Source: Massilia sp. 9096 (GTDB lineage Bacteria; Pseudomonadota; Gammaproteobacteria; Burkholderiales; Burkholderiaceae_D). Taken from it: a stretch of 64,000 nucleotides of DNA. The position numbers and the translations under genes are program-made. Below the pieces are notes generated by a model. It saw only the letters and a program-made list of their open reading frames with translations, did not search any database and was not told where the DNA came from. Location of the stretch: NCBI RefSeq assembly GCF_000745265.1, contig NZ_JQNN01000001.1, forward strand, positions 5,394,001-5,458,000, read 5' to 3'. This document shows positions 1 through 64,000 of this stretch, in pieces (the stretch's first letter is position 1; each line of letters starts with the position of its first letter).

Positions 1-1
1 C

Positions 2-1003
2 TGCGGCTTCGGCGGCTACAAGGAATCGGGCTACGGCCGCGAAGGCGGCAAAGAGGGCATGTACGAGTACCTCACCCCGCTGGCCGAAGACCGCCGTCCG
101 GCCGCGCCGGTGATGGCCGAACAGGGCAAGGTCAAGCAGTCGGAACAGGGCAACCCGTTCGCCGTCGACCGCACCGCCAAGATGTACATCGGCGGCAAGC
201 AGGCGCGCCCGGACGGCGCCTACAGCCGCGCGATCCTGGACGCCGACGGCGCCTTCCTGGCCGACATCGGCGAAGGCAGCCGCAAGGACATCCGCAACGC
301 CGTCGAAGCCGCGCACAAGGCGGCCGGCTGGTCGAAGGCGACCGCGCACAACCGCGCCCAGGTGCTGTACTACATCGCCGAGAACCTGGCGGTGCGCGCC
401 GGTGAATTCGCCGCGCGCATCGCCGCGCAGACCGGCTCGAAGACCGCGGAACAAGAGGTGCAGGCCTCGATCGAGCGCCTGTTCTACTGGGCCGCCTGGG
501 CCGACAAGTACGACGGCCTGGCGCACCAGCCGCCGATGCACGGCATTACGGTGGCGCTGAACGAGCCGGTCGGCGTGATCGGCATCGTCTGCCCGAACGA
601 GAACCCGCTGCTGGGCTTCATCTCGCTGGTGGCGCCGGCCCTGGCGCTGGGCAACCGCGTGGTGGCGGTGCCGTCGGAAGCGCATCCGCTGTCCGCGCTC
701 GACCTGTACCAGGTGCTCGACACCTCGGACCTGCCGGGCGGCGCCCTGAACATCGTCACCGGCAGCCACGACGAGCTGGCGCGCACGCTGGCCTCGCACT
801 TCGACGTCGATGCGGTGTGGCGCCACGACGGTTCTGCCGGGGGTTGTGCCGAAGTCGAGCGCCTGTCGGCCGATTCGCTCAAGCGCACCTGGACCGGCGG
901 CGCCAAGGGGCGCGACTGGTTCGATGCGAAGCAGGCGTGCGGCCGCACTGTTCTCCAGCATGCGTCGCAGGTGAAAAACGTCTGGATTCCGTACGGCGTC
1001 TGA
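2..1003 (+). CDS. Aldehyde dehydrogenase, C-terminal part of a two-domain (ALDH16-like) protein, 5' end outside window
   Basis: The frame is open to the left edge. It starts with a typical aldehyde dehydrogenase C-terminal motif (GFGGYKESGYGRE, then GMYEYL). A linker of about 30 residues follows, then a second incomplete ALDH fold with a cofactor-domain segment (NEPVGVIGIVCPNENPLL). This tandem layout matches the ALDH16 family, where the second domain is non-catalytic. Here no catalytic Cys motif (GQxC-like) is seen in the second domain; the corresponding stretch is degenerate (around HDGSAGGCAEVERLS). Lying 85 bp before deoA and cdd, it probably oxidises an aldehyde from deoxyribose degradation, such as acetaldehyde; this is inferred from context. 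The first domain, with the expected catalytic Cys, lies outside the window. Confidence 0.85.
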   Translation, partial: CGFGGYKESGYGREGGKEGMYEYLTPLAEDRRPAAPVMAEQGKVKQSEQGNPFAVDRTAKMYIGGKQARPDGAYSRAILDADGAFLADIGEGSRKDIRNAVEAAHKAAGWSKATAHNRAQVLYYIAENLAVRAGEFAARIAAQTGSKTAEQEVQASIERLFYWAAWADKYDGLAHQPPMHGITVALNEPVGVIGIVCPNENPLLGFISLVAPALALGNRVVAVPSEAHPLSALDLYQVLDTSDLPGGALNIVTGSHDELARTLASHFDVDAVWRHDGSAGGCAEVERLSADSLKRTWTGGAKGRDWFDAKQACGRTVLQHASQVKNVWIPYGV

Positions 1004-1087
1004 TTGAACGTGTGGCGTGATGAGCGCCCAGGTGGGGTGGGCACGGCGTGTCCACCCCACGGTTATTTTTAAGAGAGTGAAACGCTT

Positions 1088-2410
<1,323 letters not shown>

Positions 2411-2420
2411 GGAGGTGCTC

Positions 2421-2825
2421 ATGCAATACGAAAAACTCATCGGCGAGGCCCGCGCCGCACGCGAACTGGCCTACACGCCGTACTCGAACTTCAAGGTCGG
2501 CGCCGCGCTGGAATGCAAGGACGGTCGGGTGTTCCGCGGCTGTAACGTCGAAAACGCCTCCTACGGCCTGTGCAACTGCGCCGAACGCACCGCGTTCTTC
2601 TCGGCCATCGCCCATGGCTACAAGCCGGGCGACTTCACGGCGCTGGCCGTGATCGGCGACACCGAAGATCCGATCGCCCCCTGCGGCGCCTGCCGGCAGG
2701 TGGTGCTGGAACTGGGCGGCAACGAACTGCCCGTGGTGCTGACCAACCTGAAGGGCGACCTGATGGAAACCACGGCCGCCGCGCAATTGCCGAACGCCTT
2801 CGGCGGGCGCGACCTGCAAAAGTAG
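2421..2825 (+). CDS. cdd: Cytidine deaminase (homotetrameric type)
   Basis: Zinc enzyme that deaminates cytidine and deoxycytidine to uridine and deoxyuridine. The 134-residue product has the short tetrameric-type architecture. Zinc ligands are C53, C88 and C91 and the catalytic Glu is E55, seen in the motifs CAERT and PCGACRQ. The substrate-binding N42 and E44 lie in the motif CNVENASYG. The start at 2421 is chosen because a strong SD (GGAGG at 2411-2415) stands 5 nt before it; in-frame codons further upstream lie inside deoA. It is the last gene of the deo-type salvage operon. Confidence 0.97.
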   Translation: MQYEKLIGEARAARELAYTPYSNFKVGAALECKDGRVFRGCNVENASYGLCNCAERTAFFSAIAHGYKPGDFTALAVIGDTEDPIAPCGACRQVVLELGGNELPVVLTNLKGDLMETTAAAQLPNAFGGRDLQK

Positions 2826-2869
2826 GCGCTCTCACGGGCACACCCGCGCGCGCCCGCGTACGTACGTGG

Positions 2870-2888
2870 GCATGCGTGCGCGCGTGCG
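2870..2888. other. Perfect alternating purine-pyrimidine tract (Z-DNA-prone)
   Basis: Nineteen consecutive bases alternate purine and pyrimidine without a break. A second alternating run of 13 bases lies just upstream at about 2856-2868, and CG-rich repeats flank both. The tract sits in the 143-bp gap after cdd and before the DUF2076 gene. The flanks can partly fold back on themselves, so a terminator role for cdd is possible, but there is no T-run. A non-B structure is inferred from base order only. Confidence 0.45.
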
Positions 2889-2968
2889 GGCGATTTGCTG
2901 ACAAACTTGAAATCCATGCAGTCCCCACAACATGGGAGACAAGCCGAATTTTTCAGTTAGGAGCAGAT

Positions 2969-3745
2969 ATGAGCCCGCAAGACGAGCACAAGTTGACCGA
3001 TTTCCTGACGCAGCTGATCCAGGCGCGCGGCATCCAGAAAGACCAGGAAGCCGACGCGCTGATCCAGCGTGCGGTCGCCCAGCAGCCCGACGCCGCCTAC
3101 CTGCTGGTGCAGCGTGCGCTGCTGCTGGAGCAGGGCTTGAACAATGCCCGTACCCAGATCAGCGCGCTGCAGAACCAGCTGCGCAGCCTGCAGGATGGCC
3201 GGCAGGACCAGCAAGGCCAGCAGGGTGACGGCCGCTACCCGGACGCGAACAGCTGGGGCAACAGCGGCAACGCCCGCATGGCGCCGCCTCCGACCCAGCA
3301 ATACCAGCCGACCAACCAGCAGCCGTATCAGCCGCCTTACCAGCCGGGCTACCAGAGCGCACCCGGCCCGATGGGCATGGGCGCGCCCGGCGGCTTCTTC
3401 GGCGGCGGCGGCGGCCTGCGTGGCACGCTGGGTTCGATCGCGACCACGGCCGCCGGCGTCGCGGCCGGCGGCTTCCTGTTCCAGGGCCTGGAGAACATGT
3501 TCTCGCACCATGGCGGCAGCGGCGGCAACCACCTGCTCAACAGCGACGACCCGGCCAACAATCTGTTCAACGACCAGTCGGGCAGCGGCCTGGCCGACCA
3601 GGCAGGCCTGGGCGACGTCGACAGCTCGATCGGCCAGCCGGCCGAAGGCTTGTTCGACAGCAGCGCCGACATCGGCAGCCTGGACGATGGCGGCGGCCAG
3701 GGTTTCTTCGACGGCGACGGTTCGGACGACGGGCTGTTCAGCTAA
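2969..3745 (+). CDS. DUF2076 family protein
   Basis: The N-terminal 75 residues (from MSPQDEHKLTDFLTQLI, ending in a Gln-rich helical stretch) match the start of DUF2076 proteins. These are described as periplasmic ligand-binding-like proteins of unknown function. A Pro/Gln/Tyr-rich linker follows, then a Gly-rich hydrophobic segment (about residues 140-172) that may touch or cross the membrane. The tail is Asp/Gly-rich and acidic, ending DDGLFS. No signal peptide is visible. The start at 2969 has an SD (TAGGAG) 5-8 nt upstream; longer readings in this frame run through cdd and are artefacts. It appears monocistronic. Confidence 0.8.
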   Translation: MSPQDEHKLTDFLTQLIQARGIQKDQEADALIQRAVAQQPDAAYLLVQRALLLEQGLNNARTQISALQNQLRSLQDGRQDQQGQQGDGRYPDANSWGNSGNARMAPPPTQQYQPTNQQPYQPPYQPGYQSAPGPMGMGAPGGFFGGGGGLRGTLGSIATTAAGVAAGGFLFQGLENMFSHHGGSGGNHLLNSDDPANNLFNDQSGSGLADQAGLGDVDSSIGQPAEGLFDSSADIGSLDDGGGQGFFDGDGSDDGLFS

Positions 3746-3783
3746 CTTCAGCTGAACGGCGCTTCGGGCTTCCACGGATCGTA

Positions 3784-4699
3784 GGTGCCGACGCCTGCGC
3801 CTGGATCGACAAGGTCTACGACCAGACCTACAGCCCGGCGACCTTCGAGGCCTCGATCGCCGCCGCGCAGGCCGAAGCATATCCGGTCGTGGTGGCGCTG
3901 ACCGTGGTCGACTGCCATCGCTATGCGCGCCTGGCGCGTGCGATCAGCCCGGACGGTTTCGTGGTCGGCCTGACCAAGCCGGCCGAGCGCTGGCGGCACG
4001 CGCTGTCGCGCCATGTTGCCTACCGCAAGCTGGACGCCTCGCCGCCGGTCTACACCCCGGTCACGCGCGGCGAGCGCCACATCAGCGACATCTATGCTGG
4101 CTGGTTCGAGCGCTGCTTCGGCCTGGCGGTGGCGCCCGCACGGCGTCTTCCTGCGCTCGACATTCCCGAGACCTGGCTGCGGTGGGCGCTGGGGCAACTG
4201 ACGCATTGGGGCTTTGCCGGCACGCTCCCGGTGGTGTTCCTGAACGCATGGTCGAAGTCGCCGGACCGCACCTGGCCGCTCGAGCGCGTGCTGGCGCAAC
4301 GCCGGATTTGTCATCAACACCGTGCCGGAAGCACGCGCCGACACCGAGCGCCTGCTGGCGCGCTGCGAGGACCCGGCGCTGGCGCGCGTGCGCCTGTTCA
4401 GCGCCGACGACCACTTCTATCAGCTGCCGGCGATAATGGCGCTGTGCAGCCTGGTGATTTCGGTCGAGACGGCGGTGATGCACCTGGCGAACGCGATGCA
4501 GGTGCCGGTGATCGCGCTGATGCGCCGCAACCATCCGGAATGGGCGCCGATCGACCGCGACAACAGCACCGTGATCATGGCCGAGCACGAGGAGGATTGG
4601 GTCACGGCGATCGGCGTGGACGAGGTGCTGGAAGTGCTGGATCGCGACGCGCGCTTCGAGTCCGGGTTCAGCCACTTCCCGGCAGACGCGTCAGCCTGA
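3784..4699 (+). pseudogene. Decayed glycosyltransferase family 9 (heptosyltransferase-like) gene
   Basis: Two adjoining reading frames encode one GT9-like protein. The first frame carries the N-terminal Rossmann half (including VVALTVVDCHRYARLA and FVVGLTKPAERW) and runs through VVFLNAWSKSPDRTWPLERVLA. Near 4285-4305 homology jumps to another frame, continuing GFVINTVPEARADTERL and ending with a donor-site motif, SVETAVMHLANAMQVPVIAL. The usual GT9 start (a beta strand with an IRxxxxGD motif) is absent, so about 50 residues are also missing at the 5' end, replaced by the DUF2076 gene end. No start codon with an SD is visible. An assembly indel could explain the frameshift but not the missing start. 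Confidence 0.7.
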
Positions 4700-5070
4700 T
4701 TAATCGTTCAGCCAGGGTTCAAAACGCACCGATGCGAATGGTTTGCCATCGGCGGTGCATGTCCGAATCGGCGACGACGGTATTCGATCGGGATTTCCCG
4801 TGGCTCGGCTGTTATGGCGATGGATTTCGAAATGGAGTGCGCTGATCGGATGGGCAAATCGGTAATCGACCGCATCGCCGATGTGTCGGTGTGCGCAGAG
4901 AAGGATGCAACGAGGACGCAGCACGCGGGCATCGCCACGAATCCGGATATCGGATCGTGGCGGTTTCATTGTCGGACAGGCGCGGCATTCGACACGGGCC
5001 CATTCAAAAGGCTTCGGACCATCACGCCGCGGCCTCCTGATATTGCGGGTCTTTCCGCTGTCCGGCCCGA
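4700..5070. other. Gene-poor stretch of 371 bp
   Basis: No reading frame here can be assigned. A minus-strand frame of 89 codons (4700-4969) and overlapping short frames have no recognisable motif, no clear SD and Arg/His-rich translations typical of shadow frames. The GC content is visibly lower than that of neighbouring genes. It separates a decayed glycosyltransferase from an H-NS gene, so it may be remnant DNA. Confidence 0.4.
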
Positions 5071-5400
5071 TCAGGCTTTCAGGTCGTCCATCGATTTACC
5101 GTTCGACAAAGCGTCCAGCACCCATTTCGGCTTGCGGCCGCGGCCGGTCCAGGTTTGCGCCTCGTCTTGAGGATTGCGGAACTGGGCCGCCGAATTCGAT
5201 TGGCCGGATTTACGCGATTTCGATGCCTTGGCCGCGAGCAATTCCTCAACCGGCAAGCCGACGTCTTGGGCGATTGCGAGAATCTGTTCGCGCGCTTTTT
5301 TGACTTCGTCATGCTGGCGATTCTTGATCTCTTTTTCCACGTCAAATTGAAGACCTTTGAGTTCGCTGAGGTTGTAATTCGACAGGTCGATGGTGGCCAT
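5071..5400 (-). CDS. H-NS family nucleoid-associated DNA-binding protein
   Basis: A 109-residue H-NS-like protein that binds curved AT-rich DNA and silences transcription. The N-terminal half is a helical oligomerisation region (residues 1-60, charged heptad-like helices). The C-terminal half has the family DNA-binding core, seen as AQTWTGRGRKPKWVLDAL, including the TWxGRGRxPxW signature of betaproteobacterial H-NS proteins. The SD AAGGA lies about 10 nt upstream of the ATG at 5400. The 255 bp between it and the next gene (5401-5655) contain its promoter region; no other feature was seen there. Burkholderiales usually carry several paralogues. Confidence 0.93.
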   Translation of the reverse strand: MATIDLSNYNLSELKGLQFDVEKEIKNRQHDEVKKAREQILAIAQDVGLPVEELLAAKASKSRKSGQSNSAAQFRNPQDEAQTWTGRGRKPKWVLDALSNGKSMDDLKA

Positions 5401-5655
5401 TTCGTTTTATCCTTATAAGGTTTCAGTGATCGGGAGGGTATCACGGCTTTGGATATTGCGCGATTCAATTATCCAAAAGTGTGCGTCTTTATCGCCGATT
5501 CGACCTAAAATGCATGAGGATCATAATTCAATTTGGCTGCGCGCCAGAGTTATTGAGAAAGAATAAGGCGTGGCAGATCCGAATGACCTTAATAAGAAGT
5601 GGGCGAAAGCGGCATCGCGATCGGGCTTCCGATCGCCGATCCGAATGAATCGCAG

Positions 5656-6468
5656 CTACATCTGCTGGAACAGAGAGGTGTGGTTGCGGCTGATCTCGAG
5701 TTCGCCTGCGTAATTGCGCAGCCTGAGCATGTGGCGTCCGCGCAGGTCGCGCGTGACTTCCGCGATCGCGTCCACGCGCACCAGCGTCGAGCGGTGGATG
5801 CGCCAGAACTCGTCCGGGTCGAGCTCGTCCAGCAATTCCTTGAGCGTCTTGCGGATCAGGTATTCGGCGCCCGCGGTCTGCACCCGCGTGTACTTTTCGT
5901 CGGACTGGAAGAACAGCACCTCGCGCGTGCTGATCATGCGCAGGCTGCTGCCGACCTGGGCCTGGATCCAGCGCAGGTAGCCGGTTTTTGCCGGCGCCTT
6001 ATTCTCGATCAGCTCGGTCAGGCGCGCCAGCTGGGCGCCGATGTCCCGGGATGACGAGGGCTGGCCGATCTCGGATACGGGCGCGGACGCCCCTGTCCGG
6101 GCGCGGATGCGCGCACAGGTGGCCGCCAGGCGCTCCGCGCTCACCGGTTTGAGCAGGTAGTCGAGCGCGCCCTGCTCGAAGGCGTCCAGCGCGTACTGGT
6201 CGTAAGCGGTGGCGAACACGATGTGCGACTGGCGGTACAGCTGGCGCGCCGCCTCGATCCCGCTCAGGCCCGGCATGCGGATGTCCAAAAAGGCGATGTC
6301 GGGACGGTGCTGCTTCCCGAACTCGACCGCCTCGACGCCGTTGGCGGCTTCGGCGACGATGCGCAGCTCGGGCCAGACCGTCTGCAAACGCGCGCGCAGC
6401 AGGTCGCGCATCGGCGCCTCGTCGTCGGCGATCAGCGCGGTGACCACGCGCTCTTCGGCCATGCTCAT
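5656..6468 (-). CDS. LytTR-family response regulator
   Basis: The product (270 residues) has a CheY-like receiver with the phospho-acceptor D62 in DIAFLDIRMPG, the acidic pair D15/D16 and a conserved Lys in DYLLKPV. A linker follows, then a C-terminal LytTR DNA-binding domain (about residues 165-265, with EVLFFQSDEKYTRV and FWRIHRSTLVRVDAI). The start at 6468 overlaps the stop of the sensor kinase gene as ATGA, indicating translational coupling; a second Met two codons later is also possible. It is the last gene of a three-gene minus-strand operon. Targets cannot be read from the sequence. Confidence 0.95.
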   Translation of the reverse strand: MSMAEERVVTALIADDEAPMRDLLRARLQTVWPELRIVAEAANGVEAVEFGKQHRPDIAFLDIRMPGLSGIEAARQLYRQSHIVFATAYDQYALDAFEQGALDYLLKPVSAERLAATCARIRARTGASAPVSEIGQPSSSRDIGAQLARLTELIENKAPAKTGYLRWIQAQVGSSLRMISTREVLFFQSDEKYTRVQTAGAEYLIRKTLKELLDELDPDEFWRIHRSTLVRVDAIAEVTRDLRGRHMLRLRNYAGELEISRNHTSLFQQM

Positions 6469-7361
6469 GCCCCCTCCATCATCTTGTACGGCAGGCGGAT
6501 GGTGGCGCAGGCGCCGCCTTCGAGCGGGGCGTGGACGATCAGCTCGGCCTGCTCGCCGTACAGCAGCTGCAGGCGTTCGCGGATGTTGGCCAGGCCCACG
6601 CCCTCGTCGGCGTGCAGGTCGATGCCGACGCCGTCGTCGCACACCTCGACGTGCAGGATCGCGCCCAGCACGAAAGCGCGCACGACCACCGTGCCGCCCG
6701 CGATCTTCGGTTCCAGGCCATGCTTGATCGCGTTCTCGATCAGGGTCTGCAGCATCATCGGCGGGAAGGGCGAGCTGTGCAGGTACATCGGCACTTCGAA
6801 GCGCACCTGCAGCCGTTCCTTCATGCGCGCCTGCATGATCGCCAGGTAGGCGCGCGACAGCTCGACCTGCTTGCCGAGCGTGCCGTTGTCGCGCGCGCGC
6901 ATCTGCGGCAGCGTCGAGCGCAGGTACTCGATCAGGTGGGCGTGCACGCGCGCCGCCTCCGGTGGATCGGTCTCGATCAGCTGGCCGATCAGCGCCAGCG
7001 TGTTGAACAGGAAGTGCGGCTCGATCTGGGCCTGCAGGGCGGCCATGCGTGCTTCCATCAGGCGCTGCTCGAGCGTGGCGACGTCGGCCTTGTGGGTGGC
7101 TTCCCGGGCCAGCAGCTCGGCCTTGCGCTTGCCGCCGGCGAGCGTCTTGATCGCCAGCGAGCCGAAGATGTACCAGACCGCCGGTTCGGGCGTGTGCAGC
7201 AAGCCGAGGAACACGATCACGAAGAACCAGGTAAGCATGAGCTGGCGCCATTCGACCACGGCGACCCAGTCGAAGAAACGCCACCACAGCTTGCTGGCTT
7301 CGTCGAAGGCGTCGCGCAGGAAGTCGACGGTACGGTTGATCTGGCTGGCGCGCATCGTCAT
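6465..7361 (-). CDS. LytS/YehU-type sensor histidine kinase
   Basis: The 298-residue membrane kinase has a short hydrophobic N-terminal region (about residues 38-75) and a His_kinase domain with the phospho-acceptor His in QIEPHFLFNTLALI. It ends in an HATPase domain with the N-box LIENAIKHGLEP and the G-box GVGLANIRERL. The small membrane region and lack of a periplasmic sensor domain suggest sensing within or near the membrane. The start at 7361 overlaps the stop of the upstream small membrane gene (ATGA), and its own stop overlaps the regulator start, so all three genes are coupled. Confidence 0.93.
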   Translation of the reverse strand: MTMRASQINRTVDFLRDAFDEASKLWWRFFDWVAVVEWRQLMLTWFFVIVFLGLLHTPEPAVWYIFGSLAIKTLAGGKRKAELLAREATHKADVATLEQRLMEARMAALQAQIEPHFLFNTLALIGQLIETDPPEAARVHAHLIEYLRSTLPQMRARDNGTLGKQVELSRAYLAIMQARMKERLQVRFEVPMYLHSSPFPPMMLQTLIENAIKHGLEPKIAGGTVVVRAFVLGAILHVEVCDDGVGIDLHADEGVGLANIRERLQLLYGEQAELIVHAPLEGGACATIRLPYKMMEGA

Positions 7362-7627
7362 GCCTCGTCCGTGCCGCGCTTGCGCAGCGAGGTGCGGCGG
7401 TCGACGTAGAAGGCGCCGGCGATCAATTTGACGCCGAGGAACAGCACGAACAGGCAGAACGCCAGCGGCAGGATGCTGATGATCAGGGCGAACACGACGC
7501 ACCAGCCGAGCACCGTCGGCCAGGGCATGGTATCGAGCTCGCGCACGGCGCGGCGGCAGGCGCGCATGATGTCGCGCGCCAGGGATTCGAAGGCGGCTTC
7601 GAAGTCACGGAAAGTCGAGTGGGTCAT
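7358..7627 (-). CDS. Small membrane protein, first gene of the LytS/LytTR operon
   Basis: An 89-residue protein with an amphipathic Arg-rich N-terminal half and a long hydrophobic segment at about residues 38-75 (WCVVFALIISILPLAF and following), enough for one or two helices, then a basic tail. The start at 7627 has a strong SD (AGGAG) 8 nt upstream. Translational coupling to the kinase suggests an accessory or sensory partner of the two-component system. No family was recognised, and that role is inferred from position only. Confidence 0.75.
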   Translation of the reverse strand: MTHSTFRDFEAAFESLARDIMRACRRAVRELDTMPWPTVLGWCVVFALIISILPLAFCLFVLFLGVKLIAGAFYVDRRTSLRKRGTDEA

Positions 7628-7768
7628 GGCAGTGCTCCTGTCGCAATGAAGTTGACAGGATCACTGTACGCCCGGCAGTGCAGGGGCGCCAGAGCGGACC
7701 GACGAAGTGCCGAAAACGGGGGACGACCGGTATGCCGGCTGGATCGGCGGCGCCGGCCGTCCCCGGGC

Positions 7769-8941
7769 TCAGGCCTGCTTGGCCTGCGGCACCGGCGCGT
7801 TCTGCTCGATCAGGCCCTGGCGTTTCAGCTCGGCCCAGAAGGCCGGCGGCACCGTGTCCTTCATCGAGCTGGCGTTGGCCAGCGCCTGCGCCTCGGTGTG
7901 GGCGCCGACGATCAGCGCATAGGCCAGGTCGGGCGCCGCCGAGAACTGCAGCGCGGCGGTGCGCAGGTCGACGCCGAACTGGTTGGCCACCGCGCGCAGC
8001 TTGTCGCGCTTGGCGATGTGCTCGGGCGGGATCTTCCAGCGCTCGTCGCCGTAGTTGTAGCGCGGGCTGCCGGAGATGAAGCCGGCGTTCAGCGCGGAGC
8101 CGACCACGAAGCCGACGCCATGCTGGCGCGCCACCGGGAACACCTTGTCGAGCGCGGTCTTGTGGTCGATCAGCGAGTACTGCGAGGCCAGCAGGCAGAC
8201 GTCCGGGTCCGATTCCTGGATCACGCGGATGATCGGCTCGGGCGTGTTCACGCCGATGCCCCAGGCCTTGATGATGCGTTCGTCGCGCATCCTGGAGAGC
8301 GCCGGGAAGGCGCCTTTCTTGGCGATCTCGAATTCCTCCTGCCACGGCCGCGGCAGGTATTTGTTGTCGGGCGAGATGTCGTGCACGAACACCACGTCGA
8401 TGTGGTCGACACCCAGGCGCTGCAGGCTGTCCTCGATCGAGCGGCGCACGCCGTCGGCGGTGTAATCGAAAACCAGGTTGTTGGGGGAGTTCGCGAACGG
8501 GAACAATTCTTTGGATTTGTTGTTCGGCGAGGCTTTCAGCAGCTTGCCCACCTTGCTCGAGAGCAGGTAGCTGTCGCGCGGCTGGTTGTGCAGAAAATTG
8601 CCGAAGCGCCGTTCGGCGCTGCCCAGGCCATACCACGGCGAGACGTCGTAGTAGCGCACCCCGGCCGCCCACGACGCTTCCAGCGTCTTGTAGGCGTCGG
8701 CGTCGGTGACGACTTCGAACTCGTTGCCGATCGGGACGCCGCCCAGGCCGAAGCGGTATTCCGGCTTGAACAGCTGCTTGGCACGGCCGGCCTGGCGCGG
8801 ACTGCTGCCGGCGCCGCTTCCCTGGCCTTCGGCGGCGCCCGCGGCCGGCGCTGCGGCGCCGAGCGATGGCAGCATCCCGGCGCCGGCGCTGGTGGCCGCC
8901 ATGGCGAGGAAGTCGCGGCGATTTTTTATTCCTTGAGGCAT
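7769..8941 (-). CDS. Tat-exported aldo/keto reductase
   Basis: A 390-residue NADPH-type aldo/keto reductase. The start at 8941 is preferred because it gives a classic twin-arginine signal (NRRDFLAMAATSAGAG, then a long Ala-rich stretch) and a purine-rich SD; an upstream ATG adds 11 residues before the signal. The TIM-barrel tetrad is visible as Asp/Tyr in YYDVSPWYG, Lys in LSSKVGKLL and His in VVFVHDIS. The closest well-known subfamily is the D-threo-aldose/L-fucose dehydrogenase type. Export of a nicotinamide-dependent enzyme by Tat would fit folding with the cofactor bound. It is transcribed alone. Confidence 0.85.
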   Translation of the reverse strand: MPQGIKNRRDFLAMAATSAGAGMLPSLGAAAPAAGAAEGQGSGAGSSPRQAGRAKQLFKPEYRFGLGGVPIGNEFEVVTDADAYKTLEASWAAGVRYYDVSPWYGLGSAERRFGNFLHNQPRDSYLLSSKVGKLLKASPNNKSKELFPFANSPNNLVFDYTADGVRRSIEDSLQRLGVDHIDVVFVHDISPDNKYLPRPWQEEFEIAKKGAFPALSRMRDERIIKAWGIGVNTPEPIIRVIQESDPDVCLLASQYSLIDHKTALDKVFPVARQHGVGFVVGSALNAGFISGSPRYNYGDERWKIPPEHIAKRDKLRAVANQFGVDLRTAALQFSAAPDLAYALIVGAHTEAQALANASSMKDTVPPAFWAELKRQGLIEQNAPVPQAKQA

Positions 8942-9041
8942 GACATGTCCTTTCCTGATTCGTGGCGGATGCAATCAGTATGCAAGAGCCCTTCCGTCCG
9001 AAGCGCACGCGAGCTGTCAGGAAACGTGTCGTGCCCTACGG

Positions 9042-9611
9042 TCAGAGGGCTGGCTGCTTGCGCGGCTCCCAGTAGCTGCGCAGCAGGCCGTAGAAGGCGG
9101 TGTCGGCGCTCACGCCATCGACGATCCAGCGTTCCGGCATAGAGCCCTCTTTGCGAAAGCCGAGCCTTTCCAGTACCCGCTGCGAGCCGGTGTTGTGCGG
9201 GTCGATGTCGGCTTCGATGCGGTTCAGGCCGAGCGTATCGAAGCCGTACGCGAGCAGCGCTTCCAGCGCCTCGGGCGCGTAGCCGCGGCCCCAATGCGCA
9301 CGCGCCAGCGAGTAGCCGACGTCGCAGCGGCGGTTGGCGTCGTCGATGCGCCACAGGCCGGCGTCGCCGATCAGCGAACCCGTTGCCCGCAGTTCGACGC
9401 CCAGGCGCATGGCTTCGCCGCTGGCGTAGTGTGCCAGCACTTTATCGATCGCCTCGACGGCCTGGGCACGCTCGGTCCAGGCCGGGCGGCCGAGGTAGCG
9501 CGTCACCTGCGGGTCCGAAAACAGGGCGAAGTGGGCGTCGACGTCGGCCTGGGTCATCCAGCGCAGCTTCAGGCGTGGCGTGAGCAGTTCGACCGGTGCG
9601 AGTACGGGCAT
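9042..9611 (-). CDS. GNAT family N-acetyltransferase (RimJ/RimL-like)
   Basis: A 189-residue acetyltransferase beginning LLTPRLKLRWMTQADVD, the usual RimJ/RimL-type opening. The acetyl-CoA loop is visible as HWGRGYAPEALEALLAYGF (R/QxxGxG/A), with NTGSQRVLERLGFRKEGSMPER as the C-terminal signature. The substrate may be a protein N-terminus or a small amine and cannot be told from the sequence. It starts 17 bp after the RutR-like regulator gene and probably belongs to the MocR-RutR minus-strand operon. Confidence 0.9.
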   Translation of the reverse strand: MPVLAPVELLTPRLKLRWMTQADVDAHFALFSDPQVTRYLGRPAWTERAQAVEAIDKVLAHYASGEAMRLGVELRATGSLIGDAGLWRIDDANRRCDVGYSLARAHWGRGYAPEALEALLAYGFDTLGLNRIEADIDPHNTGSQRVLERLGFRKEGSMPERWIVDGVSADTAFYGLLRSYWEPRKQPAL

Positions 9612-9627
9612 GGCTGGGTTCCTCGTG

Positions 9628-10302
9628 TCAGCTGCTTGCAGGCGCCAGCCCGACCGCGGCCAGCACCATGTTGGTAATCAGGCGTTCGGCCTGGTCGAAG
9701 TCGTCCCCGCCGAGCTGCGGGCGGTCGAGCACCAGCTGCATCTGCGCGGCGAAGTCGGCGTACGACTGCGTCATCGCCCACACCGCGAACAGCAGGTGGG
9801 TGGCGTTGACCGGCGCGATCCGGCCTTGCGCGATCCAGCGCTCGAACACGGCGATGTCGGCGCGCAGCAGCGGCACCACGCGGCGGCGGATCTGTTCGCC
9901 GTAGATCTTGGCGCCGCCGATCACCTCGAGCGCGTACACGCGCGAGGCCAGCGGCTGCTCGCGCGAAAAGCGCAGCTTGGCGCGCACGTACGCGCGCAGG
10001 ACCGCGCCGGGCTCGCTCGCTGCGCCAGTGTCGGCGTCGCCGTCGGCCAGGCTCGCCATGCGCGCCAGCCAGTCGTCCAGCACGTCGTCCAGCACGCGCG
10101 TGTACAAGGCCTGCTTGGTGGGGAAGTAGTACATCAGGTTCTGCTTGGACAGGCCGGCGCCGTCGGCCACGTCGGCGATGGCCGTGCCGTCGTAGCCGCG
10201 CTCGGCGAACAGGCGCACGGCCTCGAGCAGGATCGTGCTTTCGAGCTGGTCACGCCGGGCTTCTCGGCGCGTGCTGCGGGGATGCGAAACGGCGCTGTCC
10301 AT
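9628..10302 (-). CDS. rutR: TetR-family regulator, RutR-like
   Basis: A 224-residue repressor with an N-terminal TetR HTH (GTAIADVADGAGLSKQNLMYYF). The sequence around LSKQNLMYYFPTKQALYTRVLD and the following DDWLARM is typical of RutR, the regulator that binds uracil or thymine and controls pyrimidine use. The C-terminal ligand domain resembles RutR, with SREQPLASRVYALEVIGGA. It lies 23 bp downstream of the MocR gene and next to the reductive pyrimidine cluster, which supports the assignment. In this context it probably controls the divergent catabolic operon; the ligand is inferred. Confidence 0.85.
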   Translation of the reverse strand: MDSAVSHPRSTRREARRDQLESTILLEAVRLFAERGYDGTAIADVADGAGLSKQNLMYYFPTKQALYTRVLDDVLDDWLARMASLADGDADTGAASEPGAVLRAYVRAKLRFSREQPLASRVYALEVIGGAKIYGEQIRRRVVPLLRADIAVFERWIAQGRIAPVNATHLLFAVWAMTQSYADFAAQMQLVLDRPQLGGDDFDQAERLITNMVLAAVGLAPASS

Positions 10303-10325
10303 GCGGACTCCTTGAGCGGATCAAA

Positions 10326-11777
10326 TCAGCGGATCGAATGCAGGAAGCCGAGCAGCGCATCGTGCGCGGCGTAGGCGGCGTTGAAGCGGAACCAGGTGCT
10401 GGACGGCGTCTCGAGCGAGAAGAAGTCGCCCGGGGCCAGCAGGATGCCGGCGCGCAGCGCGCGTTCGGCGACCCGCTTGCCGTTGCGTTCGGGCGTGCTG
10501 GGACCCGGCCAGCCGGCGCTGACGAACATGCCGCCGCGCGGGCGTGCGAGCGGCGCCAGGCCGGCGCCCGCGAGACGGTCGATGGCGCGCCGGCGCGCTT
10601 CGTCGAGCTGCTGCACCAGGCGCTCGACCTGGCGCCGGTAGGCCCGGTTCTTGACCGCATCCAGCACCGCGCGCTCGTTGATCTCGGAGGTCGTCAGGCC
10701 GGTCAGCATCTTCACGCGCACCAGTTCCGGAATCAGCGAGCTCGACGCGCAGATCGAGCCGACCCGCAGCACCGGCGACAGCGTCTTGGAAAAGCTGCCG
10801 ACACGGATCACGCGGCGCAGCCCGTCCAGCGCGGCCAGCGACGCCTCGCCGCGCGCGGCCAGTTCGCGGTAGATGTCGTCCTCGACCAGCCAGAAGTCGA
10901 ACTGTTCGGCCAGGCCCAGCAGCCGGTGCGCCTGGGCCGGCGACAGCGAGGTGCCGAGCGGATTTTGCAGCACCGTGTTGACGAACATGAGCTTGGGCTG
11001 GCGCGCCGCGGCCGCGCGCGCGAGAAAGTCCAGGTCCAGCCCGGCCGCGTCGCGCGGGATGCCCACCGGGATGCAGCCGTGATGGCGCACCAGGGCCAGC
11101 AGGTTGCCGTAGCCGGGGTCTTCGACCAGCACCACGTCGCCGGGGCGGGTGAGGGTGCGCAGCACCAGGTCGAAGGCGTGGGTGGCGCCGTGGGTGAGCA
11201 GCACCTGCTCGGGTTCGAGCGCGAACAATTCGTCGGACAGGCTGCTCGCCACGTGCTGGCGCAGGGCCGGGAAGCCGAGCGGGTGGCCATAGCCGCGCAG
11301 GCGTCCGGCCGGGATCTTCATCGCATGGCGTACCGCGTCCAGGATCGCCGATTCGCCGTACCACTCGGGCGGCAGCCAGCCCGACCCGACCGGGAGCGCC
11401 TCGGACTGGCCGGAGTACAGGTCGGCGGTCAGGGCGTCGACGGTGCCGGGGGGCGCCGGCGCCTGCACCGGCTGGGCCGCGTCGCCGCAGGCGTCGGCGC
11501 TCCCATCGGCAACCGAGCGGGCCACGAAAAAGCCGGAACCGCGGCGCGAGGACAGGAGTCCCATATGCAGCAGGCGGTCATACGACTCGACCACCGTGAA
11601 AGTGCTCACGCCGTTGGACTTTGCGAATTGTCGAACCGACGGCATCTTGGTCCCGACCGGCAGGGCACGCCGATTTACCATCTCGGCGATGGCTGCCACG
11701 ATCTGGTCGACCAGGCTGCCGCGCCGCTGGCGGTCGATCGCCAGCACCGGCCATTCCGGATCACTGCGTGCATCCAT
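10326..11777 (-). CDS. MocR/GabR-type regulator (GntR HTH fused to an aminotransferase-like domain)
   Basis: A 483-residue protein. Residues about 12-85 form a GntR winged helix (GTKMPSVRQFAKSNGVSTFTVVESYDRL). The rest is a type-I PLP aminotransferase-like domain with the PLP Lys in GSFSKTLSPVLRVG and an Asp in LVEDDIY. The start at 11777 is preferred over an ATG 7 codons upstream because it has an SD (AAGGGGAA) at correct spacing. It is divergent from the aminotransferase gene of the pyrimidine operon with 184 bp between them. By analogy with GabR it probably senses beta-alanine or a related amine bound to PLP. Confidence 0.93.
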   Translation of the reverse strand: MDARSDPEWPVLAIDRQRRGSLVDQIVAAIAEMVNRRALPVGTKMPSVRQFAKSNGVSTFTVVESYDRLLHMGLLSSRRGSGFFVARSVADGSADACGDAAQPVQAPAPPGTVDALTADLYSGQSEALPVGSGWLPPEWYGESAILDAVRHAMKIPAGRLRGYGHPLGFPALRQHVASSLSDELFALEPEQVLLTHGATHAFDLVLRTLTRPGDVVLVEDPGYGNLLALVRHHGCIPVGIPRDAAGLDLDFLARAAAARQPKLMFVNTVLQNPLGTSLSPAQAHRLLGLAEQFDFWLVEDDIYRELAARGEASLAALDGLRRVIRVGSFSKTLSPVLRVGSICASSSLIPELVRVKMLTGLTTSEINERAVLDAVKNRAYRRQVERLVQQLDEARRRAIDRLAGAGLAPLARPRGGMFVSAGWPGPSTPERNGKRVAERALRAGILLAPGDFFSLETPSSTWFRFNAAYAAHDALLGFLHSIR

Positions 11778-11840
11778 CGCGTTCCCCTTGGTGGTCACGA
11801 TCCCGTCGCGGCAACTGTACAGTTGATGTCACCAGTACGG

Positions 11841-11924
11841 TTGGTAAATTTTGCCGATTGTGTATATGTGCCGCCCTTGCTCTGCTGTCTATTATTGCAC
11901 CATGATTTTGCCAGTTGGTAAATT
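11841..11924. promoter_or_regulatory. Candidate MocR operator: direct repeat TTGGTAAATT in the divergent intergenic region
   Basis: The 10-mer TTGGTAAATT occurs at 11841-11850 and again at 11915-11924. A third, inverted 9-mer copy lies at 12006-12014 inside the aminotransferase coding region, and an 8-mer (ATTTACCA) occurs at 11673-11680. MocR/GabR regulators are known to bind direct repeats between divergent genes. A weak -10 (TATTAT at 11890-11895) lies between the two main copies. Binding is inferred. Confidence 0.5.
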
Positions 11925-11961
11925 ATTTGACAGCAGTCATTGAACCTTCAGGAGTTTGTCA

Positions 11962-13278
11962 ATGAACGAAGCTCGCCCCCGGTCGATGTCGTCCTTCTGG
12001 ATGCCATTTACCAACAACCGCGATTTCAAGGCCCAGCCGCGCCTGCTGGTGTCGGCCAAGGGCATGTACTACCAGGACGTCGACGGCAACCAGGTGCTCG
12101 ACGGTACCGCCGGCCTGTGGTGCGTGCCGTGCGGGCACGCCCAGCCCAGGATCGTCGAGGCCGTGAGCACGATGGTCGGCCAGCTCGACTTCGCGCCGAC
12201 CTTCCAGATGGGCCACCCGGCCGCCTTCGACCTGGCCGAACAGCTGATGGACTACACCGGCCACAAGTTCGGCCACGTGTTCTATACGAATTCGGGTTCT
12301 GAAGCGGTCGACACGGCGCTCAAAATCGCGCTGGCCTACCACCGCGCGCGCGGCGAGGGCAGCCGCACCCGCCTGATCGGGCGCGAGCGCGGCTACCACG
12401 GGGTCGGCTTCGGCGGCCTGTCGGTCGGCGGCATCGGCCCCAACCGCAAGAATTTCGGCCCGCTGCTGCCGGGCGTCGACCATCTGCCGCACACCCACGA
12501 CCTGCTGAAGAACGCGTTTTCGCGCGGCGAACCGGACTTCGGCGTCGAGCTGGCCGACGAGCTGGAACGCATCGTCGCGCTGCACGACGCCTCGACCATC
12601 GCCGCCGTCATCATCGAGCCGGTATCGGGCTCGACCGGCGTGCTGGTGCCGCCGAAAGGCTACCTGAAGCGCCTGCGCGAGATCTGCAGCAAGCACGGCA
12701 TCCTGCTGATCTTCGACGAGGTCATCACCGGCTTCGGCCGGCTCACCACGCCGTTCGCCGCCGATTATTTCGACGTCGAGCCGGACATGATCACCACCGC
12801 CAAGGGCATCACCAACGGCACGGTGCCGATGGGTGCGGTGTTCTCGAAACGCTTCATCCACGACGCCTTCATGGACGCGCCGCCGGGCATCGAACTGGCG
12901 CACGGCTACACCTATTCCGGCCACCCGCTGGCTTGCGCGGCCGGCATCGCCACGCTGCAGGTGTTCAAGGAAGAGGGCGTGCTGGAAAACGCCAGGGCGA
13001 TCCAGCCCTACTGGGAAGACGCGGTGCACTCGCTCAGGGGATTGCCGTACGTGATCGACATCCGCACGGTCGGGCTGGTGGCCGGCATCGAACTCGAACC
13101 GATCGCCGGCAAGCCGGGCGCACGCGCGTATGCCGCGTTCAAGAAGGCGTTCGCGGACGGCGTCCTGATCCGCGTGACCGGCGACATCATCGCGCTGTCG
13201 CCGCCGCTGGTGCTGGAAAAAGCGCACATCGACCAGCTGTTCGGCAAACTGAGCGACGTACTCAAGAACCTGGACTGA
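11962..13278 (+). CDS. Omega-amino acid:pyruvate aminotransferase (beta-alanine:pyruvate transaminase)
   Basis: A class-III PLP aminotransferase of 438 residues. The PLP Lys is K281 (TTAKGITNG) and the cofactor Asp is D252 ([11 protein letters not shown]). The opening [14 protein letters not shown] and [14 protein letters not shown] are typical of beta-alanine:pyruvate transaminases. It would convert beta-alanine (from uracil) or 3-aminoisobutyrate (from thymine) plus pyruvate to malonate or methylmalonate semialdehyde plus alanine. The start at 11962 has AGGAG 7 nt upstream; the in-frame TTG two codons earlier is less likely. It is the first gene of the catabolic operon, 4 bp before mmsA. 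Confidence 0.93.
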
Positions 13279-13282
13279 GGCC

Positions 13283-14800
<1,518 letters not shown>

Positions 14801-14819
14801 ACGAACAAGGGATGTTTCC

Positions 14820-16196
14820 ATGATCGAGACGCTGCTTCACCTTCCGCTGGCCGAGGGCACGCATTCCGCGCTGTCCGACCGCTTTTCCGACCTGGCCGCG
14901 CCGCTGACCCTGCGCCAGGCCGCCATCGAAAGCGCGCGCTGCCTGTACTGCTACGACGCGCCCTGCACGCGCGCCTGCCCGACCGGCATCGACGTCGCGA
15001 GTTTCATCCGCAATATCCACGACGGCAACGTCGACGGCGCGGCGATGACCATCCTCAAGCAGAACATTTTCGGCGGCGCGTGCGCGCGCGTGTGCCCCAC
15101 CGAGATCCTGTGCGAGGATGCCTGCGTGCGCAACGACGACGCCGAGGCCCAGCCTGTGAAAATCGGCCTGCTGCAGCGCCACGCGATCGACCACGCTTGT
15201 TTCGAGGGTCATCCATTCAAGCGCGCCGCCGGCACGGGTAAAACCATTGCCGTGGTCGGGGCCGGCCCGGCCGGGCTGTCGTGCGCCCACCGCCTGGCGA
15301 TGCTGGGCCACGACGTGGTCGTGTTCGAGGCGCGCGCAAAAGCCGGCGGCCTGAACGAGTACGGCATCGCCAAGTACAAGCTGCCGGGCGATTTTGCCCA
15401 GCGCGAAGTCGAGTTCCTGCTGTCGATCGGGGGGATCGAGATCCGCCATGGCTACACGCTCGGCGTGAACCTGCGCCTGGCCGACCTGCATGCGCGCTAC
15501 GACGCGGTGTTCCTCGGCATCGGCCTGGCCGCCAGCCGCCAGCTCGGCCTGACGGGGGAAGACGCACCGGGCCTGGCGGCCGCCGTCGACTACATCGCGA
15601 CCCTGCGCCAGGCCGGCGACCTGGCCGCGCTGCCGGTGCCGCGCCGCGCCATCGTGATCGGCGCCGGCAACACCGCGATCGACATGGCCGTGCAGCTCAA
15701 GCGCCTCGGCGCCGAAGAGGTGACGATGGTCTACCGGCGCGGCTTCGAATCGATGAGCGCCACCGGCCACGAGATCGAGATCGCCAAGACCCATTTCGTG
15801 CGCATCCGCACCTGGGCCGCGCCGCTCGAGGTGCTGCTCGACGATGCCGGGCGCGTATGCGGCATGCGCTTCGAACAGACGCGCATGCAGGACGGGCGCC
15901 TGGTCGCAAGCGGCGGCATCATCGAGATCGCGGCCGACGCCGTGTTCAAGGCGATCGGCCAGGGCATGGGCCCGGGCGCGCTGGTCGATCCGCTGGCAAT
16001 GGAGCTCGAACGCAGCGGCGATAAGATCATCGTGGACGCCTGCCTGCGCACCGCGCTGCCGGGCGTGTACGCCGGCGGCGACTGCATCGCGCCGGGCCAG
16101 GACCTGACCGTGCAGGCGGTCCAGCACGGCAAGCTGGCCGCGCTGGCGATCCACGACGACATCCAATCCAAAGCGGAGGCAGCATGGCCGACCTGA
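14820..16196 (+). CDS. preT: NAD-dependent dihydropyrimidine dehydrogenase, subunit PreT
   Basis: A 458-residue electron-input subunit that takes electrons from a nicotinamide nucleotide and passes them to PreA. The N-terminal domain has eight Cys in two glutamate-synthase-like clusters (C41, C44, C49, C53 and C88, C92, C98, C102). An FAD dinucleotide fold follows (VVGAGPAGLSCA), then a nicotinamide-binding fold (VIGAGNTAIDMA), and the flavin site GVYAGGDC near the end. The 3' end overlaps preA by 13 bp. Together they reduce uracil and thymine to dihydro forms, the first step of the reductive pathway. Confidence 0.95.
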   Translation: MIETLLHLPLAEGTHSALSDRFSDLAAPLTLRQAAIESARCLYCYDAPCTRACPTGIDVASFIRNIHDGNVDGAAMTILKQNIFGGACARVCPTEILCEDACVRNDDAEAQPVKIGLLQRHAIDHACFEGHPFKRAAGTGKTIAVVGAGPAGLSCAHRLAMLGHDVVVFEARAKAGGLNEYGIAKYKLPGDFAQREVEFLLSIGGIEIRHGYTLGVNLRLADLHARYDAVFLGIGLAASRQLGLTGEDAPGLAAAVDYIATLRQAGDLAALPVPRRAIVIGAGNTAIDMAVQLKRLGAEEVTMVYRRGFESMSATGHEIEIAKTHFVRIRTWAAPLEVLLDDAGRVCGMRFEQTRMQDGRLVASGGIIEIAADAVFKAIGQGMGPGALVDPLAMELERSGDKIIVDACLRTALPGVYAGGDCIAPGQDLTVQAVQHGKLAALAIHDDIQSKAEAAWPT

Positions 16197-17479
16197 GCAT
16201 CGATTTCTGCGGCATCAAGTCGCCGAATCCCTTCTGGCTGGCCTCGGCGCCGCCGACCGACAAGGCCTACAACGTCATCCGCGCCTTCGAGGCCGGCTGG
16301 GGCGGCGTGGTGTGGAAGACGCTGGGCGAGGACCCGCCGGCGGTCAACGTGTCCTCGCGCTACTCGGCGCTGCACGGCAGGAACCGCGAGGTCATCGGCT
16401 TCAACAACATCGAACTGATCACCGACCGCAGCCTGGAGGTCAACCTGCGCGAGATCGCTGCCGTGAAGAAGGCCTGGCCGGATCGCGCCATGATCGTCTC
16501 GATGATGCTGCCGTGCGAGGAAGCGCCGTGGCGCGAGATCCTGCCGCTGGTGGAGGCCACCGGCGCCGACGGCATCGAGCTGAATTTCGGCTGCCCGCAC
16601 GGCATGCCCGAGCGCGGCATGGGCGCGGCCGTGGGCCAGCAGCCCGACCTGATCGAACTGGTCACGCGCTGGTGCAAGACTTATACGCGCCTGCCGGTGA
16701 TCGTGAAACTCACGCCCAACATCACCGACGTGCGCGCGCCCGCGCGCGCCGCGCTCGCGGGCGGGGCCGACGCGGTCTCGCTGATCAACACCGTCAACTC
16801 GATCACCCACCTGGACCTCGACCGCATGGTTGCGTATCCGATCGTCGGCGGCGCCAGTACCCATGGCGGCTACTGCGGCGCGGCGGTCAAGCCGATCGCG
16901 CTGAACATGGTGGCCGAGATCGCGCGCGATCCCGCCACCGGCGCGCTGCCGATCTCGGGCATCGGCGGCATCGGCAACTGGCGCGATGCGGCCGAATTCA
17001 TCGCGCTGGGCGCCGGTTCGGTGCAGGTCTGCACCGCCGCGATGCTGCACGGTTTCCGTATCGTCGAAGAGATGAAGGACGGCTTGTCGCGCTGGATGGA
17101 TTCGAAGGGGTACGAGAATATCCCGGCTTTCTCGCGCAAGGCGGTGCCCAACACGACCGACTGGAAATACCTGGACATGAACTACCAGGTGATCGCCAGC
17201 ATCGACCAGGAAAAATGCATCGCCTGCGGCCGCTGCTACGTCGCCTGCGAAGACACCTCGCACCAGGCGATCGCCAGGATGATCACGGCCGGTCCCAAGG
17301 GCGAAGGGCGGCGCTACGAGGTCAAGGCGCCGGACTGCGTGGGCTGCAACCTGTGCGAGATCACCTGTCCGGTCGAGGGCTGCATCACGATGGTCCCTCA
17401 GCCGACCGGCCGGCCGACCATGAACTGGACGCAGGATCCGCGCAACCCGCGGGCACAGGCCGTGGCGGCGGTGGAGTAG
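16184..17479 (+). CDS. preA: NAD-dependent dihydropyrimidine dehydrogenase, subunit PreA
   Basis: A 431-residue catalytic subunit. The FMN TIM-barrel domain resembles dihydroorotate dehydrogenase, with the active-site Cys C137 in ELNFGCPHGMPERGMG, as in dihydropyrimidine dehydrogenases. The C-terminal part carries two [4Fe-4S] ferredoxin motifs, CIACGRCYVAC and CVGCNLCEITCPVEGC. It starts inside the end of preT with the SD GCGGAGG, so subunit production is coupled. It reduces uracil to dihydrouracil and thymine to dihydrothymine. A gap of 118 bp with a possible new promoter separates it from the transporter. Confidence 0.96.
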   Translation: MADLSIDFCGIKSPNPFWLASAPPTDKAYNVIRAFEAGWGGVVWKTLGEDPPAVNVSSRYSALHGRNREVIGFNNIELITDRSLEVNLREIAAVKKAWPDRAMIVSMMLPCEEAPWREILPLVEATGADGIELNFGCPHGMPERGMGAAVGQQPDLIELVTRWCKTYTRLPVIVKLTPNITDVRAPARAALAGGADAVSLINTVNSITHLDLDRMVAYPIVGGASTHGGYCGAAVKPIALNMVAEIARDPATGALPISGIGGIGNWRDAAEFIALGAGSVQVCTAAMLHGFRIVEEMKDGLSRWMDSKGYENIPAFSRKAVPNTTDWKYLDMNYQVIASIDQEKCIACGRCYVACEDTSHQAIARMITAGPKGEGRRYEVKAPDCVGCNLCEITCPVEGCITMVPQPTGRPTMNWTQDPRNPRAQAVAAVE

Positions 17480-17523
17480 TATCGGACGATGCGAACGAGG
17501 CCGAAGCGCGGTCGCCACACGCA

Positions 17524-17539
17524 TGGCATCGCTCTTGCT
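17524..17539 (+). promoter_or_regulatory. Candidate sigma-54 promoter before the NCS1 transporter
   Basis: TGGCATCGCTCTTGCT matches the sigma-54 consensus TGGCACG-N4-TTGCW at 10 of 12 defined positions, with GG and GC exactly 10 bp apart. Transcription would start near 17550, giving a leader of about 48 nt before the transporter ATG at 17598. It lies in the 118-bp gap after preA, so it would let the transporter, dihydropyrimidinase and amidohydrolase respond to nitrogen limitation separately. No NtrC site was identified. Confidence 0.5.
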
Positions 17540-17573
17540 AACGTTTGTCAACGATACGCATCGCCACCCATGT

Positions 17574-17597
17574 AGACCGCCCGATGGAGACCGCCCG

Positions 17598-17600
<3 letters not shown>
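17574..17600 (+). repeat. Tandem 13-bp repeat forming a five-codon upstream reading frame
   Basis: AGACCGCCCGATG occurs at 17574-17586 and again at 17588-17600, a 14-bp period. Each copy ends in an ATG. The second ATG is the transporter start. The first opens a mini frame (Met-Glu-Thr-Ala-Arg, stop at 17599-17601) that ends overlapping the transporter start as ATGA. No separate SD precedes the first ATG. It may be a chance duplication or may couple translation. Confidence 0.45.
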
Positions 17601-20565
<2,965 letters not shown>

Positions 20566-20581
20566 ACAGGAGAGGACAACC

Positions 20582-21868
20582 ATGAACGACCTGCGCATCG
20601 ACGGCCAGCGCCTGTGGCATTCCCTGATGGACCTGGCGCGGATCGGCGCCACCGACAAGGGCGGGGTCAAGCGCCTCGCCCTGACCGACCTCGACCGACA
20701 GGGCCGCGACCTGGTGGTGCAATGGGCGCAGCAAGAGGGCCTGAGCATCACGGTGGACAAGATCGGCAACGTCTTCATGCGCCGCGAAGGCGCCAACCCG
20801 GCGCTGCCGCCCATCGTCACCGGCAGCCACATCGACACCCAGCCCACCGGCGGCAAGTTCGACGGCAACTACGGCGTGCTGGCCGGGCTGGAGGTGGTGC
20901 GCACGCTCAACCAGCACGGCGTCGCCACCGTTGCCCCGATCGAGGTCGCGTTCTGGACCAACGAGGAAGGCTCGCGCTTCGTGCCCGTGATGATGGGCTC
21001 GGGCGTGTTCTGCGGCGCCTTCAGCCTGGAGACGGCCTACGCGGCGCGCGACGTCGACGGCAAGTCGGTCGGCGAGGAACTGGCGCGCATCGGCTACCAG
21101 GGCGCGCAGACGCCGGGCGAGCATCCGATCGGCGCCTATTTCGAGACGCACATCGAGCAGGGGCCGGTACTGGAAGACGCCGACAAGGTCATCGGCCTGG
21201 TGCCGGCCGTGATGGGCCTGTCCTGGTACGATTGCACGGTCACCGGCATGGAAGCGCACGCCGGACCGACGCCGATGCATCTGCGCCGCGACGCGCTGCA
21301 GGTGGCCACGGCCATCATGCAGGAGACGGTGGCGATTGCCAACCGCTACCCGCCGTACGGCCGCGGCACGGTCGGCATGGTGCAGGTGTTCCCGAACAGC
21401 CGCAACGTGATCCCCGGCCAGGTCAAGTTCAGCATCGACCTGCGCAACGTGAACGACGCGCTGCTCGACACCATGCACGGCGAGATCACGGCCTTCGTGC
21501 AGCGCATGGCGCGCGAGACCGGCCTGGACGTCCAGCTCGAGCGCGTGTCCTACTACCCGCCTTGCCCGTTCCACCCGGACTGCGTGGGCGCGGTGCGCGC
21601 CGCCACCGAAAAGCTCGGCTACTCGAGCATGGACGTGGTCTCGGGCGCCGGCCACGACGCCATCTATATCGCGCGCCTCGCCCCGGCCGGCATGATCTTC
21701 GTGCCCTGCAAGGACGGGATCAGCCACAACGAGATCGAGGACGCCAGGCCCGAGCACCTGGAAGCCGGCTGCAACGTGCTGCTGCATGCGATGCTGGAAC
21801 GCGCCGGGGTGGCCGGACAGGCGTATGCCGCGCCGGAAGCGGTATCGGAAGCCGCATCGGCAGCATGA
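20582..21868 (+). CDS. N-carbamoyl-beta-alanine amidohydrolase (beta-ureidopropionase), M20/hydantoinase-carbamoylase family
   Basis: A 428-residue M20-type metal hydrolase. Ligand motifs are GSHIDTQPTGGKFDGNYGVL (His and Asp), TNEEGSRF (Glu pair) and FETHIEQGPVLE, with a further His in ISHNEIED near the end. It releases ammonia and CO2 from the ring-opened pyrimidine, giving beta-alanine or 3-aminoisobutyrate for the aminotransferase. The start at 20582 has AGGAGAGG at good spacing; the longer upstream frame lies inside the dihydropyrimidinase gene. It ends the operon. Allantoate or L-carbamoyl substrates are alternatives, but context supports the beta-alanine form. Confidence 0.9.
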   Translation: MNDLRIDGQRLWHSLMDLARIGATDKGGVKRLALTDLDRQGRDLVVQWAQQEGLSITVDKIGNVFMRREGANPALPPIVTGSHIDTQPTGGKFDGNYGVLAGLEVVRTLNQHGVATVAPIEVAFWTNEEGSRFVPVMMGSGVFCGAFSLETAYAARDVDGKSVGEELARIGYQGAQTPGEHPIGAYFETHIEQGPVLEDADKVIGLVPAVMGLSWYDCTVTGMEAHAGPTPMHLRRDALQVATAIMQETVAIANRYPPYGRGTVGMVQVFPNSRNVIPGQVKFSIDLRNVNDALLDTMHGEITAFVQRMARETGLDVQLERVSYYPPCPFHPDCVGAVRAATEKLGYSSMDVVSGAGHDAIYIARLAPAGMIFVPCKDGISHNEIEDARPEHLEAGCNVLLHAMLERAGVAGQAYAAPEAVSEAASAA

Positions 21869-21991
21869 CCAGCGCCGTTCCTCGATAGCAACATTAACGG
21901 ATTGTTACGATAAATCCGGCCGTCGCGTGTTTACAGGCAAGCCACGGCTGGTAGCATGGTGCGGTCATGGCGCCACCCGGCGCCGCCTTGC

Positions 21992-24013
<2,022 letters not shown>

Positions 24014-24032
24014 CGCTGAAGTCCAAGGACGG

Positions 24033-25238
24033 TCACTGGAAGGTGGTCTCGCGCTCCGGCGTTGCGCTGATGCGGTGGATCGACAGGTCGGCGCCGTCGA
24101 ATTCCTGCTCGGGGTCGAGGCGCAAGCCGACTGTTTTCTTCAGCACGCCGTACACGATCCAGCTGCCCACAGCGGCGATGACGATGCCAGTCAACGTGCC
24201 GAGCAGTTGCGACACGAAGGACACGCCGCCCAGTCCGCCCAGCGTGCGCGTGCCGAAGATGCCGGCCGCGATGCCGCCCCAGGCGCCGCACAGGCCGTGC
24301 AGCGGCCACACGCCGAGCACGTCGTCGATCTTCCAGCGGTTCTGCGCCAGCGTGAACATCAGCACGAAGATGGCGCCCGCGACCGCACCGGTGACCAGCG
24401 CGCCCAGCGGGTGCATCAGGTCCGAGCCCGCGCACACGGCGACCAGGCCGGCCAGCGGACCGTTGTAGACGAAGCCCGGGTCGTTCTTGCCCATCACGAA
24501 CGCGATGAGCGTGCCGCCGACCAGCGCCATCAGCGAATTGACGGCGACCAGGCCGTTCATCTTGTCCAGTGTCTGCGCGCTCATCACGTTGAAGCCGAAC
24601 CAGCCGACGGTCAGGATCCACGCGCCCAGCGCCAGAAAGGGGATGTCGGACGGAGGGTGCGCCGAAACGCGGCCATCCCTGGTGTAGCGTCCGCGCCGTG
24701 CGCCCAGCAGCAGCACGGCCGGCAGCGCGGCCCAGCCGCCGACCGCGTGCACCACGACCGAGCCGGCGAAATCATGGAAGGGCGCGCCGAATGCGGCTTG
24801 CAGCCAGTCCTGGAGACCAAAGCGATTGTTCCAGGCGATGCCTTCGAACAAGGGATAGACGAGGCCGACCAGCAGGGCGGTGGCGGCCATCTGCGGATGG
24901 AACTTGGCGCGCTCGGCGATGCCGCCGGAGATGATCGCAGGGATCGCCGCGGCAAAGGTGAGCAGGAAGAAGAACTTCACCAGTTCGTAGCCGTTCCTGG
25001 CGACCAGGGTCTCGGTCGCGCTGAAAAAGTGGATCCCGTAGGCGATGCCGTAGCCGACGAAGAAATAGGCGATGGTCGACACGGCGAAGTCGATCAGGAT
25101 TTTCACCAGGGCGTTGACCTGGTTCTTGCGGCGCACCGTGCCCAGCTCGAGGAAGGCGAAACCCGCGTGCATCGCCAGGATCATGATCCCGCCGAGCAGG
25201 ATGAAGAGCGCATCGGCCCCGCTTTTCAAGACATCCAT
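24033..25238 (-). CDS. amt: Ammonium transporter (Amt family)
   Basis: A 401-residue Amt/Rh channel with 11 expected helices. The signature DFAGSVVVHAVGGWAALPAV carries the first pore His, and the second pore His lies in WPLHGLCGAWGGIAAG. The start at 25238 (MDVLKSGADALFILLG) gives the usual N-terminus; upstream in-frame ATGs would add about 40 soluble residues that include promoter sequence. An SD (GGAG) lies 11 nt upstream. No glnK gene is adjacent. A sigma-54-type promoter and an NtrC-like site upstream suggest induction in nitrogen limitation. Confidence 0.95.
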   Translation of the reverse strand: MDVLKSGADALFILLGGIMILAMHAGFAFLELGTVRRKNQVNALVKILIDFAVSTIAYFFVGYGIAYGIHFFSATETLVARNGYELVKFFFLLTFAAAIPAIISGGIAERAKFHPQMAATALLVGLVYPLFEGIAWNNRFGLQDWLQAAFGAPFHDFAGSVVVHAVGGWAALPAVLLLGARRGRYTRDGRVSAHPPSDIPFLALGAWILTVGWFGFNVMSAQTLDKMNGLVAVNSLMALVGGTLIAFVMGKNDPGFVYNGPLAGLVAVCAGSDLMHPLGALVTGAVAGAIFVLMFTLAQNRWKIDDVLGVWPLHGLCGAWGGIAAGIFGTRTLGGLGGVSFVSQLLGTLTGIVIAAVGSWIVYGVLKKTVGLRLDPEQEFDGADLSIHRISATPERETTFQ

Positions 25239-25301
25239 TGCAATCACTACTCCAAAAAAGTGCAGATTGATTCCGAATTGAATCAATGAGCACTCCTGAG
25301 T

Positions 25302-25317
25302 AGCAATTTGCGTTCCA
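25302..25317 (-). promoter_or_regulatory. Candidate sigma-54 promoter of amt
   Basis: Read on the minus strand, TGGAACGCAAATTGCT matches TGGCACG-N4-TTGCW with one mismatch (A for C in the -24 box) and correct GG-N10-GC spacing. Transcription would start near 25291, leaving a leader of about 53 nt before the amt ATG. Sigma-54/NtrC control of amt genes is established in many proteobacteria. Confidence 0.65.
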
Positions 25318-25331
25318 ATTTGGTGAAGGCG

Positions 25332-25348
25332 CGCACCCGAGGTGTGCA
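25332..25348. promoter_or_regulatory. Candidate NtrC binding site upstream of amt
   Basis: CGCAC-N7-GTGCA resembles the NtrC consensus TGCAC-N7-GTGCA with one mismatch and correct half-site spacing. It lies only about 15 bp upstream of the putative -24 box, which is closer than most enhancers, so it may not be the only site. A further TGCAC occurs near 25497. Confidence 0.4.
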
Positions 25349-25620
25349 TGTGCACAAAGACGCGCCGTTTGCGTGCGCAGGCACTTCTACGGTGCGCCGC
25401 CGCGCCAAAATGGTGAATCGGCAGCGCCGATTGCGAATGGCAGTGCTACGTCTTCGTGTCGAGTTGACAAACAAATCATCCTTGGCGATCTTGGGTGCAC
25501 AGGAGAGCGGTCGCCAATGGCGGTCAAGGCGCACTCAGTGACAATACGGCAGCAACACAGGCATGGGCGTCACGCCCGGACTGAGGTATCCTTTTAGAAA
25601 TCATTCTGACCAGGATACGC

Positions 25621-27453
25621 ATGAAACCTGTCGCTTCGCCGCTGCGCGCGTTGCTCGCCGCCGCTTGCCTCATCAGCCTCGTCCCGGCGCTGCCGGCGCT
25701 GGCCGCCGCGCCCAAGATCGCCGGCCCCTCGGCGGCGATCCGCCAGGCCGGCCAGCTCAAACAGATCGAAGAGCGCTTCTACGACGCGCGCGCACGCTTC
25801 GAGCCGCTGCTGTACGCCACCGCCAACGGCGACAGCCGCTACGACGACCAGCTCGGCCTGTCGATCGCGCCGCAGGTACGCGCGCGCTACTTCGCGCTGA
25901 ACCATGCGTTCCTTAGTGATCTGTCCAAGGTCGACCGCAGGCAGCTCGCGCCCGCGAACCAGCTCGACTACGACATCCTGGTCTCGGAAATCCACAGCCA
26001 GCTCGACCTGGAAGCCTTCCCCGAGCACCTGCTGCCGCTGAACCAGTTCGACAACGTGCCCAGCACGCTGGCCAACTATGCCGGCGGCACCGGCTCCCAG
26101 CCGCTGGCGACGCCGGCGCAGTACCGCGCCTACCTGAGCCGCCTGCAGCAGCTGCCGGCCTGGATCGACCAGGCGGTGGCCAACATGAAGGAGGGCATCC
26201 GCACGCAGGTGGTCCAGCCGCGGCCGATCACGCTCAAGATGCTGGCCCAGTTCAAGCAGATGCGCGCCGCCACGCCGGAGGCCAGCGTCTTTTACACGCC
26301 GGTGAAGAACATGCCGGCCGGGTTCGGCGACGTGGATAAACGCGCCCTGGGCGACGGCTACCGCAAGGCCGCCGTCGACATCGACGCCGCGCTCGACCGC
26401 CTCAACGCTTTCCTCGAAAAAAGCTACCTGCCGGCCAGCCGCAGCAGCGCCGGCTACGGCGCGCTGCCCAACGGCCAGGCCTGGTACCGCGCGCGCATCC
26501 GCAACAACACCAATCTCGACCAGGCGCCGGACGCGATCCACGCGCTCGGCCTGAAGGAAGTCGCGCGCATCCAGGGCGAGATCGCCAAGCTGGCGCCGAA
26601 GATGGGCTACACCGGGCCGCTGAACCGTTTCCCGCAATGGGTCGCCGGGCAGCGCAAGTACAAGCCCTTCACCAGCGAGCAGCAGGTGCTGGAGCGCTAC
26701 CGCCAGATCTACGCGCAGGTCGAGGCCAAGCTGCCCGAGTACTTCACGCTGCTGCCGAAGGCCAGGCTCGACATCCAGCTCGAGCCCGAGCTGACCCGCG
26801 CCACCGCGTCCGACCACTACACGCCGGTCGCTGCGGACGGCTCGCACCCGGGCGTGTTCTGGGCCGTGGTCAACGATCCGAAGGAATACGACACGGTCGG
26901 CATGACCACGCTGCTGCTGCACGAGGGCGTGCCCGGCCACCACCTGCACGCGGCGCTGCTCAAGGAACTGCCGCTGCCGGACTTCCGCAAGTTCTTCACG
27001 GAACACCCGAGCGCGGCCGCCTACACCGAAGGCTGGGCGCTGTACTGCGAGACGCTGGGGCGCGAATTCGGCTTCTACGACGACCCGGCCGCCTACTACG
27101 GCCACCTGAACGACGAGCTGCTGCGCGCCGTGCGCCTGGTGGTCGACACCGGCATGCATGCCCAGGGCTGGTCGGAACAGAAGGCGGTGAAGTACACGAT
27201 GGACACGCTCGGCTACAGCGAGGACCAGGCCACCAACCAGATCGAACGCTACATGGTCTGGCCGGGCCAGGCGCTGGCCTATAAGACCGGGGCGCTGAAG
27301 ATCCTCGAGCTGCGCGCGCGCGCGCAACAGGCGCTCGGGCCGAAATTCAGCTACGCCAGGTTCCACGCGATCGTGCTCGGCGACGGTACGCTGCCGCTGC
27401 CGATCCTGCAGGCCCAGGTCGAACGCTGGATCGCCAACGCAGGCAAGGACTGA
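25621..27453 (+). CDS. Secreted DUF885 family metallohydrolase-like protein
   Basis: A 610-residue protein with a cleavable signal peptide (hydrophobic core at residues 8-27, cleavage after PALAA). It belongs to the DUF885 family, whose members look like gluzincin peptidases. The putative zinc motif HEGVPGHHLH and the downstream AAYTEGWALYCE (third ligand Glu) are both intact. The domain fills the full length. The substrate is unknown; peptidase activity is a family inference. The membrane channel gene follows after 5 bp, so they may be co-transcribed. Confidence 0.88.
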   Translation: MKPVASPLRALLAAACLISLVPALPALAAAPKIAGPSAAIRQAGQLKQIEERFYDARARFEPLLYATANGDSRYDDQLGLSIAPQVRARYFALNHAFLSDLSKVDRRQLAPANQLDYDILVSEIHSQLDLEAFPEHLLPLNQFDNVPSTLANYAGGTGSQPLATPAQYRAYLSRLQQLPAWIDQAVANMKEGIRTQVVQPRPITLKMLAQFKQMRAATPEASVFYTPVKNMPAGFGDVDKRALGDGYRKAAVDIDAALDRLNAFLEKSYLPASRSSAGYGALPNGQAWYRARIRNNTNLDQAPDAIHALGLKEVARIQGEIAKLAPKMGYTGPLNRFPQWVAGQRKYKPFTSEQQVLERYRQIYAQVEAKLPEYFTLLPKARLDIQLEPELTRATASDHYTPVAADGSHPGVFWAVVNDPKEYDTVGMTTLLLHEGVPGHHLHAALLKELPLPDFRKFFTEHPSAAAYTEGWALYCETLGREFGFYDDPAAYYGHLNDELLRAVRLVVDTGMHAQGWSEQKAVKYTMDTLGYSEDQATNQIERYMVWPGQALAYKTGALKILELRARAQQALGPKFSYARFHAIVLGDGTLPLPILQAQVERWIANAGKD

Positions 27454-27458
27454 ACATC

Positions 27459-28130
27459 ATGAGCACCGACATCGACGACCACGCCACTGCCGCGACCGCC
27501 GCGGCGGGCGGCGCGCCCCAGTTGGGCAAGCACCGCATCGAAGCCCTGGTCGACGGCATCTTCGCGGTGGCGATGACGCTGCTCGTGATCGACCTGCGCC
27601 TGCCCGAGCACGCCCACCTGGCCACTTCCGAACAGTTGCGCGACGCGTTGGTCGAGCTGGTCCCCAACCTGTACTCCTGGCTGGTCAGCTTCGTCGTGCT
27701 GGCGATCTTCTGGATGGCGAACCACCGCCTGTACAGCCACGTGCGCCACGTCGACGGCGCGCTGCTGTGGTCGACGATCCTGATGCTGGGCGGGGTCAGC
27801 CTGCTGCCGTTCGCCTCGGCGGTGAACAGCACGATGGCGTCGCAATTGGCGCAGCTGGTGTACTCGAGCGTGATGATCGTGATCGCGCTCGGGGCGCTGC
27901 TGGTGTCGCACCATATCTACCGCCACCCCGAGCTGTGCGCGCATCCGATGGACCGCGCGACCTGGCGCGGGGCGACGGTGCGCACCGGCGGCCTGATCGT
28001 GATCGCCGCGCTGGCGGTGCCGCTGGCCGGCTGGCTGCCGGGCTACGCCAACTTTGCCTACCTGCTGATCTTCGCGTTGCGCCCGCTGGCCGGGCTGCTG
28101 GGACGCGCCGCGCCTAACCGCCCGGCGTAA
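27459..28130 (+). CDS. TMEM175-family membrane protein (putative potassium channel)
   Basis: A 223-residue protein with six hydrophobic segments. The first helix carries the family signature in the form RIEALVDGIFAVAMTLL, like RxxxFSDGVxA in bacterial TMEM175 potassium channels, but with LVD in place of FSD. A second conserved patch (WMANHRLYSH) follows helix 3. Bacterial members form tetrameric potassium-permeable channels without a TVGYG filter. The change at FSD may alter gating or selectivity. It starts 5 bp after the DUF885 gene. Confidence 0.82.
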   Translation: MSTDIDDHATAATAAAGGAPQLGKHRIEALVDGIFAVAMTLLVIDLRLPEHAHLATSEQLRDALVELVPNLYSWLVSFVVLAIFWMANHRLYSHVRHVDGALLWSTILMLGGVSLLPFASAVNSTMASQLAQLVYSSVMIVIALGALLVSHHIYRHPELCAHPMDRATWRGATVRTGGLIVIAALAVPLAGWLPGYANFAYLLIFALRPLAGLLGRAAPNRPA

Positions 28131-28196
28131 TTATCCTGGGGTAAAATCTCCGGTGTATGCACGCGCTGTCCCGGCGCCCGATCGACAAAGGTTTCG

Positions 28197-30749
28197 ATGG
28201 ATTCAGCCCCGTTGTTCACCGCTACCGATGAGCTCAGCCTGCGCATGGCGCGCCATGACTGGGGCGCCTCCGTGCTTGGCGTCCCGGGCGCGTGGCCGGC
28301 TGCGATCCGGACCGTGGTGCGGCTCATGCTGGACGCCAAGAATGCGATGTTCGTGTTCTGGGGGGCCGAGCTCGGCCTGATCTACAACCAACCCTATGTC
28401 CAGTTCTTGCAGGACAAGCATCCGCAGGCGCTGGGCCGGCCGTTTCGCGACGTGTGGCCCGAGCTGTGGCCGCAGCTCGCCCCCCTGATCGAGCGTGCGC
28501 TCGCCGGCGAGTCGATCCATGTCGAGGACATGCCCCTGGTCATGTTCAGGAACGGCCGCCACGAGCAGACCTGGTTCACCTTTTCGTATTCCCCGATCTA
28601 CGACGACGGCGGCGCCATCGTCGGCCTGTACGGCACCGGCACCGATACCACGCGGCGCGTGACCACCGAGCGCCGCCTCGCGTTCCAGGTGCGCATGGCG
28701 GACCAGCTGCGCGGCCTGGCCGACCCGTACGAGATCGTGCGCCGCGCCAGCCGCCTGCTGGGCGAAGAGCTCGGTGTCAGCCGCGTGCTGTTCAGCGAGA
28801 TGATGAACGATGGCGAGCAGGGCGTGTTCCATTCGAATTACACCGACGGCACGGTCGAGGAATTGCACGGCCGCTTCGAGGCCGCCGATTTCGGCGCCGG
28901 GCTGTTCGCCACCTTGCGCGCCGGCCGCACCAGCGTGTGCAAGGATATCGGCGCGCAGCTCGGCAGCGCCGATCCGGAGGTGGCGCGCCACTTCCAGGCG
29001 CTCGGCGTGGGCGCCGAGATCAGCGTGCCGGTCTTGCGCGAAGGGCGGCTCAGCAGCATCCTGATCGTCAACCACCGCCGCAAGCGCAACTGGACGCAGT
29101 ACGAGATCGAACTGGCCGAAGACATGGCCGAGCGCATCTGGAACGTGGTCGAACGCGCGCGCGCCGAGGCCGCGCTGCGCGAGGCCAACGAGCAGCTGGC
29201 GGCCATGCTCAGCGTGCGCACCGCGGAGCGCGACCGCCTGTGGGACATGGCGCAGGAGATCCTCGCGATCGCGTCCATCGATGGCTACTTCATCAGCTGC
29301 AATCCGGCCATGACCGAGGCCCTCGGCTGGACCGAGCACGAACTGCAGGTGACGCCCTTCGCCGATTTCGCGCATCCCGACCAGCGCGCCGAACTGGCCG
29401 GCGTGATGGCCCAGCTGGCGGCGGGCAAGACCGTGACCCGTCACGAGATCCGCAGCCGCCATCGCGACGGCAGCTACCGCTGGCTGTCCTGGACCGTGGT
29501 CGCGCAAGGCAAACTGCTGTACATGGCGGGCCGCGACGTGACCGAGGAGAAGCAGCGCCGCGCCGACCTGCGCCAGGCCGAGGATGCGCTGCGCCAGTCG
29601 CAGAAGATGGAAGCGATCGGCCAGCTCACCGGCGGCCTGGCGCACGACTTCAACAACATGCTCGGCACCATCGTCGGCAACATCGAGCTGGCGCGCCTGC
29701 ATTTCCAGGGCGGGCGCACCGCCAACCTGCATCGCTATCTCGATGGCGCGGCGAACGCGGCGCACCGCGCGGCGACGCTGACCCATCGCCTGCTGGCGTT
29801 CTCGCGCCGCCAGACGCTCGACCCCAGGCCGACCGACGTCAACGGGCTGGTCACCTCGATGCACGAGATGATCGCGCGCACCGTGGGACCGGCGATCGGG
29901 GTCGAACTGCGGCTGGACAGCGCCTGCCCGGTCAGTTTCTGCGACACCAACCAGCTGGAAAACGCCATCCTCAACCTGGCGATCAATGCGCGCGATGCGA
30001 TGCCCGGCGGCGGCGGCCTCCTGATCCGCACCGCGGACGTCCACTGCGCGCTGCCGAACCACCCGTCGGGGCTGGCGTCCGGCGAATGCATCCGCATCAG
30101 CGTGGTCGACAACGGCACCGGCATGGATGCGCAGACGGCGGCGCGCGCCTTCGAGCCTTTCTTCACCACCAAGCCGCAGGGCGAGGGCACCGGGCTGGGA
30201 CTGTCGATGGTGTTCGGCTTCGTCAACCAGAGCAACGGCCACGTGGGCCTGGAATCCCGGCCAGGCAAGGGCACCGCGATCCATATCGACCTGCCGCGCC
30301 ATTACGGCGCGGCTGGCGACGAGGAAGCGGCATCGGTGGCTCCCGGCGACGCCGCCGCCCCTGTTCGAAATGCGACCATCCTGCTGGTCGACGACGAGAC
30401 CGCGCTGCGCCAGGTGCTGGGCGAGGTGCTGCGCGACGCCGGCCACACCGTGTTCGAGGCGGGCGACGCCGCCACCGCGCTGGCCAAGCTGCGCCACATC
30501 GACCAGGTCGACCTGCTGGTCAGCGACGTCGGCCTGCCGGGCGGGATGAACGGCCGCCAGCTGGCGGACGCGGTGCGCGCCAACCATCCCGCCATCCGCG
30601 TACTGTTCATCACCGGCTACGCCGAATCGAACGTGCTCAACGCCGACATGCTGGGCCAGGACGTACACATGCTGATGAAGCCGTTCGCGCTCAAGGAATT
30701 CCGCGACCGGGTCGGCGCCATCGTGGTGGCGCCGGACCGGAACGCCTGA
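28197..30749 (+). CDS. PAS/GAF hybrid sensor histidine kinase
   Basis: An 850-residue soluble kinase without membrane segments. Order: N-terminal PAS-like domain (residues about 40-155, with [19 protein letters not shown]), GAF domain (about 165-320), second PAS/PAC (about 345-455), HisKA with the phospho-His in [17 protein letters not shown], HATPase ([26 protein letters not shown]), and a C-terminal receiver with its Asp in [14 protein letters not shown]. The architecture is common among cytosolic hybrid kinases, including light- and redox-responsive ones. No DNA-binding output is attached, and the signal is unknown. It ends convergently with the uraD-allC gene, two bases apart. Confidence 0.92.
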
Positions 30750-30751
30750 AC

Positions 30752-32497
30752 TCAGCGGTAACTGCGCAGGAAGTCGAGCAGCACGGCCGCCGCGACGTCG
30801 GCGTCGTCGGCGGTCATGGTCTCGAGCGGGTTGTGGCTGATGCCGCCGTTGCCGCAGCGCGTGAACAGCATCGCCACCTCGGTCAGGCTCGCCAGCGCCA
30901 TGGCGTCGTGGCCGGCGCCGGACAGCAGCTCGAAGCGCGGCAGGCCGGCGCGTTCGAGCGCGGCGCCCAGCTGGTCCATCAGGCGCGGCGCGCACGGCGC
31001 GGCGGCGGCCTCGAGCAGCGTCTCGACGCCGTAGTCGATGCCGCGCCGTTCGCAGATGGCGCGGATGCCGTCCATGACGTCTGCGACAGCCGCCTGGCGC
31101 ACCGCGTCGCTGGCTGCGCGGATGTCGAGCGACAGCCGGCAACGGCCCGGCACCACGTTGACCGAGCCGTCTGGCACGCTCAGCTGGCCGACGGTGCCGA
31201 CCAGCGCATCCTCGCGCCCGCAACGCTGCTCGACCAGCAGCACGATCTCGGCGGCCGCGGCGGCGGCGTCGCGCCGCATCGTCATCGGGGTGGTGCCGGC
31301 GTGGCTGGCCAGGCCGCCCAGGTCGACCAGGTAGCGCGAGCTGCCGGCGATCGCGCCGACCACGCCCAGCGGCAGTCCGCGCTCGAGCAGCACCGGTCCC
31401 TGCTCGATGTGGACTTCGACGTAGCCCAGCACGTCCTCGCGCCTGCGCGCGATGCCGGGAATGGCCGCCGGATCGTGCCCGGCCGCTTTCAGCGCGGCGC
31501 GCATCGTGACGCCGTCGGTATCCAGCCGATCGAGCAACGCCATGTCGAAGGCGCCGGCCACCGCGCTGCTGCCGAGAAAGGTCGAGCGGAAGCGCACGCC
31601 TTCTTCTTCCGCGAAGCCGATGAGATCGAGGTGGAAGGGCAGGCGCTCCCCGCGCGCGTGCAGCGCGCGCACGAGCGCGAGCGGAAGCAGGATGCCGAGG
31701 CGTCCGTCGTACTTGCCGCCGTTGCGCACGGTGTCGTAGTGCGAACCGGTGATCAGGGCTTTCGCCTGCGGGTCGGCAGCGGCATGGCGCCCGACCACGT
31801 TGCCGACCGCGTCGACGTGCACCTGCATGCCGGCCTCGCGCATCCACTGCGCGAGCAGGGCGGCCGTGCGCCGGTGCGCCGGCGTCATGTAGGCGCAGGT
31901 CAGGCCGTGCTCGTCGTCGCTGATGGCGCCCAGCTGCTCGGCCCAGTCCATGATTGCCGCGCCGTAGGCCAGCTGGACGTTCAGCAGCGCGTTCAGGCGG
32001 ATCTCGGCGATGCGCTGCACCTGGCGCAGCGCTTCCGCCAGCTCGGTGTCAACCCGGTTCTTCAGGCGCCGCTCGAAGGTGGCGATGATGGCCTGGCGCG
32101 TCAGGCCCTTGCCGGTCGGCCCCTTGACCGCGAGGATGAAGGGAAAGCCGAATCTGGCGTTGTAGTCGGCGTTCAGGCGCTGTAGAAGCGCGTATTCGTC
32201 CGGGCTGCACAGGTTCAGGCCGGAAGCGGCTTGCTCGCCGGTCGATTCCGCGGTCAGCGCGCCGGCGATCGCGGCCTTGCCGGCCAGCTCGGGGTGGGCG
32301 CGCAGCAAAGACAGGCGTTCGTCTTCGCTGGCCAGCTCGACCGCGTCCTGCAGCGCCAGCTTGAGGGCGGCCAGGCTGGAAAACGGCCGGCTTCTTGCGG
32401 CGCGCTCGGGAATCCAGGGCGAATGCTCGTAGATGCCGTGCAGCGCGTTGACGAAGGCGGCTGGGTCGAACGCGTTCAAATCCTGGAGAGTGGTCAT
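30752..32497 (-). CDS. uraD-allC: Fused OHCU decarboxylase / allantoate amidohydrolase
   Basis: A 581-residue two-domain enzyme of urate degradation. Residues about 1-170 are UraD (2-oxo-4-hydroxy-4-carboxy-5-ureidoimidazoline decarboxylase), with SPWIPERA and the conserved H68 in HPELAGKAA. Residues about 180-581 are an M20-type allantoate amidohydrolase with metal motifs GSHYDTVRNGGKYDGRLG, AEEEGVRF and HIEQGPVLLERG. The first yields S-allantoin; the second acts on allantoate, so the allantoinase step between them must come from elsewhere. The ATG at 32497 is the natural start. puuD at 37.7 kb supplies the first step of the same pathway. Confidence 0.93.
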   Translation of the reverse strand: MTTLQDLNAFDPAAFVNALHGIYEHSPWIPERAARSRPFSSLAALKLALQDAVELASEDERLSLLRAHPELAGKAAIAGALTAESTGEQAASGLNLCSPDEYALLQRLNADYNARFGFPFILAVKGPTGKGLTRQAIIATFERRLKNRVDTELAEALRQVQRIAEIRLNALLNVQLAYGAAIMDWAEQLGAISDDEHGLTCAYMTPAHRRTAALLAQWMREAGMQVHVDAVGNVVGRHAAADPQAKALITGSHYDTVRNGGKYDGRLGILLPLALVRALHARGERLPFHLDLIGFAEEEGVRFRSTFLGSSAVAGAFDMALLDRLDTDGVTMRAALKAAGHDPAAIPGIARRREDVLGYVEVHIEQGPVLLERGLPLGVVGAIAGSSRYLVDLGGLASHAGTTPMTMRRDAAAAAAEIVLLVEQRCGREDALVGTVGQLSVPDGSVNVVPGRCRLSLDIRAASDAVRQAAVADVMDGIRAICERRGIDYGVETLLEAAAAPCAPRLMDQLGAALERAGLPRFELLSGAGHDAMALASLTEVAMLFTRCGNGGISHNPLETMTADDADVAAAVLLDFLRSYR

Positions 32498-32652
32498 GGC
32501 CTGGGGTTCCCGATTGGAGCAGTCGATGATAAATCCTGCAACACTGCGGGATATACGTCACTGCTGATGTGCGAATTCAGCCGTGGCATATAGCACGGAC
32601 GAGCACGATCGCACGACAGCGCAATCCGCTGTCTTGGTACAATGACATCACC

Positions 32653-33273
32653 ATGAAAAAGACCGCCATCTCCTTCATCCTCGGGGCCGCCTCGGTGACC
32701 GTACTGAGCGCCGCGCTGTCCGCCTGCGACAGCAAGACTTCCGCCAACGAAAAGAATTTCGGCATCGCCGTCACCCAGTATCTCGACAAGAAGGGCGAGC
32801 TGTGCCTGGACCCGGTGAGCTGGCCGGTCGACGTGTACGAGACCGACATCCGCCAGCAGAAGCTGTACCCGGATAACGCCGCCGGCCAGATGGCGGCGCT
32901 GGAGGCAGCCGGCCTGGCCATGGGCGAGGACACGACGTCGAGCGGGGTGAAGGTCAGGCGCTACCAGATGCTCGACGCCGCCAGGCCGTATCTGCGCGCG
33001 GACCCGGGCAAGAAGCCGCGCCTTTGCTGGGGCCGCAAGTCGCTGAGCAAGGTGCTGCGCTGGGACGATCCGGCCAAGGTGGGCGACCACGAGGAGTCCA
33101 GCGTGATCTACACCTACAAGCTGTCGAACGTGGTCGACTGGGCGCGCAAGCCGCAGTTCAAGGAAGCCTTCCCCGACCTGGGCCGGACCATCGACGGCGA
33201 GCGCGCGCAAAAGGAAAAGATGTACGTCAAGCTCACGCCGCAGGGGTGGGAAGCGTTCGGCCTGAACAACTGA
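32653..33273 (+). CDS. Conserved lipoprotein of unknown function
   Basis: A 206-residue protein with a type-II signal peptide: basic MKK, hydrophobic stretch, lipobox LSAC with the lipidated Cys at about residue 25. The mature part is mixed alpha/beta, Lys/Arg-rich, with a Cys in ELCLDPVSW and another in RLCWGRKS that could pair. No family was recognised with certainty. The start at 32653 is chosen because it begins exactly at the signal peptide; a longer upstream reading lacks an SD. It is convergent with udk. Confidence 0.75.
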   Translation: MKKTAISFILGAASVTVLSAALSACDSKTSANEKNFGIAVTQYLDKKGELCLDPVSWPVDVYETDIRQQKLYPDNAAGQMAALEAAGLAMGEDTTSSGVKVRRYQMLDAARPYLRADPGKKPRLCWGRKSLSKVLRWDDPAKVGDHEESSVIYTYKLSNVVDWARKPQFKEAFPDLGRTIDGERAQKEKMYVKLTPQGWEAFGLNN

Positions 33274-33294
33274 GACGCGTTCCCCCCGCAGGGA

Positions 33295-33936
33295 TCACGA
33301 ACGCTTGAGCTGGCCGATGACGCTGGCGACCTTGGTGGTGATGACGTCGACCGCCGGGCCGTTCGCGCCGTGGGGCAGGATGACGTCGGCGTGGCGCTTG
33401 GTCGGCTCGATGAACTGCTTGTGCATCGGGCGCACCGTGTCCATGTACTGCTTGACGATGCTGTCCATGGTGCGGCCGCGCTCGGCGATGTCGCGTTGCA
33501 GACGGCGGATGAAGCGCACGTCGGGCGCGGTGTCGACGAAAATTTTCAGCGACATCATCTTGCACAAGTCCGCGTCGTACAGGGCGAACAGGCCTTCGAT
33601 CACGATCACCGGAGCCGGCTTGACCGGGATGGTCTTGCCGGAGCGGTTGCTGATCGTGAAGTCGTATTCCGGCATCTGGATCGTTTCGCCATTGCGCAAG
33701 GACTGGACGTGCTCGACCAGCAGCGGCCAGTCGAAGGCGTGCGGATGGTCGTAATTGGTCTTGCGGCGATCTTCGAGCGTGAGGTCGGTCTGGTCGCGAT
33801 AGTAGTCGTCCTGCATCACCACCGAGACCATCTCCGTGCCGAAGGAGGACAACACCTGCTGGGTCACCGTTGACTTGCCACTGCCGCTGCCGCCGGCGAC
33901 TCCAATGACAAACGGTTGGAAGGGAATCTGATTCAT
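33295..33936 (-). CDS. udk: Uridine kinase
   Basis: A 213-residue P-loop kinase that phosphorylates uridine and cytidine to UMP and CMP. The Walker A motif GVAGGSGSGKST lies at residues 12-23, the nucleoside-binding region in MQDDYYRDQTDLT and TNYDHPHAFD, and the lid region in RRLQRDIAERGRTMDS. The C-terminus is like that of bacterial Udk. It may serve in pyrimidine salvage beside the deo genes. The start has a GAGG lying directly against the ATG, an unusually short spacing. Confidence 0.95.
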   Translation of the reverse strand: MNQIPFQPFVIGVAGGSGSGKSTVTQQVLSSFGTEMVSVVMQDDYYRDQTDLTLEDRRKTNYDHPHAFDWPLLVEHVQSLRNGETIQMPEYDFTISNRSGKTIPVKPAPVIVIEGLFALYDADLCKMMSLKIFVDTAPDVRFIRRLQRDIAERGRTMDSIVKQYMDTVRPMHKQFIEPTKRHADVILPHGANGPAVDVITTKVASVIGQLKRS

Positions 33937-34036
33937 CCTCGCATGATACCGGAGCGGCGCGCGAACCGACAGGGGCAGGGTGCTCTTGCCACTGGCGTGA
34001 GGCGATCTTGCGACGCCTGCACGCCGGGCAGGACCC

Positions 34037-34249
34037 TCAGCGGCTGTTCGCCCCGACGCCGTTGTTGCCGGTGCCGGCGCTGTTGCCCATCGAATTGTCG
34101 GCGCCGCCGCCGTTGGTGCCGTTGACGTGGTCCGTTGCGTTGGCCGCGTCCTGCGTGCCGACGCGGGTGGTGTTCATGTCCGTCGAGCTGCAAGCGGCCA
34201 GGCCCATGGCCATCATTCCTGCGATGAGAATGCCTTGGTAAGTCTTCAT
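34037..34249 (-). CDS. Small Asn/Gly-rich lipoprotein
   Basis: A 70-residue protein starting MKTYQGILIAGMMAMGLAAC, a clear lipoprotein signal with lipobox LAAC. The mature part is about 50 residues, Asn/Gly/Thr-rich and without predicted secondary structure. The start at 34249 has a strong SD (GGAGGAG). Upstream in-frame codons lack an SD. Such short entericidin-like lipoproteins are often stress-induced, but no family could be fixed here. It is divergent from the DUF2231 operon. Confidence 0.7.
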   Translation of the reverse strand: MKTYQGILIAGMMAMGLAACSSTDMNTTRVGTQDAANATDHVNGTNGGGADNSMGNSAGTGNNGVGANSR

Positions 34250-34470
34250 GATTGCTCCTCCCCTTGTGTGTGCACCAATCATGGACGCGGCTGCCCGTGT
34301 TCAAAATAGGATGGGTCCAAGTCGCCGTGTAGGACATGCCGTACGATCAGCCGGACAGCGCAGCCTTGGGAGCCGCAGTCAACCGTGCTGCACGAAATGT
34401 GGTTGGCGTTATATTCTGTTCAACATGGCAGGACAGATAAGCGACCACATTTAACGGACAAGGAGTGCTC

Positions 34471-34518
34471 ATGCAAACGTGTTTACCGGTCAAATCTCCC
34501 GAGGGGGCAGCATCATGA
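34471..34518 (+). CDS. Possible 15-codon leader peptide before the DUF2231 gene
   Basis: An ATG at 34471 has a strong SD (AAGGAG, 5 nt upstream) and opens a 15-codon frame (MQTCLPVKSPEGAAS). Its TGA (34516-34518) overlaps the ATG of the DUF2231 gene at 34515. This is a typical coupling arrangement. The peptide itself has no recognised motif. It may be a real leader or a chance frame. Confidence 0.35.
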   Translation: MQTCLPVKSPEGAAS

Positions 34519-34964
34519 TGGCAAACCATCGTTCCACCAGATTCAGCCTGGGATCGGCATTGTTCGACCTGCTGGATCCGATCCCTTTCGGCTTCTTCGT
34601 GGCTACCCTGATTTTCGACATCATCTACGCAAACACCGCGGAGATATTGTGGGTGAAGGGTGCTTCCTGGCTCGTCAGCATCGGCCTGGTGTTCGCCATC
34701 ATCCCGGAGCTGATCAACCTGTACAACGTCTGGTTCAACAAGCGCCGCGGCCGCATGCACGGCGAGGCCGCCAATTTCTGGCTCAACGTGGTCGGCATCG
34801 TCGCCGCCATCGTCAATGCATTCGTGCATAGCCGCGACGCCTATGCGGCGATGCCCGATGGGCTGTGGCTGTCCATCGTGACGGTTGCCACGCTGGCGAT
34901 CGGCCGGATCATTCTGTCCGGGAGGAACGTGACCTACAAGGAATTCAACAATGAACGAGCATAA
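34515..34964 (+). CDS. DUF2231 family inner-membrane protein
   Basis: A 149-residue membrane protein with four hydrophobic segments (about residues 20-38, 45-68, 85-103 and 112-130) and the DUF2231 style sequence ALFDLLDPIPFGFFVATLIFDIIY. The start at 34515 has GAGGGGG 7 nt upstream; a second ATG follows immediately. Its 3' end overlaps the start of the sorbosone-dehydrogenase-like gene by 14 bp. In other bacteria DUF2231 proteins accompany haem or quinoprotein dehydrogenases and may help with membrane electron transfer; that role is inference here. Confidence 0.82.
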   Translation: MMANHRSTRFSLGSALFDLLDPIPFGFFVATLIFDIIYANTAEILWVKGASWLVSIGLVFAIIPELINLYNVWFNKRRGRMHGEAANFWLNVVGIVAAIVNAFVHSRDAYAAMPDGLWLSIVTVATLAIGRIILSGRNVTYKEFNNERA

Positions 34965-36282
34965 ACAAAATTGGCGGTTCAAGGTCGGCGTAGTGGCAAG
35001 TCTGGCGCTTCTGCTGGCGGCATGCGACGAAAAAGCCAAAGTGGACCTCTCCCGGCAACTGGGAAGCAACCCGGAACTGCCCAAAGCGCAGGACTTCCTG
35101 GTGCCGCCGATGCAGGTTCCGGAAGGCGTGGGCTGGAAGGGCAATGCAAAGCCCCAGGTCGTGTCCGGCCTGCAGATCGAGAAGATCGCTTCGGGACTTC
35201 TGCACCCGCGCCAGCTGCTGGTGCTGCCGAACCAGGACATCCTGGTGGTCGAAGGGAACGGTCCGGGCGAAGAAGCGGTCACGAGCCCGAAACAGCTGAT
35301 CGCGGGCATGGTCAAGGGCCGTTCGGGCAAAAGCGGCAAGGGCGGCAACCGCGTCACGCTGCTGCGCAAGAAAGCCGGGTCGACCGGCGAGTGGGAGCAG
35401 CACGTGTATATCGAGCACCTGCACTCGCCGTTCGGTATCCAGCTGGTGGGCGATACCCTGTATGTCGCCAACACCGGCAACATCATGAAATACCACTACA
35501 CGCCGGGTGAAACCAGGATGTCCGATCCGGGCACCGAATTGGGCGACTTGCCCAGCACCGTCAACCACCATTGGACCAAGGCGCTACTGGCCAGCCCGGA
35601 TGGCAAGAGGCTTTACGTCGGCATCGGCTCGAACAGCAATATCACCGAAAACGGCCTCGAAGTCGAATACCGGCGCGCCGACATTCTCGAAATGGATGCG
35701 GCGACCGGGGCCAGCCGTATATTCGCGTCCGGCATCCGTAATCCCACCGGTTTGGGATGGGAACCGCAGTCCGGCAAGCTCTGGGCCATCGCCAACGAGC
35801 GCGATGAAATCGGCGCCGACCTGGTGCCCGATTACCTGACCTCGGTCAAGGAGAAAGGCTTCTATGGCTGGCCTTACAGCTATTACGGCCAGCACGTCGA
35901 CCAGCGCGTCAAGCCGCAGCGGCCGGACATGGTCGCGAAAGCCATCAAGCCGGATTACGCCCTCGGATCGCACGTGGCGGCGCTGGGCCTGTGGTTCTAT
36001 ACCGGCACCGGCCTGCCGGCGCAGTACCGGAGTGGCGCCTTCATCGCCGAGCACGGCAGCTGGGACCGTACGCCGCTGAGCGGCTACGCGGTCGTCTACG
36101 TGCCGTTCGCAAACGGCATGCCGAGCGGACCTGCCCAGACCGTCGTGTCGGGCTTCCACTCGGCCGACGAAAAGCAGCTGTACGGCGCGCCGGTCGGCAT
36201 GGCGCAGGACGCCGCGGGCGCCTTGCTGATCGCCGACGACGTCGGTAACGTGGTCTGGCGCGTCACGAGCGCCGGGCAGTGA
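34951..36282 (+). CDS. PQQ-dependent sugar dehydrogenase-like lipoprotein (sorbosone dehydrogenase family)
   Basis: A 443-residue exported protein with lipobox LLAAC (lipidated Cys near residue 25). The rest is a six-bladed beta-propeller of the soluble glucose/L-sorbosone dehydrogenase type, with repeated elements such as LHPRQLLVLPNQDILVVEG, HSPFGIQLVGDTLYVANTG, SGIRNPTGLGWEPQSGKLW and AEHGSWDRTPLSGY. Family members oxidise sugars with PQQ. No PQQ synthesis genes are in the window, so the cofactor may be scavenged. Overlap with the DUF2231 gene suggests a joint membrane function. Confidence 0.88.
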   Translation: MNEHKQNWRFKVGVVASLALLLAACDEKAKVDLSRQLGSNPELPKAQDFLVPPMQVPEGVGWKGNAKPQVVSGLQIEKIASGLLHPRQLLVLPNQDILVVEGNGPGEEAVTSPKQLIAGMVKGRSGKSGKGGNRVTLLRKKAGSTGEWEQHVYIEHLHSPFGIQLVGDTLYVANTGNIMKYHYTPGETRMSDPGTELGDLPSTVNHHWTKALLASPDGKRLYVGIGSNSNITENGLEVEYRRADILEMDAATGASRIFASGIRNPTGLGWEPQSGKLWAIANERDEIGADLVPDYLTSVKEKGFYGWPYSYYGQHVDQRVKPQRPDMVAKAIKPDYALGSHVAALGLWFYTGTGLPAQYRSGAFIAEHGSWDRTPLSGYAVVYVPFANGMPSGPAQTVVSGFHSADEKQLYGAPVGMAQDAAGALLIADDVGNVVWRVTSAGQ

Positions 36283-36324
36283 TGAAGCTCCGGGGCGCCA
36301 ATGACATGGCGCGCCCGGAACACG

Positions 36325-36357
36325 GCCTGCTGTCCGGCAGTTGTCGGAACAGCAGGC
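36325..36357. terminator. Strong hairpin between convergent genes
   Basis: GCCTGCTGT at 36325-36333 pairs with ACAGCAGGC at 36349-36357, extended inward by CCG/CGG with one bulged A and an 8-nt loop. It lies between the convergent sorbosone-dehydrogenase-like gene and the small membrane gene, where a bidirectional terminator is expected. No T-run follows on either strand, so it may act only as an RNA-stabilising hairpin. Confidence 0.4.
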
Positions 36358-36387
36358 GGCACCCGTCTGTTCGAGCCACCATGGCGC

Positions 36388-36657
36388 TCAGTCGCTGCGC
36401 GGCCTGAACCACATCCATGCGCAGGTGAACAGTGCGCCGGCCGTAAAACCGGCGCCACCGGCGACTGCGATCGACATCGGCCGAATCGGAATCTCGTTGC
36501 CGAACAAGACGTGCAGAACGACATAAGTCACGACAAATTTAGCCGCAAAAATCCCTCCCGTCGTGCCCGCACGCTCCCCGGCATATCGCCATCGCTTCGT
36601 GCGCAGCGCCCATAGGATCCCGGCCCCGACCAACGGGCTGAGCGCGGCGCATAGCAT
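36388..36657 (-). CDS. Small membrane protein downstream of the LysR gene
   Basis: An 89-residue protein with about three hydrophobic segments, including MLCAALSPLVGAGILWAL at the start and FVVTYVVLHVLFG in the middle, ending in FRPRSD. The ATG at 36657 is used. A TTG at 36672 would add five residues, complete the first helix and overlap the LysR stop codon (TTGA), so it may be the real, coupled start. No family was recognised. Confidence 0.6.
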   Translation of the reverse strand: MLCAALSPLVGAGILWALRTKRWRYAGERAGTTGGIFAAKFVVTYVVLHVLFGNEIPIRPMSIAVAGGAGFTAGALFTCAWMWFRPRSD

Positions 36658-36668
36658 GAAGATCCAGA

Positions 36669-37607
36669 TCAACTTTTGACCAGCGCCCGGGCCGCCGCCG
36701 TCACCTGGTCGCGCAGCCATTTGTGCTCGGTCGACTGGTGCACGCGCTGGTGCCACAGCTGGTAAAAACGCATCGGCGGGAACTTGACGGGCACACTGAA
36801 GTTCTTCAGCGGCAGGGTTTTTTCATAGAAGCGGATGAACTGGCGACCGGTGGTCAGCACCAGGTCGGTCTGCGTGAGCATGTAGGGGATCAGGCCGAAG
36901 TAGGGCGACTCGACCGCCACCTTGCGCTGCATGCCCTGGCGTTCCAGAAAGCTGTCGATCACGCCGTGGTAGCCGGGCAGCATGGCGGCCGGCGCCACGT
37001 GCGGCAGCGACAGGTAATCTTCGATCGTCATCGCGTCGCTCGCGGTGCGGCGCGCGTAGGCGCTGTCGGCGCGCATGGTGCAGATGATCGGGTCTTCGAA
37101 CAGCTTGGAGATGTGCAGGTGCGCCGGCGGTTCGTCCCAGTTGGCGATGACCAGGTCGATGTCGCCGTCGGACAGCATGCGCAGGTAGTCGTTGCCGCTG
37201 CCGAGGTGGTGGATCGCGACGCGGCTGTTGGGCGCGCCGCGCCGGATCGAGGCGACCACGTTGGGCAGGAACTGGGTGTCGAGGTAGTCCGGCGCGGCGA
37301 TATGCCAGGTGCGCGCTGCTTCCTCGGGCAGGAACGGCGACTTCTTGATGAACAGGCTCTCGGTCTCGTCGAGGATGCGCTTGGCCGGTTTCAGCAGGCT
37401 CTCGCCGTGCTGGGTCGGGACCATGCCGCGCGCGCCGCGCACCAGCAGCGGGTCGCCGGTCAGTTCGCGCAGCTTGCGCAGCGAGGCCGAAATCGACGGC
37501 TGCGGCTGGTTCAGCTTGAGCGCCACGCGCGAGACGTTCTTTTCGACCAGCAGCAGATAAAGGATGCGGATCAGGTGCAGGTCGAGGTGTTGGGGCAGGC
37601 TGCTCAT
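36669..37607 (-). CDS. LysR-family transcriptional regulator (probable regulator of puuD)
   Basis: A 312-residue regulator. The N-terminal winged HTH begins LDLHLIRILYLLLVEKNVSRVALKLNQPQPSISASLRKLRELTG in outline, in the NodD/LeuO-like style; the C-terminal effector domain has two Rossmann-like halves (AAPDYLDTQFLPNVV; DIDLVIANWDEPPAHLH). It is divergent from puuD with 141 bp between, and the intergenic palindromes fit LysR control of urate catabolism. The ligand is likely a purine intermediate, which is inferred from position. Confidence 0.9.
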   Translation of the reverse strand: MSSLPQHLDLHLIRILYLLLVEKNVSRVALKLNQPQPSISASLRKLRELTGDPLLVRGARGMVPTQHGESLLKPAKRILDETESLFIKKSPFLPEEAARTWHIAAPDYLDTQFLPNVVASIRRGAPNSRVAIHHLGSGNDYLRMLSDGDIDLVIANWDEPPAHLHISKLFEDPIICTMRADSAYARRTASDAMTIEDYLSLPHVAPAAMLPGYHGVIDSFLERQGMQRKVAVESPYFGLIPYMLTQTDLVLTTGRQFIRFYEKTLPLKNFSVPVKFPPMRFYQLWHQRVHQSTEHKWLRDQVTAAARALVKS

Positions 37608-37627
37608 GGAAGAAAGGTCGACTGTTG

Positions 37628-37675
37628 CGTATATGCGGCGGACTATGTCGAATATACGGTATTTTTCATATGAAA
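37628..37675. promoter_or_regulatory. Paired inverted repeats in the LysR-puuD intergenic region
   Basis: CGTATAT (37628-37634) and ATATACG (37652-37658) form a perfect 7-bp inverted repeat with a 17-bp spacer. Just beside it, TTTCATATGAAA (37664-37675) is a perfect 12-bp palindrome. The region is AT-rich in an otherwise GC-rich genome. Both are candidate binding sites for the divergent LysR protein and may overlap its own promoter. Assignment is inferred. Confidence 0.5.
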
Positions 37676-37748
37676 TAAATCCGAACCGGTTTATCGTCTG
37701 TTAATAGTTGATGATGTGTCTATGCAGTCCTAACCAGGAAGGAGCGGT

Positions 37749-38993
37749 ATGGCGGTGCTTGAACTTTTCAATGCCTGGCTCGGGCCGTATGTGCTCGAAT
37801 GGTTGAACATGCTGATCCGCTGGCTGCACGTCATCACCGGCATCGCATGGATCGGCGCCTCCTTCTATTTCGTCTGGCTCGACAACTCGTTGCGCCCGCC
37901 GGCGCCCGGCTCGGACCTCGCCGACAAGGGCGTCTCCGGCGAACTGTGGGCGGTGCACGGCGGCGGCTTCTACAACCCGCAAAAATACATGGTCGCCCCG
38001 GCCCAGCTGCCCAAGGAGCTGCACTGGTTCAAGTGGGAAGCCTATTCGACCTGGCTGTCGGGCTTCGCGCTGCTCACCGTGGTGTACTACTTCAACGCCT
38101 ACGCGATGATGGTCGATAAAAGCGTCGCCGACCTGACGTCCTGGCAGGCGATCGGCATCGGCCTGGGCAGCCTGGTCGTGGGCTGGGTCGTGTACGACCT
38201 GCTGTGTCGCTCGCAACTGGGCAGGCACGGCCTGGCGTTCGGCGTGGTGGTGTTCGCGCTGCTGGTCGGCGCCGCCTGGGTACTGACGCATTTCCTCAGC
38301 GGGCGCGCGGCCTACATCCACGTCGGCGCGATGATCGGCACCATCATGGTCGCCAACGTGGCGATGGTGATCATCCCGGGCCAGCGCAAGATGGTGGGCG
38401 AGATGACGGCCGGACGCAAGCCGGACCCGGTCTACGGCATCCGCGGCAAGCAACGCAGTGTCCACAACAATTACTTCACGCTGCCGGTGCTGTTCATCAT
38501 GATCAGCAACCACTTCGCGATGACCTACCGCCACGCCCACGCCTGGGCGGTCCTGGGAGCGATCATGGCGGCCGGCGTGTTCATCCGCCACTTCTTCAAC
38601 CTGCGCCACAAGGGCCGCATCGAATGGCGCTACCCGGCGATCGGCGTGGCGATCCTGCTCGGCGTGTTCGTGGCGCTGATGCCGGAACCGCCCGGAATCA
38701 CCGGCGCGCGCACGAGCGCGGGCGCGAGCCAGGTCCAGTTCGCCCAGGTCCAGACCATCATCCAGCAGCGCTGCGTGGCCTGCCATGCGGCGCATCCGAC
38801 CCAGCCGGGCTTCGCCAGCGCACCGGCCGGGGTGATGCTCGACGATGCCAACGGCGTCAAGCAGAACGCCGCGCGCATCTACCAGCAGGCGGTGCAGCTC
38901 AAGGCCATGCCGCTGGCGAACATGACCAACATGACGGATGCCGAGCGCGCCCAGCTCGGGGCCTGGTTCCAGGCCGGCGCCCATACTCAATAA
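37749..38993 (+). CDS. puuD: Urate hydroxylase PuuD with C-terminal cytochrome c domain
   Basis: A 414-residue membrane protein. About eight hydrophobic helices (residues 20-310) carry the PuuD domain with conserved GGGFYNPQKYMV and WFKWEAYSTWLSGF. A C-terminal cytochrome c domain has the haem motif CVACH (C342, C345, H346) and a possible axial Met in KAMPLANMTNMT. PuuD hydroxylates urate to 5-hydroxyisourate, passing electrons to the respiratory chain rather than to oxygen. A good SD (AAGGAG) precedes the ATG. uraD-allC at 31 kb acts later in the route; uraH and allantoinase are not in the window. Confidence 0.95.
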   Translation: MAVLELFNAWLGPYVLEWLNMLIRWLHVITGIAWIGASFYFVWLDNSLRPPAPGSDLADKGVSGELWAVHGGGFYNPQKYMVAPAQLPKELHWFKWEAYSTWLSGFALLTVVYYFNAYAMMVDKSVADLTSWQAIGIGLGSLVVGWVVYDLLCRSQLGRHGLAFGVVVFALLVGAAWVLTHFLSGRAAYIHVGAMIGTIMVANVAMVIIPGQRKMVGEMTAGRKPDPVYGIRGKQRSVHNNYFTLPVLFIMISNHFAMTYRHAHAWAVLGAIMAAGVFIRHFFNLRHKGRIEWRYPAIGVAILLGVFVALMPEPPGITGARTSAGASQVQFAQVQTIIQQRCVACHAAHPTQPGFASAPAGVMLDDANGVKQNAARIYQQAVQLKAMPLANMTNMTDAERAQLGAWFQAGAHTQ

Positions 38994-39003
38994 TACGGAC
39001 ACG

Positions 39004-40251
39004 ATGGCACACACACAAACGCAGGACCGCCTGCTGGCCTGGATCGACGCCCACTTCGACGAGGAAGTCGCGTTCTTGCAGGACATGATCCGCGTCCCGA
39101 CCGACACCCCGCCGGGCGACAACGCGCCGCACGCCGACATGGTCGCCGACAAGGTGCATGCCTATGGCTGGCACGCCGAGAAGCACGCCGTGCCGGTCGA
39201 CCGGGTGCGCGACTACGGCATGCAGAGCATCACCAACCTGATCGTGCGCCGCCAATATGGCCAGGACGCTGGCGACGGTCCGACGGTGGCCCTGAACGCC
39301 CACGGCGACGTGGTGCCGCCGGGCGAGGGCTGGAGCAAGCCGCCGTATGGCGCGGTGGTCGAAGACGGTTTCATCTACGGCCGCGCCGCCGCGGTCTCGA
39401 AAAGCGACTTCGCGACCTACGTGTTCGCCGCGCGCGCGCTGGAAGCGCTCGGGGTGGAGTTAAAAGGCGCGCTCGAGCTGCACTTCACCTACGACGAGGA
39501 ATTCGGCGGCCTGCTCGGCCCGGGCTGGCTGCTAGAACAGAATCTCACGAAGCCGGACATGGTGATCGCCGCCGGCTTCGCCTACAACATCGTCACCGCG
39601 CACAATGCCTGCCTGCAGCTGGAGATCACGGTGCACGGCAAGGCCGGCCACGGCGCGATGCCCGAGACCGCCATCGACGCGCTGCAGGCCGCGACGCGCA
39701 TCCTCAACGCGATCTACGGCCAGCTGCCCGAGCTGAAAAAGATCAAGTCGACCGTACCCGGCATCGATTCGCCGACCATGCTGGTGGGCCGCATCGACAG
39801 CGGCACCAACACCAACGTGGTGCCGGGCAAGGTCGTGATGAAGATGGACCGCCGCATGATCCCGGAAGAGGACCCGGCCGCGGTCGAAGCCCAGGTGCGC
39901 GCGCTGATCGAAGACGCGGTGCGCGACGTGCCCGGCATCCGCCTGGAGATCCGGCGCCTGCTGCTGTCGCAGGCGTTGCGCCCGTTGCCGGGGTCGAGCG
40001 CGCTGGTGGCCAGCCTGCAGCGCCACGCGCGCGACGTCATTGGCGAGGACATCCCGGCCCTGGGCACGCCCTTGTACGCCGATGCTCGCCTGTACGGCGA
40101 ACGCGGCATCCCGGCCGTGCTGTACGGCGCCGGTCCGCGCACGGTGCCGGAATCGAACGCGAAAAAGGCGGACGAGCGCCTGCTGCTGGACGACCTGCGG
40201 CGCGCCACCAAGGTAGTGGCGCTGACCCTGCTCGACCTGCTGGCGGCCTGA
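39004..40251 (+). CDS. M20-family metallohydrolase
   Basis: A 415-residue M20/ArgE-DapE-type hydrolase. Metal motifs are NAHGDVVPPGEGW (His and Asp) and TYDEEFGG (Glu pair); the dimerisation domain starts GKAGHGAMPETAIDAL. It begins 10 bp after puuD and is probably co-transcribed, which suggests hydrolysis of an amide or N-acyl product of purine breakdown. That link is inference; the family also includes peptidases and deacylases. The start at 39004 follows the puuD stop; an earlier in-frame codon lies inside puuD. Its stop codon directly abuts the stop of the convergent next gene. Confidence 0.85.
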   Translation: MAHTQTQDRLLAWIDAHFDEEVAFLQDMIRVPTDTPPGDNAPHADMVADKVHAYGWHAEKHAVPVDRVRDYGMQSITNLIVRRQYGQDAGDGPTVALNAHGDVVPPGEGWSKPPYGAVVEDGFIYGRAAAVSKSDFATYVFAARALEALGVELKGALELHFTYDEEFGGLLGPGWLLEQNLTKPDMVIAAGFAYNIVTAHNACLQLEITVHGKAGHGAMPETAIDALQAATRILNAIYGQLPELKKIKSTVPGIDSPTMLVGRIDSGTNTNVVPGKVVMKMDRRMIPEEDPAAVEAQVRALIEDAVRDVPGIRLEIRRLLLSQALRPLPGSSALVASLQRHARDVIGEDIPALGTPLYADARLYGERGIPAVLYGAGPRTVPESNAKKADERLLLDDLRRATKVVALTLLDLLAA

Positions 40252-42675
40252 TTAGTCCTTCTTGGGGTCCGCCTTCACCCCGCGCGGCACGATCGCGAAC
40301 TGCGGCGCGTTGCCGTAGTCCGGCTTGACGCTGCGCGCCATGAACAGCCGCCACGCTTCCTTGCCCGGGGCGCCGGCGACGTCGGCCGCATACGCCAGCG
40401 CCGGCTGCATGTTGGACGGGTAGCCCATGTTCGCATCCGGCAGGTTGTTCATCGAGCCGGGACGCAGCTTGAACTTCATCGCCATCTCCGGGCTGCCGCA
40501 GGGCAGGGACAGGATGTCGGCCGCGTGGCTGGCCTTGTAGGCTTCGGCCAGCGTCGCAAACAGCGGGGCGTTGTCCTTGGGCCGCACGGTCATCTCGTAG
40601 CTGGCGCCGTCGACCCAGCACACGCCCGGCGCCACCATGCGCCCGACCGGATAGCGCGCCTTCCATGCCAGCAGGCGCCCGGCATCCTTGAACCCGAGGT
40701 CGGCGAGGTGGCCGACGCTCGAGGTGAAGAAGTCGTCCTGCCAGGGCGCGAGGCCGGTGCCGTTGTTGTACACGATGGCGTAGCCGTTGACGATCACGCC
40801 CAGCTTGTTGGCGGCCGGGTTGTCGGTGTATTCGCCGTTGTACCAGTCGATGTTGTGCTTGACGACGCTGGTGAAGTAGCTCTTCAGGCGATCGTTGTCG
40901 GGCGTGGCGTAGGCCGCGTCGCCGAGGGTGCGCAGGCCCCAGGCCTGGCCGCGCACCTGCTCCGGCTTGAGCAGGCCCTTGACGTTGTCACGGTAGCCCG
41001 GGTTCGAGCTGAACGCATCCCAGCTGGCCCAGAACTGCAGCTCTTCCAGGTAATAGAAATCGCCGCTCAGCAGGTAGGGCACGTAGGCCAGGCTCGGCTG
41101 GTGCGGAACGTCCGGCGTGTACTCGGTGTCGCATGCATGCTGGGCGCAATCGGGGAATTTTTCCTGCTTGCCGGTGGCCGGGTTGACGGTGTCGCCGGGG
41201 TGGCCCAGCAGCGTCATGTAGGGATGGTCGAGCAGGCTCACCGGACGGCCGGTCTTCTTGTCGCGGTAGTGGATCGGCCAGCTGCCGGCGAGGTCGGCGG
41301 TGCCGAAGGTGGCCAGCGCCGCGTGCGGGTCCATGCTCAGCAGGTACATCGCGGCCCAGGACGGCAGCAGGCCGATGTCGTTGTGCGCGCCGGTGGTGGG
41401 CATGTAGGTCGTGGCCATGCCCGGGCCCATCGGCTCGATGGCCTTGCCGCTCATGCGCGCGCCGAGTTCGCCCAGCGCCGAGCTTGAAACCACGACCGAC
41501 GGATCGTAGTGCGGCACCGCGCGCGTGGCGTCCAGGTAGACGCTGTCGTAGCGCAGCGCGACGGCGGGCGCATCGCCCCACCAGAATACCTTGCGCCAGC
41601 GCGCGTGGTGCAGGTGGTTCAGGCCCGGCTTGGCGTACACCTCCTTGCCGGCGAGGGTGACGCGCGCGTCGTACTTGATGTTGTGCGGGTCCGGCTCGTA
41701 GGCCCAGTCGTTGTCGACGCTGACGTCGACGCGCGCCTTGTGCGCGGCCGGATACCAGCGCACCGCGAAGCGCGCGGCCAGGTGCGGATGTTCGGCGCCC
41801 TTGGCGTTTGTCAAAGGCGCGTCGACCAGCCATTCGCGGCTGACCGGACCGGCCAGCCAGGCCGTGGCCTGCTTCCCGGCCAGCAGCTTGTCGGCGCAGG
41901 CCGACCAGGCCTGGCCGTCGATGGTGGCGCTGACGCAGGTGCGCAGGCCCTCGTCGAGCAGCGCCTTGGCATTCGTGGCGTTTGCGGCTGCGGCAGCGGG
42001 CGCGCCGGCCTTGCCGTCCTTGGCCAGCGCCAGCAGCACCGATTTGTGCGGCCCCAGCGCCGGCAGCAGCGCCGAGATCACCGCGTGGCGTACCGAACCG
42101 TCGGCGTGGCGCGCCTTGACGTCGACCTGCAGCGGCACCGTGGCGCCCCCGGCCAGCTTGCCGACCAGGCGCTCGCCCGGCTTGACCTCGCCCGGTGCGA
42201 ATACCTGGCCGAAGGTGACCGGCACCTCGCGCTGGGCCACGCCGTCCGTGCTGTCGATGGCGACGCCGGTGAAGCCGCCCAGCTCGCGAAAGCCGTGCGG
42301 CACGCCGGCCGCGCCGTGCGACGGCGAGGGCCGCGGCGCCGGCTCGGCATGCGCGGCTGGTTTAGCCGGCGCGGGCGCCGTTGCAGCTGCCGTTGCGGCG
42401 GCCGTTGCAGCATGAGGCGGCTCCATGTGCATGGTGCCGGTAGTGGCGCTGACGCCGGCTCCGTTGCTGCCCGCGCTCGGCACGACCGGCGCAGTCGCCT
42501 CGGCCGCCTGGCCGTAGCGCGCCTTGACCACGCTTTGCGCATCCAGCTCGCCGGTGACGGGCAAGCCCTTGAACTGGCTGTCAGCGGAGGTCGACTGGGC
42601 CAGGGCGCCGAGGGTGGCGGAGCAGAGCAGGGCGGCGCTGGAAACCAGCAGCGGCAGGGGCGGACGACGAGACAT
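40252..42675 (-). CDS. Large secreted protein resembling exo-rhamnogalacturonan lyases (RIFT-barrel family)
   Basis: An 807-residue protein with a signal peptide (SRRPPLPLLVSSAALLCSA, cleavage after ALAQ). An Ala/Pro-rich low-complexity linker fills about residues 75-125. A barrel-like domain opens with REVPVTFGQVFAPGEVKPGE and VPLQVDVKARHADGSVRHAV, resembling the N-terminal barrel of exo-rhamnogalacturonan lyase-like proteins. The rest, rich in Trp, Tyr and His, fits an alpha/alpha barrel. Glycan cleavage is a family inference with moderate support. The ATG at 42675 is preferred over a TTG at 42696. No polysaccharide locus surrounds it. Confidence 0.6.
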   Translation of the reverse strand: MSRRPPLPLLVSSAALLCSATLGALAQSTSADSQFKGLPVTGELDAQSVVKARYGQAAEATAPVVPSAGSNGAGVSATTGTMHMEPPHAATAAATAAATAPAPAKPAAHAEPAPRPSPSHGAAGVPHGFRELGGFTGVAIDSTDGVAQREVPVTFGQVFAPGEVKPGERLVGKLAGGATVPLQVDVKARHADGSVRHAVISALLPALGPHKSVLLALAKDGKAGAPAAAAANATNAKALLDEGLRTCVSATIDGQAWSACADKLLAGKQATAWLAGPVSREWLVDAPLTNAKGAEHPHLAARFAVRWYPAAHKARVDVSVDNDWAYEPDPHNIKYDARVTLAGKEVYAKPGLNHLHHARWRKVFWWGDAPAVALRYDSVYLDATRAVPHYDPSVVVSSSALGELGARMSGKAIEPMGPGMATTYMPTTGAHNDIGLLPSWAAMYLLSMDPHAALATFGTADLAGSWPIHYRDKKTGRPVSLLDHPYMTLLGHPGDTVNPATGKQEKFPDCAQHACDTEYTPDVPHQPSLAYVPYLLSGDFYYLEELQFWASWDAFSSNPGYRDNVKGLLKPEQVRGQAWGLRTLGDAAYATPDNDRLKSYFTSVVKHNIDWYNGEYTDNPAANKLGVIVNGYAIVYNNGTGLAPWQDDFFTSSVGHLADLGFKDAGRLLAWKARYPVGRMVAPGVCWVDGASYEMTVRPKDNAPLFATLAEAYKASHAADILSLPCGSPEMAMKFKLRPGSMNNLPDANMGYPSNMQPALAYAADVAGAPGKEAWRLFMARSVKPDYGNAPQFAIVPRGVKADPKKD

Positions 42676-42814
42676 GGCAAACCCGGTAGTGAACAAGCCG
42701 CTAGCTTAACCTGCTCGCGCGCGTGCAGGCGCGCCCGTGCGTACGCGGCGAAAAAAACGGCGCCACGCGGGCGCCGTCGTCATGCCGCCGGACCGGGCCC
42801 GGCGCTCGATGCGA

Positions 42815-45181
42815 TCACTGCTTGAGCGTGCGCTCGAACAGCTGCCAGATGCGGCGGTACTCGTCGTACCAGCTTTCCGGCTGCACGAAGGCGTGGCGCT
42901 CCATCGGGTAGGGCGCCAGTTCCCAGTGGTCCTTTTTCAGTTCGATCAGGCGCTGCGACATGCGCACCGAGTCCTGGAAGAACACGTTGTCGTCGACCAT
43001 GCCGTGCGCGATCAGCAGGTTGCCCTTCAGGTTCTGCGCGTACTCGATCGGCGACGAGACTTTGTACGCCTCCGGGTCCAGCTCCGGGGTGTTGAGGATG
43101 TTGGCGGTGTACTCGTGGTTGTAGGTCGACCAGTCGCTCACCGGGCGCAGCGCGGCGCCCGACTTGAACACGTCCGGCGCGCGCAGCAGGCCCATCAGGG
43201 TCATGAAGCCGCCGTAGCTGCCGCCGTAGACGCCGACGTTGGCCGCGTCGCCCTGCTGGTTGGCGACCATCCAGTTGACGCCGTCCAGGTAGTCGTCCAG
43301 TTCCGGATGGCCCATCTGGCGATAGATCGCGGTGCGCCACTTGGCGCCGTAGCCCTTCGAGGCGCGGTAGTCCATCGCCATCACGACGTAGCCCTTCTGC
43401 GCCAGCATGTTGTTGAACATCTGCTCGCGGAAGTAGATGCTCCAGCGCTGCGACACGTCCTGCAGGTAGCCGGCGCCGTGAACGAACATCACGACCGGGT
43501 ACTTCTTGCCCGGCTCCATCTGGGCTGGTCGGTACACCTTGGCCCAGATCGGGGCGCCGCCGTGGGTCGACGGCACGGCCACGAACTGCGGCTGGATCCA
43601 CTCGCGCGCCTTGTAGTCCGGGGTGCGGGTGTCGGTCAGCCTGGCCGCCGCGCCGCCCGACGAGGACAGGGTCGCGATCTGTTGCGGCAAGTAGGCGCTC
43701 GAGTAATGCACCAGCAGCTTCTTCTGGTCGGGCGACAGGCGGAAGTCCTCGACGCCGCCGTCCAGCGAAGTCACTTCGCGCACGCCGGCGTCCCTGGCCG
43801 AGACCGCGCAGACTTCATACGCGATCGGCGTCTTGCGGTTGCACATCATCCAGGCGGTCTGGCCGTCGGCCGACCAGGCCACGTCGCTGGCTTCCCAGTT
43901 GCCCTGGGTGAGCGCGCGCGTGCGCCCGTCCGCGCCACGCGTGTACAGGTGCGAGTAGCCGGTTTCCTCGGACAGGTACCACAGCGTGCCGTTGTCCGGC
44001 AGCCAGCCGAAGTCGTTGTTGTCGAAGTTGATCCAGGCCGGATCGGTGAGGCGATGCACCGGCTTGAGCGCGCCCTGGGGCAGGTCGACGGTGGCGATCC
44101 AGCGGTCCTTGTTGTCGATCGCGCGCAGCATCACGGCGACGTTGCTGCCGTCCCGGCTCCAGACGATCGACTCGCCTTCGAAGCCGACCTGCACCGGACG
44201 GTTGCCCTTCAGGGCGGGCAGCTTGCGCTCGGCGCGCAGCTGGGCCAGCGGGTCGGTGGCGATGCCGGGCAGGACGTCGAACGATACGTCCTTGATCTGG
44301 CGCGTGACCAGGTCGACCAGCTTGAGCGCGTGCGGGACCGGGTCGTTGCGGCCGACGCGGGTGCGCTCGTCCGAGGTCTCTTCATAGCCGCTTTCGGTGA
44401 CGTAGCGCGGCATCTTGCCGACGCGGCCCTTGTCGTAGCCCTTGGGCGCGGTCACGACCAGCAGCCAGCGGCCATCCGGCGACAGGTGGCTGTCCAGCAC
44501 GGTAAGCTTGTCGCCCAGGTAGATGGGCTCGCGCGCGCGCGTGGGATCGGCGCGGCGCTCGTCCTCGGCGCGCATGCGCAGGGCGTCGCGCTCGTCCTTC
44601 TGGCGCTTGAGCGTGGCGATCAGGCGCAGCTGCAGGTCGCGCTGCGCGTCCGGGTCGATCGCTTGCGGGTCCTTGGCGGCGCGCAGGATGGCCAGCGGGC
44701 CGGTCACACGCTCGGCGCGGTCCCAGCCGTACCACTCGTCGCCGGCGCGGAACTGCACGCTCTTTTCGTCTTTTGAATACTGCACGGCGCGGATCGGGCT
44801 GCCCAGGGCGCGCGTGATCTGGACCAGCGCACCGTTCTTGAGGTCGCGTTCGAACAGGTCGCCGTTGCGCAGCATGATGGCGCGCGTGCGGGCGCGGTTG
44901 TAGACCATGGCCGCGCTGTCCAGCCTGGCCAGTTCGGCGTCGGTCACCTGACGGAGCTTGCCGCCGGCCGCTTCCCAGGTGTCGCGCACCGGCGACCCGG
45001 CGCGCTTCTGCTTATAGAAGACGTCCTTGCCGTCCCAGCTCCACCAGGCGGCTTCGACCGGGTTGCCGATCCAGTCCGGATTGGCCATGGCCTGGTCGAG
45101 GGTGATCGGGGTCGGGGCGGCGGAGGCGCTGCTGAACGCAGCCATCAGCGCCGCAAGAACGGTAAAGGCAGGAAGTCGCAT
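42815..45181 (-). CDS. Secreted S9 prolyl oligopeptidase-family serine peptidase (DPP IV-like)
   Basis: A 788-residue exported peptidase with a signal peptide (hydrophobic MRLPAFTVLAALMAAFSSASA). The N-terminal two-thirds form a beta-propeller (for example SPDGRWLLVV, WSRDGSNVAVML, LSPDQKKLLVHY). The C-terminal alpha/beta hydrolase has the nucleophile in GVYGGSYGGFMT, the Asp in HGMVDDNVFF and the His in MERHAFV. It likely removes dipeptides or cuts oligopeptides in the periplasm. The start at 45181 is the Met at the signal peptide; an upstream in-frame ATG lacks an SD. A second, shorter S9 enzyme lies at 59-61 kb. Confidence 0.93.
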   Translation of the reverse strand: MRLPAFTVLAALMAAFSSASAAPTPITLDQAMANPDWIGNPVEAAWWSWDGKDVFYKQKRAGSPVRDTWEAAGGKLRQVTDAELARLDSAAMVYNRARTRAIMLRNGDLFERDLKNGALVQITRALGSPIRAVQYSKDEKSVQFRAGDEWYGWDRAERVTGPLAILRAAKDPQAIDPDAQRDLQLRLIATLKRQKDERDALRMRAEDERRADPTRAREPIYLGDKLTVLDSHLSPDGRWLLVVTAPKGYDKGRVGKMPRYVTESGYEETSDERTRVGRNDPVPHALKLVDLVTRQIKDVSFDVLPGIATDPLAQLRAERKLPALKGNRPVQVGFEGESIVWSRDGSNVAVMLRAIDNKDRWIATVDLPQGALKPVHRLTDPAWINFDNNDFGWLPDNGTLWYLSEETGYSHLYTRGADGRTRALTQGNWEASDVAWSADGQTAWMMCNRKTPIAYEVCAVSARDAGVREVTSLDGGVEDFRLSPDQKKLLVHYSSAYLPQQIATLSSSGGAAARLTDTRTPDYKAREWIQPQFVAVPSTHGGAPIWAKVYRPAQMEPGKKYPVVMFVHGAGYLQDVSQRWSIYFREQMFNNMLAQKGYVVMAMDYRASKGYGAKWRTAIYRQMGHPELDDYLDGVNWMVANQQGDAANVGVYGGSYGGFMTLMGLLRAPDVFKSGAALRPVSDWSTYNHEYTANILNTPELDPEAYKVSSPIEYAQNLKGNLLIAHGMVDDNVFFQDSVRMSQRLIELKKDHWELAPYPMERHAFVQPESWYDEYRRIWQLFERTLKQ

Positions 45182-45339
45182 CGTGAATCGCTTTATGAAA
45201 GAACAAGAATGCTCGGGCGGCAAAATTGCAAAAAAGGATTCTAGCCCAGCGATATGCGATGCAGGTAAGAATTGGGGAGAACTTCAGGGGAGAAACGTCG
45301 AAGAAGTGGCGCGCGTGCGTAAGTACTGCACGAGAATGT

Positions 45340-45382
45340 AAAAAGCGGCGTTGCAAATGACAACGCCCGGCACATGCCGGGC
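45340..45382 (-). terminator. Double-hairpin intrinsic terminator
   Basis: Read on the minus strand, GCCCGGC-loop-GCCGGGC (45382 to 45365) is followed by GCGTTG-N7-CAACGC (45366 to 45348) and then CGCTTTTT. The second stem plus T-run is a standard Rho-independent terminator. It closes the two-gene small-protein operon that ends at 45414 and insulates the S9 peptidase gene downstream. Confidence 0.8.
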
Positions 45383-45413
45383 GCATCGGAGACTCGAGCA
45401 GGAAACCGGGCGA

Positions 45414-45557
45414 TCAGCCGGGTTGCTTCAGCTGCGGGTGTTCCGAGATCCACAGTTCGTTCGGCGTGGTGACCGACGGGTTGCGGATGAACATCACGAT
45501 ACGGGCAACGATGGCCAGGGCCGAGACGGAAACGGTGACGTATTCGACGGGCGTCAT
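45414..45557 (-). CDS. 47-residue single-helix membrane protein
   Basis: An ATG at 45557 with SD AAGGA opens a 47-codon frame. Residues 7-25 (VTVSVSALAIVARIVMFIR) form one transmembrane helix ending in an Arg, followed by a polar tail with TTPNELWISEHPQLKQPG. The gene starts 2 bp after the preceding small gene stops and is followed by an intrinsic terminator, which together support a real transcript. No family was recognised. Confidence 0.6.
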   Translation of the reverse strand: MTPVEYVTVSVSALAIVARIVMFIRNPSVTTPNELWISEHPQLKQPG

Positions 45558-45559
45558 GA

Positions 45560-45739
45560 TTATTCCTTGTTCAGGGTTTGATTGCGCGCCACAGCGGCGC
45601 TCGCCGGCTGGCCGGCGTCCAGGACGAACCAGCCGCCATGGGCCTGGTACATCTCGATCGCGAAAGCGCGGATCTTGCCGAGGGTCTCGGCGATTTGCTG
45701 GCGCACGCCGTGCGCCTGGGTCATGGTTGCAGTGGTCAT
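45560..45739 (-). CDS. 59-residue small protein of unknown function
   Basis: The ATG at 45739 has an SD-like GGAGA about 6 nt upstream. The product has a short Thr-rich start, a helical middle (VRQQIAETLGKIRAFAIEMYQ) and a polar end rich in Ala and Asn. It contains no Cys or obvious metal motif. It forms a two-gene operon with the 47-residue membrane protein and is divergent from nasT, so it may share that regulatory region. Function unknown. Confidence 0.55.
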   Translation of the reverse strand: MTTATMTQAHGVRQQIAETLGKIRAFAIEMYQAHGGWFVLDAGQPASAAVARNQTLNKE

Positions 45740-45937
45740 CGAATTCTCCGGTTGATCTGAAATCTGTGTTGTTGCGGTGCAGTATAGAGAGGCTTTCGTC
45801 ATAAATGAACTTTTAGTTTGTGATGTTCTTCATTCGCAAAACGAATATTTTCCGCAAGACAACTATTATTCTTTGTAGAGTCTAGATATCTTTTCTCGTG
45901 ATATCTCCCCGTTCGCCACACGACTTGGCGCGAGATC

Positions 45938-45953
45938 TGGCCCAAAACTTGCA
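45938..45953 (+). promoter_or_regulatory. Candidate sigma-54 promoter of nasT
   Basis: TGGCCCAAAACTTGCA keeps the essential GG-N10-GC and a perfect TTGCA -12 box, with two mismatches in the -24 box. Transcription would start near 45964, only two bases before the nasT ATG at 45966, so the mRNA would be leaderless; no SD is visible before that ATG. Either the gene is translated leaderless or this match is accidental. Confidence 0.4.
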
Positions 45954-45965
45954 TACCTCAACCGT

Positions 45966-46598
45966 ATGAAATCGCCCCCTGTCCCGCGCACCCTGCGCAT
46001 CGTCGTCGTCAACATCGCGCCCGGTGGCGCGGACGAACAGACCATGCAGGCCCAGGCCCGGCGCAACACGGCGTTGCGCATCGGCCTGCTCGAATCGGGC
46101 TACGACATCGTCGCCTCGCTGCCGGCCGACATCTTCCTGCCCGAGCGGATCGCCCAGATCCAGCCGGACATGATCATCATCGACAGCGAATCCGATGCGC
46201 GCGACGTGCTCGAACACATCGTGATCGCCACCCGCGACGAGCCGCGTCCGATCGTGCTGTTCACCGACGACCAGACCCCGGCCAGCATGGACGCCGCGAT
46301 CGCCGCCGGGGTCTCGGCCTACATCGTGGCCGGGCTGCAGGCCGAGCGCGTGAAACCGGTGCTGGACGTCGCGCTGGCCCGCTTCAAGCGCGAGCAGAAG
46401 CTGCTGGACGAATTGACCGACACGCGGCGCCAGCTGGCCGAGCGCAAGCTGATCGAACGCGCCAAAGGCGTGCTGATGGCGCGCAACCGCATGACCGAGG
46501 ACGAGGCCTACCAGAAGCTGCGCAGCATGGCGATGAACAAGAAACTCAAGCTGGCCGAGGTTGCGCAGCGCATCCTCGACGTCGAGGACCTGCTGTGA
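45966..46598 (+). CDS. nasT: ANTAR-domain response regulator NasT (transcription antiterminator)
   Basis: A 210-residue regulator. Residues about 10-135 form a pseudo-receiver domain (IVVVNIAPGGADEQ, MIIIDSESDARDVLEHI) with a possible Asp acceptor. Residues about 150-210 form the ANTAR RNA-binding domain, three helices with LIERAKGVLMARNRMTEDEAY and AQRILDVEDLL. NasT proteins bind leader RNA with paired hexaloop hairpins and prevent termination before nitrate-assimilation genes; NasS holds NasT inactive without nitrate. The target leader is visible at 47947-48080. Gene order nasT-nasS is the reverse of the common one. Confidence 0.95.
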   Translation: MKSPPVPRTLRIVVVNIAPGGADEQTMQAQARRNTALRIGLLESGYDIVASLPADIFLPERIAQIQPDMIIIDSESDARDVLEHIVIATRDEPRPIVLFTDDQTPASMDAAIAAGVSAYIVAGLQAERVKPVLDVALARFKREQKLLDELTDTRRQLAERKLIERAKGVLMARNRMTEDEAYQKLRSMAMNKKLKLAEVAQRILDVEDLL

Positions 46599-46626
46599 TG
46601 CGCTCCTCTTTCATGAAGGTATCGAT

Positions 46627-47802
46627 ATGACAGGCGCATGGGTGGCGGGTTCCGACCGGCCGGAGAAAAAGGTGATCAAGGTCGGCTTCATGCCGCTGAC
46701 CGACTGCGCCTCCTTGGTGATGGCGTCCGTGCTCGGGCTCGACGAAAAATACGGCATCAAGCTGGAGCTCAGCCGCCAGCACTCGTGGTCGGGCATGCGC
46801 GACCGCGTGATCAACGGCGAGCTGGACGCCGCACACGCCCTGTACGGCCTGCTCTACGGCGTCGAGATGGGCATCGGCTGCGCCGCGACACCGATGGCTG
46901 TGCTGATGGGCCTGTCGCGCAACGGCCAGGCGATCACGCTCTCGCGCGCGCTCGCGCAGGCGGGCGTGACCGACCTCGATGCGCTGTCTTCGGCCATGCG
47001 CGGCAGCGGACGCCGCTTCACCTTCGCCCACACCTTCCCGACCGGGAACCACGCGATGCTCCTGTATTACTGGCTGGCCGCGGGCGGCATCGACCCGGTG
47101 CGCGACGCCCAGATCGTCACGGTGCCGCCCAGCCAGATGGCGGCCAACCTGGCGGCCGGTCACATGGATGGCTTTTGCGTCGGCGAACCGTGGAACGGGC
47201 GCGCGGTACTCGACGGCAGCGGCGTCACGGTCGCGACCAGCCAGGACGTCTGGCCCGATCACCCTGGCAAGGCGCTCGGCGCGCGCGCCGATTTCGCCGA
47301 TGCCAATCCGCACGCCTGCCGCGCGCTGATCGCGGCCGTGCTGGAAGCCGGGCGCTGGATCGACGCCTCCGGCGAACACCGCGAGGCTGCCGCCGAGGTG
47401 CTGTCCAGCCCCGCCTACGTCAACGCCGACCGCGCCATCATCGCCCCGCGCCTGCATGGCCGGTACGACAACGGCATGGGACTGCGCTGGGTCGACCCGC
47501 ATCCGCTGCGCTTCCACCAGGACGGCGACGCCAACTTCCCCTATGTCTCGGACGGCATGTGGTTCATGACCCAGCACCGGCGCTGGGGCCTGCTGCGCGA
47601 AGACGTCGACTACCAGGCGGTCGCCGGCCGCGTCAACCGCGTCGGCCTGTACCGCGAAGCGGCGCTGCTGGCCGGCGTGAGCGCGCCTTACGGATTGACG
47701 CGTTCCTCGATCCTCATCGACGGCAAGACCTGGGACGGTAAAGACGCGGACGCTTATATCTCGTCGTTTGCGATCCGCAACCGCGCACTGATCAAAATCT
47801 AG
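46627..47802 (+). CDS. nasS: NasS nitrate sensor (CmpA/NrtA-like periplasmic-type fold, cytosolic)
   Basis: A 391-residue protein of the nitrate/bicarbonate-binding CmpA/NrtA family, beginning KKVIKVGFMPLTDCASLVMA and containing FTFAHTFPTGNHAMLLYYWLAAGG and FCVGEPWNGRAV. It has no signal peptide or lipobox, unlike transporter-linked NrtA, which fits a cytosolic sensor. NasS binds nitrate and releases NasT. The start at 46627 has AAGG at about 8 nt; it follows nasT by 28 bp. No NrtB/NrtC genes are present, supporting NasS over a transporter role. Confidence 0.92.
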   Translation: MTGAWVAGSDRPEKKVIKVGFMPLTDCASLVMASVLGLDEKYGIKLELSRQHSWSGMRDRVINGELDAAHALYGLLYGVEMGIGCAATPMAVLMGLSRNGQAITLSRALAQAGVTDLDALSSAMRGSGRRFTFAHTFPTGNHAMLLYYWLAAGGIDPVRDAQIVTVPPSQMAANLAAGHMDGFCVGEPWNGRAVLDGSGVTVATSQDVWPDHPGKALGARADFADANPHACRALIAAVLEAGRWIDASGEHREAAAEVLSSPAYVNADRAIIAPRLHGRYDNGMGLRWVDPHPLRFHQDGDANFPYVSDGMWFMTQHRRWGLLREDVDYQAVAGRVNRVGLYREAALLAGVSAPYGLTRSSILIDGKTWDGKDADAYISSFAIRNRALIKI

Positions 47803-47916
47803 GCGCTGCACCGAAGTGCATGCGCTTGCACATGAACGCCCGCTTTTCGGGCATGGTGCACTGCAATGACGCATGCCTCATCCTTGTGCAGCGCCGCGTG
47901 AGAGGGAAGGGACCTC

Positions 47917-47932
47917 TGGCACGGCTCTTGCA
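47917..47932 (+). promoter_or_regulatory. Sigma-54 promoter of the nitrate assimilation operon
   Basis: TGGCACGGCTCTTGCA is a perfect match to TGGCACG-N4-TTGCW. Transcription should start near 47943, four bases before the first ANTAR-type hairpin. This gives nitrogen-limitation control on top of the nitrate-responsive antitermination. NtrC is the expected activator. Several TGCAC or GTGCA half-sites lie upstream at 47807-47890. Confidence 0.85.
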
Positions 47933-47946
47933 ATTAACCGGGTAGT

Positions 47947-48019
47947 GGATCAACGGCGATCCCTGAACGAATCACATGACCGGTCCAACGGCGGACCGAC
48001 AACCGGACAACGGCGTCCG
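47947..48019 (+). promoter_or_regulatory. NasT target leader: three hairpins with identical AACGGC hexaloops
   Basis: Hairpin 1: GGATC-AACGGC-GATCC (47947-47962). Hairpin 2: CGGTCC-AACGGC-GGACCG (47981-47998). Hairpin 3: CGGAC-AACGGC-GTCCG (48004-48019). All loops have A at position 1 and G at position 4, the published requirement for ANTAR protein recognition, where two such hairpins are the usual motif. Spacers are 18 nt and 5 nt. The loop and 3' arm of hairpin 3 are also the 5' arm of the terminator that follows, so the two structures exclude each other. Confidence 0.88.
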
Positions 48020-48080
48020 CTGCAACCTTATCCATGCTCACGCATTCGTAAGGCCAGGCAGCGGGCGCCGTTTTGTTTTT
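48009..48080 (+). terminator. Leader intrinsic terminator controlled by NasT
   Basis: Bases 48009-48023 pair with 48058-48072 in a 15-bp stem with one G-U pair, followed by a T-rich run TTTTGTTTTT at 48071-48080. The large loop contains a nested stem (CCTTA/TAAGG and ATGC/GCAT). It lies 30 bp before narK. Formation of the third ANTAR hairpin would remove the first 11 bases of the 5' arm, allowing read-through. Confidence 0.88.
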
Positions 48081-48110
48081 GATATCGCAGATGCACAACA
48101 GGGGCTGATA

Positions 48111-49409
48111 ATGATGTCGGGCAAAGCTAACAGCATCAAACTCTTTTCGTTCAACACACCGCAGATGCGTGCCTTCCACCTGAGCTGGGTGGCCTTCTTC
48201 GTCTGCTTCTTCGCCTGGTTCGCATGCGCGCCGCTGATGCCGGTCATCAAGGGCGAATTCCACCTGTCGGCCGGCCAGATCGCCGACATCAACATCGCCG
48301 CCGTTGCCATCACCATCATCGTGCGCATGCTGGTCGGCCCGCTGTGCGACCGCTTCGGCCCGCGCAAGACCTACACCGGCCTGCTGGTGCTGGGCGCCAT
48401 CCCCGTGCTGGGCCTGGCCGCCGCTCAGAGCTACGAAAGCTTCCTGCTGTTCCGCCTCGGGATCGGTGCGATCGGCGCCAGCTTCGTCATCACCCAGTAC
48501 CACACCTCGGTGATGTTCGCGCCGAAAGTGGTCGGCACCGCCAACGCCGCCTCGGCCGGCTGGGGCAACAGCGGCGGCGGCGTCGCACAAGCGCTGATGC
48601 CGCTGCTGATGGGCGCCGTCATCATGATGGGCGTGAACCAGGCCATGGGCTGGCGCGTCGCGCTGCTGGTGCCGGGCGTGATGATGCTGCTGACCGCCGT
48701 CGCCTACTGGAAGCTGACCCAGGATTGCCCGGAAGGTAACTTCGCCGAACTGCGCGCCGCCGGCGTGGCATTCGAGTCGAATAACAAGGGCGGCTGGGCC
48801 AGCTTCGTCGACGCCTGCCGCAACTACCGCGCCTGGCTGCTGTTCGTCACCTACGGCGCCTGCTTCGGCATCGAACTGTTCATCCACAACACCGCCGCCA
48901 CCTATTACGTCGACCGCTTCCACCTGTCGCTGGCGCAAGCCGGCATGGCCGCCGGTTCGTTCGGCCTGCTGGCCCTGTTTGCCCGCGCACTGGGCGGTTT
49001 CATCTCCGACAAGATGGCCGCGCGCGGCGACTTGAACAGCCGCGTGACCCTGCTGACCGTCCTGATGGTGGGCGAGGGCCTGGGCCTGCTGTGGTTCGCC
49101 AACGCCGGCAGCGTCAACGTCGCGATCCTGGCCATGCTGTCGTTCGGCCTGTGCACCCACATGGCTTGCGGCGCCACCTACGCGCTGGTCCCGTTCGTGA
49201 ACAAGAAGGCGTTGGGCGGCGTCGCCGGCATCGTCGGCGCGGGCGGCAATGCGGGCGCGGTGCTGGCCGGCTTCGTCATGAAGGGTACCGGCAACGTCAA
49301 CCAGACCCTGATGATCCTGGGCGGCGCGGTGCTGGTGTCGGCGATCTGCGCGATCGGCGTGCGTTTCTCGAGCAGCACGGTCGAGACGCCGGCGCCGGCG
49401 GCAGCCTGA
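48111..49409 (+). CDS. narK: MFS nitrate/nitrite transporter (NarK/NasA type)
   Basis: A 432-residue inner-membrane transporter with 12 hydrophobic segments. The two nitrate signature motifs are present: GWGNSGGGVAQALMPL in helix 5 and GIVGAGGNAGAVLAGF in helix 11. The Arg expected for nitrate binding is visible in AITIIVRMLVGPLCDRFGPR. As first gene of the assimilation operon it imports nitrate for NasA. ATG codons at 48111 and 48114 are both possible; the first fits the SD (AGGGG) better. nirB follows after 45 bp. Confidence 0.94.
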   Translation: MMSGKANSIKLFSFNTPQMRAFHLSWVAFFVCFFAWFACAPLMPVIKGEFHLSAGQIADINIAAVAITIIVRMLVGPLCDRFGPRKTYTGLLVLGAIPVLGLAAAQSYESFLLFRLGIGAIGASFVITQYHTSVMFAPKVVGTANAASAGWGNSGGGVAQALMPLLMGAVIMMGVNQAMGWRVALLVPGVMMLLTAVAYWKLTQDCPEGNFAELRAAGVAFESNNKGGWASFVDACRNYRAWLLFVTYGACFGIELFIHNTAATYYVDRFHLSLAQAGMAAGSFGLLALFARALGGFISDKMAARGDLNSRVTLLTVLMVGEGLGLLWFANAGSVNVAILAMLSFGLCTHMACGATYALVPFVNKKALGGVAGIVGAGGNAGAVLAGFVMKGTGNVNQTLMILGGAVLVSAICAIGVRFSSSTVETPAPAAA

Positions 49410-49454
49410 GTTCGAAAGTCGAGTTGAAAGTCTGAGCAGTCAAGGAGTCGCATC

Positions 49455-52016
49455 ATGAAACTCATCGTCATCGGCCACGGCATGGTCGGCCACAAATTCC
49501 TCGAGACGCTTTTCGCTGATCCGCAGGCGGCGGCCGGCTTCGACGTCACCGTGCTGTGCGAGGAACCGCGTCCGGCCTACGACCGCGTGCACCTGTCCGC
49601 CTACTTTTCGGGCACCACCGCCGAGCAGCTGTCGCTGGTCGCGCCGGGCTTTTTCGAGCGGCACGCCGGCCGCGATGGCAAGCAACTGAGCTTCCGCCTG
49701 AACGCGAAAGCCGTATCGGTCGACCGCGCCGCCAAGACCGTGACCCTGGCCAGCGGCGAAATCCTCGGCTACGACAAGCTGGTGTTCGCCACCGGCTCGA
49801 CCCCGTTCGTGCCGCCGGTCCCGGGGCGCGAGCGCGAAGGCTGCTTCGTCTACCGCACCATCGAGGACCTGGAAGCGATGCTGGCCGCGGGCGCGCAGTC
49901 GCGTTCGGGCGTGGTGGTCGGCGGCGGCCTGCTCGGCCTGGAATGCGCCAAGGCCCTGCGCGACATGAAGCTCGACACCCACGTGGTCGAATTCGCGCCG
50001 CGCCTGATGGCGGTGCAGGTCGACGAGCTGGGCGGGCGCGTGCTGCGCACCAAGATCGAAGAGCTGGGCGTGCACGTGCACACGCAAAAGAACACGCTGC
50101 GCATCGTCGACGGCGAATCGGCCAAGCACCGCATGGAGTTCGCCGACGGCACCTCGCTGGAAGCCGACATGATCGTATTCTCGGCCGGCATCCGCCCGCG
50201 CGACGAACTGGCGCGCGCCTGCGACCTGGCCATCGGGGCGCGCGGCGGCATCGCCATCGACGACGCCTGCGTGACGTCGGATGCGGACGTGTACGCGATC
50301 GGCGAATGCGCGGCCTGGAACGGCCAGACCTTCGGCTTGGTGGCGCCGGGGTACGACATGGCGCGCACGGTCGCCAAGGCGCTGCTCGGCCAGGAAGGCA
50401 CTTTTGGCGGGGCCGACATGAGCACCAAACTGAAACTGATGGGCGTCGACGTCGCCTCGATCGGCGATGCGCACGGCGCCGCACCGGGTTCGCGCAGCTT
50501 CCAGTACCTTGATGAGCGCAAGCAGGTCTATAAAAAGATCGTCGTCTCCGACTGCGGCAAGAAGCTGCTGGGCGCGGTGCTGGTCGGCGACGCCGCCGAA
50601 TACGGCACGCTGCAGCAGATGATGCTCAACGCGATGACGCTGCCGGCCTCGCCCGAGTTCCTGATCCTGCCGGATTCAAGCGGCGCGGCGCGTCCTTCGA
50701 TCGGCGTCGATGCGCTGCCGGCCAGCGCCCAGGTCTGCTCATGCAACGCGGTCAGCAAAGGGACGATTCAAGCGGCGGTGGCAGAAGGCGCCTGCGACAT
50801 CGGCGCGCTCAAGTCCTGCACCAACGCCGGCACCTCGTGCGGCGGCTGCGTCCCGCTGGTCACGCAGATCATGAAGGCCGAGATGCAGAAAGCCGGCCTG
50901 GCGGTCAGCAACCACCTGTGCGAGCACTTCCCCTACTCGCGCCAGGAACTGCACCACCTGATCCGCGTCGGCGGGATCAAGAGCTTCAACGACCTGCTGG
51001 ACAAGCACGGCAAGGGCCTGGGCTGCGACATCTGCAAGCCGGTCGCCGCCAACATTCTGGCTTCGACCTGGAACGACTTCGTACTGAAACCCCAACACGC
51101 CAGCCTGCAGGATTCGAACGACTACTTCCTCGGCAATATCCAGAAGGACGGGACCTACTCGGTCGTGCCGCGCATGCCGGGCGGCGAAGTCACGCCGGAC
51201 GGCCTGATCGCGGTCGGCCAGGTGGCCAAGAAGTACGGCCTGTACACCAAGATCACCGGCGGCGCGCGCGTGGACATGTTCGGCGCCCGCGTCGACCAGT
51301 TGCCGCTGATCTGGGAAGAGCTGATCGCGGCCGGCTTCGAATCCGGCCACGCCTACGGCAAGTCGCTGCGCACCGTGAAGTCGTGCGTCGGCTCGACCTG
51401 GTGCCGCTTCGGCGTCGGCGATTCGATCGGCTTCGGCATCGCGCTGGAGAACCGCTACAAGGGCTTGCGCGCGCCGCACAAGATCAAGTTCGGCGTCTCC
51501 GGCTGCACGCGCGAGTGCGCCGAAGCGCAGGGCAAGGACGTCGGCCTGATCGCCACCGACAAGGGTTGGAACCTGTACGTGTGCGGCAACGGCGGCATGA
51601 AGCCGCGCCACGCCGAACTGCTGGCCTCGAACCTGGACGAAGAGACGGTCGTGAAACTGGTCGACCGCTTCCTGATGTTTTACGTGCGCACCGCCGACCG
51701 CCTGCAGCGCACCAGCACCTGGCGCGAGAATCTGGAAGGCGGCCTGGAGTACCTGAAGCAGGTCGTGGTCGACGACAAGCTGGGCATCGGCACCGAGCTG
51801 GAAGCCGACATGCAGCGCGTGGTCGATACCTACGAGGACGAGTGGAAGAACGCCGTCGAAGACCCGGCCGTGCGCCAGCGTTTCCGCACTTTTGTGAACA
51901 GCGACAAGCAGGACGCCAACGTCGTCTTCATGCCCGAGCGCGGCCAGATCCGTCCGGCCACGCAGGAAGAACGCGATCAGCGCCGCGTGATCCCGATTGC
52001 CGTCGGTTCCATCTAA
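49455..52016 (+). CDS. nirB: NADH-dependent assimilatory nitrite reductase, large subunit
   Basis: An 853-residue cytosolic enzyme that reduces nitrite to ammonium with six electrons. Domain order: FAD/NADH reductase (residues 1-290, IVIGHGMVGHKFLETL; GGGLLGLECAKALRDM), C-terminal reductase dimer region, a BFD-type [2Fe-2S] segment (about 425-475, with CSCNAVSKG and CGGC), then the ferredoxin-like and sirohaem domains. Cluster/sirohaem Cys are seen as CVGSTWC and GCTREC. The SD AAGGAG lies before the ATG. Complex partner nirD follows after 16 bp. Confidence 0.97.
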   Translation: MKLIVIGHGMVGHKFLETLFADPQAAAGFDVTVLCEEPRPAYDRVHLSAYFSGTTAEQLSLVAPGFFERHAGRDGKQLSFRLNAKAVSVDRAAKTVTLASGEILGYDKLVFATGSTPFVPPVPGREREGCFVYRTIEDLEAMLAAGAQSRSGVVVGGGLLGLECAKALRDMKLDTHVVEFAPRLMAVQVDELGGRVLRTKIEELGVHVHTQKNTLRIVDGESAKHRMEFADGTSLEADMIVFSAGIRPRDELARACDLAIGARGGIAIDDACVTSDADVYAIGECAAWNGQTFGLVAPGYDMARTVAKALLGQEGTFGGADMSTKLKLMGVDVASIGDAHGAAPGSRSFQYLDERKQVYKKIVVSDCGKKLLGAVLVGDAAEYGTLQQMMLNAMTLPASPEFLILPDSSGAARPSIGVDALPASAQVCSCNAVSKGTIQAAVAEGACDIGALKSCTNAGTSCGGCVPLVTQIMKAEMQKAGLAVSNHLCEHFPYSRQELHHLIRVGGIKSFNDLLDKHGKGLGCDICKPVAANILASTWNDFVLKPQHASLQDSNDYFLGNIQKDGTYSVVPRMPGGEVTPDGLIAVGQVAKKYGLYTKITGGARVDMFGARVDQLPLIWEELIAAGFESGHAYGKSLRTVKSCVGSTWCRFGVGDSIGFGIALENRYKGLRAPHKIKFGVSGCTRECAEAQGKDVGLIATDKGWNLYVCGNGGMKPRHAELLASNLDEETVVKLVDRFLMFYVRTADRLQRTSTWRENLEGGLEYLKQVVVDDKLGIGTELEADMQRVVDTYEDEWKNAVEDPAVRQRFRTFVNSDKQDANVVFMPERGQIRPATQEERDQRRVIPIAVGSI

Positions 52017-52032
52017 TTCCAGGAGAATCCAA

Positions 52033-52392
52033 ATGCACCGCGATCTTCAACTCAATCAATGGAACGCCATCTGCACCCTGGACCAGATCGTGCCCGACAC
52101 CGGCGTCTGCGCGCTGGTCGATGGCCGCCAGGTGGCCGTGTTCCGTGTCGGCGCGGCGAACGATGCCAGCGAGACGCGCCTGTTCGCCATCGATAACTTC
52201 GATCCGAATGCGCAGGCGGGCGTGCTGTCGCGCGGGCTGGTCGGCTCGATCGGCGAGCGCATCGTGGTCGCCTCGCCGATCTACAAGCAGCACTTCGACC
52301 TGCAGACCGGCGAATGCCTGGAAGCGCCACATAACTCGGTGGCCAGCTATCCGGTACGCGTCGAGGATGGCAAGGTGTGGGTCGGCGCATGA
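52033..52392 (+). CDS. nirD: Nitrite reductase small subunit NirD
   Basis: A 119-residue Rieske-like fold protein (WNAICTLDQIVPDTGVCALV; FAIDNFDPNAQAGVLSRG) that lacks the Cys-His cluster ligands of true Rieske proteins, as is normal for NirD. It supports NirB activity. The start at 52033 has AGGAGA about 7 nt upstream; an upstream in-frame ATG lies within the end of nirB. Its stop overlaps the next gene start as ATGA. Confidence 0.95.
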   Translation: MHRDLQLNQWNAICTLDQIVPDTGVCALVDGRQVAVFRVGAANDASETRLFAIDNFDPNAQAGVLSRGLVGSIGERIVVASPIYKQHFDLQTGECLEAPHNSVASYPVRVEDGKVWVGA

Positions 52393-53615
52393 ATGGCGCT
52401 GGCGACAAGCCGTCGCTCGTTGTCATCGGCAACGGCATGGCCGGCATGCGCACCGTCGAGGAGCTGCTCAAGCTCGCGCCGGACATGTACCGCATCACCG
52501 TGTTCGGCGCCGAGCCGCACGGTAACTACAACCGCATCCTGCTGTCCCCGGTGCTGGCCGGCGAAAAGACCGTCGACGACATCATGCTGCACACGCGCGA
52601 GTGGTACGCGGCAAATGGCGTCACGCTGCACGCCGGCGATCCGGTCGTGCGCATCGACCGCAAGAAGCGCGTGGTGCACGCGGCCTCCGGCCTGCAGGTG
52701 GCGTACGACCGGCTCCTGATCGCAACCGGGTCGAAACCGTTCATCGTGCCGGTGCCGGGCCACCAGCTGCCGGGCGTGATCGGCTTTCGCGACCTGCAGG
52801 ACGTCGACACGATGCTCGCGGCCGCGCACGCCGGTGGCAAGGCGGTGGTGATCGGCGGCGGCCTGCTCGGCCTGGAAGCGGCCAACGGCCTGCTGCGCCG
52901 GGGCATGCAGGTCAGCGTCGTGCACCTGGGCGGCAGCCTGATGAACCAGCAGCTCGATCCGCCCGCGGCCGAGCTGCTGCGCGCCAGCCTGGAGCGGCGC
53001 GGCCTGCGCATCCTGCTCAACCGCCAGACCGCGGCGATCGAAGGCGCGGGCAAAGTCGAGGCGATCCGCTTCGGCGACGGCGAGCGCCTCGAGGCCGACC
53101 TGGTCGTGATGGCCGCCGGCGTGCGTCCCAACGTCGAGCTGGCCCAGGCGGCCGGCCTGCACGTCGAGCGCGCCATCGTGGTCGACGACACGCTGCAGAC
53201 CTACGACCCACGCGTGTACGCGGTGGGCGAGTGCGTGCAGCATCGCCGCTCGACCTTCGGCCTGGTGGCGCCGATCTGGGACCAGGCGCGCGTGTGCGCC
53301 GCCCACCTGGCCGGCCACGGCCATCGCCGCTACGTGCAGCAGGCGACGGCCACCAAACTCAAAGTGACCGGGGTCGACCTGTACTCGGCCGGCGACATCG
53401 TCGGCGGGGAAGGGACCGAAGACCTGGTCTTGCGCGACCGCCGCGGCGGCGTGTACAAGCGCCTGGTGGTGGCGGGCAACCGCCTCACCGGCGCCGTGCT
53501 GTACGGGGACGTTCTCGATGGTCCCTGGTACTTCGAATTGATCCAGAAGCGCACCGACATCTCGGCGATGCGCGACCAGCTGTTGTTCGGTCAGGCCCTC
53601 TGCATGGCGGCCTGA
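52389..53615 (+). CDS. FAD-dependent NAD(P)H oxidoreductase, probable electron donor of nitrate reductase
   Basis: A 408-residue flavoprotein of the NirB reductase-domain type: FAD-binding GNGMAGMRTVEELLKLAP near the start, NAD-binding IGGGLLGLEAANGLLRRGM in the middle, and the second FAD motif in YAVGECVQHRR. It lacks BFD and sirohaem domains. Placement between nirD and nasA, with an ATGA overlap to nirD and 13 bp to nasA, suggests it passes electrons from NADH to NasA, like NasB in other bacteria. The name nasB is avoided because it is used for different proteins. Confidence 0.88.
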   Translation: MNGAGDKPSLVVIGNGMAGMRTVEELLKLAPDMYRITVFGAEPHGNYNRILLSPVLAGEKTVDDIMLHTREWYAANGVTLHAGDPVVRIDRKKRVVHAASGLQVAYDRLLIATGSKPFIVPVPGHQLPGVIGFRDLQDVDTMLAAAHAGGKAVVIGGGLLGLEAANGLLRRGMQVSVVHLGGSLMNQQLDPPAAELLRASLERRGLRILLNRQTAAIEGAGKVEAIRFGDGERLEADLVVMAAGVRPNVELAQAAGLHVERAIVVDDTLQTYDPRVYAVGECVQHRRSTFGLVAPIWDQARVCAAHLAGHGHRRYVQQATATKLKVTGVDLYSAGDIVGGEGTEDLVLRDRRGGVYKRLVVAGNRLTGAVLYGDVLDGPWYFELIQKRTDISAMRDQLLFGQALCMAA

Positions 53616-53628
53616 CGGAGGATTCGTC

Positions 53629-56358
53629 ATGAAGTTGTATCCGCAGTTGCCGATCCGCGCCGCGACCGTGCGCACCACCTGTCCGTATTGCGGCGTCGGC
53701 TGCGGCGTCTCGGCCGGCATCGATGCCGACGGCGAGCTGGCCATCGCCGGCGACGCCGCGCACCCCGCCAGCCAGGGCCGCCTGTGCGTGAAGGGCTCGG
53801 CGCTGGGCGAGACCGTCGGCCTGCAGGGCCGTCTGCTTGCGCCGATGCTGCGCGACGGACGCGCGCTGCGCGAAGCCGGCTGGGACGAGGCGCTGGCCAA
53901 GGTCGCCGACGGTTTTTCCCGCATCGTCGCCGAGCACGGCCCGGACGCGGTCGCGCTGTACGTCTCCGGCCAGCTGCTGACCGAGGACTACTACGTCGCC
54001 AACAAGTTCATGAAGGGCTACGTCGGCAGCGCCAACATCGACACCAACTCGCGCCTGTGCATGTCCTCGGCCGTGGCCGGCCACAAGCGCGCCTTCGGCG
54101 AAGACCTGGTGCCGGGCGCGTACGAGGATTTCGAGCTGGCCGACCTGGTCGTGCTGGTCGGCTCCAACGCCGCCTGGTGCCACCCGACGCTGTACCAGCG
54201 CCTCGCGCGCGCGAAGGAACAGCGCCCGCAGATGCAGGTCGTGGTGATCGACCCGCGCCGCACCGCCACCTGCGACATCGCCGACCTGCACTTGGCCGTC
54301 AAGCCGGGCAGCGACGTCTGGCTGTTCGACGGCCTGCTCGGCTACCTGGCCGCGCGTGCGCCCGACCAGGCTTTCGTCACCGCGCACACCAGCGGCCTGG
54401 CCGATGCGCTGGCCGCGGCCGGCGAGGCCGGCAGCCTCCTGGACGTCGCCAAGGCCTGCAAGCTCGACCCGCGGCAGCTGCTGCGCTTTTACGAGCTGTT
54501 CGCAAAAACCGAAAAGGTCGTCACCGCCTTCACGATGGGCGTGAACCAGTCGACCAGCGGCGCCGACAAGGTCAACGCCATCATCAACTGCCACCTGGTG
54601 ACCGGCCGCATCGGCAAGCCGGGCATGGGGCCGTTTTCCCTGACCGGCCAGCCGAACGCGATGGGCGGGCGTGAAGTCGGCGGCCTGGCCAACATGCTGG
54701 CGGCGCACATGGAGCTCGACCATGCCGGCCAGCGCGCCGCGCTGCAGGACTTCTGGCAGGCGCCGCGCATGGCCGCCCAGGCCGGCCTGAAGGCCGTCGA
54801 CCTGTTCCGCGCGATCGAAGAGGGGAAAGTCAAAGCCGTGTGGATCATGGCGACCAACCCGATCGTCAGCCTGCCGGACGCCGACCAGGCGCGGCGCGCC
54901 TTGGAAAAGTGCGAACTGGTGGTGGCGTCCGACATCGTGCTCGGCACCGACACCAATGCGTTTGCCGACGTGCTGCTGCCGGCGCTGGGCTGGGGCGAGA
55001 AGGATGGCACGGTGACGAACTCCGAGCGCTGCATCTCGCGCCAGCGCGCTTTTCTCTCCGCCCCGGGCCAGGCGCGCGCCGACTGGGACATCGTCTGCGA
55101 CGTCGCGCGCCGCATGGGCTTTTCGGGCTTCGACTTCACGGCGCCGCACGAGATTTTTGACGAGCATGCGCGGCTGTCGAGCTGGCGGAATGGTGTGGCG
55201 GGCCAGCCGCGCCGCATGTTCGACATCGGTGGCTTGACCGGGCTGACGCGTGGGGACTACGACGCGTTGGAACCGGTGCAGTGGCCGGTGCGCGCGCGCG
55301 GCGAGTCGACCGAGCGCCTGTTCGCCGATGGCCGCTTCGCGCACGCGGACGCGCGCGCGCGTTTCGTGCCCACGCGCGTGCGCGCGCCCGCGCACCTGCC
55401 CGACGGAGATTATCCCCTGGTACTCAACACCGGCCGCGTGCGCGACCAGTGGCACACCATGACCCGCACCGGCCGCTCACCCAAGCTGGCAGAGCACATG
55501 CTCGAACCGACCGTCGACCTGCACCCGCAGGATGCGCTGCTGTGCGGCGTGAAGGAAGGCGAGCTGGCGCGCGTGAGCAGCCAGTGGGGCGCCGTGGTGG
55601 CGCGGGTCCAGCACGGCGGCGGCATCGCGCGCGGCAGCGTGTTCATGCCGATCCACTGGAGCGCCCAGACGGCGTCCGATGCGCGCGTCGGCGCGGTGGT
55701 CAACCCGGCCGTCGATCCGGTCTCGGGCGAGCCGGAATTCAAGCACACGCCGGTGCGCGTCGAGCCGTTCGGCGTGAACTGGTACGGCTTCATCCTCAGC
55801 CGCGGCGCACTTCCGCTGGACGGCGCCGCGCACTGGACGCGCATCCAGGGCCGCGACTTCATCCGCTACGAGCTGGCCGGGCGCACCAAGGTGTTCGAGG
55901 CCGCCGGCTGGGGACGTGGCCTGCTGGGCGTGGGTCTGGACGACGACGAGGCCGACTGGATCGAACTCGAAGACAAGAGCGGCGGCGTGTACCGCGCGGT
56001 GCATCTGGTCGACGGCCGCATCGAAGCCTGCCTGTTCGTCTCGCAGCGCCAGGACCTGCCGGCGCGCGCCTACCTGGCCGGCCTGTTCGCCAAGGAGGAG
56101 CTGACCCCGAGCGAGCGCCTCGGCCTGCTGTCGGGCCGCGCGCGCGAGGCGGGGGAAGACCCGGGGCCGACCGTGTGCTCGTGCTTCGGGGTCGGCCGCA
56201 AGACCATCGAGATCGCGATCCGCAAGAACGGCTGCACGGACGCGGCGCAGGTCACGGCGTGTACGAAGGCGGGTGGCAATTGCGGATCGTGCGTGCCGGA
56301 GATCCGGGCGATTCTGGCGCAAACGCAGGCGGAGGCGCGGGCGGAGGCCGCGGGCTGA
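53629..56358 (+). CDS. nasA: Assimilatory nitrate reductase catalytic subunit
   Basis: A 909-residue cytosolic molybdenum enzyme reducing nitrate to nitrite. The N-terminal [4Fe-4S] ligands are C18, C21, C25 and C53 (CPYCGVGC; GRLCVKG). The Mo-bis-MGD domains follow (MSSAVAGHKRAFGED with the usual Ser/Cys region, MGVNQSTSG, NAMGGREVGG) with the molybdopterin-binding C-terminal domain after about residue 580. A C-terminal BFD-type [2Fe-2S] motif (VCSCFGVG; CGSC) ends the protein, a NasA feature that accepts electrons. No signal peptide. It is the last gene of the nas operon. Confidence 0.96.
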   Translation: MKLYPQLPIRAATVRTTCPYCGVGCGVSAGIDADGELAIAGDAAHPASQGRLCVKGSALGETVGLQGRLLAPMLRDGRALREAGWDEALAKVADGFSRIVAEHGPDAVALYVSGQLLTEDYYVANKFMKGYVGSANIDTNSRLCMSSAVAGHKRAFGEDLVPGAYEDFELADLVVLVGSNAAWCHPTLYQRLARAKEQRPQMQVVVIDPRRTATCDIADLHLAVKPGSDVWLFDGLLGYLAARAPDQAFVTAHTSGLADALAAAGEAGSLLDVAKACKLDPRQLLRFYELFAKTEKVVTAFTMGVNQSTSGADKVNAIINCHLVTGRIGKPGMGPFSLTGQPNAMGGREVGGLANMLAAHMELDHAGQRAALQDFWQAPRMAAQAGLKAVDLFRAIEEGKVKAVWIMATNPIVSLPDADQARRALEKCELVVASDIVLGTDTNAFADVLLPALGWGEKDGTVTNSERCISRQRAFLSAPGQARADWDIVCDVARRMGFSGFDFTAPHEIFDEHARLSSWRNGVAGQPRRMFDIGGLTGLTRGDYDALEPVQWPVRARGESTERLFADGRFAHADARARFVPTRVRAPAHLPDGDYPLVLNTGRVRDQWHTMTRTGRSPKLAEHMLEPTVDLHPQDALLCGVKEGELARVSSQWGAVVARVQHGGGIARGSVFMPIHWSAQTASDARVGAVVNPAVDPVSGEPEFKHTPVRVEPFGVNWYGFILSRGALPLDGAAHWTRIQGRDFIRYELAGRTKVFEAAGWGRGLLGVGLDDDEADWIELEDKSGGVYRAVHLVDGRIEACLFVSQRQDLPARAYLAGLFAKEELTPSERLGLLSGRAREAGEDPGPTVCSCFGVGRKTIEIAIRKNGCTDAAQVTACTKAGGNCGSCVPEIRAILAQTQAEARAEAAG

Positions 56359-56398
56359 TCAGAATGCCGACCGCCTTGGGGTATCTCTTGGTGTCCCA

Positions 56399-56788
56399 TC
56401 ACCAGTCTTCTTTCTTGCCTGAGGGTGGCGTCAGTTTTGCCGGTGCGGCCATCGCTTTGGTTGGTGTCGAATGGCCTGGACCGTCCGCTTTCGCGCTCGG
56501 CATGGATCCGGCTTTTGGTTGGGCGTGTACGGTATTTGACTTACGTGGCCTGGATATTGGCCGTGTGGACGAGCCTGCGACTTGCAGCGCCATGCCGGCT
56601 CCAATGGCTTGCAGGATTGCCAGGAACCGTCCCACGCTCGTGGTCGACGGGTCAGCTTCGATCCTCGCGTAGGTCTGCTGGGTTGTTCCGATCCGCAAGG
56701 CGACTTCGGCTTGCGTCAAGCCCGCTTGCTTTCGGAATCCGCGCAGCACTGGCGAGAGTTGTGCGGACGTATTCAAAGGAAAGTCCAT
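56399..56788 (-). CDS. HipB-like XRE-family repressor, orphan
   Basis: A 129-residue protein with an N-terminal Cro/C1 HTH (LRGFRKQAGLTQAEVALRIGTTQQTYARIE, shown in outline) similar to HipB antitoxins, and a basic Pro/Ser-rich tail without structure (residues 75-129). A HipA toxin gene normally follows, but here the next downstream sequence is the convergent end of nasA. No clear SD is seen. Three palindromic operators lie just upstream, suggesting autorepression. It could be a remnant of a toxin-antitoxin pair or a stand-alone repressor. Confidence 0.82.
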   Translation of the reverse strand: MDFPLNTSAQLSPVLRGFRKQAGLTQAEVALRIGTTQQTYARIEADPSTTSVGRFLAILQAIGAGMALQVAGSSTRPISRPRKSNTVHAQPKAGSMPSAKADGPGHSTPTKAMAAPAKLTPPSGKKEDW

Positions 56789-56810
56789 GGTATTAAAAAC
56801 ATCATGGATA

Positions 56811-56902
56811 ATGTAAATTCAATTTACATCATAAATGATGTTGCATCAAGCTGATTACATTACATACAGTGTAATTTCAATTTACATCGCATGCGGTGTA
56901 AA
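56811..56902. promoter_or_regulatory. Cluster of three palindromic operators upstream of the HipB-like gene
   Basis: ATGTAAATTCAATTTACAT (56811-56829) is a perfect 19-bp palindrome. TTACA-N5-TGTAA (56860-56874) and TTTACA-N10-TGTAAA (56881-56902) follow; the last one also has CGCATGCG in the centre, making it almost fully palindromic. All share the half-site TTTACA/TGTAAA. The first overlaps the expected promoter. The sequence from 56903 to about 57040 looks coding-like on the plus strand but has no start and may be a gene remnant. Confidence 0.7.
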
Positions 56903-57025
56903 AGACAATCTTTCCGATCAGTGAAGGTGTTACGTTTACGAAGTTCACGGCCTGGGCAAGCGGCGAGCTGCGCTTTGGCTATACCATGAGCGCCTTGCAT
57001 GGCCAGGCACGGCCGCACTCCAGCC

Positions 57026-57970
57026 TCATCCTGCCGCGCTGATCCCGAACGCCTGCGGCACCGCCACCTTCATGATGTCGATGAATCTCCGCAGCCGCGC
57101 CGGATAGAAGCGCGCCGGCGGGTACACCAGGTCGACCGGCAGCGGCGACGCCGCCCAGCTTGGGGCGATCGCCAGCAGTTCGCCGCGCGCCAGCTCTTCG
57201 CGCACCGCCCACAGCGACGTCACGGCCACGCCCAGCCCCATCACGGCCGAGTTGCACAGCGCGTACAGGTTGTCGGTGTACAGGCGCGGCTTGAAGCGCA
57301 GCTGGGCGGTGGCGCCACTGTCGTTGTGCGTCAGCGCGATCTCGTCGCGGTAAAAATTGGTCTGCGACAGCCAGGGCAGGCGCATCAGGTGATCCGGTTC
57401 GACGGGCAGGGCGCTCGCCGCCACCAGCGAAGGCGCCGCGACGACGATGCGCGGTACCCGCCCCAGGCGCAGCGCCACCAGGTTCGGATCGGGCTCGACG
57501 CCGACCCGGATCGCGCAATCGATGCCCTCGGCGATGAAATCGGGCGTGCGGTCGTGCAGCAGCCACTCGACCGTCATCTGCGGATAACGGCCCAGGTATT
57601 CGGCCAGCGGCGCCACCAGCTGCTGCTGGCCGAAGGCGTGCGGCGCCACTACCTTCAGGGTGCCGACCGGCTCGTCGCCGGCGCCTCGGATCTCGCTTTC
57701 GAATTCCTGCCAGCCGGCGATGAGTTCCTTCGCGCGCGCGTAGCAGCGCATGCCGTCGTCGGTCAGCTTCATCGCGTGGGTCGAGCGCTGGAGCAGGGGC
57801 ACGCCCAGCGATTTTTCCAGCGTCTTGAGGCGCCGGCTGATGGTCGGCTGGGTCGTCTCCAGCTGGCGCGCGGCCGCCGACAAGCTGCCGGCATCGACGA
57901 TGCGCACGAAGGTCTCGACCAGCATCATGCGGTCCAGCGTAGAAATGTTGAGATTTTGGGCTGTGCTCAT
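57026..57970 (-). CDS. LysR-family transcriptional regulator
   Basis: A 314-residue regulator in the CrgA-like subgroup, with the HTH (FVRIVDAGSLSAAARQLETTQPTISRRLKTLE in outline) and a C-terminal effector domain starting GTLKVVAPHAFGQQQLV. The start at 57970 is used; MMLVETF 14 codons later is an alternative. It is divergent from the MFS transporter gene with 109 bp between, a standard arrangement for LysR control of an exporter. The ligand is unknown. Confidence 0.9.
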   Translation of the reverse strand: MSTAQNLNISTLDRMMLVETFVRIVDAGSLSAAARQLETTQPTISRRLKTLEKSLGVPLLQRSTHAMKLTDDGMRCYARAKELIAGWQEFESEIRGAGDEPVGTLKVVAPHAFGQQQLVAPLAEYLGRYPQMTVEWLLHDRTPDFIAEGIDCAIRVGVEPDPNLVALRLGRVPRIVVAAPSLVAASALPVEPDHLMRLPWLSQTNFYRDEIALTHNDSGATAQLRFKPRLYTDNLYALCNSAVMGLGVAVTSLWAVREELARGELLAIAPSWAASPLPVDLVYPPARFYPARLRRFIDIMKVAVPQAFGISAAG

Positions 57971-58079
57971 ACGCCCATCGTATAACACTTTGACGTCCGC
58001 TGCGTCTACCGTCCCGTTTGGGCTGTAAGGATAATGGCGCTCATTCATTGTCCAACTTAACATCCAACCAGGAGTCGCC

Positions 58080-59321
58080 ATGACCACCTCCCGAACGGCG
58101 GAGCAGGCAAAACAGCCAGCCACGGCTAATCCGGCAACGCAGGCCACCTTGTCGCCCGCGCTGACCTTCCTGCTCGCCGCCGGCACCGGCCTGTCGGTCG
58201 CGGCGCTGTACTACAGCCAGCCGTTGCTGGGCGTGCTGGCCGGCGACCTGCACGCCAGCGGCCGCCAGATCGGCTGGATCCCGACGCTGACCCAGCTCGG
58301 CTACGCCTTCGGCCTGCTGCTGCTGGCGCCGCTGGGCGATCGTTTTGATCGCCGCAACATCATCCTGATCAAGTCGGTGATCCTGTGCGCGGCGCTGGTG
58401 CTGACCGGATTCGCGCCCGGCCTGGCGGTGCTGATGGGCGCCAGCCTGGTGGTCGGCCTGTTCGCCACCGTAGCCCAGGACATCGTTCCGGCCGCGGCCA
58501 CGCTGGCGCCGCCCGAGCACCGCGGCAAGGCGGTCGGCACGGTGATGACCGGGCTGTTGATGGGCATCCTGCTGTCGCGCGTGGCGAGCGGCTTCATCGC
58601 CGAACATTTCGGCTGGCGCGCCGTGTTCCTGGCGGCCGCCGTCAGTATCGCGCTGATGACGATCGTGCTGGCGCGCGGCCTGCCGCGCTTTGCGCCGACA
58701 ACGACCCAGGCTTATCCGGCGCTGCTGCGCTCGCTGGGCCACCTGTGGGTCGCGCACCGCCGGCTGCGCCTGGCCGCGTTCGGCCAGGGTCTGCTGGCGC
58801 TGGGTTTTTCGGCGTTCTGGTCGACGCTGGCCGTGATGCTGCACGGCGCGCCGTTCCACATGGGGTCGGCGGTGGCCGGTTCCTTTGGCCTGGCCGGCGC
58901 GGCCGGCGCCTTGGCCGCCCCATTCGCCGGGCGCCTGGCCGACCGCCGCGGTCCGGAGTGGGTGACGCGCCTGGCCGCCGCCATTACCGTCGTGTCGTTC
59001 GCGACCATGCTGGCGATGCCGCTGCTGTCGACCGGCGCCCAGCTGGCGCTGCTGGCGCTGGCCACGGTCGGCTTCGACCTGGGCGTGCAAGCCAGCCTGA
59101 TCTCGCACCAGAGCATCGTGTTCGGCCTGGAGCCGCCGGCGCGCAGCCGCCTGAATGCCATCCTGATGACCAGCGTCTTCATCGGCATGGCGGCGGGCGG
59201 CTTCTTCGGCGCCCAGGCGCTGGCAGGCTGGGGCTGGACCGGCGTGGTCGGCGTGGCGATGCTGGCCAGCCTGGTGGCACTGGGGGTGCGCATCCACGCC
59301 GCCAAGGTGCGCGACCACTGA
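58080..59321 (+). CDS. MFS transporter (AraJ-like efflux type)
   Basis: A 413-residue inner-membrane protein with 12 hydrophobic segments and the MFS loop motif GDRFDRRNII between helices 2 and 3. The opening YYSQPLLGVLAGDLHASGRQIGWIPTLTQLGYA (in outline) is typical of the sugar/drug efflux group near AraJ. A good SD (AGGAG) lies 7-8 nt before the ATG. Substrate unknown; control by the divergent LysR gene is likely. Confidence 0.9.
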   Translation: MTTSRTAEQAKQPATANPATQATLSPALTFLLAAGTGLSVAALYYSQPLLGVLAGDLHASGRQIGWIPTLTQLGYAFGLLLLAPLGDRFDRRNIILIKSVILCAALVLTGFAPGLAVLMGASLVVGLFATVAQDIVPAAATLAPPEHRGKAVGTVMTGLLMGILLSRVASGFIAEHFGWRAVFLAAAVSIALMTIVLARGLPRFAPTTTQAYPALLRSLGHLWVAHRRLRLAAFGQGLLALGFSAFWSTLAVMLHGAPFHMGSAVAGSFGLAGAAGALAAPFAGRLADRRGPEWVTRLAAAITVVSFATMLAMPLLSTGAQLALLALATVGFDLGVQASLISHQSIVFGLEPPARSRLNAILMTSVFIGMAAGGFFGAQALAGWGWTGVVGVAMLASLVALGVRIHAAKVRDH

Positions 59322-59349
59322 GGCCGCCGGCCCGGCTGCCGGCGCCCGA

Positions 59350-61389
59350 TTACGGTTGGGTGGCCGGCGCCGCCTCCTTCAGTCCCGGCACGTATTGCGC
59401 GCCTTGCTTGATCTGGGCGGTCGAAGGCTGCAGCGCGGCGCCGATCGGCTCCGCGCGTCCACCCAGGCAAGGCGCCAGGAAGTTTTCGGCCACGGCATTG
59501 AAGGCGATGTTGTTGACCGGGCGCGCAAAGCCGTGGCCTTCGTCCGGGAACACGACGTAGGTCACGGGGATATGCTTCGCCTCCATCGCCGCGACGATCT
59601 GGTCGGACTCGCGCACGTTCACGCGCGGGTCGTTCGCGCCCTGGCCGATCAGCAGCGGCCTGCTGATCTTGTCTGCGAAGTTGAGCGGCGAACGTTCCTT
59701 CAGCAGCGCGCGGCCTTCCTCGGTGGTCGGGTCGCCCATGCGTTTGTAGAATTGCTGCTTGCCGGCTTCCCAGTAAGGCGGAATGGTCTGCAGCAGCGTG
59801 AACAGGTTCGACGGGCCGACGATGTCGACGCCGCAGGCGAAGGTCGACGGCGTGAAGGCCATGCCGGCCAGGGTCGCGTAACCGCCGTAGGAGCCGCCCA
59901 TGATGGCGACCTTGTCGCGCGTGGTGACGCCGTTCTTGACCGCCCAGTCGACCGCGTCGAGCAGGTCGTCGTGCATCTTGCGGCCCCACTGCAGGTCGCC
60001 CTTCGAGATGAAGTTCTTGCCGAAGCCGGTCGAGCCGCGGTAGTTCACCGACAGCACCGCATAGCCGCGGTTGGCCAGCCACTGGTGCGAGCGGTTCGAG
60101 CCGAAGCTGTCGCGCGCCCACGGGCCGCCGTGCACGAACAGCACCATCGGCACCGGATGCGAGGGACGGCCAGCGCCCTGCGGGTCGACGCTCTTCGGCA
60201 GCGACAGGTAGGAAACCAGGTTCAGGCCGTCGCGCGACTTGATCTCCTCGGCGAACATCGGCACCAGCGGCGCGCCCTCGAGTTCGGGACGGGCGACGAA
60301 CAGCCGGGTCAGTTTCTTGGTCTTGCGATCGTACAGCCAGTCGGATACCGGACTCGAGACCGGGTCGTCCTCGACGATCCACTTGTCGTCCTGGTCGCTG
60401 CGCGCGTGCACCTGGAAGTCGCCCTTGAGCGCCCCCTTCAGGTGCTTCAGGTCGGCCTCGACCGAGGCGTCGAGCGGGATGTATTCATGCTTCAGGTACT
60501 CCACTTCGTAGGCCTGGATGCGGCCGGTGCGCACGTCGAACAGGCCGGATTCGATGTCGGCGCGCGGGTCCTGGGCCACGACGCTGCTCGCGCCGCTGGC
60601 GAAATCCTGGGCCACCAGCGCGGCCGTGTCGCGCCCGCGCGAATCGCGCCAGTACAAGGTCTTGCCGTCGGTGGTGAAGCCCAGCGGCGACGTCGTCAGC
60701 GAATCGTCCAGGCCGACCTGCACGAAGGGCTTGTCCTCGACCTTGGCGTCAACCATGCGGAAATAGTCGCTGCCGCCGTCGGGGCGCGACTTGGCGGCCG
60801 CGCGCAGCTTGAGCTGCTCGTCCGCGATGAAGCCGGCATAGCCGCCCTCGTTCTTGTATACCAGGGTCAGCTTGCCGCTCGCCAGGTCGAGGCTGTAGAC
60901 GTCGTGCCAGCGCGGGTCGCGGTTGTTGACGCCGACCAGGATGCGGTCCTTCACCTGCCGGCTGATATTGACGATCATGACGCGCGTCTTTTCGAACGGC
61001 GTCAGCGAGGTCTGCTTGCCGCTGGCGACGTCGACGCCGTACAGCAGAAAGTTCTCGTCGCCGCCCTTGTCGTTAATGAACAGCAGCGATTTCGAGTCCG
61101 GCGCCCAGAACGTCGTGCGGATCGGACGCGTCTTCTCAGACGTGAGCGGCTTGGCCTCGCCCGGCTTGTCGATCGGCGCCACCCAGACGTTCAGCACGCC
61201 GTCGCGTGGCGCGATCCACGACAGCCACTTGCCGTCCGGGCTGACGCTGGCCGCCATCTTGCTCGGGTTGCCGAACAGCTTGGCGCGCTCGATCAGCGGC
61301 GTCTCGGTAGACGGGGACGGCGCGGTTTGCGCGAAGGCGCCGTGGACAAGGCTCAGGATGGTCAGTGCTACGAAGGCGGGACGGCGCAT
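59350..61389 (-). CDS. Secreted S9-family oligopeptidase (acylaminoacyl-peptidase-like)
   Basis: A 679-residue exported peptidase. The signal peptide MRRPAFVALTILSLVHG ends near AFAQ. The propeller part (SPDGKWLSWIAP; WAPDSKSLLFIND) is followed by an alpha/beta hydrolase with FVHGGPWARD, the nucleophile in IMGGSYGGYATL, an Asp in GANDPRVNVRES and the His in DEGHGFARP. The start at 61389 has GAGG 6 nt upstream; an upstream in-frame ATG would precede the signal peptide. It likely degrades peptides in the periplasm. It is not in an operon. Confidence 0.93.
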   Translation of the reverse strand: MRRPAFVALTILSLVHGAFAQTAPSPSTETPLIERAKLFGNPSKMAASVSPDGKWLSWIAPRDGVLNVWVAPIDKPGEAKPLTSEKTRPIRTTFWAPDSKSLLFINDKGGDENFLLYGVDVASGKQTSLTPFEKTRVMIVNISRQVKDRILVGVNNRDPRWHDVYSLDLASGKLTLVYKNEGGYAGFIADEQLKLRAAAKSRPDGGSDYFRMVDAKVEDKPFVQVGLDDSLTTSPLGFTTDGKTLYWRDSRGRDTAALVAQDFASGASSVVAQDPRADIESGLFDVRTGRIQAYEVEYLKHEYIPLDASVEADLKHLKGALKGDFQVHARSDQDDKWIVEDDPVSSPVSDWLYDRKTKKLTRLFVARPELEGAPLVPMFAEEIKSRDGLNLVSYLSLPKSVDPQGAGRPSHPVPMVLFVHGGPWARDSFGSNRSHQWLANRGYAVLSVNYRGSTGFGKNFISKGDLQWGRKMHDDLLDAVDWAVKNGVTTRDKVAIMGGSYGGYATLAGMAFTPSTFACGVDIVGPSNLFTLLQTIPPYWEAGKQQFYKRMGDPTTEEGRALLKERSPLNFADKISRPLLIGQGANDPRVNVRESDQIVAAMEAKHIPVTYVVFPDEGHGFARPVNNIAFNAVAENFLAPCLGGRAEPIGAALQPSTAQIKQGAQYVPGLKEAAPATQP

Positions 61390-61511
61390 GAAGACCTCAC
61401 AAGTGGCGTAAATACTCATCGTAACTATTTTCAAAACTGAAATATAGTTAAATTTGATGCATATGTGTTACGCCGGCTTGCGCTACAAACGCCGCCGATT
61501 GGCCGCCTCGC

Positions 61512-62294
61512 TTATTGCATATACCAGCCGTGGCTGACCACGATCGACTGCCCGGTCAGGGCGTTCGACGGGAAGGCCGCCAGGAACAGCGCGGTCTGGG
61601 CGACGTCGTCGACGGTGGTGAATTCCCCGTCGACGGTCTCCTTCAGCATCACCTTCTTGACCACGTCGTCCTCGCTGATGCCGAGCTCCTTGGCCTGCTC
61701 GGGAATCTGCTTTTCGACCAGCGGGGTGCGCACGAACCCCGGGCAGATCGTGTTGGCGCGCACGCCGTACTTGGCGCCTTCCTTGGCGACCGTCTTGGCC
61801 AGGCCGATCAGGCCATGCTTGGCCGTCACGTACGGCGCCTTGAGCACCGACGCTTCCTTCGAGTGCACCGATCCCATGTAGATCACGCTGCCGCCGCGGC
61901 CCTGCGCGTACATGTATTTCAGGCAGGCGCGCGTGGTGAGGAAGGCGCCGTCGAGGTGAATCGCCAGCATCTTCTTCCACTGGCCGAAATCGAAGTCCTG
62001 CACCGGCGCGACGATCTGGATGCCGGCGTTCGACACCAGCACGTCGATGCCGCCGAGCTGGTCGGCGACCGACTTGATGCCGGCGTCGACCTGTTCTTCA
62101 TTGGTGACGTCCATCGCGACCGCGATCGCGCGCGCGCCCGAGGGGTCGAGTTCGCGCGCCGCGGTCCTGGCAGCTTCGAGGTTCAAATCGGCGATGGCGA
62201 CCTTGGCGCCGTGCTGGAAAAACACCGTGGCGATCTGCTTGCCGATGCCGCTGGCGGCGCCGGTGACGACCGCGATCTTGTCTTTCATGTCCAT
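61512..62294 (-). CDS. 3-hydroxybutyrate dehydrogenase (SDR family)
   Basis: A 260-residue short-chain dehydrogenase. The NAD-binding motif [12 protein letters not shown] lies at about residues 11-22, the NAG motif in SNAGIQIV, and the catalytic YxxxK in APYVTAKHG. The sequence [14 protein letters not shown] and [15 protein letters not shown] is typical of D-3-hydroxybutyrate dehydrogenase, which converts 3-hydroxybutyrate to acetoacetate during use of polyhydroxybutyrate. The start at 62294 or the Met two codons later are both possible. It follows the patatin gene by 14 bp and is probably co-transcribed. Confidence 0.92.
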
Positions 62295-62308
62295 GGATGG
62301 GTACCTGC

Positions 62309-63526
62309 TCAAGTGGGTGAGTGGATGGGTTGTGGGCGCGCCGGGGCGGTGAGGAAATCGTACAGGGCCGGGTTGTTCTCGAGCTGCGGCAGCTCGAAGA
62401 TCTCGCCGTGCGCCACGGTCTTGGCGGCGTCGGCGTAGCCCGCCTGCCAGTGCTCGTTCATGGTCCGGCGCGAGAACTCGAAATCCTTGAACTGGCCCTC
62501 GTAAGTGGGCGAGCGGTAGACCAGCGTGACGATGTTGTACAGCGCCGGGTCGGCGGCTTCGGCCAGCAGGCGCGCCTGCGGCGAAGCGGCCAGCTCGGGC
62601 GGCATCTGCGCCAGCAGTTCGTTGAAGGCCGTGCGCAGCTTTTCGGTACGGCGGAAGGCGTCGGTGGCGCTGCGCGTGCGGCTCGAGTACTGGATTTCCT
62701 TCATGCGCGTGGCGACGCTGGCCAGGTCGTTCGGCAGCTCGCCGCGCGCGCTCCACAAATCGACCTGGAAGATCAGGGTGTCCAGGCCCGAGCGCGAGGA
62801 CAGCACCCAGTCGAGCGGCGTGTTCGAGACCATGCCGCCGTCCCAGTAACGCTCGCCGTCGATCTCGACCGCGTCGAAGCCCGGGGGCAGGGCGCCGCTG
62901 GCCATCACGTGCTCGGGCCGGATGGTATCGGTGGCGTTGTCGAAGTAGGCGAAGTTGCCGGTCCTGACGTTGACCGCGCCGATCGAGAGCCGCGTCTCGC
63001 GCGCGTTGATGCGATCGAAGTCGACCAGGCGCTCGAGCGTGGCGCGCAGCGGCGCGGTGTCGTAATAGCTGGTCGCGCCGGCGCCAGCCAGCGCCATGAA
63101 GGGCGGCGGCACGCGTGGCTCGAAGAAGCCCGGCACGCCGCTCACCAGCACGCGGCTGGCGGCCAGCTGGTTGAGCCAGACGCGCATTGGATCGGCCAGC
63201 GCCATGGTCGTCCACTGGTCGCCGACCACGCCGTCGCTGGCGTTGCTGACCAGCTCCCAGAACTTGCGCAGGCGCTCGACGCGGTGTTCGCGCGCGTTGC
63301 CGGCGATGATCGCGCTGTTGATCGCGCCGATCGAGATGCCGGACACCCAGGTCGGCTCGACCTCGGCTTCCAGCAGGCGCTCGTACACGCCGGCCTGGTA
63401 GGCGCCCAGCGCGCCGCCGCCCTGCAGCACCAGCGCCACGCTCTCGAACTGGGTGGCGCCCGGCCTGGGCGGTTCGGCCGGCGCATGCGTGCCCTGATGC
63501 AGCACGCTTTCGTCTCGTCTATTCAC
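62309..63526 (-). CDS. Patatin-like phospholipase with DUF3734 C-terminus
   Basis: A 405-residue patatin-type lipase. The oxyanion motif [11 protein letters not shown], nucleophile motif GISIGAINS and catalytic Asp motif [10 protein letters not shown] are all intact. The C-terminal third (from [17 protein letters not shown]) resembles the DUF3734 region often fused to such patatins near 3-hydroxybutyrate dehydrogenase. A GTG at 63526 is used as start; it overlaps the preceding gene by 8 bp and no SD is visible, so a GTG at about 63505 is an alternative. Association with bdh suggests a role in storage lipid or polyester turnover. Confidence 0.88.
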
Positions 63527-64000
63527 GTTCGGGCACCGGCACGTTGTAGCCGTTGAGCGTGGTCGACACCAGCGCATACAGGCCGACCAGGTAGATCAGC
63601 TCGTTGGTGGCGTGCTGGCCGAAGGTCCCGATCGCCAGGCGGTACAGCGGCTCGGGCAGCACGCCCCCGCGCGCGAGCGCGTGCGCGAAGTCGAAGGCGA
63701 CGTTTTCTTCCTTGGCGAGGTCGGTCGGCTTGACGCCCGCGACCAGCGCGGCCAGGCGCTCCGGCGACATGCCTTCCTTCTCGGCGACCGCGACGTGGGC
63801 ATACAGCTCGTAGGCCGCGTTGTAGCGCGCGCCGACCACGAGGATCGCGATCTGGCGCACGTTGTCGGGCAAGACCGCGTTGGCGGTCATCGCCAGCGTC
63901 AGGTCCCAGATCGCCTTGCCGATCGCGGGCTCGTGCAGCCACGGGTTCCACGGGCCCATCAGGGCGCCGTCTTCGCGTTCGACCTTGAAGGCGTTGAAAT
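63519..64000 (-). CDS. Carboxymuconolactone decarboxylase-like protein, 5' end outside window
   Basis: The frame is open to the right edge and its first residues read FNAFKVEREDGALMGPWNPWLHEP, typical of the CMD/AhpD-like family. The visible 159 residues are helical with IAILVVGARYNAAYELYAHV (the E-x-x-x-H region of CMD-type proteins) and FAHALARGG. There is no CxxC pair, so AhpD-type disulfide activity is unlikely. It overlaps the patatin gene by 8 bp and leads the operon with bdh. Substrate unknown. Confidence 0.85.
   Translation of the reverse strand, partial: FNAFKVEREDGALMGPWNPWLHEPAIGKAIWDLTLAMTANAVLPDNVRQIAILVVGARYNAAYELYAHVAVAEKEGMSPERLAALVAGVKPTDLAKEENVAFDFAHALARGGVLPEPLYRLAIGTFGQHATNELIYLVGLYALVSTTLNGYNVPVPERE

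Follow-up and report, generated by a model that had tools for sequence, protein, structure and literature searches.

A nitrate assimilation leader of Massilia sp. 9096 with three ANTAR-type hexaloop hairpins and a mutually exclusive terminator

The leader of the nitrate assimilation operon in Massilia sp. 9096 contains three hairpins with A1/G4 hexaloops, the last of which overlaps an intrinsic terminator. In the reading that we prefer and regard as reasonably probable, it is a NasST-controlled transcription attenuator in which the first and second hairpins (HP1 and HP2) are recruitment sites and form two overlapping dual motifs that share the third hairpin (HP3). Judged from the sequence, it is very likely that NasT acts as an antiterminator at this leader. 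The leader seems to be a genuine variant of a known switch, since its layout recurs in many related bacteria.

Within the window, the 64,000-nucleotide stretch of DNA that was analysed, the leader is located on the plus strand between nasTS and an operon encoding a transporter, NirB and a nitrate reductase. It is preceded by a consensus-like promoter, TGGCACG-N4-TTGCA (47917-47932), which we take to be of the sigma-54 type and which has equivalents upstream of 124 surveyed leaders. From this promoter transcription is predicted to start at about 47943, four nucleotides ahead of HP1, as the earlier note had proposed. HP1 (47947-47962, GGATC-AACGGC-GATCC, 5-bp stem) is the additional, 5′-most hairpin. 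HP2 (47981-47998, CGGTCC-AACGGC-GGACCG, 6-bp stem) corresponds by linker length to P1 of the dual motif and HP3 (48004-48019, CGGAC-AACGGC-GTCCG, 5-bp stem) to P2, the antiterminator hairpin. All three are supported by sequence, folding and conservation, and the earlier description of three AACGGC hairpins, including the positions of HP2 and HP3, is correct base for base. A C-G pair closes all three loops. The linker between HP2 and HP3 is 5 nt long and lies inside the published range for paired hairpins of about 5-12 nt; the HP1-HP2 linker (18 nt) is outside this range. The intrinsic terminator (48009-48080) has its arms at 48009-48023 and 48058-48072, with 15 pairs of which one is U-G, followed by the U-tract TTTTGTTTTT at 48071-48080. 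HP3 and the 5′ arm have the 11 bases 48009-48019 in common, just as had been claimed. Targets of ANTAR proteins consist of two short tandem hairpins with A1/G4 loops of 6 nt, the final one overlapping the 5′ arm of a terminator, and the genome encodes a cognate ANTAR protein. Here all three hairpins have such loops, the final one overlaps the terminator and nasT is adjacent; there are three hexaloops instead of two, and we therefore term the leader a variant of the ANTAR-target antiterminator RNA.

The genes around the leader, all on the plus strand, fit this assignment. The nasT gene (45966-46598) encodes an ANTAR-domain protein (Pfam ANTAR, 74.8 bits), presumably the antiterminator, and is followed by nasS (46627-47802, start codon placed by eye), coding for an NrtA/NMT1-like protein (Pfam NMT1_2, 306 bits at 46621-47799) that, given the role described in the literature, is presumably the nitrate sensor holding NasT. 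Both genes thus lie directly upstream of the leader, as the earlier note had stated, and beside nitrate assimilation genes, which is the arrangement expected of a NasS-NasT system. The first controlled gene (48111-49409) encodes a NarK-type nitrate/nitrite transporter (TIGR00886, 305 bits with a cut-off of 311.7; Pfam MFS_1). It is followed by nirB for the large subunit of nitrite reductase (49455-52016; TIGR02374, 1110 bits) and by a gene for a nasC-like molybdoprotein resembling assimilatory nitrate reductase (53629-56358; Pfam Molybdopterin domains; NasC model, 452 bits with a cut-off of 1100). The genome encodes a second ANTAR protein (G000:C1:5211153-5211311; L002 1084-1719), whose N-terminal part is receiver-like.

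The closest named NasT is that of Massilia sp. Root133 (89%), and the window protein is related in sequence to the EutV, Rv1626, NasR and AmiR structures. EutV is described as contacting RNA through R142, K143, K147, E160, Y164, M172, N173, R175 and R177 (PMC8934654). With the chain numbering shifted by two, as our mapping assumes, the aligned residues of the window NasT are, in the same order, R160, K161, R165, E178, Y182, M190, N191, K193 and K195, so that according to the alignment most of the reported contacts would have counterparts. Among the 16 NasT proteins of alignment A3, R160, K161, R165, E178 and M190 are invariant and Y182 and K195 nearly so; positions 191 and 193 are not.

Folding of the growing transcript predicts that HP3 and the terminator are mutually exclusive, as the earlier note had expected. 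Up to position 48060, HP1 has a predicted probability of at least 0.9, HP2 of 0.56-0.98 and HP3 of 0.48-0.82. From 48065 onward, with the 3′ arm of the terminator made, the probability of HP3 is 0, and between 48065 and 48090 HP1 (0.98-1.0) and HP2 (0.69-0.97) persist; HP1 drops to 0.35 at 48110. For the transcript up to 48080, the free fold has an energy of −62.4 kcal/mol, compared with −47.7 when HP3 alone is enforced and −45.3 when HP1 to HP3 are enforced. Because the free fold lies so far below the folds with HP3, read-through would require some factor that holds HP3.

The cluster is unique in its surroundings. AACGGC occurs 38 times on the plus and 45 times on the minus strand of the window; a stem of 4 bp or more flanks 7 of these 83 copies, and nowhere but in the HP1-HP3 leader do three of them cluster. 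A search for A..G.. hexaloop hairpins overlapping a terminator returned two anchors on the plus and one on the minus strand of the window, and among these three only the nas leader has A..G.. hexaloops upstream. In the whole genome, the covariance model R1 identified the leader with an E value of 1.1e-12. The next six matches (E 0.03 to 4.1) were set aside, none having more than one A..G.. hexaloop. A search of the window with Rfam 15 at gathering score gave no match.

Conservation was analysed in the family, where 199 of 294 genomes yielded a NasT; 60 stretches around NasT were taken from these. An HP3-like motif together with a T-run served to locate the leaders, and three more were added by hand. 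Altogether, 54 of the 61 sequences (60 stretches and the window) yielded 56 leaders, 32 located before a transporter gene and 24 upstream of a gene that is NasS-like and presumably of NrtA type; no leader was detected in seven stretches (L054, with a decayed operon, L055, L065, L076 and L079-L081). Alignment A1 comprises 31 transporter-type leaders, with the two-loop L071 left out, and alignment A2 comprises 19 of the other type, with L062, the first leader of L063, L072, L078 and L091 left out. HP1 and HP2 played no part in finding these leaders; HP3 did, so its loop conservation is not independent evidence.

In alignment A1, A1 and G4 of the loop are retained in 31/31 leaders in HP1, HP2 and HP3. 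Positions 2, 3, 5 and 6 of the HP2 loop vary, position 6 being C in 14, G in 8, A in 6 and T in 3 leaders. In alignment A2, HP2 and HP3 hold A1 and G4 in 19/19, and the HP1 loop, read by alignment column, has A1 in 18/19 and G4 in 17/19. The named stems pair in 96.5% of cells in alignment A1 and in 87.4% in alignment A2, and in both alignments none of 500 shuffles and no slid version reaches the covariation score. Compensatory changes are found at five of the eight aligned pairs of HP2; the HP3 stem offers little covariation because it is nearly invariant within alignment A1. The HP1 helix of alignment A2 pairs in just 74.7% of cells, and of the five measures of covariation two are unexceptional there (54 and 50 of 500 shuffles). 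The earlier note had named absence of the three loops from related genomes as one observation that would refute it. In the relatives analysed this is mostly not the case; some do lack HP1 or its loop.

The wider survey covered the window and 200 loci (60 family stretches, 80 named loci and 60 class stretches), all chosen via NasT except five class stretches (L253-L257) picked for a match to R1. After removal of nested anchors, in which HP2 also passed as anchor, 228 of 256 anchors remained, 124 of them with a sigma-54-like promoter. Two A1/G4 hexaloops between the start and HP3 were found in 74 of the 124 leaders, one in 41 and none in 9; the 74 is approximate, because the rules are imperfect, missing weak third hairpins and admitting false anchors. 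Such weak third hairpins are visible by eye in L049, L059, L061 and L067, scored with fewer than three loops by the strict rule, and in L088, L137, L139, L146 and L149, so scored by the parse; likely false anchors are the one at 5806 on the minus strand of the window and probably L205 at 12095 and L223. Rough dinucleotide-block shuffles lead to an expectation of 0.05 leaders with two upstream hexaloops, and an exact dinucleotide shuffle of the earlier set, which contained nested anchors, to 0.06 with 64/138 observed. A stricter stem rule applied to the 124 leaders gave 63 with two upstream hexaloops, 52 with one and 9 with none. Of the 222 hairpins in the 138 leaders including nested anchors, 135 have 6-nt loops when no loop is required, and 124 of these 135 carry A1 and G4. 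Anchors with at least one upstream hexaloop in the 80 named loci lie on the NasT strand in 52 cases and on the opposite strand in one. The third hairpin is neither due to chance nor a local oddity.

Three hexaloops were parsed in 56/74 promoter-bearing leaders of the family, where HP1 and HP2 both lie upstream of HP3, in 12/20 from other Burkholderiales, in 6/30 from the rest of the class (two of them, L254 and L256, from stretches picked with R1) and in 0/4 plasmid leaders. Nine further three-loop leaders outside Burkholderiales have no match to the promoter pattern used. Anchors were detected in three of eight plasmid loci (L259, L260 and L262); the leaders of L258, L263 and L264 were read by eye, L258, L259, L260 and L263 were added by hand as plasmid leaders, and no leader was seen by eye in the stretch of L265. 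A phylum search with R1 gave matches in at least 17 of 398 genomes at E 0.01; it is left out of the frequencies because it is biased towards three-loop leaders and may lose weak matches. The loop AAYGGC is present in exactly one of HP1 and HP2 in 55/74 three-loop leaders, a pattern that is only suggestive because the leaders are related. Scored against the NtrC consensus as we assume it to be, sites with at most two mismatches lie upstream of 40/124 leaders, and shuffles lead to an expectation of about 1.4. The window has a weak NtrC-like site with three mismatches (47857-47873, plus strand), a match not far from chance; NtrC may nevertheless control this leader.

Natural variants differ in which hairpins they contain. 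HP2 and HP3 occur without HP1 in L071, L072, L078, L253 and L255, and HP1 is therefore dispensable at least in the first three and others like them. A single hexaloop near an up-shifted start site is seen in L071, L072, L078 and the first leader of L151. On the reverse strand of L071 (about 4480-4530), HP1 and HP2 appear fused, as if the intervening stretch had been deleted, which makes it a natural two-loop leader. In the rhizobial L258, L259 and L263 and in L211, L213 and L218, a hairpin that lacks an A1/G4 hexaloop lies between a 5′ hexaloop and HP3. The three rhizobial loci belong to Phyllobacterium, Sinorhizobium and Ensifer; their last hexaloop sits on a stem of 3-5 bp and overlaps the terminator, and in the two of these records that are annotated the leader lies upstream of the second NrtA-like gene. 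In 8/74 family leaders the HP1 stem is kept and its A1/G4 hexaloop lost, although the hairpin of L062 may be unrelated. A kept stem without A1/G4 hexaloop is seen in several Herbaspirillum-like and Comamonadaceae-like leaders (L068, L084-L086, L130, L136, L167, L180, L183 and L184); in L068, L084-L086, L130 and L136 the stem GCGC(A) is retained and the loop reads 5 or 7 nt instead of 6. Acidovorax-like leaders (L163, L166, L176 and L178) have three loops and a fourth, plain hairpin inserted between HP2 and HP3, which results in a loop-to-loop distance of 47-57 nt. The decayed nas operon of L054 (about 2600-2900, on a contig shared with L125, Massilia psychrophila) has HP1 and HP2 followed by sequence resembling the interior of a transporter gene; HP3, the terminator and the beginning of the gene are gone, no nasS was found and the nasC matches are fragmented. 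L063 and L066 each have two hexaloop leaders within one nas cluster, which suggests that NasT may control two transcription units there. Taken as sequences, the variants suggest a modular layout, with HP3 as antiterminator and HP1 and HP2 as alternative or cooperating recruitment sites for NasT.

The accepted model has the ANTAR protein stabilising P2 at the expense of the terminator, with P1 needed as well. The element is described as two hairpins in PMC3369931, PMC7496416, PMC8164766, PMC3369936 and PMC8934654; PMC3369931 and PMC7496416 favour a grip on both hexaloops, PMC8934654 a successive model, with recruitment at P1 and transfer to P2. The dual-hexaloop systems EutV/eut, NasR/nasF and AmiR/amiE (PMC3369931, PMC7496416, PMC3369936, PMC8934654) are, as described, like the window leader in their short stems, 6-nt A1/G4 loops, C-G closing pairs, ANTAR protein and a last hairpin exclusive with the terminator. 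The window leader differs from them in having three hexaloops, the extra one 5′ and beyond the published linker range. In Paracoccus denitrificans nitrate is reported to release the NasS-NasT complex (PMC3795266). Its nasA system is similar in that nasTS lies beside the operon, NasT binds the leader and leader hairpin HI is needed for growth on nitrate (PMC3795266, PMC5424462), and different in that the published leader has hairpins HI and HII, which were mutated, and not three hexaloops. In the region after nasTS, a plasmid record of P. denitrificans shows one clear and one weak hairpin with an A..G.. hexaloop and no sigma-54 match. The sequestering RNA EutX is reported to have an additional single G4 hexaloop beside a dual hexaloop motif, and three hexaloops in one RNA therefore have a precedent; in contrast to the window leader it is described as a trans-acting decoy under riboswitch control and not as a sigma-54 leader, and the passages concerned do not mention that its three loops are conserved (PMC8934654). 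The PPE1-5′ RNA of Mycobacterium tuberculosis, bound by the ANTAR protein PdtaR, is reported to have three hairpins as well, but is trans-acting, and its description mentions, in the passages concerned, no A1/G4 hexaloops (PMC8131098). In the open-access literature searched, we found no nas leader described with three conserved hexaloops, EutX being a partial precedent, and since that literature describes two hairpins we take the conserved third hexaloop in nas leaders to be new.

In the preferred reading, sigma-54, presumably with NtrC, would initiate transcription near 47943 under nitrogen limitation. HP1 would fold almost immediately, HP2 next and then HP3. Without nitrate, NasT would be held by NasS, the 3′ arm of the terminator would displace HP3 and transcription would stop ahead of the transporter gene. 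With nitrate, NasT would be freed and caught by HP1 and/or HP2, from which it would pass to HP3 while this hairpin is exposed; bound there, it would hold the hairpin and block the 15-bp terminator. HP1 and HP2 could each pair with HP3, giving two overlapping dual motifs with one antiterminator. Of the three ideas in the earlier note (tuned cooperativity, two overlapping hairpin pairs, and a relay with HP3 as the antiterminator itself), the overlapping pairs gain most, because there are leaders with only HP2 and HP3 as well as leaders in which a plain hairpin separates a 5′ hexaloop from HP3. The note did not mention the HP1-HP2 linker beyond the published range, the wide occurrence of the layout or the degeneration of HP1 in some lineages. 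That HP3 is itself the antiterminator agrees with the published role of P2 and is hence not novel. The broader assignment to NasT-type antitermination appears well founded, given three real hexaloops and an HP3 exclusive with the terminator.

A simpler explanation, which we consider unlikely, is an ordinary dual ANTAR leader in which HP2 and HP3 do the work and HP1 is a 5′-end hairpin stabilising the transcript, its loop inherited but unused. Both linker lengths suit this explanation, as do the leaders that lack HP1 or its hexaloop. In 53/74 three-loop leaders HP1 begins no more than 3-5 nt from the predicted start, a placement that would suit end protection. A purely stabilising hairpin would, however, not need an A1/G4 loop, and this loop is kept throughout alignment A1 although it lies outside the terminator stem. 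The reverse assignment, with HP1 and HP3 as the working pair and HP2 chiefly as a spacer hairpin bringing both together, would account for the six leaders with a non-A1/G4 hairpin between hexaloop and HP3 (L258, L259, L263, L211, L213 and L218), but leaders with HP2 and HP3 and no HP1 exist and HP2 keeps A1 and G4 in every leader of both alignments; we regard it as very improbable. Hardly more probable is that the three sites act by avidity, raising the local NasT concentration or binding several dimers cooperatively for a sharper nitrate response without ordered hand-over. The near-identical loops of the window leader and the reported binding of single hexaloops, with a 2:1 stoichiometry on the dual motif, are compatible with avidity; the discussion in the same source argues for successive binding (PMC8934654). 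A more far-reaching proposal, possible though doubtful, is that the leader represents a widespread proteobacterial three-hairpin nas module in which two serial recruitment hexaloops supply the one antiterminator HP3. NasT would be captured at the 5′ end at the very onset of transcription and handed on from HP1 via HP2 to HP3 as RNA polymerase advances, many of the "dual" motifs being reduced forms of this relay.

We prefer the reading with two recruitment sites because the HP1 and HP2 loops are retained although they were not used to find the leaders, because two upstream hexaloops are far more frequent than in shuffled leaders and because the stems pair and covary beyond the shuffles. It is also favoured by the terminator 3′ arm removing HP3 and leaving HP1 and HP2 in the predicted folds, by the C-G closing pair, which is preferred in NasR SELEX, by the window NasT retaining the residues aligned with most EutV contacts and by the existence of both kinds of reduced leader. 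Counting against it, the HP1-HP2 linker is long when a 14-nt linker already lowered induction of eutP, HP1 or its hexaloop is lost in some leaders, HP1 pairing is weaker in alignment A2 with its two unremarkable measures, and three loops are less common outside Burkholderiales.

Three-loop leaders, leaders lacking HP1 and leaders in which a plain hairpin replaces HP2 all occur naturally and provide ready-made constructs to distinguish a joint grip from step-wise transfer. The third hairpin suggests that searches for a motif of exactly two hairpins overlook part of the element. The leader serves the nitrate-uptake operon of a soil bacterium and has three hairpins for a single regulatory protein, one more than is usually described.
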